Origin: Sulfurimonas marina
GTDB lineage: Bacteria; Campylobacterota; Campylobacteria; Campylobacterales; Sulfurimonadaceae
DNA: 64,000 nucleotides
Assembly: GCF_014905095.1 (NCBI RefSeq)
Contig: NZ_CP041165.1
Location: 682,001-746,000, forward strand
Direction: 5' to 3'
The translations under genes and the position numbers were made by a program. Shown here piece by piece: positions 1 through 64,000 of the stretch (positions are counted from its first letter, which is position 1; every line of letters starts with the position of its first letter). The notes beneath the pieces are model-generated. The model was not told the DNA's origin, searched no databases, and worked only from the letters and a program-made list of their open reading frames with translations.

Positions 1-924
1 ATCAATAATTCTTTTATATACAGTTTCTTTATCAATATCCAACTCTATGGTCTTTTTAAACTTATATATATCAGAAAGCTCACCTATAATAGATTTTGCT
101 TCCTGCAGAGGATCTTTTGAAGCTACACACCCTTGAGGGATAAATGTAGAAAGATTGTACTTGATATTTCCAAATGTTTCTTGCATTTTGCTAAATAGAG
201 TATTGAGCTGCTCTGCAATATGTCTTGCATCCCCTTTTACATTTGTAAAAAACTTGTGTGTAAAGTCACCGCTGTAAGCTTTTGTAATACCCTCTTGCAT
301 ACTTGAGAAAAGTTTCATATACGGAGATACGTAATGATTTAGTAAAAAGAGTACGATTACAATAAATCCAAGGTTAATAGCAAGAATTTTTAGGATAGTT
401 ACCATACCTGCATTACGCATGTTTGTAATGTCAAATTCCATACTGATAGCACCCAGTGTCTCACCTCTTTGTACATTGTGACATTGTAAACAGTTTGGTT
501 GAGATGTGGTTGCTACATATGGAACTGAAACTCTTAAGATAATAGAATCCGTTCCCTCTTGAATAGTTTGAACTATTTTACCGCTTTGTAAAACCTCTTT
601 ATCTATATCGTCACGAAGTGTTTCACTCTGGAAGCCTGCACCATATTGTTTTGTTACTTGAGGTGAACGTACAATCCAGAGTGATTTTACTTCACTATGG
701 TTATTGGAGATTTGGTCTAAGAAATATTGACGTTTATCCATCATATCGTTTACCATATGAGCAGTCAAACCGTCTTTAACAATAGCAGCTGTCATAGTGG
801 CTTTTTCGGTAGCACCTTTAATACTGTATTCTCTGAAGTTCAGAGATACATTTACTATTGTAGCAATAGCTAATGCCAGCAACATGATTGTAACTATAAA
901 TAATAACTTAAACTTTGTTCCCAT
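1..924 (-). CDS. Membrane sensor protein with periplasmic c-type heme motif (3' end outside window)
   Basis: The start ATG is at 924 and the frame stays open to the window edge, giving about 308 residues. Residues about 5-27 form a membrane anchor. A periplasmic region follows that ends with a CxxCH heme-attachment motif (CLQCH, about residue 155), in the manner of DUF3365/Tll0287-like sensor domains. A second membrane segment (about 185-205, ILAINLGFIVIVLFLL) leads into a HAMP-like stretch. The output domain lies off the window; a diguanylate cyclase, a kinase or a chemoreceptor are all possible. It begins 5 bases after the glmS stop, and the GGAG at the end of glmS can serve as its ribosome site, so it is probably translated from the glmS message. 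The heme motif is seen directly; redox or gas sensing is inferred. Confidence 0.75.
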   Translation of the reverse strand, partial: MGTKFKLLFIVTIMLLALAIATIVNVSLNFREYSIKGATEKATMTAAIVKDGLTAHMVNDMMDKRQYFLDQISNNHSEVKSLWIVRSPQVTKQYGAGFQSETLRDDIDKEVLQSGKIVQTIQEGTDSIILRVSVPYVATTSQPNCLQCHNVQRGETLGAISMEFDITNMRNAGMVTILKILAINLGFIVIVLFLLNHYVSPYMKLFSSMQEGITKAYSGDFTHKFFTNVKGDARHIAEQLNTLFSKMQETFGNIKYNLSTFIPQGCVASKDPLQEAKSIIGELSDIYKFKKTIELDIDKETVYKRIID

Positions 925-929
925 ACAAT

Positions 930-2744
930 TTACTCCACTGTAACACTTTTTGCGAGGTTTCTAGGCATGTCTACATCATTACCTAATCTTATAGAAACCT
1001 CTAATGAAAGCAATTGTACCACAACCATCATCTCAAAAAACTCTAACATATAAGATTCGTGGTTTTTTGTGGCAATAAAGTCATCAGCCTTTTCAAATTG
1101 TAACGGACTGATAGCACAAATTGTTGAATCTCGTGCACTGAGTTCTTCAACATTGCTTTTTGATTTTTCATATAACATATGTTCAGGTAGTAGCGCAATT
1201 GTAAAAAGTTCAGGGTCTGCAAGGGCAATTGGACCGTGTTTCATCTCTCCGCTTGGGTAACCTTCTGCATGAAGATATGAGATCTCTTTTAATTTTAAAG
1301 CACCTTCAAGCGCTAATGGATAGAAAATATCTCTTCCTATAAAGAAGAATCCGTGTCCATGCAGATACCTTTTTGAAAGTCTTTTGATCTTTTCATGAAT
1401 CTCGTCGCGAACTTTTACTGCACCAGGGATTTGACGAATAAGCTCAATCTGTTTTATTATCTCCCCATTATCCATAGTGCTTCTAAGTTTTGCCAAATGA
1501 AGTGAGAGCATCCAAAAAATTGTAACTTGTGTAGCAAATGCTTTTGTTGATGCAACCCCTTTTTCAACACCGGCACGTGTTAAAATTGTTGCATCTGAAA
1601 GTCTTACCATAGAAGAGTTGTCAACATTACATATAGTAAGTGTTTTTAAACCGGCATTTTTCGCCATTTTTAATGTTTCTAACGTGTCTGCAGTTTCACC
1701 GCTTTGAGAGATTACAACAAAAAGAGTGTCTTTTGTCATGATAGGTTCACGGTATCTAAATTCACTAGCTATCTCTACAGAAGTTTTCACTCTTGCATAG
1801 CGCTCAAAAAGATATGATGCTGAAAGAGCAGCATGGTAACTTGTTCCACAAGCACAGAGCTTGATTTCATTAATTCCATTAAAGAGTTCCGGGTCTAACT
1901 CTTCAAAGATAATGTCATCAGTCCCAAGTCTTCCAAGTAAAGTATCTGTAATAACATTACTTTGTTCATAGATCTCTTTTTCCATAAAAAAGCGATAGCC
2001 GTCTTTTTGGGCTGAGAGTTTATTTGTTGGTAGTTTAGTAAAATGGGGTTGTTTTTCTTCTTTATTCTTATTAAAAATCTTGATCTCATCAGGTGTTACA
2101 TACCCATAATCACCGTCATCAAAATAGTTTACATCATCACAATGGCCAATTAAAGGAGTATCTGAAGATGCAAAATATTTTTCATGATCTTTATTTTTTC
2201 CTACAAGCATAGGTGAGCCTAGTTTTGCAAAAAATATAGTATCTTCTTTTGATTTTGTTACAAGCAAAATAGCATAAGCACCCTGAAGCTGTGAAATTGT
2301 TGTCTCAAACGCTTCAAATTCTGATGAGGCAGTTTTGAGGTTTTTTTCAAACTGGTGTACGATCACTTCCGTATCTGTTTGACTTAAAAAGTTTACACCT
2401 TCAGCTTCTAACTCTTTTTTGAGCTCTGCGTAATTTTCAATAATACCGTTATGAACGACATAAGAACATTCACCTAAATGGGGGTGTGCATTTAACTCTG
2501 TCGGTTTCCCGTGTGTAGCCCATCTTGTGTGTCCAATTCCAACTGCAAAATGTTCCGTCTTAAAATCTTTTGTTTTCTCTTCAAGATTGACAAGCTTGCC
2601 TACCGCTTTGAAGTTATTAAATTCACCATCGCTTAAAACTGCTATTCCTGCTGAGTCATACCCTCTGTATTCAAGTTCTCTTAAACCGTCTAATAAAATC
2701 TCTTTAGTATTATTTTTTCCTATATATCCAACTATTCCACACAT
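930..2744 (-). CDS. glmS: Glutamine--fructose-6-phosphate aminotransferase (isomerizing)
   Basis: This enzyme makes glucosamine-6-phosphate from fructose-6-phosphate and glutamine, the first step to UDP-GlcNAc for peptidoglycan and lipid A. The 604 residues match the usual length. After Met-1 the protein starts CGIVGYIG, so Cys-2 becomes the N-terminal nucleophile of the class II glutaminase domain, with GHTRWATHG and HNGIIENY motifs. Two SIS domains follow, with CGTSYHA, SQSGETADT and STKAFATQ, and the protein ends with the typical DMPRNLAKSVTVE tail. The gene starts 19 bases after glnD, with AGGG as the ribosome site, so the two are probably one operon. This links nitrogen sensing with a glutamine-consuming entry step to cell-wall synthesis. 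Confidence 0.97.
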   Translation of the reverse strand: MCGIVGYIGKNNTKEILLDGLRELEYRGYDSAGIAVLSDGEFNNFKAVGKLVNLEEKTKDFKTEHFAVGIGHTRWATHGKPTELNAHPHLGECSYVVHNGIIENYAELKKELEAEGVNFLSQTDTEVIVHQFEKNLKTASSEFEAFETTISQLQGAYAILLVTKSKEDTIFFAKLGSPMLVGKNKDHEKYFASSDTPLIGHCDDVNYFDDGDYGYVTPDEIKIFNKNKEEKQPHFTKLPTNKLSAQKDGYRFFMEKEIYEQSNVITDTLLGRLGTDDIIFEELDPELFNGINEIKLCACGTSYHAALSASYLFERYARVKTSVEIASEFRYREPIMTKDTLFVVISQSGETADTLETLKMAKNAGLKTLTICNVDNSSMVRLSDATILTRAGVEKGVASTKAFATQVTIFWMLSLHLAKLRSTMDNGEIIKQIELIRQIPGAVKVRDEIHEKIKRLSKRYLHGHGFFFIGRDIFYPLALEGALKLKEISYLHAEGYPSGEMKHGPIALADPELFTIALLPEHMLYEKSKSNVEELSARDSTICAISPLQFEKADDFIATKNHESYMLEFFEMMVVVQLLSLEVSIRLGNDVDMPRNLAKSVTVE

Positions 2745-2763
2745 ATGTACAACCCTAAAAAAC

Positions 2764-5277
2764 TTATTTTGTTAAAAATTTGTAAATTTCATCAGCATTA
2801 TTACATATATTATTTTGTTTTTCCATTAAAAAACTATCTCTAACTTTAAATTTACTCGAATGTATTTTTGCACTGACGATATTAATGTTTAGTTGCTCAA
2901 ATTTATGCATCACGTAGGCAAGAAGTCCGATCTGATTTTTGGTTTGTATATTGATTTCAGCATCGGTTAGAGAATGATCAAAATCGATAGTAATATCACT
3001 TTTTTTAATCTCTATATCGCGTAGTTTTACCTCTTTAGACATATCGAAAGCATCCTCAACCATCGTTTTTATATCTTCAATTATGGTTGGATCAACATTG
3101 TATTTAAAATCAATTTTAAAATATTTGACATTATCAAAAAGGGTGAAAATCTCCATTGAAGCAACATCAAGATGTGAAAGTGTTGAGAGTAAATAGCCTA
3201 CATTCAAAGGAATTCTTCTAAATATCTCGATAGTTAAAGAGTTCTCATTTTTAATATTATATGTATACTCTTTTGTTTCTTGTGCTTGCTGTGCTATTTT
3301 TATAATATTTTGCGGTGTATTTTTAAAGAAAAACAGGTTAGAAACAACAGACAGGATTTTATTTTGCAACACTCTTGGAAGTGTTTTAAACTCTTCGAGA
3401 TTTTTTACCTTTTTCTCTATACTAATACGTTTTTTCGCATCTGTAATACGCTCTTTGTTCTGTGCAACCTCTAAAGCACTCGTGTAGAGTTCATAAAGGA
3501 GTTTTGCACTAAAAGCCGTATATGTTTTTCCTCCAACTCCGTCAACTCCGTTTATATCTGCATATGTAAGCACATAAAGAAGTTTGAGGTTCTTTTCATC
3601 ACCTACATTTGACATAAATTTATAAAGTGTTTTTTCATTATGGATATTGTCTTTAAAAGCAACGGAACTCATAAGTATATGGTGTTTCACAAGTGTAATA
3701 GCACGTGAAGTGTCTTCTCCGTCAAGCTGCATTTTTTTTGCAAATTGTGCTACAAGCTTCGCTCCCACTTCACTATGGTCTTGTTTTCTCCCTTTCCCGC
3801 TATCGTGTAAAAAGACAACTATTTTAAGTAAAAACTTCTCTTTTTCATCCATTGCATCATATAAACCTTTGATAAAAGGCTCTTTAATATTTTCAAGTGC
3901 TTCTATACATTTTACAGAGTGTAGATCTACAGGGTAATGATGATAGCCGTCAAATTGCGGAAGATGCAGTACTTTTTTAAAATTAGGAAACAGTTCATGC
4001 AGTATTCCCGCATCATAAAAAAGTTTTAAAAATGAATAGATATGCTCTTTTTTCAAAAGCTTTTTAATCAGGGTATATGTTTTTTGTCTGAGTGGATGGG
4101 AAATAGTAGTATAGGTAAACTGATTTAAAAAACCGGCATCAAATTTATAGTCTTGATCCTCTAAATTAATGAGTAACTCTAAAAGTTCATTTATAGGTCT
4201 CGGTTTGAGATTGTATGATGCAAAAATTCTATCTTCACGTTTATAGATACCTTTTTGAATTCTACATTTTCGGAACTCTGTAATGTTATGCTTATCGTAG
4301 ATAAAACTACGTACCATTTTTTTCACAAATATTTGAGTAAAGTTATTGACACGCCAACCTGCTTCAAGCACTTTAGTTGAAAGTTTTTTCTGATTTGAAA
4401 ATCCTAAAAGTTTTGTCACTTGTGGTATATGTTCAAGTCTAAGTGTGTCTTCTTGTTTCCCTGTTATAAGGTGCAGGGCACTTCTTACTCTAAAAAGCAG
4501 TTCAATAGCGATTCGATACTCTCTATACTCTTCCTCGGTAAATAGCTCACCGCTTAACTCTTTTATAGATTCGACTCCGTAAATGGTTTTAGCTACCCAA
4601 TAGATCAGCTGTGAATCACGAAGTCCGCCGACACCCTCTTTGATATTCGGTTCCATTGAGATTGAGAACCTTTTTCTTCTAGCCTGTGCTTCTTCTATCT
4701 TATTTAATATAAACTCTTTTTGCTGGTAGAGTCTCATCTTCTGAAGTTCGCGCGTTGTCGCATGCCAAGTAAAAGAGGAACCACAGATAAAGCGTGATTC
4801 CATTAAAGAAGTTCTGATTGTAATATCTTCATTTGAAGCTTTGAAAAGATCTTGTACCTCATGTACACGGTGTCCGAGTTTAAGCCCTGCATCAAGAGCC
4901 AAATAGAAAAGTTTTTCAATGATAAGTTCAGTGTTGTAGCCATGAACATCTTCATAGACGATCAAAAGATCGATATCGCTGTGGACACATAGTTGTTCCC
5001 GCCCGTAACTTCCCAGTGCAACAACGGCAATAGGGATAGAACTTTTCATAGGGAGATAGTTTCCAAATGTACGTCTGAGTACGGTTTTGTACATTAGTTC
5101 GATAATAGAATCAAGTTTCTTTGTATGTCGTACAAGAAAATCTTTCCCTTGGTTTTTTTCAAAAAGCTGATCTAAAGAGTCCTTATATTCTTTTATGTAC
5201 TGTTTAAAAAGTTTTGAAAGTTCGAAGTCTGAACCATTGTTTTCTATAATGTTTTCAATCTGTAATAATATATCCAT
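2764..5277 (-). CDS. glnD: Bifunctional PII uridylyltransferase/uridylyl-removing enzyme
   Basis: GlnD adds UMP to PII proteins and removes it in response to glutamine. In order it has a nucleotidyltransferase domain with GSYGREQ and HSDIDLL (about residues 90-110), an adjoining helical domain, an HD phosphohydrolase domain with FLHDSGKG and a following DHSE, and C-terminal ACT-type glutamine-binding segments (about 660-837). The frame is open to 5328, but the start chosen is the ATG at 5277 (MDILLQIENI), giving 837 residues. A TATAAT lies at 5290-5285, so a longer form would start upstream of the likely transcript. No Shine-Dalgarno is visible before this ATG, so the message may be leaderless. 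glmS follows directly. Confidence 0.93.
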   Translation of the reverse strand: MDILLQIENIIENNGSDFELSKLFKQYIKEYKDSLDQLFEKNQGKDFLVRHTKKLDSIIELMYKTVLRRTFGNYLPMKSSIPIAVVALGSYGREQLCVHSDIDLLIVYEDVHGYNTELIIEKLFYLALDAGLKLGHRVHEVQDLFKASNEDITIRTSLMESRFICGSSFTWHATTRELQKMRLYQQKEFILNKIEEAQARRKRFSISMEPNIKEGVGGLRDSQLIYWVAKTIYGVESIKELSGELFTEEEYREYRIAIELLFRVRSALHLITGKQEDTLRLEHIPQVTKLLGFSNQKKLSTKVLEAGWRVNNFTQIFVKKMVRSFIYDKHNITEFRKCRIQKGIYKREDRIFASYNLKPRPINELLELLINLEDQDYKFDAGFLNQFTYTTISHPLRQKTYTLIKKLLKKEHIYSFLKLFYDAGILHELFPNFKKVLHLPQFDGYHHYPVDLHSVKCIEALENIKEPFIKGLYDAMDEKEKFLLKIVVFLHDSGKGRKQDHSEVGAKLVAQFAKKMQLDGEDTSRAITLVKHHILMSSVAFKDNIHNEKTLYKFMSNVGDEKNLKLLYVLTYADINGVDGVGGKTYTAFSAKLLYELYTSALEVAQNKERITDAKKRISIEKKVKNLEEFKTLPRVLQNKILSVVSNLFFFKNTPQNIIKIAQQAQETKEYTYNIKNENSLTIEIFRRIPLNVGYLLSTLSHLDVASMEIFTLFDNVKYFKIDFKYNVDPTIIEDIKTMVEDAFDMSKEVKLRDIEIKKSDITIDFDHSLTDAEINIQTKNQIGLLAYVMHKFEQLNINIVSAKIHSSKFKVRDSFLMEKQNNICNNADEIYKFLTK

Positions 5278-5284
5278 GGTTTTA

Positions 5285-5290
5285 ATTATA
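5285..5290 (-). promoter_or_regulatory. Likely -10 box for glnD-glmS
   Basis: A perfect TATAAT on the minus strand has its last base 7 bases before the glnD ATG. Transcription would start at or next to the A of the start codon. It is back to back with the promoter of the 5333 gene. Confidence 0.6.
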
Positions 5291-5303
5291 TACCAAATTT
5301 TGC

Positions 5304-5309
5304 TATAAT
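5304..5309 (+). promoter_or_regulatory. Extended -10 box for the aldolase operon
   Basis: TGCTATAAT is a textbook extended -10. Start of transcription near 5316 gives a leader of about 17 bases to the ATG at 5333, which argues against the in-frame TTG at 5321 as the start. Confidence 0.65.
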
Positions 5310-5332
5310 CATCTAAAAAATTGGACAAAAAG

Positions 5333-5620
5333 ATGGCAATTACAAAAAGAGTGACATTTATAGCAAAAGAGGGTTGTGAAGAGAAAATGAAAGAACTGCT
5401 CTCTGCAATGGTAGTACCTAGTAAAGCTGAAAAAGGTTGTGTTTTTTACGAGATCGTACAATATGAAAATAATAGAAGAAAATTTATGGCGATAGAAACA
5501 TGGGCGGATGAAGCAGCACTTGACGGGCACAGAGCCTCTGCACATTATGCTGTGTACAAATCATCGTATGAACCGTATTGTGAAAAAAAATATACAGATG
5601 AATTAGAGGTTTTAGGATAA
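5333..5620 (+). CDS. Antibiotic biosynthesis monooxygenase-fold protein, LsrG-like
   Basis: A small dimeric ferredoxin-like alpha/beta-barrel protein of 95 residues (ABM/YgiN/LsrG family). Typical features are the opening beta strand VTFIAKEGCEEKMKELL, a central KGCVFYEIVQ strand, then FMAIETWADEAALDGHRAS and HYAVY. Family members are quinol or small-ring monooxygenases, or isomerases such as LsrG, which rearranges phospho-AI-2. The sequence alone does not separate these. The context favours an LsrG-like role, since a class II aldolase starts 3 bases later and a close LsrK relative follows. The ATG at 5333 is chosen over the TTG at 5321 because of the promoter position and a GGA at a suitable distance. 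Confidence 0.8.
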   Translation: MAITKRVTFIAKEGCEEKMKELLSAMVVPSKAEKGCVFYEIVQYENNRRKFMAIETWADEAALDGHRASAHYAVYKSSYEPYCEKKYTDELEVLG

Positions 5621-5623
5621 AAA

Positions 5624-6787
5624 ATGAAAAATTTATGGAATGAAAAGAACGCTTCAAATTGTAAAGATGATTTAGATTTTAGAGTTTATACATCAAACCT
5701 TTTAGGAAAAAACGACACTCTTGTACTCCATGGCGGTGGAAATACTTCAGTTAAAGTGGACGATCTGTTATATGTAAAAGGGAGTGGTTGGAACCTTGTG
5801 GATATTGAAAGAGAAGGTTTTTCTCCTGTTAAGATGGACGCACTTTTAGATATGGCGAAGTTGGAGAGTTTAAGTGATAGTGATATGGTTACCCTGCAAC
5901 GCAGAGCTATGACGGATCAAGATGCGCCAAACCCATCGGTTGAGGCAATTTTACATGCACTTATCCCTTACAAATTTGTTGATCACACACATGCAGATGC
6001 AGTTGTAACTATCTCTAACTCTGTTAAAGGTAAAGAGTATATTGAAAAGTTGTATCCAAATTTTTTGATCGTCGATTATGTGATGCCAGGATTTGAGTTA
6101 GCGCATCAGATTTATGAGATGACAAAAGAACTTGACTGGGATTCGATTGAAGGGATTATTTTACATAATCACGGGATCTTTACATTTGATAACGATGCTA
6201 AAAAATCTTACGATAAAATGATCGAAGCTGTCACAAAAGCGGAAGAATTTTTAGATGAAAATGCAGAACTCGATATTCAAAGAAGTTACGAACACAGTGG
6301 TTGTGATATTGCAAAAATTACTAAAGTATTTTCGAAATACAAAGGGTATGAAGTTCATCTTAATATCAATCAATCACCATTAGCATCTTTTTACGCTTCA
6401 CAGCCGAATTTAAAAGAGTTTGCATCTCGTGGAGTATTGACACCTGAGCATATAATTCGTACAAAACGTGTCCCACTTGTGATGGAAGATACAAATCTTG
6501 AAGCGGGAATTGAGAATTACATAAAAGAGTATGAAGAGTATTATATGCGCTATGAAGATGGCGAGATGATGCTAAATCCTGCACCAAATTATATGATTAT
6601 CAAAAATTTAGCGGTGATCTCTTTTGGAGCAACGAAAAAAGAGGCTGATATCGTTAATGATATAGTTGAACATACTATGAAAGCGGTATTACAAGCTGAC
6701 AAGTTAGGCGGTTATGTAAGCATTAGCGAAAAAGATAGTTTTGCTATGGAGTATTGGGAATTAGAGCAGGCTAAACTAAAAAACTAG
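5624..6787 (+). CDS. Class II aldolase/adducin-domain protein
   Basis: A zinc-dependent class II aldolase of 387 residues, resembling the aldolase half of bifunctional RhaD/YuxG-type proteins but without the dehydrogenase half. It has HGGGNTSVK (about 36-44) and KGSGWNL for phosphate or substrate binding, and putative zinc ligands in HTH (121-123) and HNHG (181-184). The family cleaves phosphorylated ketoses to DHAP and an aldehyde. It starts 3 bases after the LsrG-like gene and is followed, across a 216-base gap holding two hairpins, by an LsrK-like kinase. I infer that it splits the product of that kinase. The substrate, either phospho-AI-2-derived or a 5-deoxypentulose phosphate, is unknown. 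Confidence 0.85.
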   Translation: MKNLWNEKNASNCKDDLDFRVYTSNLLGKNDTLVLHGGGNTSVKVDDLLYVKGSGWNLVDIEREGFSPVKMDALLDMAKLESLSDSDMVTLQRRAMTDQDAPNPSVEAILHALIPYKFVDHTHADAVVTISNSVKGKEYIEKLYPNFLIVDYVMPGFELAHQIYEMTKELDWDSIEGIILHNHGIFTFDNDAKKSYDKMIEAVTKAEEFLDENAELDIQRSYEHSGCDIAKITKVFSKYKGYEVHLNINQSPLASFYASQPNLKEFASRGVLTPEHIIRTKRVPLVMEDTNLEAGIENYIKEYEEYYMRYEDGEMMLNPAPNYMIIKNLAVISFGATKKEADIVNDIVEHTMKAVLQADKLGGYVSISEKDSFAMEYWELEQAKLKN

Positions 6788-6813
6788 TTTGCTTTTTTAC
6801 TCTTGCCGCATTA

Positions 6814-6874
6814 AAAGAGACTTTTTTACAGAGCAAATCCTCCCGTTGGTCTGAGTCTGTAAAAAAATCTCTTT
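6814..6874 (+). repeat. Hairpin E1 of the conserved-loop repeat family
   Basis: The 19-nt arms AAAGAGACTTTTTTACAGA (6814-6832) and TCTGTAAAAAAATCTCTTT (6856-6874) pair at 18 of 19 positions, with one C/A mismatch. They enclose a 23-nt loop (6833-6855) that starts GCAAATCCTCCC and ends GGTCTGAG. The loop recurs almost unchanged in E2 and E3, while the stem does not. It lies 27 bases after the aldolase stop. It has no run of T after the stem, so it is not a standard terminator. Confidence 0.9.
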
Positions 6875-6912
6875 CAATGCTATATTGTAATCATTTAAGA
6901 ACTCTAGCAGTA

Positions 6913-6989
6913 GTAGTTTTTAGAATTGTATTTCGTAGGCTCAGACCAAAGGGAGGATTTGTCCTATTAAATATAATTCTAAAAATTAC
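6913..6989 (-). repeat. Hairpin E2 of the conserved-loop repeat family (opposite orientation)
   Basis: The arms 6913-6933 and 6969-6989 pair over 21 bp with only two G/T wobbles. Then come a two-base internal loop and a 4-bp inner stem TAGG/CCTA. The remaining 23-nt loop (6940-6962), read on the minus strand, starts ACAAATCCTCCC and ends GGTCTGAG, matching E1 and E3. The right arm contains TATAAT (6972-6977), the likely -10 of the downstream kinase gene, so the hairpin overlaps that promoter. Confidence 0.9.
6972..6977 (+). promoter_or_regulatory. Possible -10 box for the LsrK-like kinase
   Basis: TATAAT lies 26 bases before the ATG at 7004, inside the right arm of hairpin E2. No clear -35 is seen. 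Confidence 0.4.
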
Positions 6990-7003
6990 GGAAAAAGTCT
7001 AAA

Positions 7004-8581
7004 ATGGATAATAATATGGACAAATACTTACTTGCAATAGATGCCGGAACAGGAAGTGTCCGTGCAGTACTTTTTGATACTTTAGGAAATCAGATCGCAG
7101 TTTCTCAAAGAGAATGGACACATCTTGAAGAGGAAGGTGTACCTAACTCTATGAGTTTTGATTTTCAAACGAACTGGCAGCTTACGTGTGAGTGTATTTC
7201 AGATGTGATCACTTGTTCATCTATTGATCCAAAAGATATATTAGCCCTTAGTGCTACAAGTATGCGCGAGGGGATTGTTCTTTATGATAAAGAAGGTAAT
7301 GAACTTTGGGGTGTGGCAAATGTTGATGCACGTGCTTCAAAAGAGGTGGAGTATCTGAAAAATAATTTCGAGGGTTTAGAGGAGAAGTTTTACCAGGAAA
7401 GTGGACAAACTTTTGCTCTCGGTGCCTTGCCACGTCTTCTGTGGCTGAAAAATAATAGAGCTGAAGTTTATGAAAAAGTTGCCTCTATCTCTATGATTGG
7501 AGATTGGATACTTGCAAAACTCTCAGGTGTGATCGCATCTGATCCAAGTAACGGTGGGACTACAGGGATTTTTAGTTTACAAGATCGCACTTGGGATGCC
7601 AATATGGCGAGTGAAATTGGTCTAAAAGATACAATCTTTCCTCATGTATTAGAAGTTGGTGAAGTGGTTGGCACTGTAACACTGGAAGCTTCAAAGCAAA
7701 CACGACTTGACCAATCTACTAAAGTAGTAATGGGTGGGGGTGATGTGCAGCTTGGAACAGCTGGACTTGGCGTAGTGAAAAAGGGGGATGTAGCAGTTCT
7801 AGGCGGGAGTTTTTGGCAGCAGGTAGTGAACATTAGTTCATCTGTTAAACCACCTAAAGATATGGGATTACGTGTCAATCCTCATGTTGTAAATGGTCTT
7901 TCACAAGCTGAGGGAATCACTTTTTTTTCAGGGCTTATTATGCGATGGTTTCGGGATGCTTTTTGCGATCTTGAAAAACTGGAAGCTGAAAAAAGCAGAA
8001 AAGATGTGTATGCGATTATGGAAGAAAAAGCGATGGAGATCCCTGCGGGTTCATATGGAATATTACCTATCTTTTCAGATGAAATGAAATATGGAAAATG
8101 GTACCATGCATCTCCGAGTTTTTTAAATCTTTCTCTTGATAGTGAAAAATCAAACAAGTACTCTATGTTTCGATCATTAGAAGAAAATGCGGCGATAGTT
8201 TCAAGCATTAACTTGGAAAATATTAAAAAATTCAGCGGTGTTGAGTTTAAAGAGATCGTATTTGCAGGTGGAGCGAGTAAGGGGTCTCTTTGGTCACAGA
8301 TACTCGCTGATGTAACGGGATATACGGTAAAAATCCCAAAAGTGACTGAAGCTACTGCTCTTGGTGCTGCTATGGCTGCAGGTGTTGGAGCGGGAATTTA
8401 TAGCTCTTTGGTGGAAGCGTCTGAGAAGTTAGTAGAGTGGGATAAAACTTTGACACCGAATTTTGAGAACAAAAAAGTTTATGACGAGCTAAAAGAAAAA
8501 TGGCAAAGTGCTTATGAAGTACAATTAAAGCTAGTTGATGATAATATCACGACTTCAATGTGGAAGGCTCCGGGAGTTTAA
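7004..8581 (+). CDS. lsrK: FGGY-family kinase, close relative of autoinducer-2 kinase LsrK
   Basis: An FGGY sugar kinase of 525 residues that resembles enterobacterial LsrK nearly end to end: DAGTGSVRAVLFD (ATP phosphate loop), SMREGIVLY, NVDARAS, VMGGGDVQLG, GGSFWQQVVN, RVNPHVV, MRWFRDAFC, PIFSDEM, FAGGASKGSLWSQILADV, and the C-terminal TTSMWKAPG. LsrK phosphorylates AI-2 (DPD). The likeness is much closer than general FGGY homology, so the symbol is given for the family; activity on DPD is inferred. No lsrACDB transporter, lsrR or lsrF is in the window. The ATG at 7016 is an alternative start with a better-spaced GGAT. The gene lies between hairpins E2 and E3. Confidence 0.85.
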   Translation: MDNNMDKYLLAIDAGTGSVRAVLFDTLGNQIAVSQREWTHLEEEGVPNSMSFDFQTNWQLTCECISDVITCSSIDPKDILALSATSMREGIVLYDKEGNELWGVANVDARASKEVEYLKNNFEGLEEKFYQESGQTFALGALPRLLWLKNNRAEVYEKVASISMIGDWILAKLSGVIASDPSNGGTTGIFSLQDRTWDANMASEIGLKDTIFPHVLEVGEVVGTVTLEASKQTRLDQSTKVVMGGGDVQLGTAGLGVVKKGDVAVLGGSFWQQVVNISSSVKPPKDMGLRVNPHVVNGLSQAEGITFFSGLIMRWFRDAFCDLEKLEAEKSRKDVYAIMEEKAMEIPAGSYGILPIFSDEMKYGKWYHASPSFLNLSLDSEKSNKYSMFRSLEENAAIVSSINLENIKKFSGVEFKEIVFAGGASKGSLWSQILADVTGYTVKIPKVTEATALGAAMAAGVGAGIYSSLVEASEKLVEWDKTLTPNFENKKVYDELKEKWQSAYEVQLKLVDDNITTSMWKAPGV

Positions 8582-8596
8582 ATACTTGCTCGGGAG

Positions 8597-8668
8597 TTCT
8601 TTTAACCCTATCTCTTAGAGGACGAATCCTCCCTTCGGTCTGAGTCTCACGAGATAGGCTTAAAAGAA
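8597..8668 (+). repeat. Hairpin E3 of the conserved-loop repeat family
   Basis: The arms TTCTTTTAACCCTATCTC (8597-8614) and GAGATAGGCTTAAAAGAA (8651-8668) pair at 17 of 18 positions. A short inner stem (618-621 with 645-648, plus 8000) leaves a 23-nt loop (8622-8644) starting ACGAATCCTCCC and ending GGTCTGAG. The loop matches E1 and E2; the stem is unrelated to theirs. It lies between the kinase stop and mqnE. Confidence 0.9.
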
Positions 8669-8722
8669 TAAAAAAATTTTGAAATACACTTGAAGAAAAA
8701 GTAGAAAATGGTAAGGAAAAAA

Positions 8723-9757
8723 ATGGATAGAATAGATTTCGATACAGCACTAAAACTTTACGATGAAGATTTGTTTATACTCGGTGAGATGGCAGATAAG
8801 AAACGTAAAGAACTTCATGGCAATAAAACATACTTCAATATTAACCGTCATATAAATCCAACAAATATTTGTGCAGATGTATGTAAATTTTGTGCTTATG
8901 CCGCAAATAGAAAAAATCCTAACCCTTATACTATGACTCATGAAGAGATTATGGAAATCGTAGACAAGATCGTTGAAGATGGTGTGAAAGAGGTGCATAT
9001 CGTCTCAGCTCATAATCCGGATACTGGTATAGAGTGGTACCTTGATATTTTTAGAAAGATTAAAGATAAATATCCACAGCTTCATGTAAAAGCATTGACA
9101 GCCGCAGAAGTTGACTTTTTATCTCGCCATTATGGTAAAACTTACGATGAGATCTTAGATATGATGGTAGAAGCGGGTGTGGACTCTATGCCTGGTGGTG
9201 GAGCCGAGATTTTTGATGAAAAGGTACGCGATTATATCTGTAAAGGGAAAGTAACTTCCGATCAGTGGATTGAAATCCATAAAAAATGGCATGAACGCGG
9301 TAAAAAATCAAACGTGACTATGCTGTTCGGTCATGTAGAAAATCGCGAACACAGAATCGATCATATGATGCGTATTCGTGAGCTGCAGGATCAAACAGGT
9401 GGATTTAACTGTTTTATTCCGCTTGTATATCAGACTGAAAACAATTATCTGAAAATTGAGCATCCGATCACTGCCGATGAAGTGCTCCGTACTATGGCGA
9501 TCTCTCGTTTAGTATTAGACAATGTACCGAATTTAAAAGCGTACTGGGTGACTTCAACGGTGAACTTGGCACTTGTTGCTCAAGAGTTTGGTGCAAATGA
9601 CCTTGACGGTACTATCCAAAAAGAGTCTATTAACTCTGCTGCGGGTGCGAAGAGTGCAAACGGGATTGAGCTTGATGATTTCGTAGGGCTTATTAAAGAC
9701 AGCGGTTTTACACCGGTTGAGAGAGACAGTATCTATAACGAGATTAAGGTTTGGTAG
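8723..9757 (+). CDS. mqnE: Aminofutalosine synthase (radical SAM)
   Basis: MqnE joins the 5'-deoxyadenosyl radical to the chorismate-derived enol ether to give aminofutalosine, an early step of the futalosine route to menaquinone used throughout Campylobacterota. The radical SAM cluster motif is CADVCKFC (CxxxCxxC, about residues 51-58) after NINRHINPTNI. VKEVHIVSAHNPD, SMPGGGAEIFD and NVTMLFGHVE are typical of MqnE/MqnC proteins. The length of 344 residues is normal. The ATG at 8723 is preferred to that at 8708 because AAGGA stands before it at good spacing. The paralogue MqnC is the main alternative. Confidence 0.88.
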   Translation: MDRIDFDTALKLYDEDLFILGEMADKKRKELHGNKTYFNINRHINPTNICADVCKFCAYAANRKNPNPYTMTHEEIMEIVDKIVEDGVKEVHIVSAHNPDTGIEWYLDIFRKIKDKYPQLHVKALTAAEVDFLSRHYGKTYDEILDMMVEAGVDSMPGGGAEIFDEKVRDYICKGKVTSDQWIEIHKKWHERGKKSNVTMLFGHVENREHRIDHMMRIRELQDQTGGFNCFIPLVYQTENNYLKIEHPITADEVLRTMAISRLVLDNVPNLKAYWVTSTVNLALVAQEFGANDLDGTIQKESINSAAGAKSANGIELDDFVGLIKDSGFTPVERDSIYNEIKVW

Positions 9758-10579
9758 TTGGATATAACGGTCGTTATTCCAACTTATAACCGCTATAATT
9801 TTTTAAAAAGGGCAATAACTTCTGTTCTTGAACAAACATATCAGCCTAAAGAGATTATAGTTGTAGATGATGGCTCTGCCGATGAAACTTCCCAAATAAA
9901 GAATGACTTCCCACAAATTAAGTATATCTATCAAAAAAACCAAGGTGTCTCTTCAGCAAGAAATACAGGAATAAAAAATGCAAAGTGTGAATGGATCGCA
10001 TTTTTAGATTCTGACGATCTCTTTGTGAAAGAAAAATTGCAAAGACAAGTTGATTTTCACAAACAAAATTCTGAAATATTGATGAGTTATACTGATGAGA
10101 TTTGGATTAGAGATAACCAAGAGATAAAGATTCCTAAAAAATTTCAAAAAATAGGAAAAGATATTTTTACAGAAAACTTGTCTTATTGTAATATTGCTCC
10201 ATCTTCAGTACTTATTCATGAACAAGTGTTTGAGAAGGTAGGTCTGTTTGATACTTCTTTAGAAGTATGTGAAGATTACGATCTTTGGCTTCGTATTTTA
10301 TTAGAGTATGAAGTGGTCTTAATTAAGAAAAAACTTATAACAAAATATGCAGGACATGATGATCAGCTGAGCTTTAAACATTGGGGTATGGATAGGTTTA
10401 GGATAATCACTTTAGAAAAACTTTTGCAAATAATAAAAACACAAGAAAAAATTGAAAAAATTAAAGAGGAACTTGTAAAAAAGTATGAATTGTTACTCAA
10501 AGGTGCTATCAAATATGATAGAATACAAGAGATTTCTACATACAGGGATAAGATTGCAAACATTATCAAAAGAGACTAA
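9758..10579 (+). CDS. Family 2 glycosyltransferase
   Basis: A GT-A fold transferase of 273 residues. The N-terminal VVIPTYNRYNFLKRAI, the VVDDGSADET nucleotide-binding region, NQGVSSARNTG and the metal-binding LDSDD (DxD type) are all present, followed by a C-terminal helical region rich in Lys and Glu. The start is a TTG right after the mqnE stop, with AAGG 8 bases upstream, so translation is probably coupled. Its 3' end overlaps the start of pglB. It may add a sugar to the lipid-linked glycan that PglB transfers; the sugar cannot be named from sequence. Confidence 0.88.
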   Translation: MDITVVIPTYNRYNFLKRAITSVLEQTYQPKEIIVVDDGSADETSQIKNDFPQIKYIYQKNQGVSSARNTGIKNAKCEWIAFLDSDDLFVKEKLQRQVDFHKQNSEILMSYTDEIWIRDNQEIKIPKKFQKIGKDIFTENLSYCNIAPSSVLIHEQVFEKVGLFDTSLEVCEDYDLWLRILLEYEVVLIKKKLITKYAGHDDQLSFKHWGMDRFRIITLEKLLQIIKTQEKIEKIKEELVKKYELLLKGAIKYDRIQEISTYRDKIANIIKRD

Positions 10580-12656
10580 GTTAACAATATTTTATATTGT
10601 TTTAGCATATATATTCTCAATTGCTATGAGATTTATTTGGGTATATCAGTTTGACGGGTATGAACCGTTTCATTTTAACGGACAGTTTATGATCAATACA
10701 AATGACGGTTATTTATGGGCTGAAGGTGCAAGAGATATAGTTGGGGGAACTTATAGAGATGTTGATCAAACCCCTGTTACAGAAGCACCAGCAGTTTTAA
10801 CTGCATTTTTTGTTAAGATATTGCCATTCTCTTTTGAAAGTATTATTTTTTATCTACCTGTTTTTCTCTCGTCATTAATTGTTATTCCTATTATTTTAAT
10901 AGCAAAACTACTTAAAAATTTAGAAATGGGGCTAATAGCTGCACTTTTAGCATCGATTGCATGGAGTTACTATAACCGTACAATGGCAGGATATTATGAT
11001 ACCGATATGCTAAATATTGTTCTTCCTATGTTTCTATTATGGTCAATTATTTGGGCTGTAAAGACAGACCAAAATATCTATCTGCTTTTAACCGCCTTAG
11101 ATATATTAGTGTATAGATGGTGGTATCCTCAAAGCTATTCTTTAGAGTTTGCATTTTTTGGTCTAATCCTTGTATATACACTTGTATTTGATCGAAAAAA
11201 TATTTTTAACTATAAACTTCTTGCTATTATGATGTTTGCTATGATGGGGCTAGACGGTTATACACGACTTGCTTTAGTATTAATATCGTTTTATATCTTC
11301 ACACAAGAAAAGTTTGATAAATATGTATATTATATTTTAGCAGCTGCTATTACAACTTTTTTTGTAACAGGGGGATTCAATCCTATATGGGTACAATTAA
11401 AAGGATATATTTTTAAAGAGAGTGTGAGTGTAGCAAACAAAGGATTACAACTTCATTTTTTTACTGTTGTACAAACAATTCGAGAAGCAGGACAGATCCC
11501 TTTTGAAACATTTGCTAATCGTATAAGCGGTAATGTAATTGTATTTATTGTATCTTTTTTAGGATATGGATATCTGCTTTTTAAACACAGAATTATGCTT
11601 CTTTCATTACCGCTTGTAGGACTTGGATTTTTAGCATATGTTGGAGGGCTTAGGTTTACTGTATATGCAGTCCCTGTTTTAGCATTTGGTATAGCATTTT
11701 TAATTACTGAACTTGCTGCAAAAATGCCGACAAAAAAATTAAAATATCTCTCTATAGTTGCATTTACATTGGCCATTTTATATCCAAACTATAAACATAT
11801 AGAGAACTATAAAATTCCAACAGTGTTTAATAGTGCTGAGGTGAAGGTACTAGAGAAGCTAAATAGTTTAACATCTCCAAATGATTATACTGTAGCATGG
11901 TGGGATTATGGGTACCCTATAAGATATTATGGAGATACACAGACACTTATTGATGGTGCGAAACATAGTGGCAGTGTGAATTTCCCAGTTAGTTTTATAT
12001 TAACAAATCCTCAAGATGTGGCTGCAAAGATGGCTCGTTTAGATGTAGAATATACGGAGAAAAAACTTTTAGGTGATAAAAATCAAACACGCTTTTCAAA
12101 TATTGAACAAATGACAATAGATTATGGATTTAACAATACAAATCTCTTTTTAAGTGAGCTTGAAAAAGATATCAAACTACCAAAGAGAACAACAGATATT
12201 TATCTATATTTACCGTTTAGAATGATTAATATCTATCCAACGGTAACTTATTTTTCGAATATTAACTTAATGAACGGTTTACAAGGGCAACATCCTCTTT
12301 TTTATTCTAGTAGCAATTTTAAGGATAGTGGAGAGAAACTTTTATTAGGAAAAAATATTTCTTTAAATAAAACAAACTTGACACTTACTTTGGGAAATAA
12401 AACCCTACCTATTCGAAGATTTATAAAAACTACATATACTCAAGATAAGAAATTACATGTAGAATCGAAATTGGTTAATTTTACATCAAACATAAGTCTT
12501 ATTTTTATGGCATCATATAACATGTTTTTAATTGTAGATGAAGCAACATATAACTCTACATTCATACAATTGTTTGTTCTGGAAAACTATGATAAAGAGC
12601 TATATGAGATGGTAATTAACACTCCAAGTGCAAAAGTATTTAAACTAAAAATTTAG
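10554..12656 (+). CDS. pglB: Undecaprenyl-diphosphooligosaccharide--protein glycotransferase (N-linked)
   Basis: An STT3-family oligosaccharyltransferase that moves a lipid-linked glycan to Asn in D/E-x-N-x-S/T sequons in the periplasm. It has about 13 membrane helices, the catalytic SNDGY-like NTNDGYLWAEGARD, SYYNRTMAGYYDTDML, and the WWDYG signature (TVAWWDYGYPIRYYGD), and it ends AKVFKLKI like the Campylobacter jejuni enzyme. The start is uncertain. The frame opens with ATGs at 10485 and 10515, but the TTG at 10554, preceded by AGGGA, gives an N-terminus the same length as C. jejuni PglB (700 residues) and is used here. It overlaps the glycosyltransferase by 26 bases. The other pgl genes are not in the window. 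Confidence 0.93.
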   Translation: MQTLSKETKLTIFYIVLAYIFSIAMRFIWVYQFDGYEPFHFNGQFMINTNDGYLWAEGARDIVGGTYRDVDQTPVTEAPAVLTAFFVKILPFSFESIIFYLPVFLSSLIVIPIILIAKLLKNLEMGLIAALLASIAWSYYNRTMAGYYDTDMLNIVLPMFLLWSIIWAVKTDQNIYLLLTALDILVYRWWYPQSYSLEFAFFGLILVYTLVFDRKNIFNYKLLAIMMFAMMGLDGYTRLALVLISFYIFTQEKFDKYVYYILAAAITTFFVTGGFNPIWVQLKGYIFKESVSVANKGLQLHFFTVVQTIREAGQIPFETFANRISGNVIVFIVSFLGYGYLLFKHRIMLLSLPLVGLGFLAYVGGLRFTVYAVPVLAFGIAFLITELAAKMPTKKLKYLSIVAFTLAILYPNYKHIENYKIPTVFNSAEVKVLEKLNSLTSPNDYTVAWWDYGYPIRYYGDTQTLIDGAKHSGSVNFPVSFILTNPQDVAAKMARLDVEYTEKKLLGDKNQTRFSNIEQMTIDYGFNNTNLFLSELEKDIKLPKRTTDIYLYLPFRMINIYPTVTYFSNINLMNGLQGQHPLFYSSSNFKDSGEKLLLGKNISLNKTNLTLTLGNKTLPIRRFIKTTYTQDKKLHVESKLVNFTSNISLIFMASYNMFLIVDEATYNSTFIQLFVLENYDKELYEMVINTPSAKVFKLKI

Positions 12657-12672
12657 AAAAAAGGTAGTATAT

Positions 12673-13512
12673 ATGAATCAAATAAGAAAGTGTTTATTTC
12701 CGGCGGCAGGCTACGGGACAAGATTTTTACCTGCGACAAAAGCGATGCCAAAAGAGATGCTGCCAATCTTGACAAAACCGCTTATTCAGTATGGTGTCGA
12801 GGAAGCTATGGAGGCTGGATGTGATGTAATGGCAATTATTACAGGACGTGGTAAACGTGCTATTACAGATCATTTTGATATATCTTATGAATTAGAACAT
12901 CAGATCAAAGGTTCATCTAAAGAGAAGATGTTGGATGAGATTCGTAACATAATTAAAAATTGTACATTTACATATACTCGTCAAAATGAGATGAAAGGTT
13001 TGGGTGATGCAATTTATAAAGGAAATGTACTAGTAGGTTTCCAAAACCCTTTTGCAGTTATTCTTGCAGATGATCTTTGTGTAAATCCTGATGGTGACGG
13101 AGTTCTTAAACAGATGGTTGACCTTTACAATAAATATAAGTGTTGCATAGTCGCTACTATGGAGGTACCTAATGAAGAGGTACATAAATATGGTGTTATT
13201 GAAGGGAATGAGATTGAAGATGGTGTCTTTATGGTTTCAAATATGGTTGAAAAACCAGATAATGATAAAGCACCTTCAAATCAAGCTGTAATAGGACGCT
13301 ATATTTTAACACCTGATATTTTTGAGATGATTCAAAATACAAAGCCTGGTAAAAACGGTGAGATACAGATAACAGATGCCCTTTGCGAACAAGCTAAAAA
13401 AGGGATGGTTATTGCATATAGATTTAAAGGAAAGAGGTTTGACTGTGGAAGTGTAGAAGGTTTTGTCGAAGCTACTAACTACTTTTACAATAAAGAGAAA
13501 GAAGGTCTCTAA
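12673..13512 (+). CDS. galU: UTP--glucose-1-phosphate uridylyltransferase
   Basis: It makes UDP-glucose, a donor for surface glycans. The nucleotidyltransferase signature FPAAGYGTRFLPATKAMPKEMLPI stands at residues 8-31, followed by QYGVEEAMEAG, the sugar-phosphate region GLGDAIY, LADDL and the late VEKP and ITDAL segments. The length of 279 residues is standard. It starts 16 bases after pglB with AAAAGG as ribosome site. The pgi start follows its stop by one base. Confidence 0.95.
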   Translation: MNQIRKCLFPAAGYGTRFLPATKAMPKEMLPILTKPLIQYGVEEAMEAGCDVMAIITGRGKRAITDHFDISYELEHQIKGSSKEKMLDEIRNIIKNCTFTYTRQNEMKGLGDAIYKGNVLVGFQNPFAVILADDLCVNPDGDGVLKQMVDLYNKYKCCIVATMEVPNEEVHKYGVIEGNEIEDGVFMVSNMVEKPDNDKAPSNQAVIGRYILTPDIFEMIQNTKPGKNGEIQITDALCEQAKKGMVIAYRFKGKRFDCGSVEGFVEATNYFYNKEKEGL

Positions 13513-13513
13513 G

Positions 13514-14722
13514 ATGCATTATAGACACAATTTTAATCCCACTATATCGGATGAAGAGATTTTTGATAATATATTAGACGAACAAGAATTGATAGGGTAT
13601 TATTCTCTTCCTCTGCAAGATCCTAGTATTTATAAAGAGTATGCTAAAGGTGTAAAACAAAAAAATATTGTAGTGATTGGGATTGGGGGAAGTACACTCG
13701 GTACTTATGCGATCTATAAGTACCTCAAACACTCTAAGGAGCTTACTAAAAAACTCTATTTTTTAGAAACAACCGATCCAATTGACATAGAATCAAAACT
13801 AGAAAACGTTGATCTCAACGATACTCTTTTTATTGTTATCTCTAAATCTGGTACTACTATTGAAACTATCTCTATCTTTAAATATATCCATTCACTTGTA
13901 TCTATCGATAAAAATAACTGTGTTGTAGTTACAGAGCATGACTCAAAACTAAAAACATATGCTGATGCAAACGGGATGAAAAGTTTTGAGATTCCTAAAA
14001 ATGTAGGTGGCAGATTTTCTGTTTTCTCTGCTGTTGGACTTTTACCATTGGCGATTGTCGGTATCAATATAGACGATCTCTTAAAAGGTGCAAAAATGGT
14101 GCACCAATCATTTTTTAACAAAAGAAACTTCTATAAGCGTTTAATTAACAAAGCAAGGTTTTTAGTTGAGTATAAAAACAGTTTTAACGTCAATGTAGTG
14201 TTCTCTTACTCATCAAGACTTGAAGGTTTTAACAAGTGGTATATCCAGCTTTGGGGTGAATCTCTAGGAAAAGTAGATATTAATTCCACAAGACAAGGTT
14301 TAACACCTATCGGAATTATAGGACCGATAGATCAACACTCATTTTTACAGCTTATTATAGAAGGTAAGCGTGATAAAACGGTAACAGTTATAAAAGTAGA
14401 AAATTTTTATAACCATCTAAAAATTCCTCCTGTTAAGCTAGAGGGTTTAGAGGAATTAGATTATATTGATAATTTAGAGTTTTCAAAACTTATTAATAAA
14501 CAAGCTGATGCAACAATAGAGTCAATAAATAATGTAAATGATATCCCTTGTGATGTGATTACAATAGACGGGATGTGTGAGAGTGCAATTGCAGCTTTAA
14601 TGTATGAGTATGAACTTTTAACATCATTATGTGCGAAGTTTATGTATATTGATGCTTACAATCAACCGGGTGTTGAGAGTGGAAAAAAGATCTTAAAAGA
14701 AAAATTGATAAAAAATATTTAA
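13514..14722 (+). CDS. pgi: Glucose-6-phosphate isomerase
   Basis: It interconverts glucose-6-phosphate and fructose-6-phosphate, connecting gluconeogenesis with galU (via glucose-1-phosphate) and with glmS. Two SIS-type subdomains are seen: VIGIGGSTLGTYAIYKYL and FIVISKSGTTIETISIF, then NVGGRFSVFSAVGLLPLA and the QLWGESLGK and QHSFLQLI segments. At 402 residues it is the short form. The ATG at 13514 is chosen over the in-frame upstream start at 13463, which lies inside galU. AAGG is 8 bases upstream. Confidence 0.93.
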   Translation: MHYRHNFNPTISDEEIFDNILDEQELIGYYSLPLQDPSIYKEYAKGVKQKNIVVIGIGGSTLGTYAIYKYLKHSKELTKKLYFLETTDPIDIESKLENVDLNDTLFIVISKSGTTIETISIFKYIHSLVSIDKNNCVVVTEHDSKLKTYADANGMKSFEIPKNVGGRFSVFSAVGLLPLAIVGINIDDLLKGAKMVHQSFFNKRNFYKRLINKARFLVEYKNSFNVNVVFSYSSRLEGFNKWYIQLWGESLGKVDINSTRQGLTPIGIIGPIDQHSFLQLIIEGKRDKTVTVIKVENFYNHLKIPPVKLEGLEELDYIDNLEFSKLINKQADATIESINNVNDIPCDVITIDGMCESAIAALMYEYELLTSLCAKFMYIDAYNQPGVESGKKILKEKLIKNI

Positions 14723-14760
14723 CATAAATAATTATTTTTGTTAAATTTCGTAAATTAAGT

Positions 14761-14766
14761 TATAAT
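14761..14766 (+). promoter_or_regulatory. Likely -10 box for the ComEA-like gene
   Basis: TATAAT lies 27 bases before the ATG at 14794, with AAAAGGA as ribosome site between. Confidence 0.55.
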
Positions 14767-14793
14767 AAACCGATCTTAATTAAAAGGAATGAA

Positions 14794-15042
14794 ATGAAGG
14801 TTTTACTTAGTTTACTAGTTATGGTTAGTTTCTTATTTTCGTCTGTTGATATTAACAATGCAGATAAGTCTCAATTGATGCAGTTAAAAGGGATAGGCTC
14901 AAAGAAAGCTGATTCAATTATTGCTTATAGAAAAGCTCATTGTTTTACAAATATTAGCGAACTTGAAAAAGTGAAAGGTATTGGTAAAAAGTTTATAGAA
15001 AAAAACAAGGACAACATTTCAGTAGGTGCTTGTAAAAAGTAA
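14794..15042 (+). CDS. ComEA-like helix-hairpin-helix DNA-binding protein
   Basis: A secreted protein of 82 residues. A signal peptide (about 1-17, MKVLLSLLVMVSFLFSS) is followed by a double helix-hairpin-helix domain: VDINNADKSQLMQLKGIGSKKADSII and FTNISELEKVKGIGKKFIEK. This is the ComEA architecture, which binds double-stranded DNA in the periplasm during natural transformation. It has its own promoter and a bidirectional hairpin after it, so it is probably monocistronic. It may work with the Cts-like DNA-uptake genes at 51758-61235. The C-terminal Cys (GACKK) and Cys in AHCF could form a disulfide. Confidence 0.88.
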   Translation: MKVLLSLLVMVSFLFSSVDINNADKSQLMQLKGIGSKKADSIIAYRKAHCFTNISELEKVKGIGKKFIEKNKDNISVGACKK

Positions 15043-15047
15043 ATACT

Positions 15048-15068
15048 ATCCAGAGAGTTTCTCTGGAT
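15048..15068 (+). terminator. Bidirectional terminator-like hairpin
   Basis: ATCCAGAGA and TCTCTGGAT form a perfect 9-bp stem with a GTT loop, placed between the convergent stops of the ComEA-like gene and the glutathionylspermidine-synthase-like gene. The following T content is moderate only. Confidence 0.55.
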
Positions 15069-15076
15069 TAAGTATA

Positions 15077-16252
15077 TTATTTGATGATATGTCCGACAAA
15101 TTTTGACATATTGTCAAGTATCTCTCCACCTTTTCTAAAGCTAAGGCCGCATGCCTCATACGCAAAGAATACTCCAGCTTGGTATTTATCCCCTTGAGAG
15201 TCTTGAGCGAACTCAACATATTCTTGGTAAACTTTTTTATAGTTCCCATAAGGTCCTTCTGTTTGTGTAATAGCTTCTGTATTACTATCTAAAACTCTTG
15301 TATTTGCTCCCTCTCGTCCAAAAACCGGTTTTTCAACCTGTTTAACACCTAATGGTTCAAAAGAGGTTTTTAGAAGATATGGTGAATCAGGGAAAAGGTC
15401 ACACAATATTTTCATAATCCCTTTTGACTGAAAGATTAGAGTATATGCCGGATTTAATATAATAGCTTCTTGGTTAAGCATAATTGATGTAAGTGTAGTA
15501 GCTAATTCCGGTTCATCTATAGCTATATCTTCCCACGGATAGAGTTTAAACCAGTACTCATATTTATTTTCATCTGCATCATAGATACCACTCTCATCAA
15601 ACTTTACATTTTGAAGGTATTCAAAAGATGTTGCAAACCCTGCATCTGTTGCTATTTGCTGCAGTAGTTTAGTAGTAGCTTCCTCTTCGTCATTCCCCTC
15701 TATCGATGAAAAAAGGATCTTCCAACCATCATAAAACTCTTCAAACTTTTCAGGTTCATCAAAAAGTGTAATTAGACGCTTAAAATTCTCTTGTATAGAT
15801 TCATAGACATTGTTAAACTGCTTTGCTTCATCAAGATTATTTTGTTTTAAAAGGGCCCATTGAATCAGTGCAGTTTCAAACAGTGCAGTTGGAGTGTCAG
15901 CATTAAACTCAATTAATTTAATCGGCTTACCGTCAATTCCACCTGCGAGATCAAATCTTCCGTAGATATGCCAATGTACATCATTTTCCCAAGATTTTTT
16001 AATAACATCTATTAAATTAAATGGAATACCGAGTTCAAAAAAGAGATCATTTTCAATTACATACTCAGCAGCTTCTACAAACATATCATAGATCTCATTA
16101 ACAGCTGTATAGTAACTTTCTGCATCTTCTTGAGAAATTGCAACAAGTTTATCACTTACATATTTAGAACCGTCAACATCAGTATGCCAAGAGAAACCAA
16201 GCTCTTCTAGGCTTGTATCGTCAAGCGGTTGTACATTTTGAAGTTGTACCAT
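15077..16252 (-). CDS. Glutathionylspermidine synthase family protein (YgiC/YjfC-like ATP-grasp)
   Basis: An ATP-grasp C-N ligase homologue of 391 residues. The pre-ATP-grasp and ATP-grasp motifs include GRFDLAGGIDGKPIKLIEFNAD (about 105-126), LLKTSFE, and KPVFGREGANTRV near the C-terminus. It corresponds to the synthetase half of Gsp without the amidase. Bacterial YgiC and YjfC are of this type and their substrate is not settled. It follows a UPF0323 lipoprotein gene by 3 bases, reproducing the ygiB-ygiC pairing of enterobacteria, so it may modify an envelope component or peptide. Confidence 0.85.
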   Translation of the reverse strand: MVQLQNVQPLDDTSLEELGFSWHTDVDGSKYVSDKLVAISQEDAESYYTAVNEIYDMFVEAAEYVIENDLFFELGIPFNLIDVIKKSWENDVHWHIYGRFDLAGGIDGKPIKLIEFNADTPTALFETALIQWALLKQNNLDEAKQFNNVYESIQENFKRLITLFDEPEKFEEFYDGWKILFSSIEGNDEEEATTKLLQQIATDAGFATSFEYLQNVKFDESGIYDADENKYEYWFKLYPWEDIAIDEPELATTLTSIMLNQEAIILNPAYTLIFQSKGIMKILCDLFPDSPYLLKTSFEPLGVKQVEKPVFGREGANTRVLDSNTEAITQTEGPYGNYKKVYQEYVEFAQDSQGDKYQAGVFFAYEACGLSFRKGGEILDNMSKFVGHIIK

Positions 16253-16255
16253 TAA

Positions 16256-16831
16256 TTATCCTCCAAAAAATCCGCCGCTAGTTTTACTATAGCTAGAAGT
16301 TTTAGATGATGAACCGAAGAAGCTTTTTTTTGAACTTGACGATTTTGTAGCACTAGATGTTGCTGATCTTGAGTAAGCACTTCTGTTAGCTGTAGCTGCA
16401 TTTCTTGAAAAGCTTTTGTTATTCATAAGAGCATTACCAATCATATTTCCGAGCAGACTACCCGCTGCAACTGCAAGGATAGTTCCTGCTAAGCCCATTC
16501 CTGCACTACCGGCTCCATCTTGAAGTGTTTCACTTGTACCGTTTTGTACTTTATTATATTCTTGTTCAGCAAGTGCTTTCATTTCAGCTTCATTCATAAA
16601 GCGCTCTGTAACATTTCCATTTTCATTACGTTCGCGTATAATTGCACGAGATGGACCATCTGTCGGCATCTCCTCTACAACTATATATTTTCCGTTAGTT
16701 TGTTGTTCAATTACTAAAAATTTATTTTGTGCTTGTTCTTGTTGTTGTGAACATCCACTAAGGACACTCATCATAAGTATTCCGGCACTTCCAAGTGCCA
16801 CACCGCCGGCCAAAGATGAAATATGTTTCAT
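16256..16831 (-). CDS. UPF0323 family lipoprotein
   Basis: A lipoprotein of 191 residues with an N-terminal signal and lipobox LSGC (Cys-27). The mature part has a small Lys/Glu-rich domain, then a Gly/Ala-rich hydrophobic stretch (about 108-137, GMGLAGTILAVAAGSLLGNMIGNAL) and a Ser/Lys/Arg-rich low-complexity tail ending GGFFGG. This matches the UPF0323 family seen in Campylobacter and Helicobacter, related in layout to YgiB (DUF1190). The start overlaps the upstream stop as TAATG. It is probably co-translated with the ATP-grasp gene downstream. Its function is unknown. Confidence 0.85.
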   Translation of the reverse strand: MKHISSLAGGVALGSAGILMMSVLSGCSQQQEQAQNKFLVIEQQTNGKYIVVEEMPTDGPSRAIIRERNENGNVTERFMNEAEMKALAEQEYNKVQNGTSETLQDGAGSAGMGLAGTILAVAAGSLLGNMIGNALMNNKSFSRNAATANRSAYSRSATSSATKSSSSKKSFFGSSSKTSSYSKTSGGFFGG

Positions 16832-17277
16832 TAAATTTTTCCTTTTATTTTGTTTTTGTTTAAGATAATTATTTTATTGAGCTCTTTATCAAAAAATGTA
16901 ACTTTCTCTCTTCCGTTGTAAAGAATATCTCCATGGTATGAAAACCTTGATGTTTGTAGTGTTACATCCTCTTTTGCCAATAAAAATGTTCCTACACTTT
17001 TACCGATAGGTGCAATCAAAGTTGAAAAACTCAGTACAAATAAAAAACCGACACTGTATAAAGCAAGTTTTATATTTGTATAAAGCGTGATATAGCCGAT
17101 AATAAGGCTAAAAAGAAAAAAAAGTATTGCACTTTGATTGTCTGCAAAAAGTATATTGTAATATAGATCAATTTCATAATAATCTATGTAATTAAGTTTT
17201 ATTCCTAAGAAGAGGAAAAAGTCTAAAATAAATGTAAAAAACATTCCAGATAACAAAGCTTGCAATAGTTTACTCAT
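16831..17277 (-). CDS. Small integral membrane protein, function unknown
   Basis: A protein of 148 residues with about four hydrophobic segments (residues 8-28, 45-65, 68-86 and 78-100 region) and a C-terminal soluble tail of about 45 residues rich in Lys and Asn. No family is recognised. It overlaps the YrdC-like gene by 4 bases and the UPF0323 lipoprotein by 1 base, so it is firmly inside this operon. Confidence 0.75.
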   Translation of the reverse strand: MSKLLQALLSGMFFTFILDFFLFLGIKLNYIDYYEIDLYYNILFADNQSAILFFLFSLIIGYITLYTNIKLALYSVGFLFVLSFSTLIAPIGKSVGTFLLAKEDVTLQTSRFSYHGDILYNGREKVTFFDKELNKIIILNKNKIKGKI

Positions 17278-17747
17278 CTTAATCTCTTTATTTTTTTATT
17301 GTTGATACGTAACAGTTTAGAGGCTGTTTTTTCCTCTAAAGAGTTTCGATCTTCTATTATTATATCAGCTTTTGCTTGACAAAATTCCCGATCAAAGTTT
17401 TTCCCGCTCTCATTTGCAGAAGTGGAAAATGTCCAAGTGAGTTGTCGCAAAATATTTGAATTTAGAGGATAAGAAGCGACTCTAAACGCCTCATTTTTTA
17501 CAATAAAAGTAGTCTGTTTTGCTAAGCGAACCAACTTTTTTTGTTTTTTTGGAACCCGTTTTCCATCTTTCTTGAGACTCTCTAAAGAGTTGTAGACTTT
17601 TATAAAGGGTTTATTATTTGGGCGTGATTTGATATGAGCGAGTCGATTAGAATCTTGAGATAACAAACCGACGGTAGTGTCGGTTTGTGTCAGTATAACT
17701 TTTGTATTTAAACTAAAAAGTCTTGAAGCGCTGTTGCTTTTGACCAT
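17274..17747 (-). CDS. Sua5/YciO/YrdC family protein (TsaC-like)
   Basis: A short YrdC-domain protein of 157 residues. [15 protein letters not shown] (about 16-30), the basic KSRPNNKPF signature and the later STSANESG segment are those of the L-threonylcarbamoyladenylate synthase family, which serves tRNA t6A37 formation. At 157 residues it is shorter than typical TsaC, and the second half is reduced, so it may be a divergent Campylobacterota form rather than the main TsaC. It overlaps the 3' end of carB by 40 bases in another frame. Confidence 0.8.
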
Positions 17748-20700
17748 GAATCATCTTTCATTTCGTCAAGTGCAAGTACTGCAGCACGAGCAGCACTTAA
17801 AGTTGTGAAATACGGGATATTTCTTTTAAGAACTTCTTGACGAATTACAACTGCATCTTTTTTACTTGTGTTATTATCTGAAGTGTTGATAGCCATTGCA
17901 ATTTCATCATTTTTCATAGCATCTTCGATGTTAGGACGACCCTCAGAAATTTTTAGAACTACTTCACACTCAACTCCCGCTTCTTCAAGAACTTGTTGAG
18001 TCCCTTTAGTAGCTACGAGTTTAAAGCCATGGCGAACAAGCCCTTTTGCAATCTCAGCACCCTGTTTTTTATCTGCATCTACAAAAGATAAGAAACATGT
18101 CCCCTGAGTCGGGATTTTATTTCCTGCACTTAATTGTGCTTTTGCAAATGAGATACCGAAGTTAGAACTAATTCCCATAACCTCACCAGTTGATTTCATC
18201 TCTGGAGAAAGAACTAAGTCTGCACCGTAAAGTTTATGGAATGGGAATACCGCTTCTTTAACAGAGATATGCCCTTTAAGTTTTGGTCTAAGAAGTCCGT
18301 TTGCTTCTTCAACAATGTTGTATTTGTCATAGTAGTTAAGTGAGTTTCTTAAAGTCTCACCCATCATTACACGAGTTGCTACTTTTGCAAGTGGCATACC
18401 AGTCGCTTTAGATACAAACGGAACTGTACGAGAAGCTCTAGGATTTACTTCAATTAAGTAAATTTCACCTTCGTAGATAGCGTACTGAACATTCATCAGT
18501 CCACACACACCAAGTCCAAGTGCGATTGTTTTTGTTTGCGCTTCAACTTTCTCGATCATTTCCTCTGATAAATTTACAGGTGGTAAAGAACAAGCAGAGT
18601 CTCCAGAGTGGATACCAGCTTCTTCAATGTGTTGCATTACAGAACCGATATAAACTTCTTTACCGTCAGAGATACAGTCAACATCTAACTCAATTGCTTG
18701 ATCTAAGAACTTGTCAATTAGAACCGGAGCTTCATTTGAAACTGAAATAGCTAATTCCATATATTCGTTTAATTCAGCTTCAGAATAAACTATTTTCATA
18801 CCACGACCACCGAGAACGAATGATGGACGAACAAGAACTGGATAACCAATTTTTTCAGCAATTGCAGGTGCTTGCTCTTTTGCACTAGCTAAACCGTTAG
18901 CAGGTTGTTTAAGACCGTGTTTGGTTACAAAGTCAGAGAACTGTTCTCTATCTTCAGCCAAGTCAATTACAGCCGAAGGTGTACCAGAGATTTTTGCACC
19001 GATTTTTGTAAGACCATCAGCAAGTTTAAGTGGTGTTTGTCCACCGAAGTGTACAATAATACCATCTGGATTCTCATGCTCAATAACTTCTCTAACGTGT
19101 TCAAAATCAATTGGCTCAAAGTAAAGTACATCTGATGTATCATAGTCAGTTGAAACTGTTTCAGGATTACAGTTGTACATAATTGTTTCAATATCCATCT
19201 CTTTAAGAGCAAATGCAGCGTGAACACAACAGTAGTCAAACTCGATACCTTGACCGATTCTGTTTGGTCCACCACCAAGGATAAGTACTTTTTTCTTATC
19301 TGATTTTCTTGTAGTTGCAGGCAGTTTTGTAATGTTTGTTGTCGAATAAAGATACGGTGTTAATGCTTCAAATTCAGCTGCACAAGTATCAACTTCATTG
19401 TATTCTTGTCTAATACCAAGTTTTTTTCTTGCTTCAAATACATCGTTTTCACTAACTTTGTTATCAGTGTTTTGAGAAACTAGTTGAGCAATTCTTTTGT
19501 CTGAGAAACCGTCAACTTTAGCGATTCTCATAGCCTCTTCTTCAAAAAGAACTTTATCAGTCATAGTTTTTTCAGACTCAATCAGTTCTTGAAGTTGGTA
19601 TAAGAACCATGGATCAATCGCACAAGTATCAAACATCTCTTCAACACTCATACCGCGACGGAAACCTTCTGCAACGTAAAGAATTCTGTCTGCATTTGGA
19701 CGACGGATTTCATGTTTAACAAAATCATCGTCAGCATCAATAGGATCAAAACCGCATAGTCCAGTTTCTAGTGAACAAAGTGCTTTTTGTAAAGATTCTT
19801 TAAATGTACGACCGATTGCCATAGCTTCACCAACAGACTTCATTGAAGTTGAAAGTGTACTTTGTGCTTCTGGGAATTTCTCGAACGTAAAACGTGGTAC
19901 TTTTGTTACAACGTAGTCAATTACTGGCTCAAATGCTGCCGGAGTACCTGTAATGTCATTTGTGATCTCATCTAGTGTAAAACCAACTGCAAGAAGTGTT
20001 GCCACTTTTGCGATCGGATAACCAGTTGCTTTTGAAGCAAGTGCTGATGAACGAGATACACGAGGGTTCATTTCAATTACGATCATACGACCAGTTTTAG
20101 GGTCAATTGAGAACTGAACGTTTGAACCACCTGTATCAACACCGATCTCACGTAAAATAGCGAAAGAAGCATCACGCATTCTTTGGTACTCTTTATCTGT
20201 AAGTGTAAGTGCAGGTGCTACCGTGATACTATCACCTGTGTGTACACCCATTGGATCGAAGTTTTCGATTGAACATACGATGATACAGTTGTCCGCTTTG
20301 TCACGGATAACTTCCATCTCATACTCTTTCCAACCAAGCATAGATTCCATAATTTCGATCTCATTGATTGGAGATGCTGAAATACCTTCTTGAGCAAGCT
20401 TCTCAAACTCTTCCATATTGTATGCTACACCTGAACCACCACCGGCAAGTGTAAATGAAGCTCTAGAGATTACAGGAAATCCAATCTCTTTAGCTACTTC
20501 AATTGCTTCTTCAACACTGTAAGCATTTTTACTTTTTGGTAAATCCATACCAATTTTAATCATAGCTTCATTAAAAAGGTGTCTATCCTCACCTTTACTG
20601 ATCGCTTTAGGGTCTGCACCTAAAAATTCTACACCCTCAAGCATCCCTTTTTCATACATACTCATTGCAACGTTAAGCGCAGTTTGTCCACCCATAGTAG

Positions 20701-20962
20701 GCAGTACTGCATCAACATTCTCATCTTTGATGATTTTTGCGATGATATCTTCTTTGATTGGTTCAATGTATGTTCTATCTGCGAACTCAGGGTCAGTCAT
20801 AATAGTTGCTGGATTTGAGTTGATCAGTACTACACGATACCCAAGCTCTTTAAGAGTCTTAACTGCTTGTGTTCCAGAGTAGTCAAACTCACAAGCCTGA
20901 CCGATAATGATCGGTCCAGATCCTATAAGTAAAATAGTTTTAATGTCGGTGCGTTTTGGCAT
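17708..20962 (-). CDS. carB: Carbamoyl-phosphate synthase large subunit
   Basis: It makes carbamoyl phosphate for pyrimidines and arginine, using ammonia from the small subunit CarA. The 1084 residues show the internal duplication: a first half with [21 protein letters not shown] and an ATP-grasp domain with [20 protein letters not shown], and a second half with [18 protein letters not shown] and [20 protein letters not shown], then an MGS-like allosteric domain (about 930-1084). carA is not in the window. The gene heads an operon with yrdC-like, membrane-protein, UPF0323 and ATP-grasp genes. Confidence 0.97.
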
Positions 20963-21000
20963 TCTTTAACCCCATAAAATAGTCTATATAAAATTTAGAG

Positions 21001-21006
21001 ATTATA
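21001..21006 (-). promoter_or_regulatory. Likely -10 box for carB operon
   Basis: GGCTATAAT on the minus strand lies about 38 bases upstream of the carB ATG, with a GGGG-type ribosome site just before the start. Confidence 0.5.
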
Positions 21007-21046
21007 GCCAATATGCACTTAATATTTGATGAACTGGTTTGAAGTT

Positions 21047-21802
21047 TTAGTACTCAAAGTTGTATAAAATAGATGCGAGACCTGAATAGATGTAATTTTC
21101 TGCCACAAGAGGTGAGTTTTTGGCACTTTTTGGAAGGAGATCGTATCTGAAGTTAAAAAGTGCGGAAAAGTTTTTTGCGATAGGAAATCCAATGTAAGTT
21201 TGAACACCAAATTCGAAACCATTTCCAGCTTTATATGCAGGTCTGTTTAATGATAAATTTACTTCATTCTCTTTTACACCGTAATAGTAATCTACAAATT
21301 TATCACTCATATATAACATTACAATACTCGGATAAAAGTTGATATTTGCTACAGAGTATTTTGTCCCGATCTCTGTTCTGTTAACCCAAGATTTATTGTA
21401 TCCGAGTAGGTCATGAAGAAGCATGTTTTCTATATAAGTGTCTTTATATTTAGCACTAAATGCCAAACCGCCCTCAATAGTGCTTTTTCTCTCATCCATC
21501 CCTGAGAGGATCTCAGAATCGCTTGGTTTATATCCTAGAGTTCTCGGCTGTGCAGTGAGTGAAAATGCCCATTTAAAATCTTCACCTTTATCACCTAAAA
21601 AGTAGATACCTGCTCTTGACCATCTTACATAAAAGAGTGAGTTGTCAAAGAAAATAACAGGTGAGGGTAAAATAATATTTGATGTACTTTTATATGGTTG
21701 TGACTGTACATAAGGACCAAAGCCGATACTTACATTCTGTTTTTCTTTTTCAGCAAAAAGTATATTTACAAATAAAAGTAAGCCTAAGAAGAGGTGTCTC
21801 AT
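21047..21802 (-). CDS. MipA/OmpV family outer-membrane protein
   Basis: A beta-barrel protein of 251 residues with a signal peptide (about 1-17, MRHLFLGLLLFVNILFA). The mature sequence has alternating strands, for example VSIGFGPYVQSQPY, FDNSLFYVRWSRAGIYFLG and AGNGFEFGVQTYIGFPI, and ends in an aromatic residue (NFEY), a barrel assembly signal. MipA-type proteins are proposed scaffolds linking the outer membrane with murein enzymes. It overlaps the mreC 3' end by 4 bases, so it is part of the fabZ-to-mreC operon, which suits a link with cell-wall elongation. Confidence 0.82.
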   Translation of the reverse strand: MRHLFLGLLLFVNILFAEKEKQNVSIGFGPYVQSQPYKSTSNIILPSPVIFFDNSLFYVRWSRAGIYFLGDKGEDFKWAFSLTAQPRTLGYKPSDSEILSGMDERKSTIEGGLAFSAKYKDTYIENMLLHDLLGYNKSWVNRTEIGTKYSVANINFYPSIVMLYMSDKFVDYYYGVKENEVNLSLNRPAYKAGNGFEFGVQTYIGFPIAKNFSALFNFRYDLLPKSAKNSPLVAENYIYSGLASILYNFEY

Positions 21803-22560
21803 TTTACAACCTTGATCATATAAAAATAGTTTGGTTCATTTGGATCGTAATATGGGTCAATAATTGCAGTTTGATACCCTTCAGATTGGTTGATAGAGAT
21901 AACTTTTCCAACTTTAAGACCTTTGAAAAATATGTTATCAAGTCCTGATGTTACAACTTCATCCCCCTCATTGATAATAAACCATGCAGGGATGAAATTT
22001 ACTACTATATATTCATCATTATTTCCATGTGCAATACCTGGAGCTTTTACATCTCCGATATAGACTGAGTAAGCACTTTTTATATCATTATTTAAAAGTG
22101 CTAAAGGCTTAGAATCATGCTCAATGACGATTCCTGCAACCATCTCTTTATAAGTAAGCCCATAGATCTTAGAACTGTTATAATCCTCAACATCCAACCA
22201 TAAACGGTTAAGATTCCCAAGTTTTTGGTAAGAGATACTACGCACAAGTTGTACTTGTGGATTTACACTCATATTAAAGTCATTTGCTTTATAAAGGTCA
22301 TCGATCTCCGATGCAAGTTCCTGCATAACGAGATGGTTGTTCTCATATTGTTGCAGTTGCTCTTTTAACTCATCAATCGTATCCGCTTGAAAAAAGTGTC
22401 TGTCTATACTATTATCGATGTAAGAGATTGTATTGTGGTAAGATGTTTTAATAAAGTTGAGTGAACTAATAAAAGGTTTTTGAACAGTTGAAGAGTAGTT
22501 TAATGCACCCACAAAGAGTGCAATAAGTATGAAAAAATATACAATCGAAGATTTATTCAT
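21799..22560 (-). CDS. mreC: Rod shape-determining protein MreC
   Basis: A bitopic membrane protein of 253 residues that organises the elongasome in the periplasm. One membrane helix (about 5-25, SIVYFFILIALFVGALNYSS) is followed by a coiled-coil (DTIDELKEQLQQYENNH...) and the paired beta-barrel MreC domain (VAGIVIEHDSKPLALLN..., GDEVVTSGLDNIF). The ATG at 22560 is chosen over an in-frame TTG at 22566. It overlaps the end of mreB. Confidence 0.93.
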   Translation of the reverse strand: MNKSSIVYFFILIALFVGALNYSSTVQKPFISSLNFIKTSYHNTISYIDNSIDRHFFQADTIDELKEQLQQYENNHLVMQELASEIDDLYKANDFNMSVNPQVQLVRSISYQKLGNLNRLWLDVEDYNSSKIYGLTYKEMVAGIVIEHDSKPLALLNNDIKSAYSVYIGDVKAPGIAHGNNDEYIVVNFIPAWFIINEGDEVVTSGLDNIFFKGLKVGKVISINQSEGYQTAIIDPYYDPNEPNYFYMIKVVK

Positions 22561-23590
22561 TCTCAAATAGTTCTTGGAGGATATCGATCTCTTCTAATGC
22601 GCGACCAGTTCCGCGAGCAACTGCTAAAAGTGGCTCATCTGCTACAAAAACAGGAATTTTTACAATATCTGAAAGATATTTGTCTAGTTGACGGATAAGT
22701 GCTCCACCACCTGTTAAGATAATACCGTGATTTACAATGTCACCTGCAAGGTCCGGAGGCATGATTTCAAGGACATCACGAAGTGCTTCTGCAATCTCTT
22801 TAAGAGGCTCTTTCATAGCATCTCTTGCATCGTCAGATGTAAGTTCTACTGAGCTTAAAAGCCCTTCAACTTGGTCACGACCGTTGATGATCATTGAAAG
22901 TGGTTCATCTAAAGTAACCGCTGTACCGATAGTGATTTTAATCTCTTCAGCTACACGCTCACCGATAAGTAAGTTGTACTTTTTTCTTACGTAGTTGATG
23001 ATCCCTTGATCGATTTTATCACCTGCAGTACGGATTGACTTAGAAAGTACAAGACCACCTAGTGAAACAACACCGATTTCAGTAGTACCGCCACCGATGT
23101 CAACAACTAAGTTACCTTGCGGTTCACGAATGTCAACACCTGCACCGATTGCTGCAGCCATTGGCTCTTCAATCAGGTAAACTTCTCTAGCACCTGCACT
23201 CATAGCAGATTCACGTACAGCTTTTCTCTCAACCTGAGTAAGTCCGTACGGTACACAGATAATGATACGTGGAGAGATAAGTGAACTTCTTCCGTGAGCT
23301 TTTTCGATAAACTTTCTGATCATCTTTTCAGTCATATCGAAGTCTGCAATAACACCGTCACGCATAGGGCGGATAGCTCTGATGTTCCCCGGAGTTTTAC
23401 CAACCATCTCTTTTGCTTCATGTCCAACAGCTAAAACTCTGCTTTGTCCATATTTCTCAGATTTTACAGCAACAACTGAAGGCTCATTAATAATAATACC
23501 TCTTCCCTTTGCTATAACGATAGTATTTGCAGTTCCTAAGTCGATTGAAAGATCGTTTGAAAAAAGCCCAATAAATTTGTTAAAAATCAT
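22553..23590 (-). CDS. mreB: Rod shape-determining protein MreB
   Basis: The bacterial actin that guides lateral cell-wall synthesis, 345 residues. Actin-fold nucleotide motifs are present: [19 protein letters not shown] (phosphate 1), [18 protein letters not shown] (phosphate 2), and [15 protein letters not shown] (adenosine). AAGG stands before the ATG. It is preceded by clpX and followed by mreC with overlap. Confidence 0.97.
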
Positions 23591-23599
23591 TCTCTTACC

Positions 23600-24847
23600 T
23601 TATGCTGATATTTCTGTTGTTTTTTTGATATATGCCGGTTGTTCACCGTTTTCGATAACTTCTTTAGTTACAAGTACTTCATACCCGCTATATTCAGGAA
23701 GTTCGTACATGATATCGATCATAGCCTCTTCTAAAATGGCACGAAGACCGCGAGCACCTGTTTTACGTTTGATCGCTTTTTGTGCAATAGCGCGAAGAGC
23801 ATCATCTTCAAAGTTAAGTTCAACATTATCGATTGAGAAAAGTTTTATATATTGTTTAATAAGTGAGTTTTTAGGCTCAGTTAAAATACGAACCATATCA
23901 TCTTCACTGATCTCATTTAACGATGCAATAATTGGAAGACGACCTATAAGTTCAGGAATTAGTCCGTATTGAACTAGATCGTCAGGTTCCACCATATCAA
24001 AAGTTGGTTTTTTCTCATCTTTTGTTTTTTTATCGTGTCCAAAACCGAGTACATTCTCACCTTGTTTACGTTTGAGTATCTCTTCAAGTCCATCAAATGC
24101 ACCACCACAAATAAAGAGGATATTTGACGTATCCACTGCTGTAAACTCTTGGTTTGGATGTTTTCTACCACCTTTTGGCGGAATGTTTACAGATGAACCT
24201 TCGATGATTTTAAGAAGTGCTTGTTGTACACCTTCACCAGAAACATCACGAGTAATCGAACGGTTTTCACTCATACGTGAAACTTTATCTATCTCATCTA
24301 AAAAGATGATCCCTTTTTGAGCACGTTCAACATCGCCGTCTGCTGCTTGGATTAGTTTAGTTAAGATATTTTCAACATCTTCACCAACATAACCTGCTTC
24401 TGTTAAACTTGTAGCATCAGCGATAGCAATAGGAACATTTAAAACTCTGGCAATTGTTTGTGCCATTAATGTTTTACCGCTACCTGTCGGTCCAATAAGC
24501 AAGATGTTTGATTTTGCGATTTCAGTATCGTCATCTTCAACATTTGTTGTTTTGAAGATTCTTTTATAGTGGTTGTAAACGGCTACACTTAAAAGTTTAC
24601 GTGCACGCTCTTGACCAATGATGTAATCACCTAAGAAGTTATCTAACTCTTTTGGTGTCATTAGTTTTTCTACAGCCTCTACAAGCTCTTCACTTTGTTC
24701 ATGCTCTAGAGACTCTTTTTCATCACCGAACATTATTTTATATGCAGAGATTACACAGTTTTTACAGATATATACACCGTTTCCGGCAATAAGTGGATTT
24801 GTTTCACTCTCACTTGCATCACAAAAGCTACAATGTCTATGAATCAT
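23600..24847 (-). CDS. clpX: ATP-dependent Clp protease ATP-binding subunit ClpX
   Basis: A AAA+ unfoldase that feeds substrates to ClpP, 415 residues. It has an N-terminal zinc-binding domain (CSFCDASES...CKNC, residues 5-30), Walker [19 protein letters not shown], Walker [11 protein letters not shown], a pore loop GYVGED, and a [22 protein letters not shown]-terminal segment. It lies 2 bases from lpxA and 9 bases from mreB, in a mixed envelope and protein-quality operon. Confidence 0.97.
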
Positions 24848-24849
24848 AA

Positions 24850-25632
24850 TTAATTTTTCCTTTCGAATGGAATACCACGTTTTGTTTTGATAACAAAGTT
24901 ACATAGATCTGTAACATAATGGTTCTCTGTACTTTCAAGTAATTCACTTGCAGTGTCTTTTAACGGTTTCCCAGATTCAAAAAGTTCACGATATGCAGAT
25001 TTAAGTGCATTAATATCATCACGTTCAATATGGCGACGAAGACCTGTAAGGTTTAGTCCTCTTAAACTTGCACGATTCCCTTCAGCCATACAAAATGGAG
25101 GTACATCTTGTGCAAGTGCTGATGCTCCGCCAACCATTGCATAGTCACCTATGTGAACAAACTGATGGATAGGTGTCATACCGCCAACTACTACATAGTC
25201 ACCTAACTCTACGTGGCCAGCTAATGTTGCAGCATTTGCCAAGATACAGTGGTTACCAATGATTACATCGTGACCAAGGTGTACATACCCCATAAAAAGG
25301 TTATGGTTTCCAATGATAGTTTTACCACCGCCACCTTTTGTCCCCGGATTGAAAAGTGTAAACTCTCTAATTGTATTGTTATCACCGATGATTAGTTCAA
25401 CATCTTCACCTTCGAACTTTAAATCTTGAGGGATTGAACCGATAACAGCGTGTGAAAAAATCTCATTGTTTTTTCCAATTGTCGTTTTACCATAGATACA
25501 AGCACCTTGTGCTATTTTTGTACCATCTCCGATTACAGCTTCGCTAGATACGTGGCAAAATGGTCCAATCTCAACATTTTCACCGATAACTGCACCATCT
25601 TCGATGATTGCTAGTTTGGAAATATTACTCAA
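24850..25632 (-). CDS. lpxA: Acyl-[ACP]--UDP-N-acetylglucosamine O-acyltransferase
   Basis: The first step of lipid A synthesis. Its 260 residues form a left-handed beta helix of hexapeptide repeats (for example [33 protein letters not shown]), with the catalytic His in [15 protein letters not shown] and the C-terminal helical region [15 protein letters not shown]. It follows fabZ by 9 bases, as in many bacteria, where the two compete for hydroxyacyl-ACP. Confidence 0.96.
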
Positions 25633-25641
25633 TTTTTAACC

Positions 25642-26091
25642 TTATTTATCTACGATCATAGCTTTTAGTTCAGCTTCACTTGTTAACTTACCATCAACAT
25701 AAGCTTCACCTTTTAGTAACCAGATAGCACCTTTGTGTTTGATAACAGAGATTCTGTATTCAAGTCTGTCACCAGGTTTTACAGGGTTTCTAAATTTTGC
25801 TTTATCGATACTCATGAAGTAAACAACTTTGTTTTTTACTTCCTCTTCACTTAAATCGTCCATACTTTTGAAAGCTAAAACACCGCCTGCTTGTGCCATA
25901 CCTTCTAGGATCATAACACCTGGGTAGATCGGGTGACCAGGAAAGTGTCCTTCAAATACCGGTTCAGAAATAGATACGTTTTTGTAACCTACAAGTGATT
26001 CGTTTTTTACGATCTCTGTAATTCTGTCAACAAGTAAGAAAGGGTAACGGTGAGGTAATATGTTTTGAATCTCTACAACATCCATAATCAT
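25642..26091 (-). CDS. fabZ: 3-hydroxyacyl-[ACP] dehydratase FabZ
   Basis: A hot-dog-fold dehydratase of fatty-acid elongation, 149 residues. [14 protein letters not shown] near the N-terminus and the catalytic [23 protein letters not shown] are diagnostic. It is the first gene of fabZ-lpxA-clpX-mreB-mreC-mipA. The ATG at 26085 (two codons in) is an alternative start. Confidence 0.96.
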
Positions 26092-26139
26092 AGTTTTATA
26101 GCCTTAGATAATAATTTTGGATATTTTACCTAAAAATTC

Positions 26140-26145
26140 ATTATA
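26140..26145 (-). promoter_or_regulatory. Possible -10 box for the fabZ operon
   Basis: TATAAT on the minus strand lies about 49 bases before the fabZ ATG and overlaps the last codons of queH. Confidence 0.4.
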
Positions 26146-27223
26146 AAATTATTATCTTTTCTTTTGTGTCCTCATAAGTTGTCGCATCAAGTTGTATGGT
26201 GAGTTTTGTATCGGGGATGTTTTCAACCACTATGATAGGACTCAGATCGTAGTCGGTATTGTTTATTTCTTTTCTAAAAGTTAACTCTTGTTCATACGAT
26301 AAAGGGTTGTAGATAAGCTCTTTTACACTTTTATAGTTAGTAGAATTTTGCTTATTGAAAAACTCCAAAGTGATTAGTTTTATCTCTTCACGGTTAAAGT
26401 AGTGGATGTTGTGAGCTGCAAACTCTATGCGCCCTTGTGCTTTTTTTCTAGGAAGTGTAGAGTAGGAGAGGGCATAAGCATCAAGAACATCTTTTTTACC
26501 ACTGATAAGCTTGAAGTTGAACTGTCTATAGTTTAAAAACTTTTGTTTGATGATTTTATATTCTATACTTTTGTCTTCGAGTTCGTTACGGTAACTGTAC
26601 ATCTCTAAGCGCTCTTCGATCGAAGCAGGCAGAGTTTGTCCCGAAATTGGAGAGAACATCTCATCCATCAGTTTGTCTTGTTGCTCTCTTTGCATTGTTA
26701 AACCAAAAAGACAACCGCAGTAGTCTTGACGATAAAGCTGTTCCTCTTTTGTCACGCGGGATTGATCCTGCGTACCGCCTCCGCTTCTGTAATCTACGGC
26801 AATAAATTCAACACCGTGTTTTTCATGAAAATCATCGCCTACACGTTTGAGCTGTTCTTGGGATTTTAGCGGGCTGACAAGTAAAGTTGTAGTGATCTTT
26901 TTTTCGCCGAGTTCAAGCGCTTTTTTTGCACTTGTGATGAAGCGTTTGTCAAAACATACCTCACAACGGGCACCTTTTTCAGGCTCTTTTTCTAGTCCGC
27001 GTACAGCATCGATCCAGTTTTCAAAGTCGTATTCACCTTCAAGCAGATCGATGCCAAGCTTTTTACATGAACGCTGAACATCAAGGTAGCGCAGCTGATA
27101 CTCTGAATATGGATGGATGTTAGGATCGTAAAAAAAACCGGTTAACTTTTCCTCCGGGAAATCATGTTGGAGCTTCTCTAAGAAAAAGTGAGAGTCAACC
27201 GAACAGCAGATATGAACTAGCAT
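26141..27223 (-). CDS. queH: Epoxyqueuosine reductase QueH with C-terminal extension
   Basis: An iron-sulfur enzyme for the last step of queuosine formation in tRNA. The DUF208 core (about residues 1-200) carries the conserved cysteines of HICCSVD (Cys 6 and 7), CEVCF and DYCGC, plus YDPNIHPYSEY and YRSGGGTQDQSR. The region after about residue 215 (about 145 residues) is not part of the QueH core I know from other phyla and looks like an added domain. Ribosome site AAAGG. Confidence 0.88.
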   Translation of the reverse strand: MLVHICCSVDSHFFLEKLQHDFPEEKLTGFFYDPNIHPYSEYQLRYLDVQRSCKKLGIDLLEGEYDFENWIDAVRGLEKEPEKGARCEVCFDKRFITSAKKALELGEKKITTTLLVSPLKSQEQLKRVGDDFHEKHGVEFIAVDYRSGGGTQDQSRVTKEEQLYRQDYCGCLFGLTMQREQQDKLMDEMFSPISGQTLPASIEERLEMYSYRNELEDKSIEYKIIKQKFLNYRQFNFKLISGKKDVLDAYALSYSTLPRKKAQGRIEFAAHNIHYFNREEIKLITLEFFNKQNSTNYKSVKELIYNPLSYEQELTFRKEINNTDYDLSPIIVVENIPDTKLTIQLDATTYEDTKEKIIIL

Positions 27224-27248
27224 TATTACCTTTCAAACTATTTATGAA

Positions 27249-27254
27249 ATTATA
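27249..27254 (-). promoter_or_regulatory. Likely -10 box for queH
   Basis: CTATAAT on the minus strand lies 25 bases before the queH ATG, with AAAGG between. Confidence 0.5.
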
Positions 27255-27328
27255 GTTGAAATCTTATAATAAAGAAAGATGATGAATTGTTTTAAAAAAT
27301 ATTTTAAGTAGAAAATTATTAAGAGGAG

Positions 27329-27353
27329 AAAAATGGAGCTATAAAAGCCCCAT
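27329..27353 (-). terminator. Rho-independent terminator of the cyclophilin gene
   Basis: On the minus strand ATGGGGCT and AGCTCCAT form an 8-bp stem (one G/T) around a 5-base loop, followed by a run of T. It lies 16 bases after the stop at 27370. Confidence 0.75.
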
Positions 27354-27369
27354 TAAAAAGAAGTAAAGC

Positions 27370-27867
27370 TTACGCTCTTTCTTTGAAGATCTCAATTGAG
27401 TTGATCTCGTCTTGCATACGAATATCGTCAAGAACAGACATAGATGCAGTGTCATCTTCTTCGATACCACCGAACACAGTGTGAACACCGTCTAAGTGTG
27501 GACAAGGAACGAAACAGATAAAGAACTGGCTACCACCTGTGTTTGGTCCAGCGTGAGCCATAGATAATGTTCCTTTTACGTGTTTGTGAGTGTTTTTGTC
27601 AGTTTCACAAGCGATAGCCCAGTCAGGTCCACCTGTACCAGTTCCGTGTGGACATCCACCTTGTGCCATGAAACCTGGAATAACTCTGTGGAAGTTTAAG
27701 TTGTTGTAAAAACCTGTACTTGCTAAGTGTGCAAAGTTTGCAACAGTGTTTGGTGTCTCTTCTGGGTAAAGTTTGATCCAGATATCACCTTTATTTGTAG
27801 ATACTTTTGCCCATTGGAACTCATTAACGTTTGTTAAGTCGTACTCTTTTAGTTGTCTTCCGAACAT
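27370..27867 (-). CDS. Peptidyl-prolyl cis-trans isomerase (cyclophilin type)
   Basis: A cytosolic cyclophilin of 165 residues without signal peptide. Hallmarks are FHRVIPGFMAQGGCPHGTGTGGP, SMAHAGPNTGGSQFFICF and LDGVHTVFGGI, which contain the catalytic Arg and the proline pocket. It is transcribed alone, divergently from the histidine kinase gene, and ends at a good terminator. Confidence 0.95.
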   Translation of the reverse strand: MFGRQLKEYDLTNVNEFQWAKVSTNKGDIWIKLYPEETPNTVANFAHLASTGFYNNLNFHRVIPGFMAQGGCPHGTGTGGPDWAIACETDKNTHKHVKGTLSMAHAGPNTGGSQFFICFVPCPHLDGVHTVFGGIEEDDTASMSVLDDIRMQDEINSIEIFKERA

Positions 27868-27892
27868 ATTATTGCCTTTTTATTTTTTTGAA

Positions 27893-27898
27893 ATTATA
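27893..27898 (-). promoter_or_regulatory. Likely -10 box for the cyclophilin gene
   Basis: CTATAAT on the minus strand lies 25 bases before the ATG at 27867, with AAAAGG between. Confidence 0.55.
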
Positions 27899-27918
27899 GT
27901 GAAAGTTGATAAATTTTG

Positions 27919-27924
27919 TATAAT
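27919..27924 (+). promoter_or_regulatory. Likely -10 box for the acetate-island two-component system
   Basis: TTGTATAAT lies 6 bases before the ATG at 27931. The predicted transcript start coincides with the start codon. Confidence 0.6.
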
Positions 27925-27930
27925 TCTTTT

Positions 27931-29145
27931 ATGAAAGAACTATTAATTAAGTTTCAGAACTACCTGATACTTCGCTTTAATGCCATAACAATTCGTCAAG
28001 CAAATATTATTACAACTCTGGTTATATTGCTTTTTACAATTGTATTTGCATATTTGCTGATCAAAGAAAATTACCACGATTACGAAAAAACACTTTCAAA
28101 ACAACACCACGATCAAGTTGTGGGAATAGAACAAGAATACAACTATGAACTGGCTCAAGAGAAGTTAAAATCACTTTTGATCAAAAATACCTTGGCAATT
28201 GCAACCCTCGCTTTTATACTTTTTGCGATCATGCTGGGATTTTATAAAATTTTTAACACCTTGCTGCAACGCGATATGGAATCGTTTCTGGCATTTTTTA
28301 AAGATGCCGCACATACCGATCAGGTGCTTAATCCCAATACGATTCTTTTTAAAGAGTTTAAAACAATGGGAACGCATGTGAATGAGATGGTAGATACTAT
28401 CAATGAACAAAAGAGATCACTTAAAGAGCTAAATCTGAACCTTGAAGATAAAGTAAAAGCAAAAACGCAAGACTTAGAACGCATCCTAAATGCACAAAAA
28501 GAGTTCTTACGTTACACGGTACATGAAACAAATACGCCACTTAGTGTTATACTTACATCTTTAGAACTTTATGAGATGGAACATGAGAAAGACAGACACC
28601 TCTCTAAAGTGGAAGCAGCGGCAAAAAATATCTTTAATATCTATGATGATCTGAGTTATCTGGTAAAAAAAGAGCATGTTGATTATCCGAAAGCTTCGAT
28701 CGACATAAATAAGTTTGTAAAAAGCAGGGTAGAGTTCTTTACCGAAGTCGCACACCTATCCAAAGTTTCATTTTCATTCGTGAGTGAAGTGGAAGATGTG
28801 TATATCTTTTTTAATAAGACAAAACTGCAACGTATTATAGATAACTCTATTACAAATGCGATCAAGTATACTTTTCAAAACGAGGTTGTCGATATAAAAC
28901 TTACTAAAACGATTCAGTATGTGGAGTTTTCTATAGGCAGTCATTCTCAACCTATAAAAGATGTAGATAAGATCTTTGATGAGTATTACAGAGAAGAGAA
29001 CAAAAGTATAGCAAGTGAAAAAGGGTTTGGAATAGGTTTGAGGCTGGTGAAAAATATATGTGATGAAGAGGGAGTTGAGATCGTAATTGATTCAAACGAA
29101 AAACAAAATACTTTTAAGTTCAGATTTAAAGTGATGGGTGAATAA
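27931..29145 (+). CDS. Sensor histidine kinase
   Basis: A membrane-bound kinase of 404 residues. There are two membrane helices (about 19-40 and 86-106) with a short periplasmic stretch between, a coiled linker (EQKRSLKELNLNLEDKVKAKTQDLERIL), the H-box YTVHETNTPLSVIL, the N-box NSITNAIKYT and the G-box GFGIGLRLVKNIC. An in-frame TTG exists at 27916, but it precedes the -10 box; the ATG at 27931 is used. No ribosome site is visible, so the transcript is probably leaderless. It overlaps the response regulator as TAATG. The position ahead of acetate uptake and activation genes suggests it controls them. Confidence 0.9.
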   Translation: MKELLIKFQNYLILRFNAITIRQANIITTLVILLFTIVFAYLLIKENYHDYEKTLSKQHHDQVVGIEQEYNYELAQEKLKSLLIKNTLAIATLAFILFAIMLGFYKIFNTLLQRDMESFLAFFKDAAHTDQVLNPNTILFKEFKTMGTHVNEMVDTINEQKRSLKELNLNLEDKVKAKTQDLERILNAQKEFLRYTVHETNTPLSVILTSLELYEMEHEKDRHLSKVEAAAKNIFNIYDDLSYLVKKEHVDYPKASIDINKFVKSRVEFFTEVAHLSKVSFSFVSEVEDVYIFFNKTKLQRIIDNSITNAIKYTFQNEVVDIKLTKTIQYVEFSIGSHSQPIKDVDKIFDEYYREENKSIASEKGFGIGLRLVKNICDEEGVEIVIDSNEKQNTFKFRFKVMGE

Positions 29146-29801
29146 TGAAAATACTCTTATTAGAAGATGAGGTGATGTTAAATGAATCTATCTGTGAGTA
29201 TTTAGAATCATTCGGTCATGTCGTAGAGCCTTTTTTTGACGGACAGGAAGCATTTGATGCTATGCAGAAAAACAGCTATGACCTTTTCATCCTAGATATT
29301 AACGTCCCTCAAATTGACGGACTCACTATTCTTGAACAGTTACATGCTTTAAAGATTCATGTCCCTACTATCTATATAAGTGCACTGGTAGATATAGAAG
29401 ATATATCCCGTGCATACAACTTAGGGTGTTACGATTATCTTAAAAAACCTTTCCATCTAAAAGAATTAGCACTGAGAATTGATAGAATAGTTGCAACATC
29501 CAAAACACCGAATGTACATCTTGTACTTTCGAAAAACTATAGTTACGATCAGAAACACAAAACGTTGTTTTTTCAACAAGAACCGCAAACACTTACAAAG
29601 AAACAAACTCAGATTATCGATCTACTGGCGAGAAACAGGGGCTTGGTAGTGGACTTTGAACAGTTTCAAGAGTATGTTTGGAGTGATACAATAGTTGACA
29701 ATGCTACGATTCGTGCCGAGGTAAACAGACTAAAAAAGATTCTTAAAGAGGATATAGTCACAAATGTTCGCGGTATGGGTTACATGATCGAAAAAAACTA
29801 G
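29145..29801 (+). CDS. OmpR-family response regulator
   Basis: A protein of 218 residues. The receiver domain has acidic residues in LLLEDE, the phospho-acceptor Asp in LFILDINVPQIDG (about residue 51), and Lys in YLKKPF. A winged-helix DNA-binding domain follows (about 125-218), ending TNVRGMGYMIEKN. It is translationally coupled with the kinase. The likely targets are the acetate genes downstream, by position only. Confidence 0.93.
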   Translation: MKILLLEDEVMLNESICEYLESFGHVVEPFFDGQEAFDAMQKNSYDLFILDINVPQIDGLTILEQLHALKIHVPTIYISALVDIEDISRAYNLGCYDYLKKPFHLKELALRIDRIVATSKTPNVHLVLSKNYSYDQKHKTLFFQQEPQTLTKKQTQIIDLLARNRGLVVDFEQFQEYVWSDTIVDNATIRAEVNRLKKILKEDIVTNVRGMGYMIEKN

Positions 29802-29922
29802 TTACTTTTTTACACACCTACAAAAACAAAACCAAAAATCTCCCAATATTTTCCTTTTGCTACGTTCATGCTATTTTTCTTCTTTAGCATTAGAGTTGAA
29901 TAGTTTAACGGGGAGAAACTAA

Positions 29923-31227
29923 ATGAAAAAAGTAGTAACAACATCACTTGTAAGTCTTGGACTTCTTTCAAGTGTAAGTTTAGATGCGGCTGAGAATCTT
30001 AGCACTATGTTTTCTGAGGGGAAAGCAAGGGGACAGATTCGTATGTTTGCAATCGATCGTGATTATGTAAATAAAGATTTACATCGTAGTGGTCTATCTT
30101 TAGGTGGACATCTAAAGTATGAAACAGCTGATTATACAGGATTAAGTTTCGGTGCAGCATTTTATACAGTAAATAGACTAGATACATGGACAGATGTTGC
30201 AGAACCAGCTATATTTGGTCCTAATGATGGTAGTTATGACCTTTTAGGTGAAGCATATTTACAATATACTCGTGGAAATACTACATTTAAAGGTGGTCGT
30301 CAAAAACTTGATACTCCTTTAGCTGGCAGTGATGATGCTAGAACATTACCAAACTTGTTTGAAGCATATATTGTTACAAATACAGATATTAAAGATACTA
30401 CAATCGTAGCTGGACATATTACAAAGTTTGCTCAGGGTACATTTGGTCGTGTATATGATGCATCGGCAGACGAAGCAAATGCACTTTTAGCTGTAACGGC
30501 AGGTTACTCAGCTGTAGATACGCGTAACCAAGCTGGTAGTTTTGTAAATATGGGTACATATGCTATCGATGAAAAAACTGCAGGTGTAACTGTAGCTGCA
30601 GCTGTTTATACAGGTGTTGAAAACCTTAAAGTACAAGTATGGGATTACTATGCTCATGATATTTTAAATGCTATCTATGCTGATGCTAATTATGGTGTGA
30701 AACTTGATGGTTATTCTCCATATGTTGCAGCACAGTTTATTAGAGAAGATGCTATAGGCGATAAACTACTTGGTGAAGTTTCATCTATGTATGGTGCTGC
30801 AAAAGCCGGTGTTAAATTCGGTGGATTTAATGTATATGCTGCATATTCACAAACAACAGAATCCAATGGTAATGCATTACTAAAATCTATTATCACTCCA
30901 TGGGGTGGTATGCCTGCTTATACACAAGGTATGGTAACTCGTCACCAATTTTTAGCTGGAACAAAAGCGACAAAAGTTGCTGGAACATATAGTTTTAAAG
31001 ATATGGGTGTAAATTTATCAACAACTGCATACTATGCATCTTTTGATATGGATGACAATAGTGGATACGGTACTGCACGTACAGCTACTGAAAGCGGTTT
31101 TGATGCTATTTACTATCCAGAAGCAGTGAAAAACCTTCAGTTACGTTTACGTGGAAACTTTCCAAGAGATTTTATAGGTACTGTTGGTTGGAATGAATAT
31201 AGATTTATAGTAAACTATAATTTCTAG
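29923..31227 (+). CDS. Opr-family outer-membrane porin
   Basis: A barrel protein of 434 residues with a signal peptide (about 1-22, MKKVVTTSLVSLGLLSSVSLDA). Typical parts are KARGQIRMFAIDRDY, SLGGHLKYETADYTGLSFGAAFYT, FKGGRQKLDTPL, and the final VGWNEYRFIVNYNF ending in an aromatic residue. It is an OprD/epsilonproteobacterial porin type. It precedes the DUF485-actP genes by 15 bases, so it is likely the outer-membrane entry for acetate or a related carboxylate. Ribosome site GGGGAG. No classical promoter was found in 29802-29922. Confidence 0.88.
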   Translation: MKKVVTTSLVSLGLLSSVSLDAAENLSTMFSEGKARGQIRMFAIDRDYVNKDLHRSGLSLGGHLKYETADYTGLSFGAAFYTVNRLDTWTDVAEPAIFGPNDGSYDLLGEAYLQYTRGNTTFKGGRQKLDTPLAGSDDARTLPNLFEAYIVTNTDIKDTTIVAGHITKFAQGTFGRVYDASADEANALLAVTAGYSAVDTRNQAGSFVNMGTYAIDEKTAGVTVAAAVYTGVENLKVQVWDYYAHDILNAIYADANYGVKLDGYSPYVAAQFIREDAIGDKLLGEVSSMYGAAKAGVKFGGFNVYAAYSQTTESNGNALLKSIITPWGGMPAYTQGMVTRHQFLAGTKATKVAGTYSFKDMGVNLSTTAYYASFDMDDNSGYGTARTATESGFDAIYYPEAVKNLQLRLRGNFPRDFIGTVGWNEYRFIVNYNF

Positions 31228-31242
31228 AAAAAAGGAGAGAAG

Positions 31243-31560
31243 ATGAATAAAGAATTAATTGAACAGATTAAGTCTAATCCGGACTACCAAACATTGGTAA
31301 AGAAAAGAACATCTTTTGCAATCGTTTTAACAATTGTAATGTTAATAGTTTACTTTGCATTTATTTTAACAATAGCATTTGAACCGTCATTACTTGGACA
31401 ACCGTTAAGTAGTGATAGCGTAACAACTATCGGTATTCCTGTTGGAATCACTGTAATTGTGATTGCATTTATACTTACAGGTATTTACACAGTAAGAGCA
31501 AACGGTGAGTTTGATGAACTTGCAAACAGAGTGAAAAACTCTGTTAAAGGGGATAAGTAA
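31243..31560 (+). CDS. DUF485 membrane protein (YjcH-like)
   Basis: A protein of 105 residues with two membrane helices (about 27-47 and 62-85) and the family start [21 protein letters not shown]485 proteins are encoded next to ActP acetate symporters in most bacteria and are thought to be an accessory subunit. It overlaps actP by 1 base (TAATG), matching the yjcH-actP arrangement. Confidence 0.92.
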
Positions 31561-33224
31561 TGAATAGAGCTTTTTTATTTTTAATTTTAGGGTCTATCGC
31601 TGTATTTGCAAGCGGTGCAATTGAAGGTGAGGTAGCAAAACAAGGTTTAAATGTTTCTGCAATCGTAATGTTCTTAATCTTTGTAAGTGGTACTTTAGGT
31701 ATTACTTACTGGGCTGCTAAACGTACAAAATCTGCAAAAGATTTCTATACTGCAGGTGGTGGAATTACTGGTTTTCAAAACGGTATGGCGATCGCGGGTG
31801 ACTATATGTCAGCGGCATCTTTCCTAGGGATTTCAGGTCTTGTTTACTTAAAAGGATACGATGGACTTATCTACTCTATCGGTTTTTTAGTTGGTTGGCC
31901 AATCATCCTTTTCTTAATTGCTGAGCCTTTAAGAAATCTTGGTAAATATACGTTTGCAGACGTTGCGTCGTACAGATTACGTCAAACACCTATCCGTACA
32001 TTGGCGGCATTTGGTTCAATTGCAACAGTTATTCTTTACCTGATCGCACAAATGGTTGGTTCTGGAAAGTTAATTCAGCTTTTATTCGGTCTTAACTATG
32101 AAGTAGCGGTAATTCTTGTTGGTGTACTAATGGTACTTTACGTAACATTCGGTGGTATGCTTGCAACTACTTGGGTACAGATCATTAAAGCGTTCCTATT
32201 ATTATCTGGTGCTACATTTATGGCAATCGCTGTTATGGCACATTACGATTTCTCATTTGGTTCGTTATTTGCAAAAGCTGTTGAAGTAAAAGGTGAGGCT
32301 ATTATGAGTCCGGGTGGTCTTGTAAGTGATCCTATTTCAGCTATTTCACTTGCGATCGCATTAATGTTTGGTACAGCTGGTTTACCACATATCTTAATGA
32401 GATTTTTTACTGTAAGTGATGCAAAAGAAGCACGTAAATCTGTTTTCTTTGCAACTGGATTTATTGGATATTTCTATATTCTTACGTTCATCATCGGTTT
32501 CGGTGCGATTGTAATGGTATTCCAAAATCCACAATATTTAGATTTAGCAAAACAAGCGATCTCTGGTGGAAGCCCGATCCTTGGCGGTAACAACATGGCG
32601 GCAATTCACTTAAGTCATGCGGTAGGCGGAGATTTCTTCTTAGGATTTATCTCGGCAGTTGCATTCGCTACTATCTTAGCGGTTGTTTCAGGTTTAACAC
32701 TTGCAGGTGCTTCGGCAATTTCACACGACCTTTACGCATCTGTGTTTAAAAAAGGTGAAGTTGATTCTATGAAAGAGATGAGAGTTTCTAAAATTGCAAC
32801 TATCGTTCTTGGAATCGTAGCTATCATTATGGGTATCGCGTTTGAGAAACAAAACATCGCATTCGTTGTGGGTCTTGCTTTTGCTATTGCAGCATCGGCT
32901 AACTTCCCTGTACTTTTCCTTTCAATGTACTGGAGAAAATTAACAACTCGCGGTGCGGTAATCGGTGGTAGTTTAGGTCTTGCTACGGCAGTTATCCTAG
33001 TTATCCTTGGTCCGATTGTTTGGGTACAAATCTTAGGAAATGCAGAAGCAATTTTCCCATATAAATATCCGGCACTTTTCTCAGTGTTAGTATCGTTTGT
33101 TGGTATCTGGTTCTTCTCAATCACAGATAATTCTGAAAATGCGAAAAATGAACAAGAGATGTTCGAAGCGCAATATATTAGAAGCCAAACTGGAATTGGT
33201 GCAGAGGGTGCAGTAGAGCATTAA
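31560..33224 (+). CDS. actP: Cation/acetate symporter ActP
   Basis: A sodium:solute symporter family permease of 554 residues with about 13 membrane helices. Signature stretches are [52 protein letters not shown], and [17 protein letters not shown]. Acetate and other short monocarboxylates are the known substrates. It is encoded with DUF485, porin and acs genes, which fits acetate scavenging. Confidence 0.95.
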
Positions 33225-33227
33225 AAA

Positions 33228-35036
33228 ATGAGTATATTAGATCAAAGACGTTTAATCGAGTCTATCCATCCTTTCGAATTGTTAAGTTCCTTTGAACTTG
33301 ACAATTTGATGTCCAAGATAGATATTGCATATTATCCAAAAGAAACCTTACTAATCTCTCGGGATTTAGAGAGTATCGCTTTTTATATTATTATAAAAGG
33401 GCAGGTCGCAGAATACATAGATAATGAACTGTACAATATTTATAATAAGGGGGATAGCTTTGATGCCGACTCCTTGATCTATAATAAAACCAACTCCCGC
33501 TTCGTTGTCACCGAGGATCTCATATGCTATGAGATCAAAAAAGAGGACTTCCTCGATCTCATGCAAAACAAAAAGATCCAAGGCTACTTTCTACAAGACT
33601 TTATCTCACGCCATAAACAACTCAAAGAGTATCATAGCAGCAGTGAATTTACCCCATTTTTAGTTTCCAAAGTTTCAGATATATACCTCCATACTGCATG
33701 CATAGTTACTCCAGATATTTCGATCCACGACGCACTCCAAAAACAAAAAAAATTACAATCTAGTATTATCATTGTTGAAGAGCTTTCTCGTGTAGTTACT
33801 GATGCAGATTTAAAAGAGCAGGTGCTTCTTGGTGACGTAACTGTAGATGCGCCGATACGCTCAATAGCATCATCGAAAATGGTATGTGTAGATATAAACG
33901 ATTTTTTATTCAACGTTCTTTTGGTTATGACACATGAAGAGGTAAGACGTGTCATAGTAAAAGAGAACAACACTATAGTAGGTGTGCTGGAGCAACTTGA
34001 TCTATTAAGCTTCTTTGCAAACCATTCACACCTTGTAGCTGTACAGATCGATCGTGCTAACTCGATCGAGGATCTTACAGATATTCAAAAAGACTTACGC
34101 AATCTCATCTTAGCTCTTACAACTAAAGGTGTAAAGGTTCGTTACATTACAAAACTTGTATCTGCTCTCAATGAAAAGATATACAAAAAAGTTTTTGAAA
34201 TGTGCGTTGAAGAAGAGTTAAGGGAAAAATGTGCATTAATCGTTATGGGAAGTGAAGGGCGTGAAGAACAAGGGCTTAAAAGTGATCAGGATAATGCTTT
34301 GATTATCGATTCAAATGTTGAAGCTGAACTGTTTGAAGAGCCTATGTTAAAACTAAATTCTTATTTGCTTCGTATAGGTTTTCCTCCGTGTAAAGGGGAT
34401 GTGATGGTTAGCAACCCTTTTTGGAGAAAAGATCTAAACGCATATAAAGAACAAATAGATACATGGTCTTCCTCTTTAGATGAAGCTACTTTACAAAATA
34501 TGAGTATTTTTGTAGATGCAAAATGTGTTGCGGGAAATTGTGATCTTTTAGATCAGCTTACAGAGTTTTTAGGACATAGATTTGAAGCAAGAGACGACGT
34601 ACTTGCCCATATGGCAAAAGCGGTAATCCATTTTGAAACACCATTATCGGTATTTTCAAATTTTGTTGTGCAAAAAAATCATGCGAATAAACTTGATATT
34701 AAGAAAGGAGGGTTGTTTGCATTGGTACACGGTATACGATGTTTGTCGTTGCAGTACCATATTAGAGATACGAATACAGTAGAGAGAATTAAACAATTAA
34801 ACAATAAAGGCGTGATAGATAAAAATTTTGCATCTGAACTGATTGAGAGTTTTGACACACTATCTTCTATTAGATTAAAAACAATGCTAAATGCAAAAAA
34901 CTTGGAAGAGGATAACTTCCTTGATCCAAACTCTTTAGACAAAGTACAAAAAGATCTGTTAAAAGATAGTTTGAAAATAGTTAACAAATTTAAAAAATTT
35001 ATCTCATTCCACTTTCATTTGGAGATGGTGAGCTGA
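33228..35036 (+). CDS. cNMP-binding/CBS/DUF294 putative nucleotidyltransferase
   Basis: A soluble protein of 602 residues. In order it has a cyclic-nucleotide-binding-like domain (about 1-130, with FYIIIKGQVAEY), a CBS pair (about 145-265), a DUF294 nucleotidyltransferase domain with GSEGREEQGLKSDQDNALII (about 344-363, the GS..R..SDxD pattern also seen in GlnD) and a C-terminal DUF294 helical domain. Such proteins are regularly linked with actP, exonuclease and acs genes in Proteobacteria. The modified target is unknown; nucleotide sensing through CBS is inferred. It starts 3 bases after actP and overlaps the exonuclease by 1 base. Confidence 0.88.
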   Translation: MSILDQRRLIESIHPFELLSSFELDNLMSKIDIAYYPKETLLISRDLESIAFYIIIKGQVAEYIDNELYNIYNKGDSFDADSLIYNKTNSRFVVTEDLICYEIKKEDFLDLMQNKKIQGYFLQDFISRHKQLKEYHSSSEFTPFLVSKVSDIYLHTACIVTPDISIHDALQKQKKLQSSIIIVEELSRVVTDADLKEQVLLGDVTVDAPIRSIASSKMVCVDINDFLFNVLLVMTHEEVRRVIVKENNTIVGVLEQLDLLSFFANHSHLVAVQIDRANSIEDLTDIQKDLRNLILALTTKGVKVRYITKLVSALNEKIYKKVFEMCVEEELREKCALIVMGSEGREEQGLKSDQDNALIIDSNVEAELFEEPMLKLNSYLLRIGFPPCKGDVMVSNPFWRKDLNAYKEQIDTWSSSLDEATLQNMSIFVDAKCVAGNCDLLDQLTEFLGHRFEARDDVLAHMAKAVIHFETPLSVFSNFVVQKNHANKLDIKKGGLFALVHGIRCLSLQYHIRDTNTVERIKQLNNKGVIDKNFASELIESFDTLSSIRLKTMLNAKNLEEDNFLDPNSLDKVQKDLLKDSLKIVNKFKKFISFHFHLEMVS

Positions 35037-35647
35037 TGTTTACCTCTTTAGTGCGATCTTTTAAAAAATATAGAGACTTTAAACGCTTAAAAGATAAAGA
35101 TTTTGCATTTTTATTTTGTGAAAGTAACGACGATGAAGTTGTTGTTATCGACACTGAAACTACAGGGCTTGATCCAAAAAAAGATGAGATACTTTCAATA
35201 GGCGCGGTAAAAGTAAAAAACAATAAAATATTAACATCGCAAACATTTGAAGTTTACTTGAAAAATTCTAAGGAGATAGATGCAAAAAGTATAGAAATTC
35301 ATGGTATTCGTCCCTGTGATTTAGTCAACGCTAAAGAGAGCGATGAAGCCATAAAAGAGTTTTTAAAATTTATAGGAAGTTCAAAATTAGTTGGGTATTA
35401 TTTAGAGTTTGATGTCGCTATGATAAACAGATACACAAGACCGCTTTTAGGTATAGAACTACCAAACGAGATGGTTGAGATTTCTGAATTATATTTTGAT
35501 AAAACAATTACTTTAATACCTCAAGGAAATATTGATTTACGCTTCGATACAATCATGCAAAACTATGATTTACCAAGTATGGGAGCCCATAATGCAGTTA
35601 ATGACGCGATCATGACTGCAATGATTTATTTAAAATTAACAAACTAA
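35036..35647 (+). CDS. DEDDh 3'-5' exonuclease (DnaQ/PolC epsilon-like)
   Basis: A protein of 203 residues. The metal-binding motifs are in order: VVIDTETTGLDPKKDEIL (ExoI, D-x-E), VGYYLEFDVAMINRY (ExoII Asp) and AHNAVNDAIMTA (ExoIII, His..Asp). It lacks the DNA polymerase contacts needed to call it DnaQ itself. Companions of this type recur in acs/actP/DUF294 clusters and may act on a nucleotide or RNA signal, but the role is not known. Confidence 0.88.
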   Translation: MFTSLVRSFKKYRDFKRLKDKDFAFLFCESNDDEVVVIDTETTGLDPKKDEILSIGAVKVKNNKILTSQTFEVYLKNSKEIDAKSIEIHGIRPCDLVNAKESDEAIKEFLKFIGSSKLVGYYLEFDVAMINRYTRPLLGIELPNEMVEISELYFDKTITLIPQGNIDLRFDTIMQNYDLPSMGAHNAVNDAIMTAMIYLKLTN

Positions 35648-35663
35648 ATAAAGGAGACTGTAA

Positions 35664-37628
35664 ATGTCAGAGATTCAAACTAAACCGGTTTTTAAACCAA
35701 ACAAAGAGTTCGCTAAAACGGCAAGAATAAAAAACATGTGTGAGTACCAAGCACTTCAAGATGAGGCTATGGAAAACTATGAAGGTTTTTGGGGACGTTA
35801 TGCAGAAGAGAAACTGGATTGGATGGAACCTTTTAATGAGGTACTAGATGAATCAAACTTCCCATTTGTAAAATGGTTCAATGGTGGTAAACTGAACGTT
35901 GCTAGCCAATGTATTGACCGCCATTTAGAGTCTCGTAAAAATAAAGCTGCTATCATTTTTGAGGGTGATAGAGGTGACAAACAAATCATCACTTATCTTG
36001 AACTTTACTATCAAGTAAATAAATTTGCAAATCTTTTAAAAGAAGACTTTGGCGTTAAAAAAGGTGACCGTGTTGTTATCTACATGCCGATGATTCCAGA
36101 AGCTGCATTTGCTATGCTGGCTTGTGCTAGACTTGGTGCAATCCACTCGATCGTATTTGGTGGTTTCTCTGCAGAGGCTCTACGTGATAGAATCGAAGAT
36201 GCTGAAGCAAAAGTTGTAATTACAGCTGACGGTGCGTTTAGAAAAACTAAGCCGTATATGCTAAAACCTGTTGTTGATGCTGCTCTTGAAGGGTGTGAGG
36301 TAGTTGAGAAAGTTCTAGTTGTTGAAAGAAACAACGAAGATGTTGAATGGGTTGCTGGACGTGACTACTCTTATAATGAACTTATCAAAGACAAGTCTGC
36401 TGTATGTGAAGCTGAGCCTATGGATGCTGAAGACCCATTATTTTTACTTTATACATCAGGTTCAACTGGTAAACCAAAAGGTGTACAACATAACTCTGCT
36501 GGATACATTCTTTGGGCACAAATGACTATGGAATGGGTATTTGACGTAAAAGAGAACGATACTTACTGGTGTACAGCAGATATCGGTTGGATTACAGGTC
36601 ATACTTACATTGTTTACGGTCCACTTGCAATGGGTGCGACAACTGTAATGTTTGAGGGGGTTATTACATACCCTGATGCTGGTCGTCCATGGAAAATGGT
36701 TGAAGAGTATAAAATTAACCAATTCTATACAGCTCCTACAGCTATCCGTGTATTACACAAAACTGGTGAAGATGAGCCTAAAAAATATGACATCTCATCT
36801 CTTAAAGTTCTTGGAACAGTTGGTGAGCCAATCGATCCACCGGCATGGAAATGGTACTATGAAGAAGTTGGTCAATCTAAGTGTGCTATCGTGGATACTT
36901 ACTGGCAAACTGAAACAGGTGGTCACATCGTTTCTCCATTACCGGGTGCTACTCCTATTAAACCGGCTTGTGCTACATTACCACTACCGGGTATTATGGG
37001 TGAGATCTTAGATCCTGAAACTGGTAAAAAAGTTGGTGTAAATGAAAAAGGTTATATGTGTGTAACTCGTCCTTGGCCATCAATGATCCGTGGTGTATGG
37101 GGTGACCCTGAAAGATTTATCAAATCTTACTTCGGTGACGTTAAAAAAGACGACAAAGCTGTTTACTTTACTGGTGACGGTGCTATCTACGATGAAGACG
37201 GTTATATTACGATCACTGGTCGTACGGATGACGTTATCAACGTAAGTGGTCACAGAATGGGTACTGCAGAAGTTGAAGCTGCGATCAAAAAACACTGGAA
37301 TGTTGCAGAGGTTGCTGTTGTTGGTAAACCACACGAGATTAAGGGTGAGGGTATCTTCGCTTATGTTGTATTAAAATCTGATAACGGTGTAGCTGATGAA
37401 ATTGAAGAGATGAAAATCATCAACTCTCACATTAAACAAGAGATTGGTAACATCGCAGTATGTGACGATATCGTATTTGCTCCGGGACTTCCAAAAACTC
37501 GTTCTGGAAAAATTATGCGTCGTATCCTTCGCTCAATTGCTAAAGGTGAAGAGATCACTCAAGATATCTCAACACTTGAAGATCCTTCAGTAGTTGAAAA
37601 AATCGAAACTATGGTTAAGTCTAAATAA
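35664..37628 (+). CDS. acs: Acetyl-CoA synthetase
   Basis: It activates acetate with ATP and CoA to acetyl-CoA. At 654 residues it has the expected length. The AMP-binding motifs [12 protein letters not shown] and [10 protein letters not shown], the CoA/hinge segment [20 protein letters not shown], and the acetylation-site lysine motif [12 protein letters not shown] near the C-terminus are all present. It is the last gene of the acetate island. A 10-bp hairpin overlaps its stop. Confidence 0.97.
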
Positions 37629-37637
37629 GACTTAACC
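37613..37637 (+). terminator. Terminator-like hairpin at the end of acs
   Basis: GGTTAAGTCT and AGACTTAACC form a perfect 10-bp stem with a 5-base loop, including the acs stop codon. A T-rich stretch begins several bases later (CTCCTCTTTTTCCC), so strength is uncertain. Confidence 0.55.
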
Positions 37638-37702
37638 AAACTCCTCTTTTTCCCTCTCTTATTTACAATTTTTTGTGTACTATTTTGTAAAGGAATAGTT
37701 TC

Positions 37703-38014
37703 ATGAATAAAATAATCGCTTTAGCTCTAACCATATTTTTAACATCTTCTGTATTCGGATCTTCAACATGTTGTAGTTCACAAGGTGGATGTGGAAATCA
37801 AAAAAGCTGTCAAACTAAAAATGATCAAAAAATTATAGCAGAGATGATGAACTTAGAACTAAATAGTATGCAAAGAGATAAACTCAGAGCAATGTTAATG
37901 AGACACAAAATGGAAAGAAAAAATAGTTGGAGTCAACTCCGAGAAAATATGTACAATGTTTTAACTCCTGAACAAAAACAAGAGTTATCAAAAAGATTGA
38001 AAACGACTATTTAA
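37703..38014 (+). CDS. Secreted Cys-rich, CpxP/Spy-like small protein
   Basis: A protein of 103 residues with a signal peptide (about 1-19, MNKIIALALTIFLTSSVFG). The mature N-terminus is rich in Cys (STCCSSQGGCGNQKSC, four to five Cys in 16 residues). Helical segments follow, with an LTPEQKQEL motif like the LTxxQ repeat of Spy, CpxP and ZraP. This suggests a periplasmic chaperone or metal-binding sensor. Ribosome site AAAGGA. Its last codons overlap the convergent pseudouridine synthase gene by 8 bases. Confidence 0.72.
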   Translation: MNKIIALALTIFLTSSVFGSSTCCSSQGGCGNQKSCQTKNDQKIIAEMMNLELNSMQRDKLRAMLMRHKMERKNSWSQLRENMYNVLTPEQKQELSKRLKTTI

Positions 38015-38675
38015 ATAACTCTTCGGGGTTATCCCATAACTCTATCTGCTCTTTGCACTCTTTAGTTAAAAATAGCTCCCCTTCATCGGGAGGTAGCTTG
38101 AAACTATAAGATTCTCCCTTAAAAACAAATCTCAAAGCATATGCGTGTAGGTAGCCGCGATCGAGTTTCTTAGCTTCTTCGGCAGCTGCATATCTCTCAT
38201 CTCCTGCAATTGGTGAGCCGACAGATTTCAGAGCTACTCTGATCTGATGTGTTTTTCCTGTATATGGTTTTACCAAGAAAAGTTTCTCACCCGGATTTAA
38301 AGAGGCTGAGATGAAACGGGTGATCGCTGGATTTTCTTTAGTATGAAGTAGTTTCCAGCTTCCGCGTCTTGACTTTTGCATATCGCCGACAACTTTTCCC
38401 ATCTTTTTTTTAGGTTTTCTAAGGCTGATAGCGAGATAATATTTTTCAATTTCGCGTGATTCAAAGAGCTTTAAAAAACTATTTGCAACTTCACTACTTT
38501 TTGCAAGGATCACAAGTCCAGATGTCATTTTGTCTAAACGGTGAACAGGAAAAAGTTTACATCCGAGCATCTCAGAGGCAAGTACAACAAAACCTGCCTC
38601 GTCTTCCGAGTGAAAATTCATTCCTGCAGGCTTTGAGACAATTGCAAAATCGCTGTTTTGATATAGAAGTTTCAT
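38007..38675 (-). CDS. RluA-family pseudouridine synthase
   Basis: An RNA pseudouridine synthase of 222 residues. The catalytic Asp lies in FPVHRLDKMTSGLVILAKS (HRLD), followed by KPYTGKTHQIRVALKSVGSPIAGDERY, both diagnostic. There is no S4 domain, so it is nearest to the RluA/RluC-like catalytic-domain-only types; the target RNA cannot be named. The frame extends to 38714, but the -10 box at 38713-38718 covers that ATG, so the ATG at 38675 is used. Confidence 0.88.
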   Translation of the reverse strand: MKLLYQNSDFAIVSKPAGMNFHSEDEAGFVVLASEMLGCKLFPVHRLDKMTSGLVILAKSSEVANSFLKLFESREIEKYYLAISLRKPKKKMGKVVGDMQKSRRGSWKLLHTKENPAITRFISASLNPGEKLFLVKPYTGKTHQIRVALKSVGSPIAGDERYAAAEEAKKLDRGYLHAYALRFVFKGESYSFKLPPDEGELFLTKECKEQIELWDNPEELFK

Positions 38676-38712
38676 TGTTATCTGGAAGCCTTGTTTTAAA
38701 TATATAGATGAC

Positions 38713-38718
38713 ATTATA
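38713..38718 (-). promoter_or_regulatory. Likely -10 box for the pseudouridine synthase
   Basis: CTATAAT on the minus strand gives a transcript start near 38706 and a leader of about 30 bases to the ATG at 38675. Confidence 0.5.
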
Positions 38719-38774
38719 GTAATCTATCCTTAATTGGTTGTAGCAAAATAAGGCGTAACAAAACTCCAAAGTGT

Positions 38775-38780
38775 TATAAT
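38775..38780 (+). promoter_or_regulatory. Likely -10 box for pyrF
   Basis: TTATAAT lies 30 bases before the pyrF ATG at 38811 and is divergent from the pseudouridine synthase promoter. Confidence 0.5.
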
Positions 38781-38810
38781 TTTATAAAATTTATGACGAT
38801 GAGAATAATA

Positions 38811-39494
38811 ATGGAATTATGTGTAGCACTAGACCTTCCTTCTAAAGAAGAGAATCTCGCTTTAGTTGAAAAAATCAAAAATTACAATGTTTGGCTCAAA
38901 GTAGGGCTTAGAACTTACATTCGTGACGGTGAAGAGTTTTTAAAAGCACTCAAAGATATCAACCCAAATTTTAAAATCTTTTTAGATTTAAAGCTTTACG
39001 ATATCCCAAATACTATGGCAGATGCTGCCGAGTCGATTATGGGGCTGGGTGTTGATATGTTTAACGTTCATGCAAGTGCAGGGCGTCGTGCTATGAAAGA
39101 GGTAATGGATAGACTTTCATCTTATAATGAACGTCCGATCGTACTCGCAGTAACGGCATTAACTTCATTTGCTGAAGATGAATTTCAAGCAGTATATGAA
39201 AACTCTATTGCGACAAAAGCTGACCAGTTTGCAAAAGATGCTTATGAATGTGGACTTGACGGTGTTGTTTGTTCTGCATTTGAGAGTGCATCGATCAAAA
39301 ACATCACTTCAAAAGAGTTTATGACACTAACACCTGGAATCCGTCCATTTGGTGAAGATGCAGGTGACCAAAAACGTGTCGCAGATGTAGCTTACGCACA
39401 ACGTGCCGGAGTGGATTTCATAGTAGTTGGACGTCCGATCTATAAAGCCGAAAATCCTGCTGAAGTAGTTGAAAAAATACTAGAACAACTTTAA
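38811..39494 (+). CDS. pyrF: Orotidine-5'-phosphate decarboxylase
   Basis: The last step to UMP. A TIM-barrel protein of 227 residues with MELCVALD at the start, LKVGLRTY, the catalytic FLDLKLYDIPNTM (Lys-Asp pairs), TPGIRPFGEDAGDQKR and DFIVVGRPIY. The start at 38811 aligns with the C. jejuni protein and is preferred to the ATG at 38793, which lies only a few bases from the likely transcript start. Confidence 0.95.
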   Translation: MELCVALDLPSKEENLALVEKIKNYNVWLKVGLRTYIRDGEEFLKALKDINPNFKIFLDLKLYDIPNTMADAAESIMGLGVDMFNVHASAGRRAMKEVMDRLSSYNERPIVLAVTALTSFAEDEFQAVYENSIATKADQFAKDAYECGLDGVVCSAFESASIKNITSKEFMTLTPGIRPFGEDAGDQKRVADVAYAQRAGVDFIVVGRPIYKAENPAEVVEKILEQL

Positions 39495-39495
39495 T

Positions 39496-39519
39496 GCTTA
39501 AAACTTTCGAGTTTTAAGC
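39496..39519 (+). terminator. Perfect hairpin after pyrF with TTCG loop
   Basis: GCTTAAAACT and AGTTTTAAGC form a 10-bp perfect stem closed by TTCG, directly after the pyrF stop. Only AAAATATT follows on the plus strand, so it may be a 3'-end stabiliser rather than a classical terminator. Confidence 0.55.
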
Positions 39520-39540
39520 AAAATATTATATAAACCTTAT

Positions 39541-39546
39541 TATAAT
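39541..39546 (+). promoter_or_regulatory. Likely -10 box for tRNA-Ser
   Basis: TATAAT lies 14 bases before the mature tRNA 5' end. Confidence 0.55.
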
Positions 39547-39559
39547 GTCGACCTCCAAA

Positions 39560-39650
39560 GGACAGATGGGTGAGCTGGCTGAAACCACATCCCTGCTAAG
39601 GATGCGTATGGGTAACTGTACCGAGGGTTCGAATCCCTCTCTGTCCACCA
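39560..39650 (+). tRNA. tRNA-Ser (anticodon GCU)
   Basis: A class II tRNA of 91 bases. The acceptor GGACAGA pairs with TCTGTCC. The anticodon stem-loop is CATCC-CTGCTAA-GGATG with GCT at the anticodon. A long variable arm (GTATGG-GTAA-CTGTAC) and the T arm GAGGG-TTCGAAT-CCCTC follow, and CCA is encoded. The discriminator base is A, where most bacterial serine tRNAs have G. Confidence 0.95.
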
Positions 39651-39728
39651 CCACTACTAAAAATCCATAAAATAAATATTTTTTCAACATAAAAAATTCA
39701 GATGTGTCATATTTGTGCCAAAATGTGC

Positions 39729-39758
39729 AATTAGTTATCTAATAAATTAGCTTTTTTT
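39729..39758 (+). terminator. Possible terminator after tRNA-Ser
   Basis: ATTAG and CTAAT form a weak 5-bp stem, followed after a few bases by seven T. Confidence 0.35.
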
Positions 39759-39870
39759 ACGGCAATAGAAAAGTAAAGTATCGAGATGTAGAAGTTTTTC
39801 GAGGGAATAAGGAAGATACTACTTATGGCAGTATCCCCCATGAAATTTTAAAAGACGCTAGGTCTATAAC

Positions 39871-40005
39871 TTAGAACTCCATCAATAAATGCGGTGACCA
39901 CTCTGGAATATAGATTCCAGCATCATCATACTCCGCCATATGGTGAGCAAATGCATTAGAAGCCATAGCTCCAAGAATCATTAGTGTCATTAAAACTTTT
40001 TTCAT
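39871..40005 (-). CDS. Very small secreted protein with His-His mature N-terminus
   Basis: A gene of 44 codons with an excellent ribosome site (AAGGAG, 6 bases before ATG). A clear signal peptide MKKVLMTLMILGAMASNAFA with AFA cleavage site would leave a mature peptide of 24 residues that begins HHMAEYDDAG and ends WSPHLLMEF. It matches no family I know. The His-His amino end could bind copper or another metal; this is inference. It stands alone in a gene-poor stretch downstream of tRNA-Ser. Confidence 0.7.
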   Translation of the reverse strand: MKKVLMTLMILGAMASNAFAHHMAEYDDAGIYIPEWSPHLLMEF

Positions 40006-40149
40006 AATTTTCTCCTTTATTTGGTGGAGAAAGTATAAGTTATTTACGTTAGCGGAGTGTTAGCAGTCAAGGTGCAAAGATGTTTTGTAATAATTAAGTA
40101 ATGAATATTTTTTAAAATGGTGATGTCATAAAATAAAAAGGACACAACA

Positions 40150-40236
40150 ATGAAAAAGGTAAAGCTCAGTACATTAGATAGATTGAAGTTAAAAAAATTA
40201 AAAAAGAATAAGTCTGTTAACTGGATGGTTAAATAA
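40150..40236 (+). CDS. Possible 28-residue basic peptide
   Basis: ATG to TAA gives 28 codons, preceded by AAAGGA about 9 bases upstream. The peptide is very basic (MKKVKLSTLDRLKLKKLKK then NKSVNWMVK), with Leu and Lys at spacings that could make an amphipathic helix. No homologue is recognised. Such a short frame can arise by chance in AT-rich DNA. Confidence 0.35.
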   Translation: MKKVKLSTLDRLKLKKLKKNKSVNWMVK

Positions 40237-40281
40237 AAGACTTAGAAGTTCAAAATTTAATTTCTTATTAGTTAGGATGAG

Positions 40282-40287
40282 TATAAT
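40282..40287 (+). promoter_or_regulatory. Likely -10 box for the 40307 gene
   Basis: AGTATAAT lies 19 bases before the ATG at 40307 and rules out the upstream in-frame start at 40277. Confidence 0.5.
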
Positions 40288-40306
40288 TCTGGAAAAAAGG
40301 CTTTCC

Positions 40307-40696
40307 ATGAAAAAAATACTTATTTTTATTTCTTCATTTTTATTAATAACACAACTAAAAGCTACTGATAGTTTCAATAGCGAATTTAGTCATGCGGTAG
40401 GTGGAGTAGTTACAGCTGGTGGGATCGTTGCTGTTGTTGATGGTTTTTACCCTGAGTATCGTGAAGACAGAGCTATGATAGGATTTGTCGGTAGCAGTAT
40501 TATTGTAGTTATACAACAGGCTATAGATTATGCAGAGTATAGAAATGCTAAAGGGCAGTTGTTAGATGCTGGGTGGCATATTGTAGGTTCAGCACTTGGT
40601 GCTTATGTGACGGATCAGTATATATTATCTCCTGTAGTTAAAGAGTCTTCAACTGAAGGAAAATATGTAGGTTTCTTATTTCAACACTCTTTTTAA
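40307..40696 (+). CDS. Small envelope protein, YfiM/DUF2279-like
   Basis: A protein of 129 residues with a signal peptide (about 1-19, MKKILIFISSFLLITQLKA). The mature part has hydrophobic segments with conserved polar residues: FSHAVGGVVTAGGIVAVVD, EDRAMIGFVGSSIIVVIQQAIDYAEYR and LLDAGWHIVGSALGAYVTDQY. The H...R...E/D...D pattern resembles YfiM/DUF2279 envelope proteins, but the match is loose. The start follows AAAAGG. Confidence 0.6.
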   Translation: MKKILIFISSFLLITQLKATDSFNSEFSHAVGGVVTAGGIVAVVDGFYPEYREDRAMIGFVGSSIIVVIQQAIDYAEYRNAKGQLLDAGWHIVGSALGAYVTDQYILSPVVKESSTEGKYVGFLFQHSF

Positions 40697-40717
40697 GAGT
40701 TAAAACTTCAAGAAAAG

Positions 40718-40751
40718 GTACTCCTTTATATCAACCTGAAGAAAAGAGTAC
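40718..40751 (+). terminator. Possible bidirectional terminator
   Basis: GTACTCCTTT and AAAAGAGTAC pair over 9 of 10 positions with a 14-base loop, between convergent stops at 40696 and 40765. A T-rich stretch (GTTTTTGTTT) follows on the plus strand. Confidence 0.4.
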
Positions 40752-40764
40752 TATATGTTTTTGT

Positions 40765-40971
40765 TTATTCCCATATAATCTCCTCGATAAAATCAGTACT
40801 AGATTCTATACAATCAAACTCAAAGTTATACTCTAAAGTATCAAGATCGCATTCGTCAAAATGATGTAGAAAATGATTTACTCTTTCATCTTCAAACTCA
40901 ACCATATTATATTCTTCTGAACAATTACTATACATTTTTCGCTCCTTGCAGTAATAATTATCTTTATACAT
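40765..40971 (-). CDS. Small acidic Cys-containing protein, function unknown
   Basis: A frame of 68 codons from the ATG at 40971, which has AAAGGAACGGA before it. A second in-frame ATG at 40935 also has its own ribosome site (AAGGAGCG), giving 56 residues. The product is strongly acidic in its second half (FDECDLDTLEYNFEFDCIESSTDFIEEIIWE type content) with several Cys. There is no signal peptide. The longer open frame to 41118 runs into the promoter of the divergent gene and is not used. Confidence 0.5.
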   Translation of the reverse strand: MYKDNYYCKERKMYSNCSEEYNMVEFEDERVNHFLHHFDECDLDTLEYNFEFDCIESSTDFIEEIIWE

Positions 40972-41062
40972 ATTCCGTTCCTTTGAAAAATGATATTGAA
41001 GATTATTTATAGGGCAGAAAATTTTAAGTTCAATCCTACTATAATCAAGTATATAACTACTA

Positions 41063-41068
41063 TATAAT
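41063..41068 (+). promoter_or_regulatory. Likely -10 box for the diguanylate cyclase gene
   Basis: TATAAT lies 15 bases before the ATG at 41084; a second TATAAT is at 41039-41044. Confidence 0.5.
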
Positions 41069-41083
41069 TCAGAAAGAGTGGTA

Positions 41084-42817
41084 ATGCGTATTTTCTTTTT
41101 GCTTCTTTTTACGATCATAAGTATATATGCACAAGATATTTCTATTACTGCTAATGGGCAAAAGATTAGTAATTTTCCTTTAGAGATCTATGAAGATAAA
41201 TCAAGGGGGATGACATTTTCTGATGTTCAGAATTTAACAACTTTTCAATCATATACAAGTAATATTAGCAAGGGGTACAGTGACTCTGCTTTTTGGATCC
41301 GTTTCACGGTAAAAAATAGTTCAATAGAGAAACTTAACTACTTCATTTTTTTCACAGAGACATACCTAAATAAAGTAGATGGGTACATTATCAATGCAGA
41401 TAACAGTTTTACTGAGTTTCATTATGGAGTATGGTATTTAACTCAAAGTCAGCGAAAAGATATAGTCAAACCTACGATGGCAATAGAGCTAAATCCTCAA
41501 GAGAAGAAAACCGTCTACATAAGAATGTTTTCAAAATATCCTATGTTTACAGCTATACACCTTTTTGATGAAGAGGGTGTTGATGATTTTTCCTATTTAG
41601 TAAAGTTGTTTCATATCTTTTTCTTGGGTGCTGTTCTTGCCTTAGTATTATATAACTTAGGGATCTTTTTCTTTATTCGAGATATTTCCTATCTCTATTA
41701 CATCTTTTTTATCAGTGGTTTTGCTATCTGGCAGATGATCTCTATAGGTGTCTTTCCGTTTGATAGTTTTCAATCCACATTTAGTTTTTATGCTTTTTCG
41801 ATGGCAATACCGCTTTTTCAAGCTTTTTTAATGCTTTTTACCCGTTCTCTTTTAGACCTAAAGCATCAGTTACCTCAATATGCAAAATTGCTAAAAGTAG
41901 TTGCCTATCTGTATATAGTTTTTTCAATTAGTATGTTGTTTGATCCTGCTCGTAGCTTGTTTGTTATGAATACATTTTCAACTTTTATCTTGCCTCTTTT
42001 ACTTTTTGTAGGATATGAAAGTTATAAGATCGGAAACAAAATTGCTAAGTATTTTTTAATAGCACAATTTTGTTTTTTATCTATGGGGACACTCTTTGCA
42101 CTTGCAGCTTACGGTCTTTTAGAGTTTAATATTTTTACCCGTTACGGCATTATAGTAGGGTCATTTGGTGAGATGATCTTTTTTGCTTTAGCCTTGGCTT
42201 ACCGCATTAAAGTATTAGAAACGGAAAAACTGGAGTTTATTGAACTGACAAACAAAGAATTAGATCAAAAGGTTCAGAGTCGAACACAAGAGTTACAGAT
42301 AGCAAAAGATAAGCTTGAAAAACTTGCAAATAAGGATTCATTGACAGGATTGCACAATAGAAGGGCACTTTTTAACGAGAGCAGCAAGTTTATACAACTG
42401 GCTAAGAGAGAATCTCAACCACTGAGTCTCATTATGTTTGACCTTGATAACTTTAAAAATATTAACGATACTTACGGGCATGCAGTTGGAGATGAAGTAT
42501 TAAAAGCTTTTGCAGAACAACTTCGACATGTTAGGGAGTCAGATATAGCAGCTAGAATAGGTGGAGAAGAATTCATTCTATTTTGTCCAAATACAGACTT
42601 GGAATCGGCAACTATATTGGCTCAGCAGATTAGAACAAGAACAGAAGAACTTGCAGTCGTAACAGAGGATACTGCTCTCTTTTTTACAGTAAGTGCAGGT
42701 GTTAGCACACTTGACTTTACAAATGACAAGAAAATAGATGACTTAATGTTACGTGCAGATAAAGCATTGTATGAAGCTAAAAATAAAGGTCGTAACAGCG
42801 TCGTACAGTTTAAATAG
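41084..42817 (+). CDS. 7TMR-DISM diguanylate cyclase
   Basis: A protein of 577 residues. It has a signal sequence, a periplasmic 7TMR-DISMED2 domain (about 20-170, with SAFWIRFTVKNSS), a seven-helix 7TMR-DISM membrane block (about 180-375), a coiled-coil (LDQKVQSRTQELQIAKDKLEKLAN) and a GGDEF domain (about 412-577). The active-site motif is GGEEF, preceded five residues earlier by RESD, an RxxD inhibitory site, so it should make c-di-GMP and be subject to product inhibition. The ATG at 41084 is used rather than the GTG at 41078. It ends immediately next to the convergent ATPase stop, with no gap. Confidence 0.92.
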   Translation: MRIFFLLLFTIISIYAQDISITANGQKISNFPLEIYEDKSRGMTFSDVQNLTTFQSYTSNISKGYSDSAFWIRFTVKNSSIEKLNYFIFFTETYLNKVDGYIINADNSFTEFHYGVWYLTQSQRKDIVKPTMAIELNPQEKKTVYIRMFSKYPMFTAIHLFDEEGVDDFSYLVKLFHIFFLGAVLALVLYNLGIFFFIRDISYLYYIFFISGFAIWQMISIGVFPFDSFQSTFSFYAFSMAIPLFQAFLMLFTRSLLDLKHQLPQYAKLLKVVAYLYIVFSISMLFDPARSLFVMNTFSTFILPLLLFVGYESYKIGNKIAKYFLIAQFCFLSMGTLFALAAYGLLEFNIFTRYGIIVGSFGEMIFFALALAYRIKVLETEKLEFIELTNKELDQKVQSRTQELQIAKDKLEKLANKDSLTGLHNRRALFNESSKFIQLAKRESQPLSLIMFDLDNFKNINDTYGHAVGDEVLKAFAEQLRHVRESDIAARIGGEEFILFCPNTDLESATILAQQIRTRTEELAVVTEDTALFFTVSAGVSTLDFTNDKKIDDLMLRADKALYEAKNKGRNSVVQFK

Positions 42818-45388
42818 TTAAGTGTGAGAACTATGGAAAGTCTTTTTACGGTAAAAATCGAGTACTGATAGTTTTACCATATCGTTAAATACAAACCATG
42901 CCATTGCATATGCCCACATACCTAAAGCCCATTCCCATCCTATAGGTTCCATGAGTCCAAAGCCGTATACAGCTATGATGGTTCCTACAATTCTACTTAA
43001 GAACGTAGCACCAAAGAGCGTTAATGAAGGGTAGGGTTTTTTAAAAAACCATGTATCTGTACGGGTATTGTATATTGTCCCGTGTCCGGCAACAACCAGC
43101 TTTGCAAAAAAGATACTTTGCACCAGTTCTAATGGAAGTTTTAAAACCGTTACTGTATACCAAAACAGTAAAAATGAAGAGAGTACACCTGCGATCCCTA
43201 GCCAAGAAGATAGGACTAGTAACTCTTTCATATCCCAACGAATCGGTTTTTTTTGAATCTTGGTATTGTCATAGGCTATTGCTAAAATTGGTATATCATT
43301 AAGCAGGGCAAGCACTATGATCATCAAGGCAGTAACGGGATAAAATTGAAAAGCAACGATAGCTAAAGTCATAAAAAGTATAATTCTTATCGTTTCTGCT
43401 ATTCTAAAGATAGTGTAGCTTTTCATCCTTTCAAAAGTGATTCTTGCCTGTTTTATTGCATCTACAATTACACTAAGTCCAGGTACAGTAAGGACAATAT
43501 CTGCAGCGGCTCTTGCAGCATCTGTTGCATTACTTACGGCAATCCCACAATCTGCTTTTTTAAGTGCCGGCGCATCGTTTACACCATCACCTGTCATTCC
43601 CACAATATGGTTTGCTTTTTGAAGCTCTTCAACTATAAAGTACTTATCTTCAGGGAAAACTTCAGCAAAGCCGTTTGCACTTTCAATGAGCGATATGATC
43701 TCGGATTCGTGTTTTTGTACTGTTCCTGCAGGAAGCTGATGATGGAGTTGATCTTTGACGTCATTGACAACAGTTTGTACTAAGTGCTCTAACTTTGCAT
43801 TTGATATTTTCGGTTCAAGAACTTTTATAAACGATCGAGATAAAAGCTCAGATAGATAAAGGTACTCTTTTGTACTTTCACCTTTTAGATCGCGGATGTT
43901 TTCTATATCTTCACCTATTCTAAGTATTGAAGATATGTATTGTGCTACGGCAATATTGTCCCCTGTAACTATTTTAACTGTTATTCCTTGATCGAGTGCT
44001 TGGGCTATAGCATCCAATGAGTCATCACGTGGTGGATCGTAGAGAGGAACCATTCCAACAAAGGTATATTTCTCATCCTCGTTATTTTTAAAAGCAACAC
44101 CTAATGTTCTAAAACCTTTTAACGCATACTGGTGTATCTGTTCCTCTACTGCGTCTCTGGCATGTCCGGAGATATCGCTTAAAGATAGGATGACCTGTGG
44201 CGCCCCTTTGATAATGTTGATTGTATTATCGTCAATTTTATATGTCGCTTCTATACGTTTTCTTACGGGATCAAAAGGGATATGTTTAATGAACTCTGCA
44301 TTATATAACTTATCGTTGAGGTGATGATCATCAATATATGCAAAGATAGGTTTTTCTATTGGGTCTTCATTCTCTTTAATACTTGCCAATGCTGCATAAT
44401 AGTAGAGTTCATTTGCCGTAAAACCGTGGAGAGTAAATGGTTGAGAGAGGCTCATCTCATTTTTGGTAAGAGTTCCTGTTTTATCGGAGCATAGTATATC
44501 CATGCCAGCTAACTCTTCAATAGCCGAGAGTCTGCTGACAATCGCTTTCTTTTTTGCTAAAACTCTGGCTCCGACTGCCATAGTTACTGTTAAAACAGCA
44601 GGCATTGCAACTGGGATAGCAGAGATGGTAAGTACAAGTGAAAAGATCAATAGTTCACTCATACTCTCATCTCTAAAATATCCAACACCTAAGATGACTA
44701 AGATCATCACTATCGTTAGGGCAATTAAAAAGTTTCCTACATTTAAAACCATTTTTTGAAAATGGCTTTTTTGTTCATGTTGTGCTTTAGCGACTAAACC
44801 AACAGTTTTACCAAAGTAGGTGTTTGAGCCGGTATTGGTTACTCTTGCTAACATCTCTCCTTGTTTGATGACTGCATTTGCATAGATCTCTTCACCGCCT
44901 TTTTTTGTTACAGGTAAAGATTCCCCGGTTAAAGCAGACTGATCGACAAGTAAAAACTCCTCATTATCAAGCAGTTTTAAATCAGCTGGAGCAATATCGC
45001 CGATCTTTACTTTGATAAGATCATCGGGAACCAACTCTTTTGCTTCTACTGTCTGCCAATGATCATCACGAAAAACAAGGGCATGATGTTGAAGTTTTTG
45101 TTTCAGTACGGAAATGGCACTTAACGCTTTTGATTCTTGAAAAAAGTCAACAAAGGCATTGACAAATAGTAAAATCATAATGATGATAAAGTCTTCGTAT
45201 TTGTGGGCAAAGTAGGAGAGGAGGGCGGCGATTTCAATCATCCATGGGATAGGCCCCCAAAATCTTTTAAACAGTCTTTTATACCAGCTCTCTTCTTTCT
45301 CATTTAGCTGATTGTAGCCGTAGTGTTCAAGTTTTTCTTGAACCTCTTGAGATGTTAAACCTTTAAGGGTGTCTGTCTCTTTATTCAT
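42818..45388 (-). CDS. Plasma-membrane proton-efflux P-type ATPase (P3A)
   Basis: A proton pump of 856 residues. It has the actuator motif LTGESLPVTKK, the phosphorylation site CSDKTGTLTKNEM, KGAPQ in the nucleotide domain, VTGDN, and the hinge MTGDGVNDAPALKKADCGIAV. About ten membrane helices are seen, and the N-terminus lacks metal-binding domains. Between VTGDN and the hinge sits an extra stretch of about 60 residues (STKEYLYLSELL...LPAGTVQKHESEI) absent from the short archaeal-type pumps but present in some bacterial ones. It overlaps the Nudix gene by 8 bases. A role in pH homeostasis is inferred. Confidence 0.92.
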   Translation of the reverse strand: MNKETDTLKGLTSQEVQEKLEHYGYNQLNEKEESWYKRLFKRFWGPIPWMIEIAALLSYFAHKYEDFIIIMILLFVNAFVDFFQESKALSAISVLKQKLQHHALVFRDDHWQTVEAKELVPDDLIKVKIGDIAPADLKLLDNEEFLLVDQSALTGESLPVTKKGGEEIYANAVIKQGEMLARVTNTGSNTYFGKTVGLVAKAQHEQKSHFQKMVLNVGNFLIALTIVMILVILGVGYFRDESMSELLIFSLVLTISAIPVAMPAVLTVTMAVGARVLAKKKAIVSRLSAIEELAGMDILCSDKTGTLTKNEMSLSQPFTLHGFTANELYYYAALASIKENEDPIEKPIFAYIDDHHLNDKLYNAEFIKHIPFDPVRKRIEATYKIDDNTINIIKGAPQVILSLSDISGHARDAVEEQIHQYALKGFRTLGVAFKNNEDEKYTFVGMVPLYDPPRDDSLDAIAQALDQGITVKIVTGDNIAVAQYISSILRIGEDIENIRDLKGESTKEYLYLSELLSRSFIKVLEPKISNAKLEHLVQTVVNDVKDQLHHQLPAGTVQKHESEIISLIESANGFAEVFPEDKYFIVEELQKANHIVGMTGDGVNDAPALKKADCGIAVSNATDAARAAADIVLTVPGLSVIVDAIKQARITFERMKSYTIFRIAETIRIILFMTLAIVAFQFYPVTALMIIVLALLNDIPILAIAYDNTKIQKKPIRWDMKELLVLSSWLGIAGVLSSFLLFWYTVTVLKLPLELVQSIFFAKLVVAGHGTIYNTRTDTWFFKKPYPSLTLFGATFLSRIVGTIIAVYGFGLMEPIGWEWALGMWAYAMAWFVFNDMVKLSVLDFYRKKTFHSSHT

Positions 45389-45809
45389 GATGATGCTCTT
45401 TGAGATAATCTTTTAAAATTTGCCCATGATCAAAGACAAGTTGATCTAGTTGTAGTTCATCTAGTTTATAGATATGTGCTTCTTTTGCATCATCTGCACC
45501 TTGAGGGATACCGTAAGCTTTGCATACAAAAACAATAGATACGGTGTGAAACCTTTTGTCTCTTGCAGGGTCTGAGTATACACCTAAAAGTTTATCGATC
45601 TCAACATCCAAAGAGATCTCCTCTTTCATCTCGCGAACTACTGCCTCCTCTACCGTTTCACCAATATCGACAAAGCCACCCGGTATCGCTAAACCGATAG
45701 GTTCATATTTACGCTTTATAAGAACTATACCTTGAAACTCCGATAGACCGTTATAAATTTCAACGATACCGTCAACTGTAAGATATGGAGTTTTGGGTGT
45801 AAATGGCAT
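45381..45809 (-). CDS. Nudix hydrolase
   Basis: A protein of 142 residues with the complete Nudix box GGFVDIGETVEEAVVREMKEEISL (G-x5-E-x7-RE-x2-EE). The upstream LTVDGIVEI and the IPGGFVDIGE context resemble ADP-ribose or general NDP-X pyrophosphatases; the substrate is not determinable. It lies between the ThiF-like gene (19 bases upstream) and the P-type ATPase (8-base overlap), so it is in the same transcript. Confidence 0.92.
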   Translation of the reverse strand: MPFTPKTPYLTVDGIVEIYNGLSEFQGIVLIKRKYEPIGLAIPGGFVDIGETVEEAVVREMKEEISLDVEIDKLLGVYSDPARDKRFHTVSIVFVCKAYGIPQGADDAKEAHIYKLDELQLDQLVFDHGQILKDYLKEHHHE

Positions 45810-45828
45810 AGAAGAGCCTTTTTAAAAT

Positions 45829-46497
45829 TTATTTTGGCAGGGTGAACTTTTGTGTTATTAACTCACCTTCATCATTAAAGTAAAGATAGTATAACATATC
45901 TTTTTTTACTGAAAGGCCCGCTAAAAAGCGTAGTGCTAAATTTGCTTGAAGGGAAGCTATATGCATCACTATTGGAGCTGCAATCCCTGCAGGTGTTTTT
46001 TGGATAATTTTGAATGCATCGGAAAATGAAGACTCATCTATAAAACAAACCTGTCCGTGAAACGCTTCAACACTTCCGTAAACCCATGGAAGATTTTTCT
46101 CTTTTGCATATGTGTTAATCTCTCCGCGAGTAGGGAGGTTATCCGTCGCATCTATAATGAGGTCCACTTCTATATTTTTAGCTGCCCAGCCGGCAAAATC
46201 GCAATCATGTGCAATAGCTTTTGTGAAAGGGCATCTTTGCTCTATTATTTGTGCGTTGATTTGGGCTTTGTTTTTTCCTTCATCACCCGTTTTAAAAGCG
46301 ATTTGTCTATGGATATTATGTAAACTTACTTCATCAAAATCAACCATATGGATCTCTCCAATACCGCTTGCACCTAGTGCAAATGCTAAAGAGGAACCAA
46401 GACCTCCCGAACCTATAATAGCGATTCTTTTTGATTGTAGATTTTGTTGTGTCTCTTCACCCCATAGTTGTACTTGGCGATGGAAGTATTTCATCAT
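45829..46497 (-). CDS. ThiF/MoeB/HesA-family adenylyltransferase, no zinc site
   Basis: An E1-like protein of 222 residues. The ATP-binding IAIIGSGGLGSSLAFALGASGIGEIHMVDFD and the substrate-adenylating NIHRQIAFKTGDEGKNKAQ and LIIDATDNLPTR segments are clear. The paired CxxC zinc motifs of MoeB and classic ThiF are missing. The partner ubiquitin-like protein (ThiS, MoaD or other) is not in the window. A short ThiF-like role in thiazole formation is the usual annotation for this type in Campylobacterota; I leave it open. Confidence 0.85.
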   Translation of the reverse strand: MMKYFHRQVQLWGEETQQNLQSKRIAIIGSGGLGSSLAFALGASGIGEIHMVDFDEVSLHNIHRQIAFKTGDEGKNKAQINAQIIEQRCPFTKAIAHDCDFAGWAAKNIEVDLIIDATDNLPTRGEINTYAKEKNLPWVYGSVEAFHGQVCFIDESSFSDAFKIIQKTPAGIAAPIVMHIASLQANLALRFLAGLSVKKDMLYYLYFNDEGELITQKFTLPK

Positions 46498-46523
46498 AAT
46501 TGAGCCTTTATCATAAAAAAGTG

Positions 46524-46529
46524 ATTATA
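46524..46529 (-). promoter_or_regulatory. Possible -10 box for thiF-like/nudix/ATPase operon
   Basis: GATATAAT on the minus strand, 26 bases before the ATG at 46497. Confidence 0.4.
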
Positions 46530-46539
46530 TCATAAAAAG

Positions 46540-47340
46540 TTATATCTTAACTTCTCTTCGTTTGACCGCATCACGAAAACCCCACATTCTACGAGAGGCA
46601 ACCACTTCTTTGTGGGAGAGTTTTACAAGCATTAGTTCCTCTTTGTTCCCCAAGTGAGTCAGTATCTCACCATCCGGGGATGCTAAAACAGAATCTCCGT
46701 AAAATTTCCATGTGAAATCTTTTTCTTGGTATTCTCCAATCCTATTAGCTCGTAAAACATAACAGTTATTTGTAAAAGCACGTGTCTGAATAAGTGCTTT
46801 CCAGCGCTCATACGATTCAAATGTAGATACACTAGGCATCAAGATACAGTCAATATTTTTATTTTTTATTTTTTTAAATATCTCATCAAAATGAAGTTCA
46901 AATCCACTTATAACAGCAAACTTGAGGTTTTCCACTTTAAATGTTAATGGAGCTTTTATTGTCTCTATCTCATTTGCAAAAAACTTCTCTTCATTCCAAT
47001 GAGAATAGTTGATAAGTATCTGTTGTTGATAATAGGAAGTGGAATTCGGTGCAAATTTTGCGATTGTTTTGTAGAGCTGTTTTTTCTTTACCAAGACAAT
47101 CGGAGCAATAATTGTGATCTCATAAGTACTTGAGAGATCTTTTAAGATCTTGATCTGTTGTTCAGATTGCTCTTTGATCATGCTTACAGACATATCGCAA
47201 AGTTCTTTGAAGAAAGGATTTAATATATATTCACCGAGTAAAAGGAGTTTTACCCCCTTTTTATTGGCAATTCTGATGTAGTTTAAAAGTTTTGTAGAAC
47301 TAAGTCCTTGCGAGCTTAGTTGTAAAACGGCAGCTTTCAT
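46540..47340 (-). CDS. Nitrilase-superfamily protein, probably catalytically inactive
   Basis: A carbon-nitrogen hydrolase fold protein of 266 residues. The first catalytic Glu (Glu-37 in LLLLGEYIL) is kept. The Lys region reads YYQQQILIN (Gln near 106 where Lys is expected), and the nucleophile region reads FAVISGFELHFDE, with Gly-146 where the family Cys stands. Later family features (RAFTNNCYVLRANRIG, FYGDSVLASPDGE) remain. Two of three catalytic residues are therefore absent, so I predict a binding or structural role. It overlaps xseB by 1 base. Confidence 0.82.
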   Translation of the reverse strand: MKAAVLQLSSQGLSSTKLLNYIRIANKKGVKLLLLGEYILNPFFKELCDMSVSMIKEQSEQQIKILKDLSSTYEITIIAPIVLVKKKQLYKTIAKFAPNSTSYYQQQILINYSHWNEEKFFANEIETIKAPLTFKVENLKFAVISGFELHFDEIFKKIKNKNIDCILMPSVSTFESYERWKALIQTRAFTNNCYVLRANRIGEYQEKDFTWKFYGDSVLASPDGEILTHLGNKEELMLVKLSHKEVVASRRMWGFRDAVKRREVKI

Positions 47341-47531
47341 TATTTGTTTTTGATCTCTTGGATCTTGATTTGTGCATCTTCAAGCATCTTTTGTGCTTCA
47401 CTTAACTCTTTCATACCTGCTTCATACTCTTTTACACTATCCTCTAATGTAATCTCGGGGTTCATAAGTTTTTCAAGAGTTTTTTTTGCATTTTCCAATT
47501 TAAGTTCAAAGCTTTGTTGTTCGTTATCCAT
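47340..47531 (-). CDS. xseB: Exodeoxyribonuclease VII small subunit
   Basis: A coiled-coil protein of 63 residues with the family pattern FELKLENAKKTLEKLMNPEITLEDSVKEYEAGMKEL. It partners XseA, not seen here. It overlaps metX by 8 bases and the nitrilase-like gene by 1 base. Confidence 0.9.
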   Translation of the reverse strand: MDNEQQSFELKLENAKKTLEKLMNPEITLEDSVKEYEAGMKELSEAQKMLEDAQIKIQEIKNK

Positions 47532-48630
47532 CTAAAACCTCTGTTATATATCTATCAAATTTTTCTAGTTCAACTAAAAATGCATCGTGCCCGTAATCAC
47601 TCTCAACACAAAAGTAGTCAAAATTCTTTTTGCCCAGTTTTGTCATCTCATCTGCAATCTCTTTCATCTCAAAATCTCTAAATAAAAGATCATTTTTAAA
47701 GCTGATCAGATGAAGGTCTGCACTCACTTTATCAAGGGCATCACTAAGGGAATCAAATCCACGGGATAGATCGTAGATATTAATCGCTTTTGTGATGTAA
47801 AGGTACGAGAGCGGGTCAAACCACTTTGTAAAGTTATAGCCGTTGTACTCTAAGTACGATTCAACTTGAAACTTTCCAAAAAGCTCATAAAGACCATCTG
47901 TACGTTTATAGTCACGGCCAAATTTTTTATTCATTGATTCATGAGATAAAAAGCTGATATGCCCGGCCATACGTCCTACAGCCATACCTGAAAGACCTTG
48001 TTCTTTGATAACTTCCGGATCGTAATACCCTTGTTGAAATTCGGGATCTTTTAAAATAGCTTCTTGGGCGACTTTATTAAAAGCAATAGCCCATGGCTGT
48101 GTAGCATGAGTCGTTGCAAGAGCTATTACCTTGTTTGCAAAGTTAGGGTAGTGAATAGCAAACTGAAGAGCTTGCATACCACCCATACTCCCACCGATTA
48201 TTGCTTCAACTCTATGGATATCAAGGCGATCAAATAAGATTCTTTGTGCTTTGACCATATCTTTTACGCTGATTACCGGAAACTTATAACGGTATGGTTC
48301 GTGGTGAGGATGTTGTGTACTTATCGGTCCTGTTGAGCCAAAACAACTCCCGATCACGTTTGAGCAAATTACAAAATATTTGTTAGTATCGATCGCTTTA
48401 TCTGGACCGATAAGTCCATCCCACCAACCGGCTTTACTTTCACCTTCATAAATTCCGGCAGCATGGTGTGAACCTGTAAGCGCGTGACAAACTACAATTA
48501 CATTTGTTTTCTCTTCATTAAGAGTTCCATATGTCTCGTATGTTATGTCATAAGGTTCTAAAATACGGCCACTTTCTAAGTATAAAGGGTTAGTAAAATG
48601 TTCCGTATGTGTTTGTAGGTTTAAACTCAA
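47524..48630 (-). CDS. metX: Homoserine O-acetyltransferase
   Basis: An alpha/beta hydrolase of 368 residues that acetylates homoserine for methionine synthesis. Seen are CHALTGSHHAAG, the nucleophile elbow GGSMGGMQALQFA, LATTHATQPWAIA, and the catalytic His in SDYGHDAFL. The start is a TTG at 48630. It follows metY by 52 bases, giving the direct sulfhydrylation pair metY-metX. Confidence 0.95.
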   Translation of the reverse strand: MSLNLQTHTEHFTNPLYLESGRILEPYDITYETYGTLNEEKTNVIVVCHALTGSHHAAGIYEGESKAGWWDGLIGPDKAIDTNKYFVICSNVIGSCFGSTGPISTQHPHHEPYRYKFPVISVKDMVKAQRILFDRLDIHRVEAIIGGSMGGMQALQFAIHYPNFANKVIALATTHATQPWAIAFNKVAQEAILKDPEFQQGYYDPEVIKEQGLSGMAVGRMAGHISFLSHESMNKKFGRDYKRTDGLYELFGKFQVESYLEYNGYNFTKWFDPLSYLYITKAINIYDLSRGFDSLSDALDKVSADLHLISFKNDLLFRDFEMKEIADEMTKLGKKNFDYFCVESDYGHDAFLVELEKFDRYITEVLDG

Positions 48631-48682
48631 ATTTTGCGCTCTTTAAAAAATTGTTTCTGTAATTCTATCAAAAGTCACTTAA

Positions 48683-49948
48683 TTAAACCTCTAACGCCTG
48701 CTTCATGTCTGCTATTAAATCATCTGCATTCTCAAGTCCACAACTGATACGGATAAGTCCTGACGGTACACCGCAAGCAATTAACTCTTCAGCGCTAAGT
48801 TGTTGGTGTGTCGTTGAAGCAGGGTGAGTGATAATCGATTTGCTATCACCAATGTTTACTACTAACGAATAAAGTTCTGTAGCATTTACTATTTTTGTAG
48901 CTTCCTCTAAAGAACCTACTTCAAAACTGAGTAGTCCGCTAGAACGTCCATCTTTGAAATATTTTTGTGCCATCTCATAGTTAGGATTGCTTTTTAGTCC
49001 TGGATAGTTCACTTTTTTTACTTTTGGATGTGACTCTAAAAACTCTGCTAGCTTTTGTGCATTGTTAGAGTGCTCTTTCATTCTAATTGCTAGTGTTTCC
49101 ATCCCTTGAATAAATAGCCATGAGTTAAAAGGTGAAGATACAGCTCCAAGATCACGTAGTAGCGAGAGTCTTGCACGTAGTGAAAACGGAGGTAGTCCAA
49201 CATCAGTATAGACTAAACCGTGGTATGATTCATCCGGTTCATTAAAATGGTAGTATCTTGAATTGTCTTTTAGTTTTTCCAGGATATTTTTACTTTCAAC
49301 CATAATACCCCCGATAGCGAGTCCTTGACCCGTTGTATATTTTGAAGCACTATGTACTACAACATCTACACCATATGAAAGTGGTTGACAAAGAATCGGT
49401 GTTGCAACAGTATTATCCACAACAGTTAAAATATTGTGTTTGTTTGCAATAGCAACAATCGCTTCAATATCGGCTACATCTATACTTGGATTTGTTAAAG
49501 ACTCGAAAAATATCACTTTAGTTTTGTCATCGACAAGGGCTTCGATCTCTTCTGGATTATGGACATTGAAAAAACGTGCTTCTATACCGAAACGTTTGAG
49601 AGTATGTGCTGTTTGTGTTAAACTGCCACCGTAAAGTTGTTTAGCACAAACAATGTTATCTCCCGCTTCAGCAGCATTTGCAAAAGCGTAAAAAATAGCG
49701 CTCATACCACTAGATGTTGCGATCGCAGCAGCTCCACCTTCAAGTTCGGCAAAACGTTTTTCAAAAACATCGGTTGTAGGATTGTTTAGGCGTGTATAGA
49801 TATTACCGAGTTCTTTTAAAGCAAAAAGATCAGCAGCATGCTCAACATCACGAAATTCATATGCTGTTGTTTGATAGATCGGAACAGCCATGGTTCCTTG
49901 CGTATCTTTGTCGTATCCTACATGTAATGCTTTAGTTTGTATATCCAT
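48683..49948 (-). CDS. metY: O-acetylhomoserine sulfhydrylase
   Basis: A PLP-dependent Cys/Met metabolism enzyme of 421 residues that makes homocysteine from O-acetylhomoserine and sulfide. It has YTRLNNPTTDVFEKRFAELEGG, ATSSGMSAIFYA, the VVDNTVATP region, and the PLP lysine in VVHSASKYTTGQG. Use of sulfide directly suits a sulfur-rich habitat. It lies 10 bases downstream of the unknown gene at 49959. Confidence 0.95.
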   Translation of the reverse strand: MDIQTKALHVGYDKDTQGTMAVPIYQTTAYEFRDVEHAADLFALKELGNIYTRLNNPTTDVFEKRFAELEGGAAAIATSSGMSAIFYAFANAAEAGDNIVCAKQLYGGSLTQTAHTLKRFGIEARFFNVHNPEEIEALVDDKTKVIFFESLTNPSIDVADIEAIVAIANKHNILTVVDNTVATPILCQPLSYGVDVVVHSASKYTTGQGLAIGGIMVESKNILEKLKDNSRYYHFNEPDESYHGLVYTDVGLPPFSLRARLSLLRDLGAVSSPFNSWLFIQGMETLAIRMKEHSNNAQKLAEFLESHPKVKKVNYPGLKSNPNYEMAQKYFKDGRSSGLLSFEVGSLEEATKIVNATELYSLVVNIGDSKSIITHPASTTHQQLSAEELIACGVPSGLIRISCGLENADDLIADMKQALEV

Positions 49949-49958
49949 AAAATATCCT

Positions 49959-50405
49959 TTAATGTTCTTCTTTGTATTGTTGTTTTAAATTACTGAGAAA
50001 TTCTAATATTCTCTCTTGGTAGCTCAGAGTATCTTCATCTTTTGTTAAAATTACTAATGGTTTAAGGGCTTTGATGTCAATTTTTTTCGCATATCTTGGG
50101 ACAATGTGTAACTCTTTTTGAATATGATAAACAAGTTTGTCAATATCTAAGCCATTGTTGTTCTGTACTTTTTGTACAATCTCTCTTGTTGTCAGCATGA
50201 GAAGATTTGCACGGGCCTCATCTTGTTCATAAATATCCATCCCTAGATCTTTTACAATTACAAAACTCTCATCCGGTGCCTGTTCATTCGCTGCAATAAG
50301 TAGGGCAAAAACTTTTGCCCGAAATTCTAACGATCCATGATGATGGACAAAAAGTTCCCTAAAAGCATTAAAAAAACGATATTTAAATTTAAAAGCAAAA
50401 TTCAT
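49959..50405 (-). CDS. Conserved helical protein of unknown function
   Basis: A mainly helical protein of 148 residues with no signal peptide. HHHGSLEFRAKVFALLIAANEQAPDESFVIVKDLG weakly resembles TerB-like helical domains, but not enough to assign it. AAGGA precedes the ATG. It heads a probable operon with metY, metX, xseB and the nitrilase-like gene. Confidence 0.7.
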   Translation of the reverse strand: MNFAFKFKYRFFNAFRELFVHHHGSLEFRAKVFALLIAANEQAPDESFVIVKDLGMDIYEQDEARANLLMLTTREIVQKVQNNNGLDIDKLVYHIQKELHIVPRYAKKIDIKALKPLVILTKDEDTLSYQERILEFLSNLKQQYKEEH

Positions 50406-50423
50406 ACGTATTCCTTAGGTGAT

Positions 50424-50429
50424 ATTATA
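50424..50429 (-). promoter_or_regulatory. Likely -10 box for the 50405 gene and met operon
   Basis: GTATAAT on the minus strand, 18 bases before the ATG at 50405. Confidence 0.55.
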
Positions 50430-50439
50430 CATTATTTGA

Positions 50440-50445
50440 TATAAT
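50440..50445 (+). promoter_or_regulatory. Likely -10 box for yebC
   Basis: GATATAAT on the plus strand, 35 bases before the yebC ATG; divergent from the met promoter 10 bases away. Confidence 0.55.
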
Positions 50446-50480
50446 TTCAAAAAATAATTTGGATTTAAAAAAGGAAAGAA

Positions 50481-51191
50481 ATGGGTAGAGCCTTTGAATA
50501 TAGAAAAGCATCAAAACTAAAACGTTGGGGAGCAATGTCAAAATTGTTTCCTAAACTTGGTAAAGTTATTACGATGGCAGCTAAAGAGGGTGGTAGCGAT
50601 CCTGACCTAAATCCAAAACTACGTACGGCTATTTTGAATGCAAAATCTGAAAATATGCCAAAAGATAATATTGAAGCGGCGATTAAACGTGCAAGTGCAA
50701 AAGACCTTGCAGATATGAAAGAGGTTAATTTTGAAGGAAAAGCACCACATGGTGTTTTAATTTTTATTGAATGTGCAACAGATAACAATACAAGAACTGT
50801 TGCCAATGTAAAATCAATCTTTAATAAAAATAACGGTGAACTTTTAACTAACGGTTCACTGGAGTTTATGTTTTCTCGTAAAGCAATTTTTGAGTTTTCT
50901 ATGAAAGAAGATATGGATCTTGAAGAATTAGAACTGGAACTAATTGATGCTGGTTTAGAAGAACTTGAAGAGGAAGAGGGTGTAGTATTAGCTACTGCTG
51001 ATTATACAAGTTTCGGTACTATGAATGAAGCGTTAGAAGGTATGGGTGTTGAACTTTCAAAAGCGACTTTAGAGCGTATGGCAAATACTCCTGTTGAATT
51101 AACTGAAGAGCAACAAGCTGATATCGACAAGATTCTGGAAAGACTTGAAGATGATGAAGATGTTCAAAAGGTATATACAAATATCGCTTAA
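50481..51191 (+). CDS. YebC/PmpR family protein
   Basis: A protein of 236 residues (TACO1/YebC family). [28 protein letters not shown] at the start, the [16 protein letters not shown] helix and [31 protein letters not shown] are family signatures. Members act as transcription regulators and, for some, as ribosome-associated factors relieving stalling. The ribosome site is AAGGAAAG. It is coupled with the IMPACT-family gene as TAATG. Confidence 0.93.
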
Positions 51192-51769
51192 TGCAGTATA
51201 TACAAAAACATTTTACTTCCACATTAGAGGTGAAGCAATCAAAGTTTATTGCTCACCTTATTCCCTACGAACTTTATGAAACTACATTAGAACAACTCAA
51301 AGTTGAACATCCCAAAGCAAGACATTTTGTAACGGCGTTTCGTTATTTAAATGAATACGATCAAGTGGTTGAACACTCAAGTGATGACGGCGAACCAAAA
51401 GGGACATCTGGAAAGCCTTCTTTAATGGTACTCCAAGGACAAGAACTAATAAATATTGCTGTTATTGTTGTGAGATATTTTGGTGGAACAAAGCTAGGAA
51501 CAGGTGGATTGGTTCGGGCGTATAGTGATGCTGTAAATCAAGTTATTAACGAAGCAGAATTATCTCCTTATGAAAAAGAGTTTACACAAAAAGTTTCTGT
51601 TGATTATGCAGATATAAGACTGCTGGAGTATGAGTGTGAAACTGCAGATATTAAGATTGTAGATAAAAATTTTACGACAGATGCAGAATATATTTTGAAA
51701 GCTTCTCAAGAGAATCTAAAGACTCTCTTAGAAAAATTAAAAAGAGTAGTAAAAGTTCTATCCTCCTGA
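51191..51769 (+). CDS. YigZ/IMPACT family protein
   Basis: A protein of 192 residues. The UPF0029 domain is recognisable from KQSKFIAHLIPY, HPKARHFVTAFRY, EHSSDDGEPKGTSGKP and VVRYFGGTKLGTGGLVRAYSDAV. The C-terminal half is the DUF1949-like region. The family is linked with translation control, but the bacterial role is unclear. Its 3' end overlaps the convergent ctsF-like gene by 12 bases. Confidence 0.92.
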   Translation: MQYIQKHFTSTLEVKQSKFIAHLIPYELYETTLEQLKVEHPKARHFVTAFRYLNEYDQVVEHSSDDGEPKGTSGKPSLMVLQGQELINIAVIVVRYFGGTKLGTGGLVRAYSDAVNQVINEAELSPYEKEFTQKVSVDYADIRLLEYECETADIKIVDKNFTTDAEYILKASQENLKTLLEKLKRVVKVLSS

Positions 51770-53002
51770 TACAGCTCTTCCCATATCCCACATTGGTAAA
51801 AAGATACCTAGAGCAAGAAGTATTACCATGCCGGCAATCATAAAGAGCATAATAGGCTCAATTGCTTCACTTAGACCTTCAATAATAGCATCAAAACGCA
51901 TTTTATAATATTCAGCTACTTTTTTAATCATAGAATCTAATGTACCACTATCTTCACCGGCTCTAACCATTTGTATAATCATATTTTCAAATAGACCAGT
52001 TTCTTCAAGACCTTTATTGAGTGCACCCCCCTTTTCAACAGTTACTCTTACTGATAAAAGTTTTTGTTTAAGTGGAAGATTATCAATCATACTAATTGCA
52101 GTGTCGAGTGCCTCAGCAATAGGGATACCTGCACGTACTAGTTCAGAAAAAACAAGTGTAAATCTACTTAATGTTGAAAACATAATAAGGTTTTTAACTA
52201 AATATGTACGTAATAATAATTTATGCCATTTAAATCGTATATGTTCATAGTTATTAACCATATATCTAAATATAACAAATCCAATAAATAGACCAAGTAG
52301 AATATATGGACCAAAATTATTAAATAAATATTCAAGTTTTAATAAAATTTGTGTTGGTAATGGTAGTTCTGCATGTAATTGTTCAAACATCTCTTTAAAT
52401 TTAGGAACAACATATGAGATAAGGATAGTAAATGCAATTGCCATCGCAATCATTACATTTCTAGGATATGCCATCGCTTTTTTAAATTTGACAACATTAG
52501 AACGAATCTCCTCAAGCATATCTGCTAATGCATAAAGTGCTTCATCTAAATTACCTGTTTTTTCACCAAGTTGTACCATTGCAATGGTAAGGTTACCTAA
52601 TTCGAAACGGAAGTTCTGCATAGATTTTGATAAAGATTGTCCAGAGTTAATATCATCAGCTACTTTTGAAAAAACAGTTTCTAAAGCTTCATCTGCAGTA
52701 GCATTGGCAATTTCTGAAAGGGAGTCATGGATAGAGATACCAGCATTTGTCATAACGGCAAGTTGACGAATTGCAGCTATTAAAGAATCTGGTTTGATTT
52801 TCTTTTTTCTATAGTTTTTTAGAAAATCATTTTTAAGTCTTCTAAACTTATCTTCAAATGGTTCATCAGCTTCCGAAATTTTTATAATAATACCGGTAAA
52901 CTTCAGTTTAGCATAGTTCATAGCCTCTTTCTTGTCTTCTGCATATAAACCTATAATCTCTTTTTTCCCGTGTTTTAATACTGTTGCTTCAAAGTACTTC
53001 AT
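51758..53002 (-). CDS. ctsF: Type II secretion/type IV pilus inner-membrane protein GspF/PilC (CtsF-like)
   Basis: An inner-membrane platform protein of 414 residues. Two GspF domains (about 75-200 and 275-400) carry QLAVMTNAGISIHDSL, QLGEKTGNLDEAL, ELVRAGIPIAEALDTA and MVRAGEDSGTLDSMI, with three membrane helices. In C. jejuni the matching protein CtsF is needed for DNA uptake. It overlaps the ATPase gene by 4 bases. It is the last gene of the secretion operon. Confidence 0.9.
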   Translation of the reverse strand: MKYFEATVLKHGKKEIIGLYAEDKKEAMNYAKLKFTGIIIKISEADEPFEDKFRRLKNDFLKNYRKKKIKPDSLIAAIRQLAVMTNAGISIHDSLSEIANATADEALETVFSKVADDINSGQSLSKSMQNFRFELGNLTIAMVQLGEKTGNLDEALYALADMLEEIRSNVVKFKKAMAYPRNVMIAMAIAFTILISYVVPKFKEMFEQLHAELPLPTQILLKLEYLFNNFGPYILLGLFIGFVIFRYMVNNYEHIRFKWHKLLLRTYLVKNLIMFSTLSRFTLVFSELVRAGIPIAEALDTAISMIDNLPLKQKLLSVRVTVEKGGALNKGLEETGLFENMIIQMVRAGEDSGTLDSMIKKVAEYYKMRFDAIIEGLSEAIEPIMLFMIAGMVILLALGIFLPMWDMGRAVSGG

Positions 53003-54735
53003 TCTTTTGCCACCTTTAATACTTCTTCAATACTTGTAATGCCATCAATAGCTTTTTGTATACCATTTTGGAAAATATTAACAAATCCCTCTTTTTTTGC
53101 TTGTTCAAGTATAGCATCTTTTGACGCCCCTTTTGCAATAAGTGTTGAGATTTCTTCTGAGATGTTTAAAACTTCAGCAATCATCTCCCTACCTATATAG
53201 CCAGAATCATTACACTCTCTACAACCTTGCCCTTTAAAAAATCTTGTTCCTTGAGGTACAACTCCATCAATCTCCTCAAGTACAGAAGCGGAAAGTTCAT
53301 CTTCAATTTTACAATGTGGACATATTTTTCTTACTAGCCTTTGTGCTTGGATAGCAACTAAAGCACCACTGATGAGGTAATGCTCGATTCCCATATCTGC
53401 CATACGAGGAATAGCACTAATTGAGTCATTTGTGTGAAGTGTAGAGATAACCAAGTGACCAGTAAGTGCAGCTTTAATAGCGATCTCCAGTGTTTCCTGG
53501 TCACGAATCTCCCCAATCATGATTTTATCAGGGTCTTGACGAAGGATTGAACGAAGAGCATCGGCGAAACTCAGACCAACTTTAGCATTTACTTGAACTT
53601 GTTGGATAAGGTTCATTCTATACTCAACCGGGTCCTCAACTGTAATTACTTTATCCTCTACATTTCTTAATTCATTTAATGCACCGTAAAGTGTTGTCGT
53701 TTTACCGGAACCTGTCGGTCCTGTAACGAGAATAATTCCATATGGAGCTTTAAGTCCTTTAATTAGTTTATTATAACTTACAGGATCCATACCTGCATCT
53801 TCAAGTCGTACAAGAGCTTTTTGTTTATCTAAAACCCTCATAACAATCGATTCACCATACAGAATTGGTAATGTTGATATACGGAAATCGTATTCTCTTG
53901 AACCAACAGCTGTTGAAAAACGACCATCTTGAGGTTTACGTTTTTCTGCAATATCTAAGTTTGAAAGGAGTTTTAGTCTTGATGCTAATGGTGGATAGAT
54001 ATCTTTTTCAAAAATAAACATCTCAGAAAGTCTACCATCTACACGACCACGAACTACACAGTTTTTCTCAGTAGGTTCAATATGAATATCACTTGCACGA
54101 CCATTAATACAGGTTTTTAAAATAACATCAATAAGTTGTAAGATCGAAGATGCTTCTTGTTGCTCTTCTAAAGAACTAATAGAGTTCAACTCTTCACGAA
54201 TTCTTTTAACAAGCCCTTTAACGCTATCTTTTAGACCGATTTTATAAAGATATGAAGAGATCTGCTTTTTTGTTGCAAGAGCAATTTTAACAACTTTACG
54301 AGGAAAAAGTCTTTGCATAGCTTCTTGTGCTTCAATATTTAAAGGATCGCTAATAGCAATTGTTACACTCATCTCATCTTGTGAAATTGGTATGGCATTA
54401 TGTTTTTGTAGTTGAGAGAGTGAAACTTGTTCTGTAAGATAATAATCCATATCAATTGAATCAAGATCCACAAATATAAGGTCAAGTTCATGAGCTAACT
54501 TTTCAAGGACTACAGACTCTTGAATATAATCATAGTTGTCTATAATTGAAAGATCATAAACTCCATCTCTCACTTGTTGGACAATGAAACGAACAAGTCT
54601 ATCCATTGTCATAAACCCTGAAAGGGTGATATCTCTAAGGACTAAGTTTTCACTAACACCCTTTGCAAGTAATCTATCTACTTGCCCTTTCATTATTGAA
54701 CCGTTGGCAAGTAAGTCGGTTGTAATTCTATCCAT
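52999..54735 (-). CDS. ctsE: Secretion/pilus assembly ATPase GspE/PilB (CtsE-like)
   Basis: A hexameric ATPase of 578 residues. An N-terminal MshEN-type domain (about 1-160) is followed by the ATPase core with Walker [18 protein letters not shown], Asp box DPVEYRM, Walker B LRQDPDKIMIGEIRD and His box ALTGHLVISTLHTND. A zinc-binding CPHC...CREC insert precedes the C-terminus. It provides assembly force for a short pilus or pseudopilus in transformation. Confidence 0.93.
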   Translation of the reverse strand: MDRITTDLLANGSIMKGQVDRLLAKGVSENLVLRDITLSGFMTMDRLVRFIVQQVRDGVYDLSIIDNYDYIQESVVLEKLAHELDLIFVDLDSIDMDYYLTEQVSLSQLQKHNAIPISQDEMSVTIAISDPLNIEAQEAMQRLFPRKVVKIALATKKQISSYLYKIGLKDSVKGLVKRIREELNSISSLEEQQEASSILQLIDVILKTCINGRASDIHIEPTEKNCVVRGRVDGRLSEMFIFEKDIYPPLASRLKLLSNLDIAEKRKPQDGRFSTAVGSREYDFRISTLPILYGESIVMRVLDKQKALVRLEDAGMDPVSYNKLIKGLKAPYGIILVTGPTGSGKTTTLYGALNELRNVEDKVITVEDPVEYRMNLIQQVQVNAKVGLSFADALRSILRQDPDKIMIGEIRDQETLEIAIKAALTGHLVISTLHTNDSISAIPRMADMGIEHYLISGALVAIQAQRLVRKICPHCKIEDELSASVLEEIDGVVPQGTRFFKGQGCRECNDSGYIGREMIAEVLNISEEISTLIAKGASKDAILEQAKKEGFVNIFQNGIQKAIDGITSIEEVLKVAKE

Positions 54736-54744
54736 ATTCAGCCT

Positions 54745-55287
54745 CTACCAATATATATGACGCTTTACAAGCATCGTATCATAATACTCTTCTATGACCA
54801 TTTTTGATGTTTTATAATCTTTTTGTAAGTAAAGTTTGTAAGAAACTTTTTTATTATCTGGATCATCAAAAATATAGAGTGTTCTTCTATCATGTTTACC
54901 AAGATTTACATAAAATTCAAAAACTTTTGAAAGAATATAATCTGTTGTTGGAAGATTAAGTTCTGAAAGTTCGTAATCATCTACAAGTGCATGATACAAA
55001 AGTTTTTTTTGCATTAGTATTATCGAAAAATAAGCGGAGTTAGCTCTTGATTCAGCTGAAAACTTTAATTTAGCAATAGGTAAAGCTAACCTGTCTATAT
55101 AATCTGCTTTTAAACATGAAAAAGCATAAAGTGATAAAAACTCTTCATCTCTATTGTGATTTCTAAAATTACTAAAACCAATATTACACGCAGACTCATA
55201 CTTTTGATTTTGATATAAATTTAAAATATCTTGCTTTACACTTGCAAAAATATTTATTGATAAAAACATAATTAAAAGTATTTTCAT
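54745..55287 (-). CDS. Secreted protein of unknown function in the DNA-uptake operon
   Basis: A protein of 180 residues with a signal peptide (about 1-16, MKILLIMFLSINIFAS). The mature part begins with helical, TPR-like sequence (KQDILNLYQNQKYESACNIGFSNFR, then FLSLYAFSCLKADYIDRL), and ends with a beta-rich YKLYLQKDYKTSKMVIEEYY region. It overlaps the TPR gene by 4 bases and ends 10 bases before ctsE. Its position matches one of the small accessory genes between ctsP and ctsE in C. jejuni; homology is not proven. Confidence 0.7.
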   Translation of the reverse strand: MKILLIMFLSINIFASVKQDILNLYQNQKYESACNIGFSNFRNHNRDEEFLSLYAFSCLKADYIDRLALPIAKLKFSAESRANSAYFSIILMQKKLLYHALVDDYELSELNLPTTDYILSKVFEFYVNLGKHDRRTLYIFDDPDNKKVSYKLYLQKDYKTSKMVIEEYYDTMLVKRHIYW

Positions 55288-56132
55288 CTAAATTCTCCCG
55301 TTGTAATATCATCTAGTAAAAGTTCAGCATTACTAGAGTGTGAAAATTTAATATATTCTTTTAACGCTTTTTTTGCTAACTGTACCTTACCTAGTTTAAC
55401 AAGTGATTTTGAAAAAATAAGCCAACTGTCTTCATTCTCTTTATCAAGCTGATTTGTTACTAGCGCATAGTTATAAGATTTTGAATAATCACCAAGAGAA
55501 TAATACTGTTTTGCTAAAAATAGACTCAAGGCAGGACTGTTGTTTTTCTTGAATCTTGTTTCAGCATCCTTAATATCTTGTAAACTGGTTTTTCTAGCTA
55601 TAACAATTTTATTTTCTTCTTTAGAAACACTATTACTCTCTTCAATATCAATTTTTTCAACGTTTACAGTAGTTGTTTCTGTTTTTTTCTTTATAACTTT
55701 CTTTTTAGGACTTTCAGTAACATAAGATGTATTAAACGTCTGCTCTTGAGGTGTGCTTTTATAATAACCACCAGTTGACTCTTGCATATTTTTTATAAAG
55801 TCTAAAGATGGTTGTAGTACAACTTTTTTATTCTCTTTTGGAACTATTTGCACAATAGGTTCAACTTTTGTATCTATAACACTAGTTATTGCAGGTATGG
55901 TTTGTTGTACTTTAGGTTTTATTTCATTTATAGGGTCAACTATTGTTTTACCTGTTGTATTAGTTATGTTTTTTTGCTCTTTTGATGCTAATTTTTCTTG
56001 ATGATCAGAAGAGATATATACACTAACAGATATTGTAATAATCACAATACTTACTGTAATTACAGTATGAGGTAAAAAAGATTTGATTTTATACTTTAAC
56101 CACCTTCTTTCTAAATCTCTTGTATTAAGCAT
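55284..56132 (-). CDS. Membrane-anchored TPR protein, MshN/CtsX-like
   Basis: A protein of 282 residues with a short basic cytoplasmic start, one membrane helix (about 23-43, TVITVSIVIITISVSVYIS) and a long Lys/Thr/Val-rich periplasmic linker. The last 100 residues form TPR-like helices (TRFKKNNSPALSLFLAKQYYSLGDYSKSYNYAL, SWLIFSKSLVKLGKVQLAKKAL). The layout matches MshN of MSHA pilus systems, which bridges the inner membrane and the secretin. It overlaps its neighbours by 4 and 8 bases. Confidence 0.75.
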   Translation of the reverse strand: MLNTRDLERRWLKYKIKSFLPHTVITVSIVIITISVSVYISSDHQEKLASKEQKNITNTTGKTIVDPINEIKPKVQQTIPAITSVIDTKVEPIVQIVPKENKKVVLQPSLDFIKNMQESTGGYYKSTPQEQTFNTSYVTESPKKKVIKKKTETTTVNVEKIDIEESNSVSKEENKIVIARKTSLQDIKDAETRFKKNNSPALSLFLAKQYYSLGDYSKSYNYALVTNQLDKENEDSWLIFSKSLVKLGKVQLAKKALKEYIKFSHSSNAELLLDDITTGEFR

Positions 56133-56934
56133 CTATTAGTCCTGTATGAATTGCAGCCATTTCAATGAGTTTATTAGAGATTTGGTCTGTTTTTATATCT
56201 TGAAGTTGATTGTTTTTTTCATAAGTGCTATATATGTCAAATAAGGCATAAATGAGTTTATTTGTATCTCTATAGTTACCATGAGTTAATGAACTAATTT
56301 TATTTACTGCTTTTTGAGTAAACATATTTGCACTGTCAAAACAGTTGGCTTTCATCAGCTTTTTTTGAATATAAATTTTTAATTCTACATTTGAAGCATT
56401 TTCAAGCTCAATAGTTTCCCATATTCTAGTTTGAAAATGTTCCTTTGCAATTAAATCTTCTTTTTCTGTCTTATGCAGTGTTATAACAAACTTTATAGTT
56501 CTACTATCAGAAAGAAGTCTGATCTTTTCCATTAAAGTTTCAGAATAAAGTTGTGCTTCATCCAATAATACTACAGGGACATGCTTCAGCTCTTTTGAAG
56601 CTACTATTTTCATAAACTGAGTAAAGTTTAATTCACCGTTATATTTTGTATCAAAAATATCTTGAGCAAGAGTTTTATAAAATTCACTTTCATCTATAAT
56701 AGGTGTTTGATATAAATAGATATTTTGTGATTCAAGGAGGTCTTTATAAAGTTTTGTTAAAAACATACTTTTACCAGTGCCTGGTTTACCAAATAGTAAA
56801 ATCATTTTAAGAGGTTTTTTGATAGAGTCTTTTAATGATTGGTAAATTGTTGAGACTCTATCAAGTTGTATGTAATCATTTGCATTGACAGTATCTAGAA
56901 AAACATTTCTTGACTTAACATAGATACTACTCAT
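56125..56934 (-). CDS. ctsP: AAA ATPase of the secretion system (MshM/ExeA/CtsP-like)
   Basis: A P-loop ATPase of 269 residues. Walker A LFGKPGTGKSMFLTKLY (about 47-63), Walker B VVLLDEAQLYSETLMEKI and a sensor segment FVITLHKTEKE belong to the ExeA/MshM family. C. jejuni CtsP, encoded next to the secretin gene ctsD, is of this kind. No peptidoglycan-binding domain is fused. It overlaps the TPR gene by 8 bases. Confidence 0.85.
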   Translation of the reverse strand: MSSIYVKSRNVFLDTVNANDYIQLDRVSTIYQSLKDSIKKPLKMILLFGKPGTGKSMFLTKLYKDLLESQNIYLYQTPIIDESEFYKTLAQDIFDTKYNGELNFTQFMKIVASKELKHVPVVLLDEAQLYSETLMEKIRLLSDSRTIKFVITLHKTEKEDLIAKEHFQTRIWETIELENASNVELKIYIQKKLMKANCFDSANMFTQKAVNKISSLTHGNYRDTNKLIYALFDIYSTYEKNNQLQDIKTDQISNKLIEMAAIHTGLIDA

Positions 56935-56950
56935 ATATCTAAAACCTTAA

Positions 56951-58576
56951 CTATTTTACATCATTTGATGATGAAGATTTTTTTGTAGAATTACCTGTTT
57001 TAGTAATAGCTGAAGTTCTTGGAGCAGTTAAAAGCTCATTACTTAAACCTTCATACCCTAAATCTGATAAAGAAATATTTTGTTTATCTTTATGGATAAT
57101 ATGCGGTTCAATAATAATAACTAACTCTTGAGTTTGTTTAATTGTTTCTTCATATTTAAAAAGATAGTTAATAACAGGAATATCACCTAAAATAGGAACT
57201 TTATTAGACTCCTGAGTATTTTTTGTATTAATTAGACCACCAAGAATAATTCTATTTCCATCTTTTACAGTGACAACTGAAGATAATTGACGACGATTTA
57301 AATCAGGTGGCATCTCTCTACCAGTATTTGGTGTCATCGATATATCTTGTGTAGTTTCTGATAAAGATGGATTGATTTTTAATGTTATTGTGTTGTCATT
57401 AGAAATCTCAGGTGTAATTGTTAAAAGTACACCAGCAAAAACAGAATTAACTTGCTCATCTTCAGCAGTAGTAGTAGAAGTGGTTGTTGTACTAGTTGCT
57501 GATTTGATTTTATAGAAAAATTCAGTACCAGCAGTAATTAAAGCCGGCTGGTTATTTAGTGTTAAAACTTTTGGATTCGAGATTGAATTAACATCACCTT
57601 GTGTTTGTAAAAATTTAACTACTTCATTTAAAGTACCACCAGCTTTAATACTAACTAAACTTGCTGCTCCTTTAATTGTGTCTGCAACACCTGGACCAGG
57701 AATAGCAGACTCTTCAATATTGAGTTTTGTACCATCTACACTATCCCATGCAGAAACATTTCGGTTATTAAGGTGATGTACACCTAATTCAACATTTTGA
57801 AGTGCATAAAGTTGTTTCCAGTCTATACCGGTAGTTTTCCCTTTATTCATTGTAACAGCTAAGAGTTGTACATCAATTAAAACTTGTAGTTGTACTTTGT
57901 CTTGAAGCTTTTTTAAATATGATTTAAAACGCTTCATCTGTTTATTTGTTGCAGTGACAGTAATTAATCCGGCATTTTTATTAATAACAGGATGTGATGC
58001 TTGATACTTGTCATGTGGACGATTAAGTACTTTTACAAATTCTTCATCTAATTGATCCCAAAATTTAACTTCATCACTACTTTCGATTTTAATACCTGTA
58101 TCAGCAGTAGCAGATGTGCCCCCAGAACCACTCGTTGACGTACTTGTAGTTCCTGTTGAACTTGAAGATGCAGAAGAAGAGCTTAAAGTAACATCTGTAC
58201 TACCACTACTTTTTCTTTGGGACAGAATATAATCTATATTAAAAACTTCCGTCGTTAGATAAGAGATTTTTAACAGATTATTTTCAAGTGTATATGAAAG
58301 ATTGTTTTCATGAAGTATGATATTTAAAACTTCATCAATAGTTAAGTTTTTTAGATTTGTTTTGTTGAGACTTGTCTCTAGAAACTTTTCTGCATAGGGA
58401 TCGGTAACTACTATACTAAATCCACACTCATCACTTAATTGTTCAACAAAATCCATTATTTTAGTATTTTTAGCTGAGCTAATACTAAAAAGTTCATACG
58501 AACAATCAGCAAAACTACTTGTTGATAATGCTGCTGTTAATAAAGCTGCGCAAATTGATGTTTTTATATGTTTCAT
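56951..58576 (-). CDS. ctsD: Secretin (MshL/PilQ/GspD type, CtsD-like)
   Basis: An outer-membrane channel subunit of 541 residues. A signal peptide (MKHIKTSICAALLTAALSTSSFA) is followed by an STN/N0-like domain (about 40-115), a Ser/Thr/Gly-rich linker (about 130-160), an N1 domain and the secretin core with NPKVLTLNNQPALITAGTEFFY, ITPEISNDNTITLKINPSLSE and VPILGDIPVINYLFK. The ATG at 58576 is used rather than a TTG at 58582, since AGGGA is well spaced to it. It is the likely pore for incoming DNA or a pilus. Confidence 0.92.
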   Translation of the reverse strand: MKHIKTSICAALLTAALSTSSFADCSYELFSISSAKNTKIMDFVEQLSDECGFSIVVTDPYAEKFLETSLNKTNLKNLTIDEVLNIILHENNLSYTLENNLLKISYLTTEVFNIDYILSQRKSSGSTDVTLSSSSASSSSTGTTSTSTSGSGGTSATADTGIKIESSDEVKFWDQLDEEFVKVLNRPHDKYQASHPVINKNAGLITVTATNKQMKRFKSYLKKLQDKVQLQVLIDVQLLAVTMNKGKTTGIDWKQLYALQNVELGVHHLNNRNVSAWDSVDGTKLNIEESAIPGPGVADTIKGAASLVSIKAGGTLNEVVKFLQTQGDVNSISNPKVLTLNNQPALITAGTEFFYKIKSATSTTTTSTTTAEDEQVNSVFAGVLLTITPEISNDNTITLKINPSLSETTQDISMTPNTGREMPPDLNRRQLSSVVTVKDGNRIILGGLINTKNTQESNKVPILGDIPVINYLFKYEETIKQTQELVIIIEPHIIHKDKQNISLSDLGYEGLSNELLTAPRTSAITKTGNSTKKSSSSNDVK

Positions 58577-58585
58577 GTCCAATCC

Positions 58586-59068
58586 CTAATTATTATTAAA
58601 TTTTAAACTTTTATGTTTACTTTTTGTTGATAACACAATACTCTTTTTACCTTGTTTCAAGAATACTACTTTATCGTTCACTCTTTCTATTTTATAACCA
58701 CCAACACTCTGTCCCTCTTTATACCATTTACCACCAATTAAAGCAGATTTATTAATAATGGCTTCTAAGGCTAGTTTCCCCTTAGAACTTTTTGCTGAAA
58801 TCTCAGAACTTGTTCGAGTAGAGGTTCTTGTAGGAGTTCTATATGAACGTGATCTACTGATTGTTTTCCCTTTTTTCCCTTTTTTTAAAAAAACAAATGG
58901 ATTTGTCATCGAACCAAGATAAGAATTTCTAGCTCCAACACGGGCAGGTTTAATCGCTTCAACTTGCTCATCTACCCATGATAGTTCACTTGTATTCATC
59001 ATTACATTATCTGCTGCAAGTCCAGTTGATACAAACAATGAGATGACTGTAATTATTGACTTTTTCAT
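58586..59068 (-). CDS. ctsR: MshK/CtsR-like pilus or secretion assembly protein
   Basis: A protein of 160 residues with a signal peptide (about 1-18, MKKSIITVISLFVSTGLA), a Ser/Arg/Thr-rich middle (KGKTISRSRSYRTPTRTSTRTSS) and a C-terminal domain like MshK/GspC (LEAIINKSALIGGKWYKEGQSVGGYKIERVNDKVVFLKQ). The start is the ATG at 59068, overlapping the upstream stop as TAATG; an upstream in-frame start at 59086 lies inside the previous gene. The gene order PilO-like, this gene, secretin matches ctsR-ctsD of C. jejuni. Confidence 0.78.
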   Translation of the reverse strand: MKKSIITVISLFVSTGLAADNVMMNTSELSWVDEQVEAIKPARVGARNSYLGSMTNPFVFLKKGKKGKTISRSRSYRTPTRTSTRTSSEISAKSSKGKLALEAIINKSALIGGKWYKEGQSVGGYKIERVNDKVVFLKQGKKSIVLSTKSKHKSLKFNNN

Positions 59069-59703
59069 TAGTATGCAATCCCCCAAACTGATAGATTTAA
59101 ATCTGAATAGAGCTTTCTATCTTCGGCTGTTATACTAAAGTCATGTAAATCAACTACTAATTCACTCTGTTCCAGTGCATTAATAAACTTTAAGCTATTA
59201 GTATAACTTCCTGTCCCTTTTACAGATATATCTAATACATGACCAAAAGACTTTCCTGTTTTTGCGTACTTATTAGTGAATTCACTAAGTTTCATATTGT
59301 ACTTTTGTGCATTAGTTGTAATAGAGTCCAGATATTCACCCCAACGTTGTTCATCATATATTAAAAAAGAGATAGTCTCAATTTTACTTTTAATATAGTT
59401 ATTACTCTCTTTTGTAAGTGCTGTTTTTTGATCAATTCTTTTAATTTCATTATTAAGGTTAACAATAATCGATTCAGGATTTCTTTGTAAATACATTTCA
59501 TCCGTATTAATCTTCTTTTCTAAACTCACAACCTTAGCTCTTGTTTTCTCAAAGCCTTTAAAAGAACTATCCCAAAATAAAAGATAAGAAAAAGCAAAAA
59601 TACCAACAACTAACATTACGTAGATCATCTGTATGTCTCTTTTTGGCTTATCTTTAAAAGCAGTGTCTATTTTATGTAAGTAATCTTCAATATTTATCTT
59701 CAT
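59068..59703 (-). CDS. PilO/MshJ-like inner-membrane alignment protein
   Basis: A bitopic protein of 211 residues. One membrane helix (about 26-46, MIYVMLVVGIFAFSYLLFW) is followed by a coiled-coil (VSLEKKINTDEMYLQ...LNNEIKRIDQK) and a ferredoxin-like PilO domain with VKGTGSYTNSLKFINALEQS. It would link the PilN-like protein upstream with the secretin gate. It overlaps both neighbours by 1 to 4 bases. Confidence 0.82.
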   Translation of the reverse strand: MKINIEDYLHKIDTAFKDKPKRDIQMIYVMLVVGIFAFSYLLFWDSSFKGFEKTRAKVVSLEKKINTDEMYLQRNPESIIVNLNNEIKRIDQKTALTKESNNYIKSKIETISFLIYDEQRWGEYLDSITTNAQKYNMKLSEFTNKYAKTGKSFGHVLDISVKGTGSYTNSLKFINALEQSELVVDLHDFSITAEDRKLYSDLNLSVWGIAY

Positions 59704-61235
59704 GGCAGTTTCACCTTTAGTTCACTAAGATACATTTTAGAATCAGTATTTAATAAAATTTCCTCTAATTCAAATGTATATTTACCCTCATAGACTTTTG
59801 TCAAATGTTCAACTAGTCTAGTGATACGTCTATCTGTTTTTGCAGCCAAATCAATAGTCAATATTTGTTTAGAATCCTTTTCATGATAATAAGTTTTAGT
59901 TGCTTTAACATAAAACTTAGACATCTCCTTTGTAAAAGTAGCTAAAAGTTTAGCTTTCATTGGATAATCAACTTTTACTTCATGTATCTTAATTAAGGTA
60001 TTCTTTTTCTCATTATATTCAGTTTCCTCTTTTGTTAATAGTTGCAGAGATTTCTCTTTATCAGCTAGTCTATTCTTAATAGTTGCTTCTCTTGTAACTC
60101 TTGTGTTATGCAGTTCATTGTACTTTTGCTGTAAAAGATCTTTTTGTAAACTTTGAGCATATGTTAAAACCCAATAAGTAATTGGATATGCAAAAGCTAG
60201 TGCTAAAGAAGCAGCAATAACTGTGATCAGTCTACCACTATCTCTTTGGATAAAACGAGGAGGGCGTTTATACTCTGTAAAGTTACATTTGTATCTATCT
60301 TCTTGTGAAAGGTTTGAATATAGATGCATTAATGCATGAAGTTGATCTACATATGTATCATTGTTTTCAAAACCGTAATCAAAGTTAAATTGACTTGACT
60401 GGATATTCAGTTCAGCTTCTATCATCTCATCAAGTTGTGTAACTGTTTGGATTTGAGAACCTATATAGATATGATCAATTTTGTCAATTTCGAAAGCTCT
60501 TTTTGTATATGTTAATATATCATTGATATTTGCAAAAAGCTCTTTATAGAGTTTAATAATATAAGTTTTATATTCACTCTCTGACTCTTTAAGATTTGTC
60601 TGTGTAAAGAACTTTAGGAATTCATCATAATCGATTCTCTCTCCATAGAGCTCACAGAATCTTTCATGCATATCTACAAATGAATACTTTATAGATTTTG
60701 TATATATAAACTCTTTTTCTGAGTATATTGTTAAGAATGCATCATTTTCTTGAAAATAAATGTAACCATGGACACCTGTATTGTTAACAATCTCTTTAAC
60801 ATATAAAGATTTTATAAGTAGTGGAACAGGAATAATTACATCAATATACTTAACACTCTCAACAACAGGTGCAAATGTGTTTGTTATATCTAGCGGATCA
60901 ACAATGAAAACATGAAAGTGACGATTTTCCTCATCTAAACTGCTAAAAGACTCAACATACTGAATTTTATACTCAACAGCTTGATCAAGCGCTAACTCAT
61001 CATACGCTTTGTTGCTTAATGCATCATATAAATCTTCATCAGGTATATTTTTACTAATTTCAATTTGCGCATTGATGAACTCTTTTGTATTTAAGTAAGA
61101 GATTACCAACTGCTCTTTCGAGTATTCTGGTGCTTTCTCTTCACTTAGAAAACTAGAAACTCCTTTAAAGTAAGTTTCCTTATATGGATTAACTGATAAT
61201 ACACTTGAGAAAGTGTGTTGTTCTGATGTGCTCAT
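59700..61235 (-). CDS. PilM/PilN-like (MshI) fusion protein
   Basis: A protein of 511 residues. The N-terminal cytoplasmic part (about 1-330) looks like a diverged actin-like PilM/MshI domain, without clear nucleotide motifs. A single membrane helix follows (about 340-365, LITVIAASLALAFAYPITYWVLTY), then a coiled-coil (KYNELHNTRVTREATIKNR...) and a PilN-like periplasmic domain. With the PilO-like protein it forms the inner-membrane alignment complex. It starts 12 bases after csd4. Confidence 0.75.
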   Translation of the reverse strand: MSTSEQHTFSSVLSVNPYKETYFKGVSSFLSEEKAPEYSKEQLVISYLNTKEFINAQIEISKNIPDEDLYDALSNKAYDELALDQAVEYKIQYVESFSSLDEENRHFHVFIVDPLDITNTFAPVVESVKYIDVIIPVPLLIKSLYVKEIVNNTGVHGYIYFQENDAFLTIYSEKEFIYTKSIKYSFVDMHERFCELYGERIDYDEFLKFFTQTNLKESESEYKTYIIKLYKELFANINDILTYTKRAFEIDKIDHIYIGSQIQTVTQLDEMIEAELNIQSSQFNFDYGFENNDTYVDQLHALMHLYSNLSQEDRYKCNFTEYKRPPRFIQRDSGRLITVIAASLALAFAYPITYWVLTYAQSLQKDLLQQKYNELHNTRVTREATIKNRLADKEKSLQLLTKEETEYNEKKNTLIKIHEVKVDYPMKAKLLATFTKEMSKFYVKATKTYYHEKDSKQILTIDLAAKTDRRITRLVEHLTKVYEGKYTFELEEILLNTDSKMYLSELKVKLP

Positions 61236-61246
61236 AAACTATAATC

Positions 61247-62536
61247 CTATCTAAATTGTGCCAGTATCATGGCACAAAATTCATCTTTTTTATAAAATTC
61301 TATCCTGTAAATATTATTACTTTTATCGATAGAATAAAGCTTATTCATATCTTTTTTAGTAATAACGATATCAGTTTCATCTTTTTTGTGTTTAGATGAG
61401 TAACCAATAACATTTACACGATATCCTTTAATCTTTACAACCTTAAAATCGTCAGATACAAAAAATTTTGAAGTTTTTTTAATAAAAGATGACTTTCCAT
61501 CTATTATAACCTCAAAACCTTCTGGACTCTCTTGGCAAACCTTAAAGTACTGTGGTTTAAGTTTAGTGATAAGTTTGTTACCTATATAAACTTGATAAAC
61601 CCCTTTTGAGCTTTTAATCTTTCCCAATGGATGGGAAAAACTAAAATCGTTACTCCTTGATTTTATCGGAATAAACCTTAAAATTTTTTTTATATTATTT
61701 AAATCTAACAAAAAGTTGTTATTTATTGCTAAAACACCATAGTTTTGAATGATTTTTTCTATATTCTCTATAGTGAGTTCAAAGTTTCTTTGATAGGTTA
61801 TGCCCATTATTTTCATATATTCTTCAATTGCTAGGAGCTGATAAAATACTTTTTGTGCTAGAGAAGATAAGTTTTTACTTGTTTCAATAGCAAATGCGGG
61901 TTTGTTATGTGTTACTGCAAAGTAGGTAAGGGAAAGCTGCATAGCTTCATCTTCATATTTTGTTTTTGTATTTTTAACATCAAACCGATGATGCTTTGCT
62001 AGTAACTTTCGGTTGACGTTGTTTTTAACCTGCATAGCTATCTCGTTAAGATTACCAAAAGGCTGATTTTGTTTAAGTTGACATTGATCTATAACACACG
62101 TCTGTCCCCATGCATTAGGATTAAAAATACTTCCTTTATCCTCTTTTCTATAAAACCCATGGCCATCGTGTAAGTTTAGTACTAGAGAAACATTTTGCGA
62201 CAAGATTATTTTTTTGATCTCTTTAACTATCTCTGTATCTTTATCATGTGGACGAATATATGAGAATTTTCTATTCATATCTCCATTAATACCGCGTGAG
62301 TTATTGATAATACTTTCTTGATTGAGGTTTGGTACAATCCATAAATTTTGGGAAGTTATTTTATAGTGTGTAGCAAGCAAAGAAGCTGCGAAGTAGCCAC
62401 CGGGTTCATTCCCGTGAATACCGCCAATTACTAAGAGTGTCGCATTTGAGTCGGGATTCTCTTGTTTTATAAGTTGTATATTTGAGCCAAAGAGAAAAGA
62501 AAAGCTCAAAAGATAGATGATAAAAAGCTGTTTCAT
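61247..62536 (-). CDS. csd4: Peptidoglycan DL-carboxypeptidase Csd4/Pgp1-like (M14/M99)
   Basis: A secreted zinc carboxypeptidase of 429 residues that trims muropeptide tripeptides in Helicobacter and Campylobacter and gives helical or curved shape. It has a signal peptide (MKQLFIIYLLSFSFLFGS), zinc ligands in GGIHGNEPGG (His and Glu) and LVLNLHDGHGFY (His), NRKFSY, and AFAIETSK with a catalytic Glu. Csd4 and Pgp1 are known to have Gln at the first ligand; here His is present as in classical M14. Two C-terminal beta-rich domains follow. It directly follows csd6. Confidence 0.87.
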   Translation of the reverse strand: MKQLFIIYLLSFSFLFGSNIQLIKQENPDSNATLLVIGGIHGNEPGGYFAASLLATHYKITSQNLWIVPNLNQESIINNSRGINGDMNRKFSYIRPHDKDTEIVKEIKKIILSQNVSLVLNLHDGHGFYRKEDKGSIFNPNAWGQTCVIDQCQLKQNQPFGNLNEIAMQVKNNVNRKLLAKHHRFDVKNTKTKYEDEAMQLSLTYFAVTHNKPAFAIETSKNLSSLAQKVFYQLLAIEEYMKIMGITYQRNFELTIENIEKIIQNYGVLAINNNFLLDLNNIKKILRFIPIKSRSNDFSFSHPLGKIKSSKGVYQVYIGNKLITKLKPQYFKVCQESPEGFEVIIDGKSSFIKKTSKFFVSDDFKVVKIKGYRVNVIGYSSKHKKDETDIVITKKDMNKLYSIDKSNNIYRIEFYKKDEFCAMILAQFR

Positions 62537-63520
62537 CTATCTCTCTGTAATAATAGATATTTTTTGATCTTGTAGTTTTATAATTAGTGTCTTATCTCCA
62601 GTAAAAGAGAAAGAGCTTGATTTGTAATCTTCTTTAAAAGTTATCTGGTAAACATTTTGTGTATCTGGATAAGGGATAACATTTAAATTTGTAAAAATAA
62701 TTGTTTTATCCTCTTGTTTATTAAATATTCTAGTTTTGTACTTTGTAAATCTTTCTTTATCCATTCCATCAAAACGTTTAAAACTAGGATCATAAAAATT
62801 TAGATAGTTTTCTAAATCATTATATATCCATGCCAGTCTCCATGCATAGAGTTGAGAAAGTATGATTGATAAGTTCTTTTTTTGTATATCTGTTTTTACA
62901 TCAGACTCATCAATAAGTAGTATTGTTTTTTTTATATCTATATGTTTATCTAAACATTCAATATTTTGGTTGTTTATTGCTATACAACCTTTTGTAAACT
63001 CATCACGTTCCTGATCAATAGGTAGCCCGTGGATCCATATCCCTTGACCTGTCTTGTTACGATACTTATCATATGTATTTGGGTATGATGTTACAAATGC
63101 CAATGGACCATAAAAAGGATCAACTTTATCTATTTTTTTTGTTAATCTATAGATCCCAACAGGAGTTCTTAAATCTCCCTCTTTAACTTTATCACCTTTT
63201 GCTTTTCCTGTAAAAGCACCATACTCTTTTTGTAGTTTATATGTAGAGGAATTTTTATCTTTCATATAGATATAAAGTTTTGAATTCTTTTTATTACAAG
63301 TGAGTACATTGCAGTATGATTCTAAATAACCGAATTTTGTATCTTTATTTTCTAAATACTCTTTCCAGTATTGTGTTGTAGCAAGTTTTTCATCAAGTCT
63401 TTTTTGTATATCTTGTATACCATGAATTCTATAGTTAGTTACAATGTCAGTATCAGATGCAAAGGTATTAATAGAAAGTATTAATAGTACAATAGCACTA
63501 AAAAAAGATCTATTTTTCAT
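62537..63520 (-). CDS. csd6: Cell-shape L,D-carboxypeptidase/transpeptidase-fold protein Csd6/Pgp2-like
   Basis: A secreted YkuD-fold protein of 327 residues. A signal peptide (about 1-21) and a helical N-terminal region precede the YkuD core with TPVGIYRLT, IWIHGLPI and the active-site cysteine in FTKGCIAI (T in place of the usual S). A C-terminal NTF2-like domain follows (about 215-327, WRLAWIYNDLENYLNFYDPSF). This is the three-part Csd6/Pgp2 build. The ATG at 63520, with GGA 7 bases upstream, is preferred to that at 63526. It overlaps the end of era. Confidence 0.87.
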   Translation of the reverse strand: MKNRSFFSAIVLLILSINTFASDTDIVTNYRIHGIQDIQKRLDEKLATTQYWKEYLENKDTKFGYLESYCNVLTCNKKNSKLYIYMKDKNSSTYKLQKEYGAFTGKAKGDKVKEGDLRTPVGIYRLTKKIDKVDPFYGPLAFVTSYPNTYDKYRNKTGQGIWIHGLPIDQERDEFTKGCIAINNQNIECLDKHIDIKKTILLIDESDVKTDIQKKNLSIILSQLYAWRLAWIYNDLENYLNFYDPSFKRFDGMDKERFTKYKTRIFNKQEDKTIIFTNLNVIPYPDTQNVYQITFKEDYKSSSFSFTGDKTLIIKLQDQKISIITER

Positions 63521-64000
63521 CGTCATATCCTATTTCTTTTAAAAAGTTTTTATTTTTAGACCATCCCTTTTTCACTACAACTTGAAGGTTTAAATAGGCT
63601 TGTTGACCGCTCAGTTTTTCGATCTTTGCACGTGCTGCTTTACCGATACGCTTGATAGCCTCTCCACCTTTACCTATAATAATCCCTTTTTGAGAATTTT
63701 TCTCTAAGATGATTGTTGCATAGATTTTATCGATACCCTCATTTTCATAGATCTTGTCTATAATTACATCTGATTCATAAGGGACTTCGTCACTGATATT
63801 CTCAAAAATAGCTTCACGGATAAAACCGGCATAGATATCACGAACAAGTTCACTTGTAAGATCTTCCGGGTCAAATAAGAAAGGTGATTCCGGCAAGTTT
63901 TTACTAATTGTATCTAGTAGATCTTTATGACCAACCTGACGAGGAATAGCAACAGGGATGAGAGCTTCAAATTTATCTGCAAATTGATTGTACTGAGCAA
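63510..64000 (-). CDS. era: GTPase Era, C-terminal part (5' end outside window)
   Basis: The frame is open from the window edge. It reads QYNQFADKFEALIPV, then SPFLFDPEDLTSELVRDIYAGFIREAIF and the KH domain with IIIGKGGEAIKRIGKAARAKIE, ending NFLKEIGYDDEK. These are the linker and KH domain of Era, the 16S rRNA maturation GTPase. The G domain is not in the window. csd6 overlaps its stop, so they are co-transcribed. Confidence 0.95.
   Translation of the reverse strand, partial: AQYNQFADKFEALIPVAIPRQVGHKDLLDTISKNLPESPFLFDPEDLTSELVRDIYAGFIREAIFENISDEVPYESDVIIDKIYENEGIDKIYATIILEKNSQKGIIIGKGGEAIKRIGKAARAKIEKLSGQQAYLNLQVVVKKGWSKNKNFLKEIGYDDEK

Follow-up and report, generated by a model that had tools for sequence, protein, structure and literature searches.

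Probable breakdown of endogenous AI-2 by an LsrK-type kinase, an ABM-fold protein and a class II aldolase encoded together in Sulfurimonas marina

Three adjacent genes of Sulfurimonas marina probably break down the cell's own autoinducer-2 (AI-2), with a metal-dependent aldolase replacing the usual last enzyme, as judged by sequence comparison. The genes lie in a 64-kb stretch of DNA, here called the window, and encode an ABM-fold protein, a class II aldolase and a kinase (Table 1). It has long been asked whether, in most bacteria, LuxS and AI-2 serve as a language or reflect a metabolic by-product, and our results suggest that some bacteria recycle the AI-2 "signal" as waste carbon. The by-product view becomes directly testable in a LuxS-containing lineage that has an AI-2 kinase and in whose representative genome no Lsr-type permease or LsrR-type regulator was found. 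If our reading is correct, a class II aldolase would be the terminal step of AI-2 breakdown, and one aldolase family would link AI-2 degradation with the DHAP shunt. None of the open-licence PMC matches listed described an LsrK accompanied by a class II aldolase in place of LsrF, or LsrK in Sulfurimonas.

Table 1. Genes of the cluster, with positions in the window
Product	Position	Strand	Remarks
ABM-fold (dimeric alpha+beta barrel) protein, 95 aa	5333..5620	+	Candidate phospho-DPD isomerase (LsrG role)
Class II (metal-dependent) aldolase, 387 aa	5624..6787	+	PRK08324 family aldolase half; candidate LsrF replacement
LsrK-type autoinducer-2 kinase (FGGY family), 525 aa	7004..8581	+	Start probably at 7016

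All three open reading frames (ORFs) of the original prediction were found between 5333 and 8581, on the same strand, with the ABM and aldolase genes directly upstream of the kinase gene. The ABM gene has an ATG at 5333 (the mechanical ORF begins at 5321), and the aldolase gene begins 3 nt past its stop. Because close homologues of the kinase start at its second ATG, the alignment places its true start probably at 7016. The genes are conserved, and the trio, whole or partial, was seen again in many genomes. A search of 5200–8760 against Rfam gave four matches, every one below the gathering score, which we treated as chance.

The kinase had been predicted to resemble LsrK along its full length, and this was borne out. 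It matched the NCBIfam autoinducer-2 kinase model (NF008187) with 866.3 bits (equivalog cut-off 528), over residues 5–524 of 525; the next-best model scored 195 bits. In a PDB search, LsrK (5ya0) scored 633.8 bits and the next entry, a glycerol kinase, 107.2. The protein is 54.7% identical to E. coli LsrK across 519 residues, and its C-terminal SMWKAPG, singled out in the original prediction, corresponds to SLWKAPG in E. coli. A phylogeny within the FGGY family was constructed from 28 rows (the kinase of locus L063, which was not called as an ORF, is absent). The window kinase, 19 other kinases of the phylum and E. coli LsrK formed one branch with support of 95/97, apart from AraB, GlpK, XylB, RhaB, FucK, LyxK and YgcE, all seven of which were very long-branched; the kinase thus grouped with LsrK and not with XylB or GlpK. 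Among 114 aligned kinase rows, which take in the window and count some genomes twice, 155 of the 530 positions of E. coli LsrK were conserved in at least 98% of the rows, and 42 of those 155 residues are absent from all seven other E. coli FGGY kinases compared. By these comparisons we conclude that the window kinase is a genuine LsrK, predicted to phosphorylate 4,5-dihydroxy-2,3-pentanedione (DPD), the AI-2 precursor.

The class II aldolase assignment also stood. The protein matched Aldolase_II in Pfam (69.4 bits), and over its whole length it aligned with the bifunctional PRK08324 models in their aldolase half (460 bits, cut-off 627). It therefore resembles the rhamnulose-1-phosphate aldolase/dehydrogenases (TIGR02632, PRK08324) in that half, but it scores under their curated cut-offs and the dehydrogenase half is missing: the ORF stops at residue 387, with no short-chain dehydrogenase domain at the C terminus. 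Residues E107, H121, H123 and H183 did not vary among the 55 aligned relatives, a set selected by hand; from FucA/RhaD chemistry, we take E107 to be the catalytic Glu and the three His residues to bind the metal. The fold of residues 11–218 matched Thermoplasma 3m4r (Z 30.5), L-fuculose-1-phosphate aldolases (Z up to 19.2) and the deoxyribose-phosphate aldolase of B. thuringiensis (6btd, Z 17.8).

For the small protein, ABM was the sole Pfam match (52.8 bits). Its AlphaFold model, with a mean pLDDT of 94.5, is predicted to resemble E. coli LsrG (3qmq; Z 15.8, rmsd 1.5 Å over 95 residues, 18% identity), and the LsrG structure 2gff gave a Z of 15.3. Nearer to the model were 4zos (Z 17.0) and PA3566 (1x7v; Z 16.9, 32% identity); with five other ABM entries scoring at least as high as 3qmq, the likeness in fold is not specific to LsrG, and in sequence the protein is closer to PA3566-type proteins. 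Against the LsrG equivalog model (NF007791) it scored 25.8 bits, far under the cut-off of 135. The description "LsrG-like" thus applied to the predicted fold and was weak for the sequence; we rejected the protein as an LsrG equivalog and kept the LsrG role as a candidate, the weakest of the assignments. An ABM match was present in 34 of the 35 genomes with the kinase (G200 is the exception). A small cupin, which belongs to the kinase operon at 9 of 114 loci, was considered as a replacement isomerase, but this was inconsistent with the presence of an ABM gene in 6 of 11 cupin loci.

A kinase and an aldolase next to a mutarotase-like small protein could also point to rhamnose- or fucose-type catabolism. 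RhaM is likewise a small protein, with a fold related to that of the ABM protein, and the aldolase scored 198 bits against RhaD_aldol-ADH. The kinase, on the other hand, scored just 61 bits against rhamnulokinase and 146 against fuculokinase, and nothing in Pfam except ABM matched the small protein. On the kinase scores we rejected both pathways, which we regard as very improbable.

We consider it fairly likely that the cluster salvages DPD, most likely derived from LuxS, to DHAP and a two-carbon unit, with the aldolase replacing LsrF. The identity and co-occurrence of the genes were observed directly, and the substrate and products of this route are inferred. The DPD is most likely made inside the cell, where Pfs and LuxS would convert S-adenosylhomocysteine to homocysteine and DPD; luxS, whose presence was to be checked, and Pfs/MTAN are both encoded in the window's genome. 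The kinase, strongly assigned to its family, would then produce DPD-5-phosphate, and the ABM protein may, in the weakest step, convert this to 3-hydroxy-2,4-pentanedione-5-phosphate (P-HPD) as LsrG does. Cleavage of P-HPD between C2 and C3 by the class II aldolase would yield DHAP and the two-carbon unit, replacing the CoA-dependent thiolase LsrF. P-HPD corresponds to a 5-deoxypentulose-1-phosphate in its 4-keto form. Such pentulose phosphates are the type of molecule that the DHAP shunt cleaves, and the gem-diol hydrate of P-HPD could undergo the same retro-aldol reaction to acetate and DHAP, requiring neither CoA nor a redox step. Formation of acetate and DHAP from hydrated, isomerized P-AI-2 was once a working model for LsrF, according to a passage of PMC2728841; an excerpt of a review (PMC8016206) gives LsrG as the P-DPD isomerase and LsrF as a CoA-dependent thiolase. 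The effect of the route would be to recover a glycolytic intermediate and remove a reactive dicarbonyl rather than to signal, because no LsrR-type regulator or LsrCD-type permease was found in the genome.

A redox-free retro-aldol would explain why the dehydrogenase is missing from most kinase-linked aldolases. The 84 aldolase ORFs near a kinase gene included 77 complete ones (six touched a contig or locus end and one was split); the dehydrogenase was absent from 72 of the 77, degenerate in 3 and intact in 2. The alternative is a reductive variant, in which a fused dehydrogenase or a separate reductase would reduce the 4-keto group of P-HPD to give 5-deoxypentulose-1-phosphate and the aldolase would release DHAP and acetaldehyde. 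Consistent with it, the aldolase family is a short-chain dehydrogenase fusion, intact in 10 of the 55 aligned rows, including those of two loci that hold the kinase (L115, with the aldolase 5 kb away, and L144, with the genes adjacent), and the aldolase step of the DHAP shunt is described in an excerpt of PMC10986504 as yielding (methylthio)acetaldehyde. The scarcity of the domain near kinase genes argues against this variant, as does the lack of a reductase among the families recurring in kinase operons at several loci (the 30 commonest, inspected by eye); a stand-alone reductase may be encoded elsewhere in the genome. We judge the variant unlikely. Degeneration of the dehydrogenase arose at least four times on the aldolase tree, and loss of the domain tracks the route imperfectly, because L115 and L144 are intact, a third fusion (L067) runs into the end of its contig, and the copy in G200 is degenerate although it lies beside mtnA.

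The lsr system of E. coli and Salmonella has the same kinase by orthology, an isomerase whose role the ABM-fold protein is expected to fill, and DHAP as the expected product. It differs in having LsrF where a class II aldolase occurs here, in the LsrACDB transporter and LsrR, and in an LsrG whose equivalog model the window protein falls short of. As predicted, no Lsr transporter or LsrR gene was found in the window: E. coli LsrA, B, C, D, R and F gave no tblastn match in the 64 kb at E ≤ 1e-4. Nor did the LsrF query match anything in the window's genome, and the 298 genomes surveyed from the phylum yielded no credible LsrF (partial matches in 14, the best with 34.9 bits over half the protein). 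The LsrC/LsrD permease family (PF02653) gave no match in the window's genome but was found by the same search in 12 of 14 control genomes; the LsrR-type regulator family (PF04198) also gave none and was positive in 4 of 14 controls.

These results bear on a scavenging or quenching role, in which the kinase would act on AI-2 of neighbors as in the enteric lsr system. The kinase traps imported AI-2 in enterics, as stated in a section of PMC3386761, and an RbsB-like periplasmic protein is encoded in the window's genome. The check for lsrACDB or rbs-type uptake thus turned up this protein but no permease: the LsrC/D- and RbsC-type family was unmatched in the genome. By eye, the RbsB-like gene is flanked on one side by a chemoreceptor-like gene and on the other by a gene for a 792-aa sensor-looking protein. 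Across the 80 named loci, of which many were truncated, LsrB, LsrC, LsrR and LsrF were unmatched at E ≤ 1e-8, and matches to LsrA (23–28% identity) look like general ABC ATPases. We regard scavenging as improbable.

In the DHAP shunt (Pfs, MtnK, MtnA, Ald2), which handles 5-deoxyribose and methylthioribose, a class II aldolase likewise converts a 5-deoxyketopentose phosphate to DHAP. The cluster differs in that LsrK replaces MtnK, that the MtnA query gave no match in the window's genome (14 of the 298 genomes were positive), and that the expected substrate is one oxidation level higher. An aldolase of the same family is encoded with mtnA in five genomes of the phylum (G126, G163, G186, G200 and G287), in four of them together with mtnK; the four mtnK-mtnA operon aldolases all have an intact dehydrogenase fusion. 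Because G126, G163 and G287 keep the ABM and kinase genes within 1 kb of each other while the aldolase gene lies with mtnA, one aldolase seems, from gene arrangement, to serve both routes in such genomes. In two others (G221 and G292), mtnK-mtnA is accompanied by a separate 202-aa gene that only weakly matches the class II aldolase type, and an aldolase is still kept within 100 bp of the kinase. The link to the shunt is not general, because four kinase-less genomes have MtnA without the family aldolase.

The original prediction had offered deoxysugar catabolism as an alternative, and the kinase might accordingly act on 5-deoxyribulose or another deoxypentulose in a dispersed DHAP shunt. Besides the relatives in mtnK-mtnA operons of this phylum, plasmids of Ensifer and Rhizobium carry aldolase relatives at a distance of about 4 kb from mtnK. 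This alternative was weakened by the separate MtnK that genomes with the mtnK-mtnA route carry for the kinase step; MtnA is unmatched in the window's genome, and the LsrK score of the kinase far exceeds that of the next model. We consider it improbable. A Shinella plasmid operon was rejected as a counterpart: it encodes a true LsrF together with an aldolase/dehydrogenase of 44.7% identity, and its kinase is nearest LyxK (33%), not LsrK. Returning to DPD salvage, we suggest, tentatively, that one metal aldolase is the common exit of SAM ribose carbon, splitting P-HPD hydrolytically to acetate and DHAP and, in some genomes, also cleaving 5-deoxyribulose-1-phosphate and methylthioribulose-1-phosphate, with AI-2 a recycled by-product and not a signal.

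Kinase and aldolase were present in the same 35 of the 298 genomes (15 of 58 genera). At least six genera were mixed for the kinase, and the two genes agreed in every genome. In 15 of the 35 they were separated by more than 2.5 kb or assigned to different contigs, although a split across contigs of a fragmented assembly is no proof of distance. This co-distribution, with the lack of a credible LsrF, supports the proposal that the aldolase may stand in for LsrF; the kinase phylogeny and luxS, present in the window's genome and next to the cluster in one genus, also favor it. All 35 genomes have luxS, compared with 254 of the 298 overall (hypergeometric 0.0026, uncorrected for relatedness), which is only mildly informative for so common a gene.

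The loci examined numbered 114 (34 plus 80, partly overlapping), with a kinase ORF called in 113. The best 80 of at least 580 confirmed relatives were all of Campylobacterota type, with which occurrence in other phyla may be compatible. In 20 of the 114 loci, the kinase operon contains metK, a second MetK 41–47% identical to the other MetK of the same genomes. The adjacency is partly positional, as a kinase-less genome of the same genus (G252) has metK2-mqnE without the trio; we rejected metK as proof of a methyl-cycle operon, for which it is suggestive at most. In all three genomes of genus g5, luxS is divergent from the aldolase-ABM pair across a gap of about 100 bp; this arrangement, which none of the 80 named loci shows, probably arose just once, within one genus.

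The kinase was identified by sequence as LsrK. The curated model for autoinducer-2 kinases, which has a cut-off of 528 bits, gave it 866.3 bits, whereas the xylulokinase model gave 194.9 bits and the glycerol kinase model 139.7 bits. Among solved structures, E. coli LsrK gave 633.8 bits (54.7% identity across 519 residues), and the runner-up, a glycerol kinase, 107.2 bits. Grouping with LsrK, as originally predicted, rather than with xylulokinase or glycerol kinase, was found in a 28-row tree: the window kinase, LsrK and 19 other kinases of the phylum Campylobacterota formed one branch (95/97), and the seven other E. coli FGGY kinases were separate from it, but on very long branches. Across 114 kinase rows, 155 of the 530 positions of E. 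coli LsrK kept its residue in 98% of rows or more; 42 of these residues were missing from all seven other E. coli FGGY kinases. By title, the best 80 of at least 580 kinase relatives came from Sulfurimonas, Sulfurovum, Sulfurospirillum, Arcobacter and similar contigs.

Kinase and aldolase were coupled across the genome sequences searched. Each part was sought in 298 genomes of the phylum, with limits of E ≤ 1e-60 for the kinase and E ≤ 1e-40 for the aldolase. The kinase was present in 35 genomes, representing 15 of 58 genera, and the aldolase in exactly the same 35; the weakest accepted matches (1.6e-187 and 2.6e-78, respectively) were far from both limits. At least six genera (g1, g9, g32, g43, g49 and g55) were mixed, with kinase and aldolase concordant in each genome. 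All but one of the 35 kinase genomes had the small ABM protein; nine further genomes had it only at 31–34% identity. Pairs lay within 2.5 kb in 20 (kinase-aldolase), 22 (kinase-ABM) and 26 (aldolase-ABM) of the 35 genomes. The remaining 15 kinase-aldolase pairs were on different contigs (ten), 3–19 kb apart (four) or 1.2 Mb apart (one).

The window's genome (2.26 Mb; window at G000:C1:682001-746000) contained luxS, the gene for which a genome check had been suggested, and an MTA/SAH nucleosidase (303.8 bits versus 169). luxS was present in 254 of the 298 genomes and in all 35 with the kinase (hypergeometric chance 0.0026, with genomes treated as unrelated); because this value ignores relatedness, the co-occurrence is weak evidence. 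The absence of LsrF, originally noted for the window, extended further: LsrF was not detectable by sequence in the window's genome, which gave no match whatever, and no credible LsrF was found among the 298 genomes, 14 of which gave partial matches of at most 34.9 bits. Of the lsr- or rbs-type uptake also proposed for checking, one RbsB-like periplasmic protein was found, but the window's genome gave no match to the family that includes the permeases LsrC, LsrD and RbsC. The LsrR-type sugar-binding regulator family likewise had no match there. Since LsrF, permease and regulator, the parts separating this genome from a complete lsr system, were each searched for and not found, we regard the cluster as a variant route for AI-2 catabolism that falls outside the complete system. 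The position of the RbsB-like protein between chemoreceptor-like and sensor-like genes suggests a sensor rather than a transporter component; it is a candidate sugar or AI-2 sensor in a genome with no matching permease family.

The aldolase aligned to the aldolase part of a family in which this domain is fused to a short-chain dehydrogenase; the window's ORF stops before the dehydrogenase. Four putative active-site residues, which by correspondence to FucA and RhaD we take to be the catalytic glutamate and three metal histidines, were unchanged in 55 of 55 relatives. In the predicted structure (mean pLDDT 90.9), the first 218 residues best matched Thermoplasma 3m4r (Z 30.5), followed by L-fuculose-1-phosphate aldolases (Z ≤ 19.2); B. 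thuringiensis deoxyribose-phosphate aldolase 6btd gave Z 17.8. Kinase loci contained 84 aldolase ORFs; among the 77 complete ones, used for domain counts, the dehydrogenase was missing in 72, shortened in three and full in two. The exceptions with an intact domain were L144 (kinase adjacent) and L115 (kinase 5 kb away); at L067 a fusion adjoining the kinase was interrupted by the contig end. A tree of 55 selected aldolases included 41 without dehydrogenase, ten intact and four degenerate, the last without the glycine-rich and YxxxK motifs. Degeneration on this tree required four separate events, and all four copies linked to MtnK and MtnA kept an intact dehydrogenase. In G200, a copy next to MtnA, with no MtnK at that locus, had a degenerate dehydrogenase.

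MtnK and MtnA belong to the DHAP shunt for 5-deoxyribose and methylthioribose. In four kinase genomes (G126, G163, G186 and G287) the family aldolase was a full fusion contiguous with mtnK and mtnA, and there was no separate kinase-linked copy; ABM-kinase distance was <1 kb in three and 4.6 kb in G186. G221 and G292 carried MtnK-MtnA with its own 202-aa class II aldolase-type gene and retained the kinase-linked aldolase. Thus every kinase genome (35/35) had one family aldolase, whatever its operon. In G210 an intact fusion stood alone, with MtnA on a different contig. Four kinase-less genomes (G053, G057, G145 and G219) had MtnA and no family aldolase. Plasmids of Ensifer and Rhizobium (L181, L182) carried this aldolase family too, separated from mtnK by about 4 kb. 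On a Shinella plasmid it adjoined a true LsrF (68.5% identical to that of E. coli), with a kinase closest to LyxK, not LsrK; this operon is possibly another entry to P-HPD (3-hydroxy-2,4-pentanedione-5-phosphate) via deoxypentulose phosphate oxidation.

P-HPD differs from 5-deoxypentulose-1-phosphate solely in a keto group on the carbon adjoining the methyl group. A class II aldolase could cleave the P-HPD hydrate to acetate and DHAP and, the product being acetate already, the fused dehydrogenase would have no work. What the cluster acts on, the isomerase step, the end products and the use of the cluster to the cell are inferred. Cleavage of hydrated, isomerised P-AI-2 to acetate and DHAP was a former working model for LsrF (PMC2728841); P-DPD is described as yielding DHAP and acetyl-CoA via LsrG and LsrF in E. 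coli (PMC8016206), and the DHAP-shunt product as an aldehyde (PMC10986504).

The small protein, originally called LsrG-like, resembled LsrG in predicted fold (mean pLDDT 94.5; Z 15.8 and 1.5 Å versus 3qmq) but not in sequence score, which was 25.8 bits, well under the LsrG cut-off of 135. Identity to E. coli LsrG was 24.6% across 69 residues, and the fold was about equally similar to several other ABM proteins. Pfam assigned it to ABM, and the closest solved structure by sequence was PA3566 (32%). Gene position and co-occurrence make it a candidate P-DPD isomerase.

Features of the window and of compared loci (L-numbers)
Feature	Position	Strand	Remarks
Small ABM protein gene	5333-5620	+	
Class II aldolase gene	5624-6787	+	
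Kinase gene	7004-8581	+	Second ATG, 7016, is the start of homologues
Short repeat, three copies	6836-6855, 6940-6959, 8625-8644	+, -, +	Sole three sites in the 64-kb window
RbsB-like periplasmic protein, single copy	L150 6492-11002 (G000:C1 about 992-997 kb)		Neighbours by eye: chemoreceptor-like gene, 792-aa sensor-like gene
metK2	L151 8182-9381		Also L037, L047, L048, L051, L055
Small cupin gene	L041 9241-9615		Shortly 3' of kinase; homologues L045, L063, L084, L085, L105, L110, L111, L129, L144, L145
Two-gene cassette	L038 9627-11107; L169 2119-3641		ATPase-like + 176-189 aa protein; related ORFs L092, L100, L134
DHAP-shunt operon, Campylobacterota	L166, L167, L157, L158		mtnK-mtnA-aldolase/dehydrogenase
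Shinella plasmid operon (NZ_CP093338.1)	L180 5053-13261		LsrF, aldolase/dehydrogenase, sugar ABC transporter, kinase

Spacing was 3 nt between the ABM and aldolase genes and 216 nt between aldolase and kinase. Because this gap holds two mutually inverted repeat copies and is missing from two close relatives (G282 and G143), in which the aldolase stop directly abuts the kinase start, the extra DNA looks like an insertion. A hairpin-like sequence related to the repeat lies 3' of the kinase in G282 (L033).

In all three genomes of genus g5, luxS was divergent from aldolase-ABM, with about 100 bp between, and the kinase was convergent. Near luxS, both g5 and the window's genome carried genes resembling 2-oxoacid oxidoreductase subunits (by eye). 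Since the window's genome has no trio between these genes and luxS, the g5 arrangement looks like a single insertion next to luxS rather than a result of common ancestry. metK was in the kinase operon at 20 of 114 loci (including the best 80 of at least 580 relatives), as a second copy (metK2) 41–47% identical to the other MetK of these genomes; in some genomes of one genus metK2 was upstream of mqnE, with the kinase cluster present or absent. The small cupin gene was next to the kinase on Arcobacter-, Sulfurospirillum- and some Sulfurovum-type contigs. The two-gene cassette, by eye apparently a mobile or defence cassette, occupied the kinase/mqnE or the mtnA/aldolase interval.
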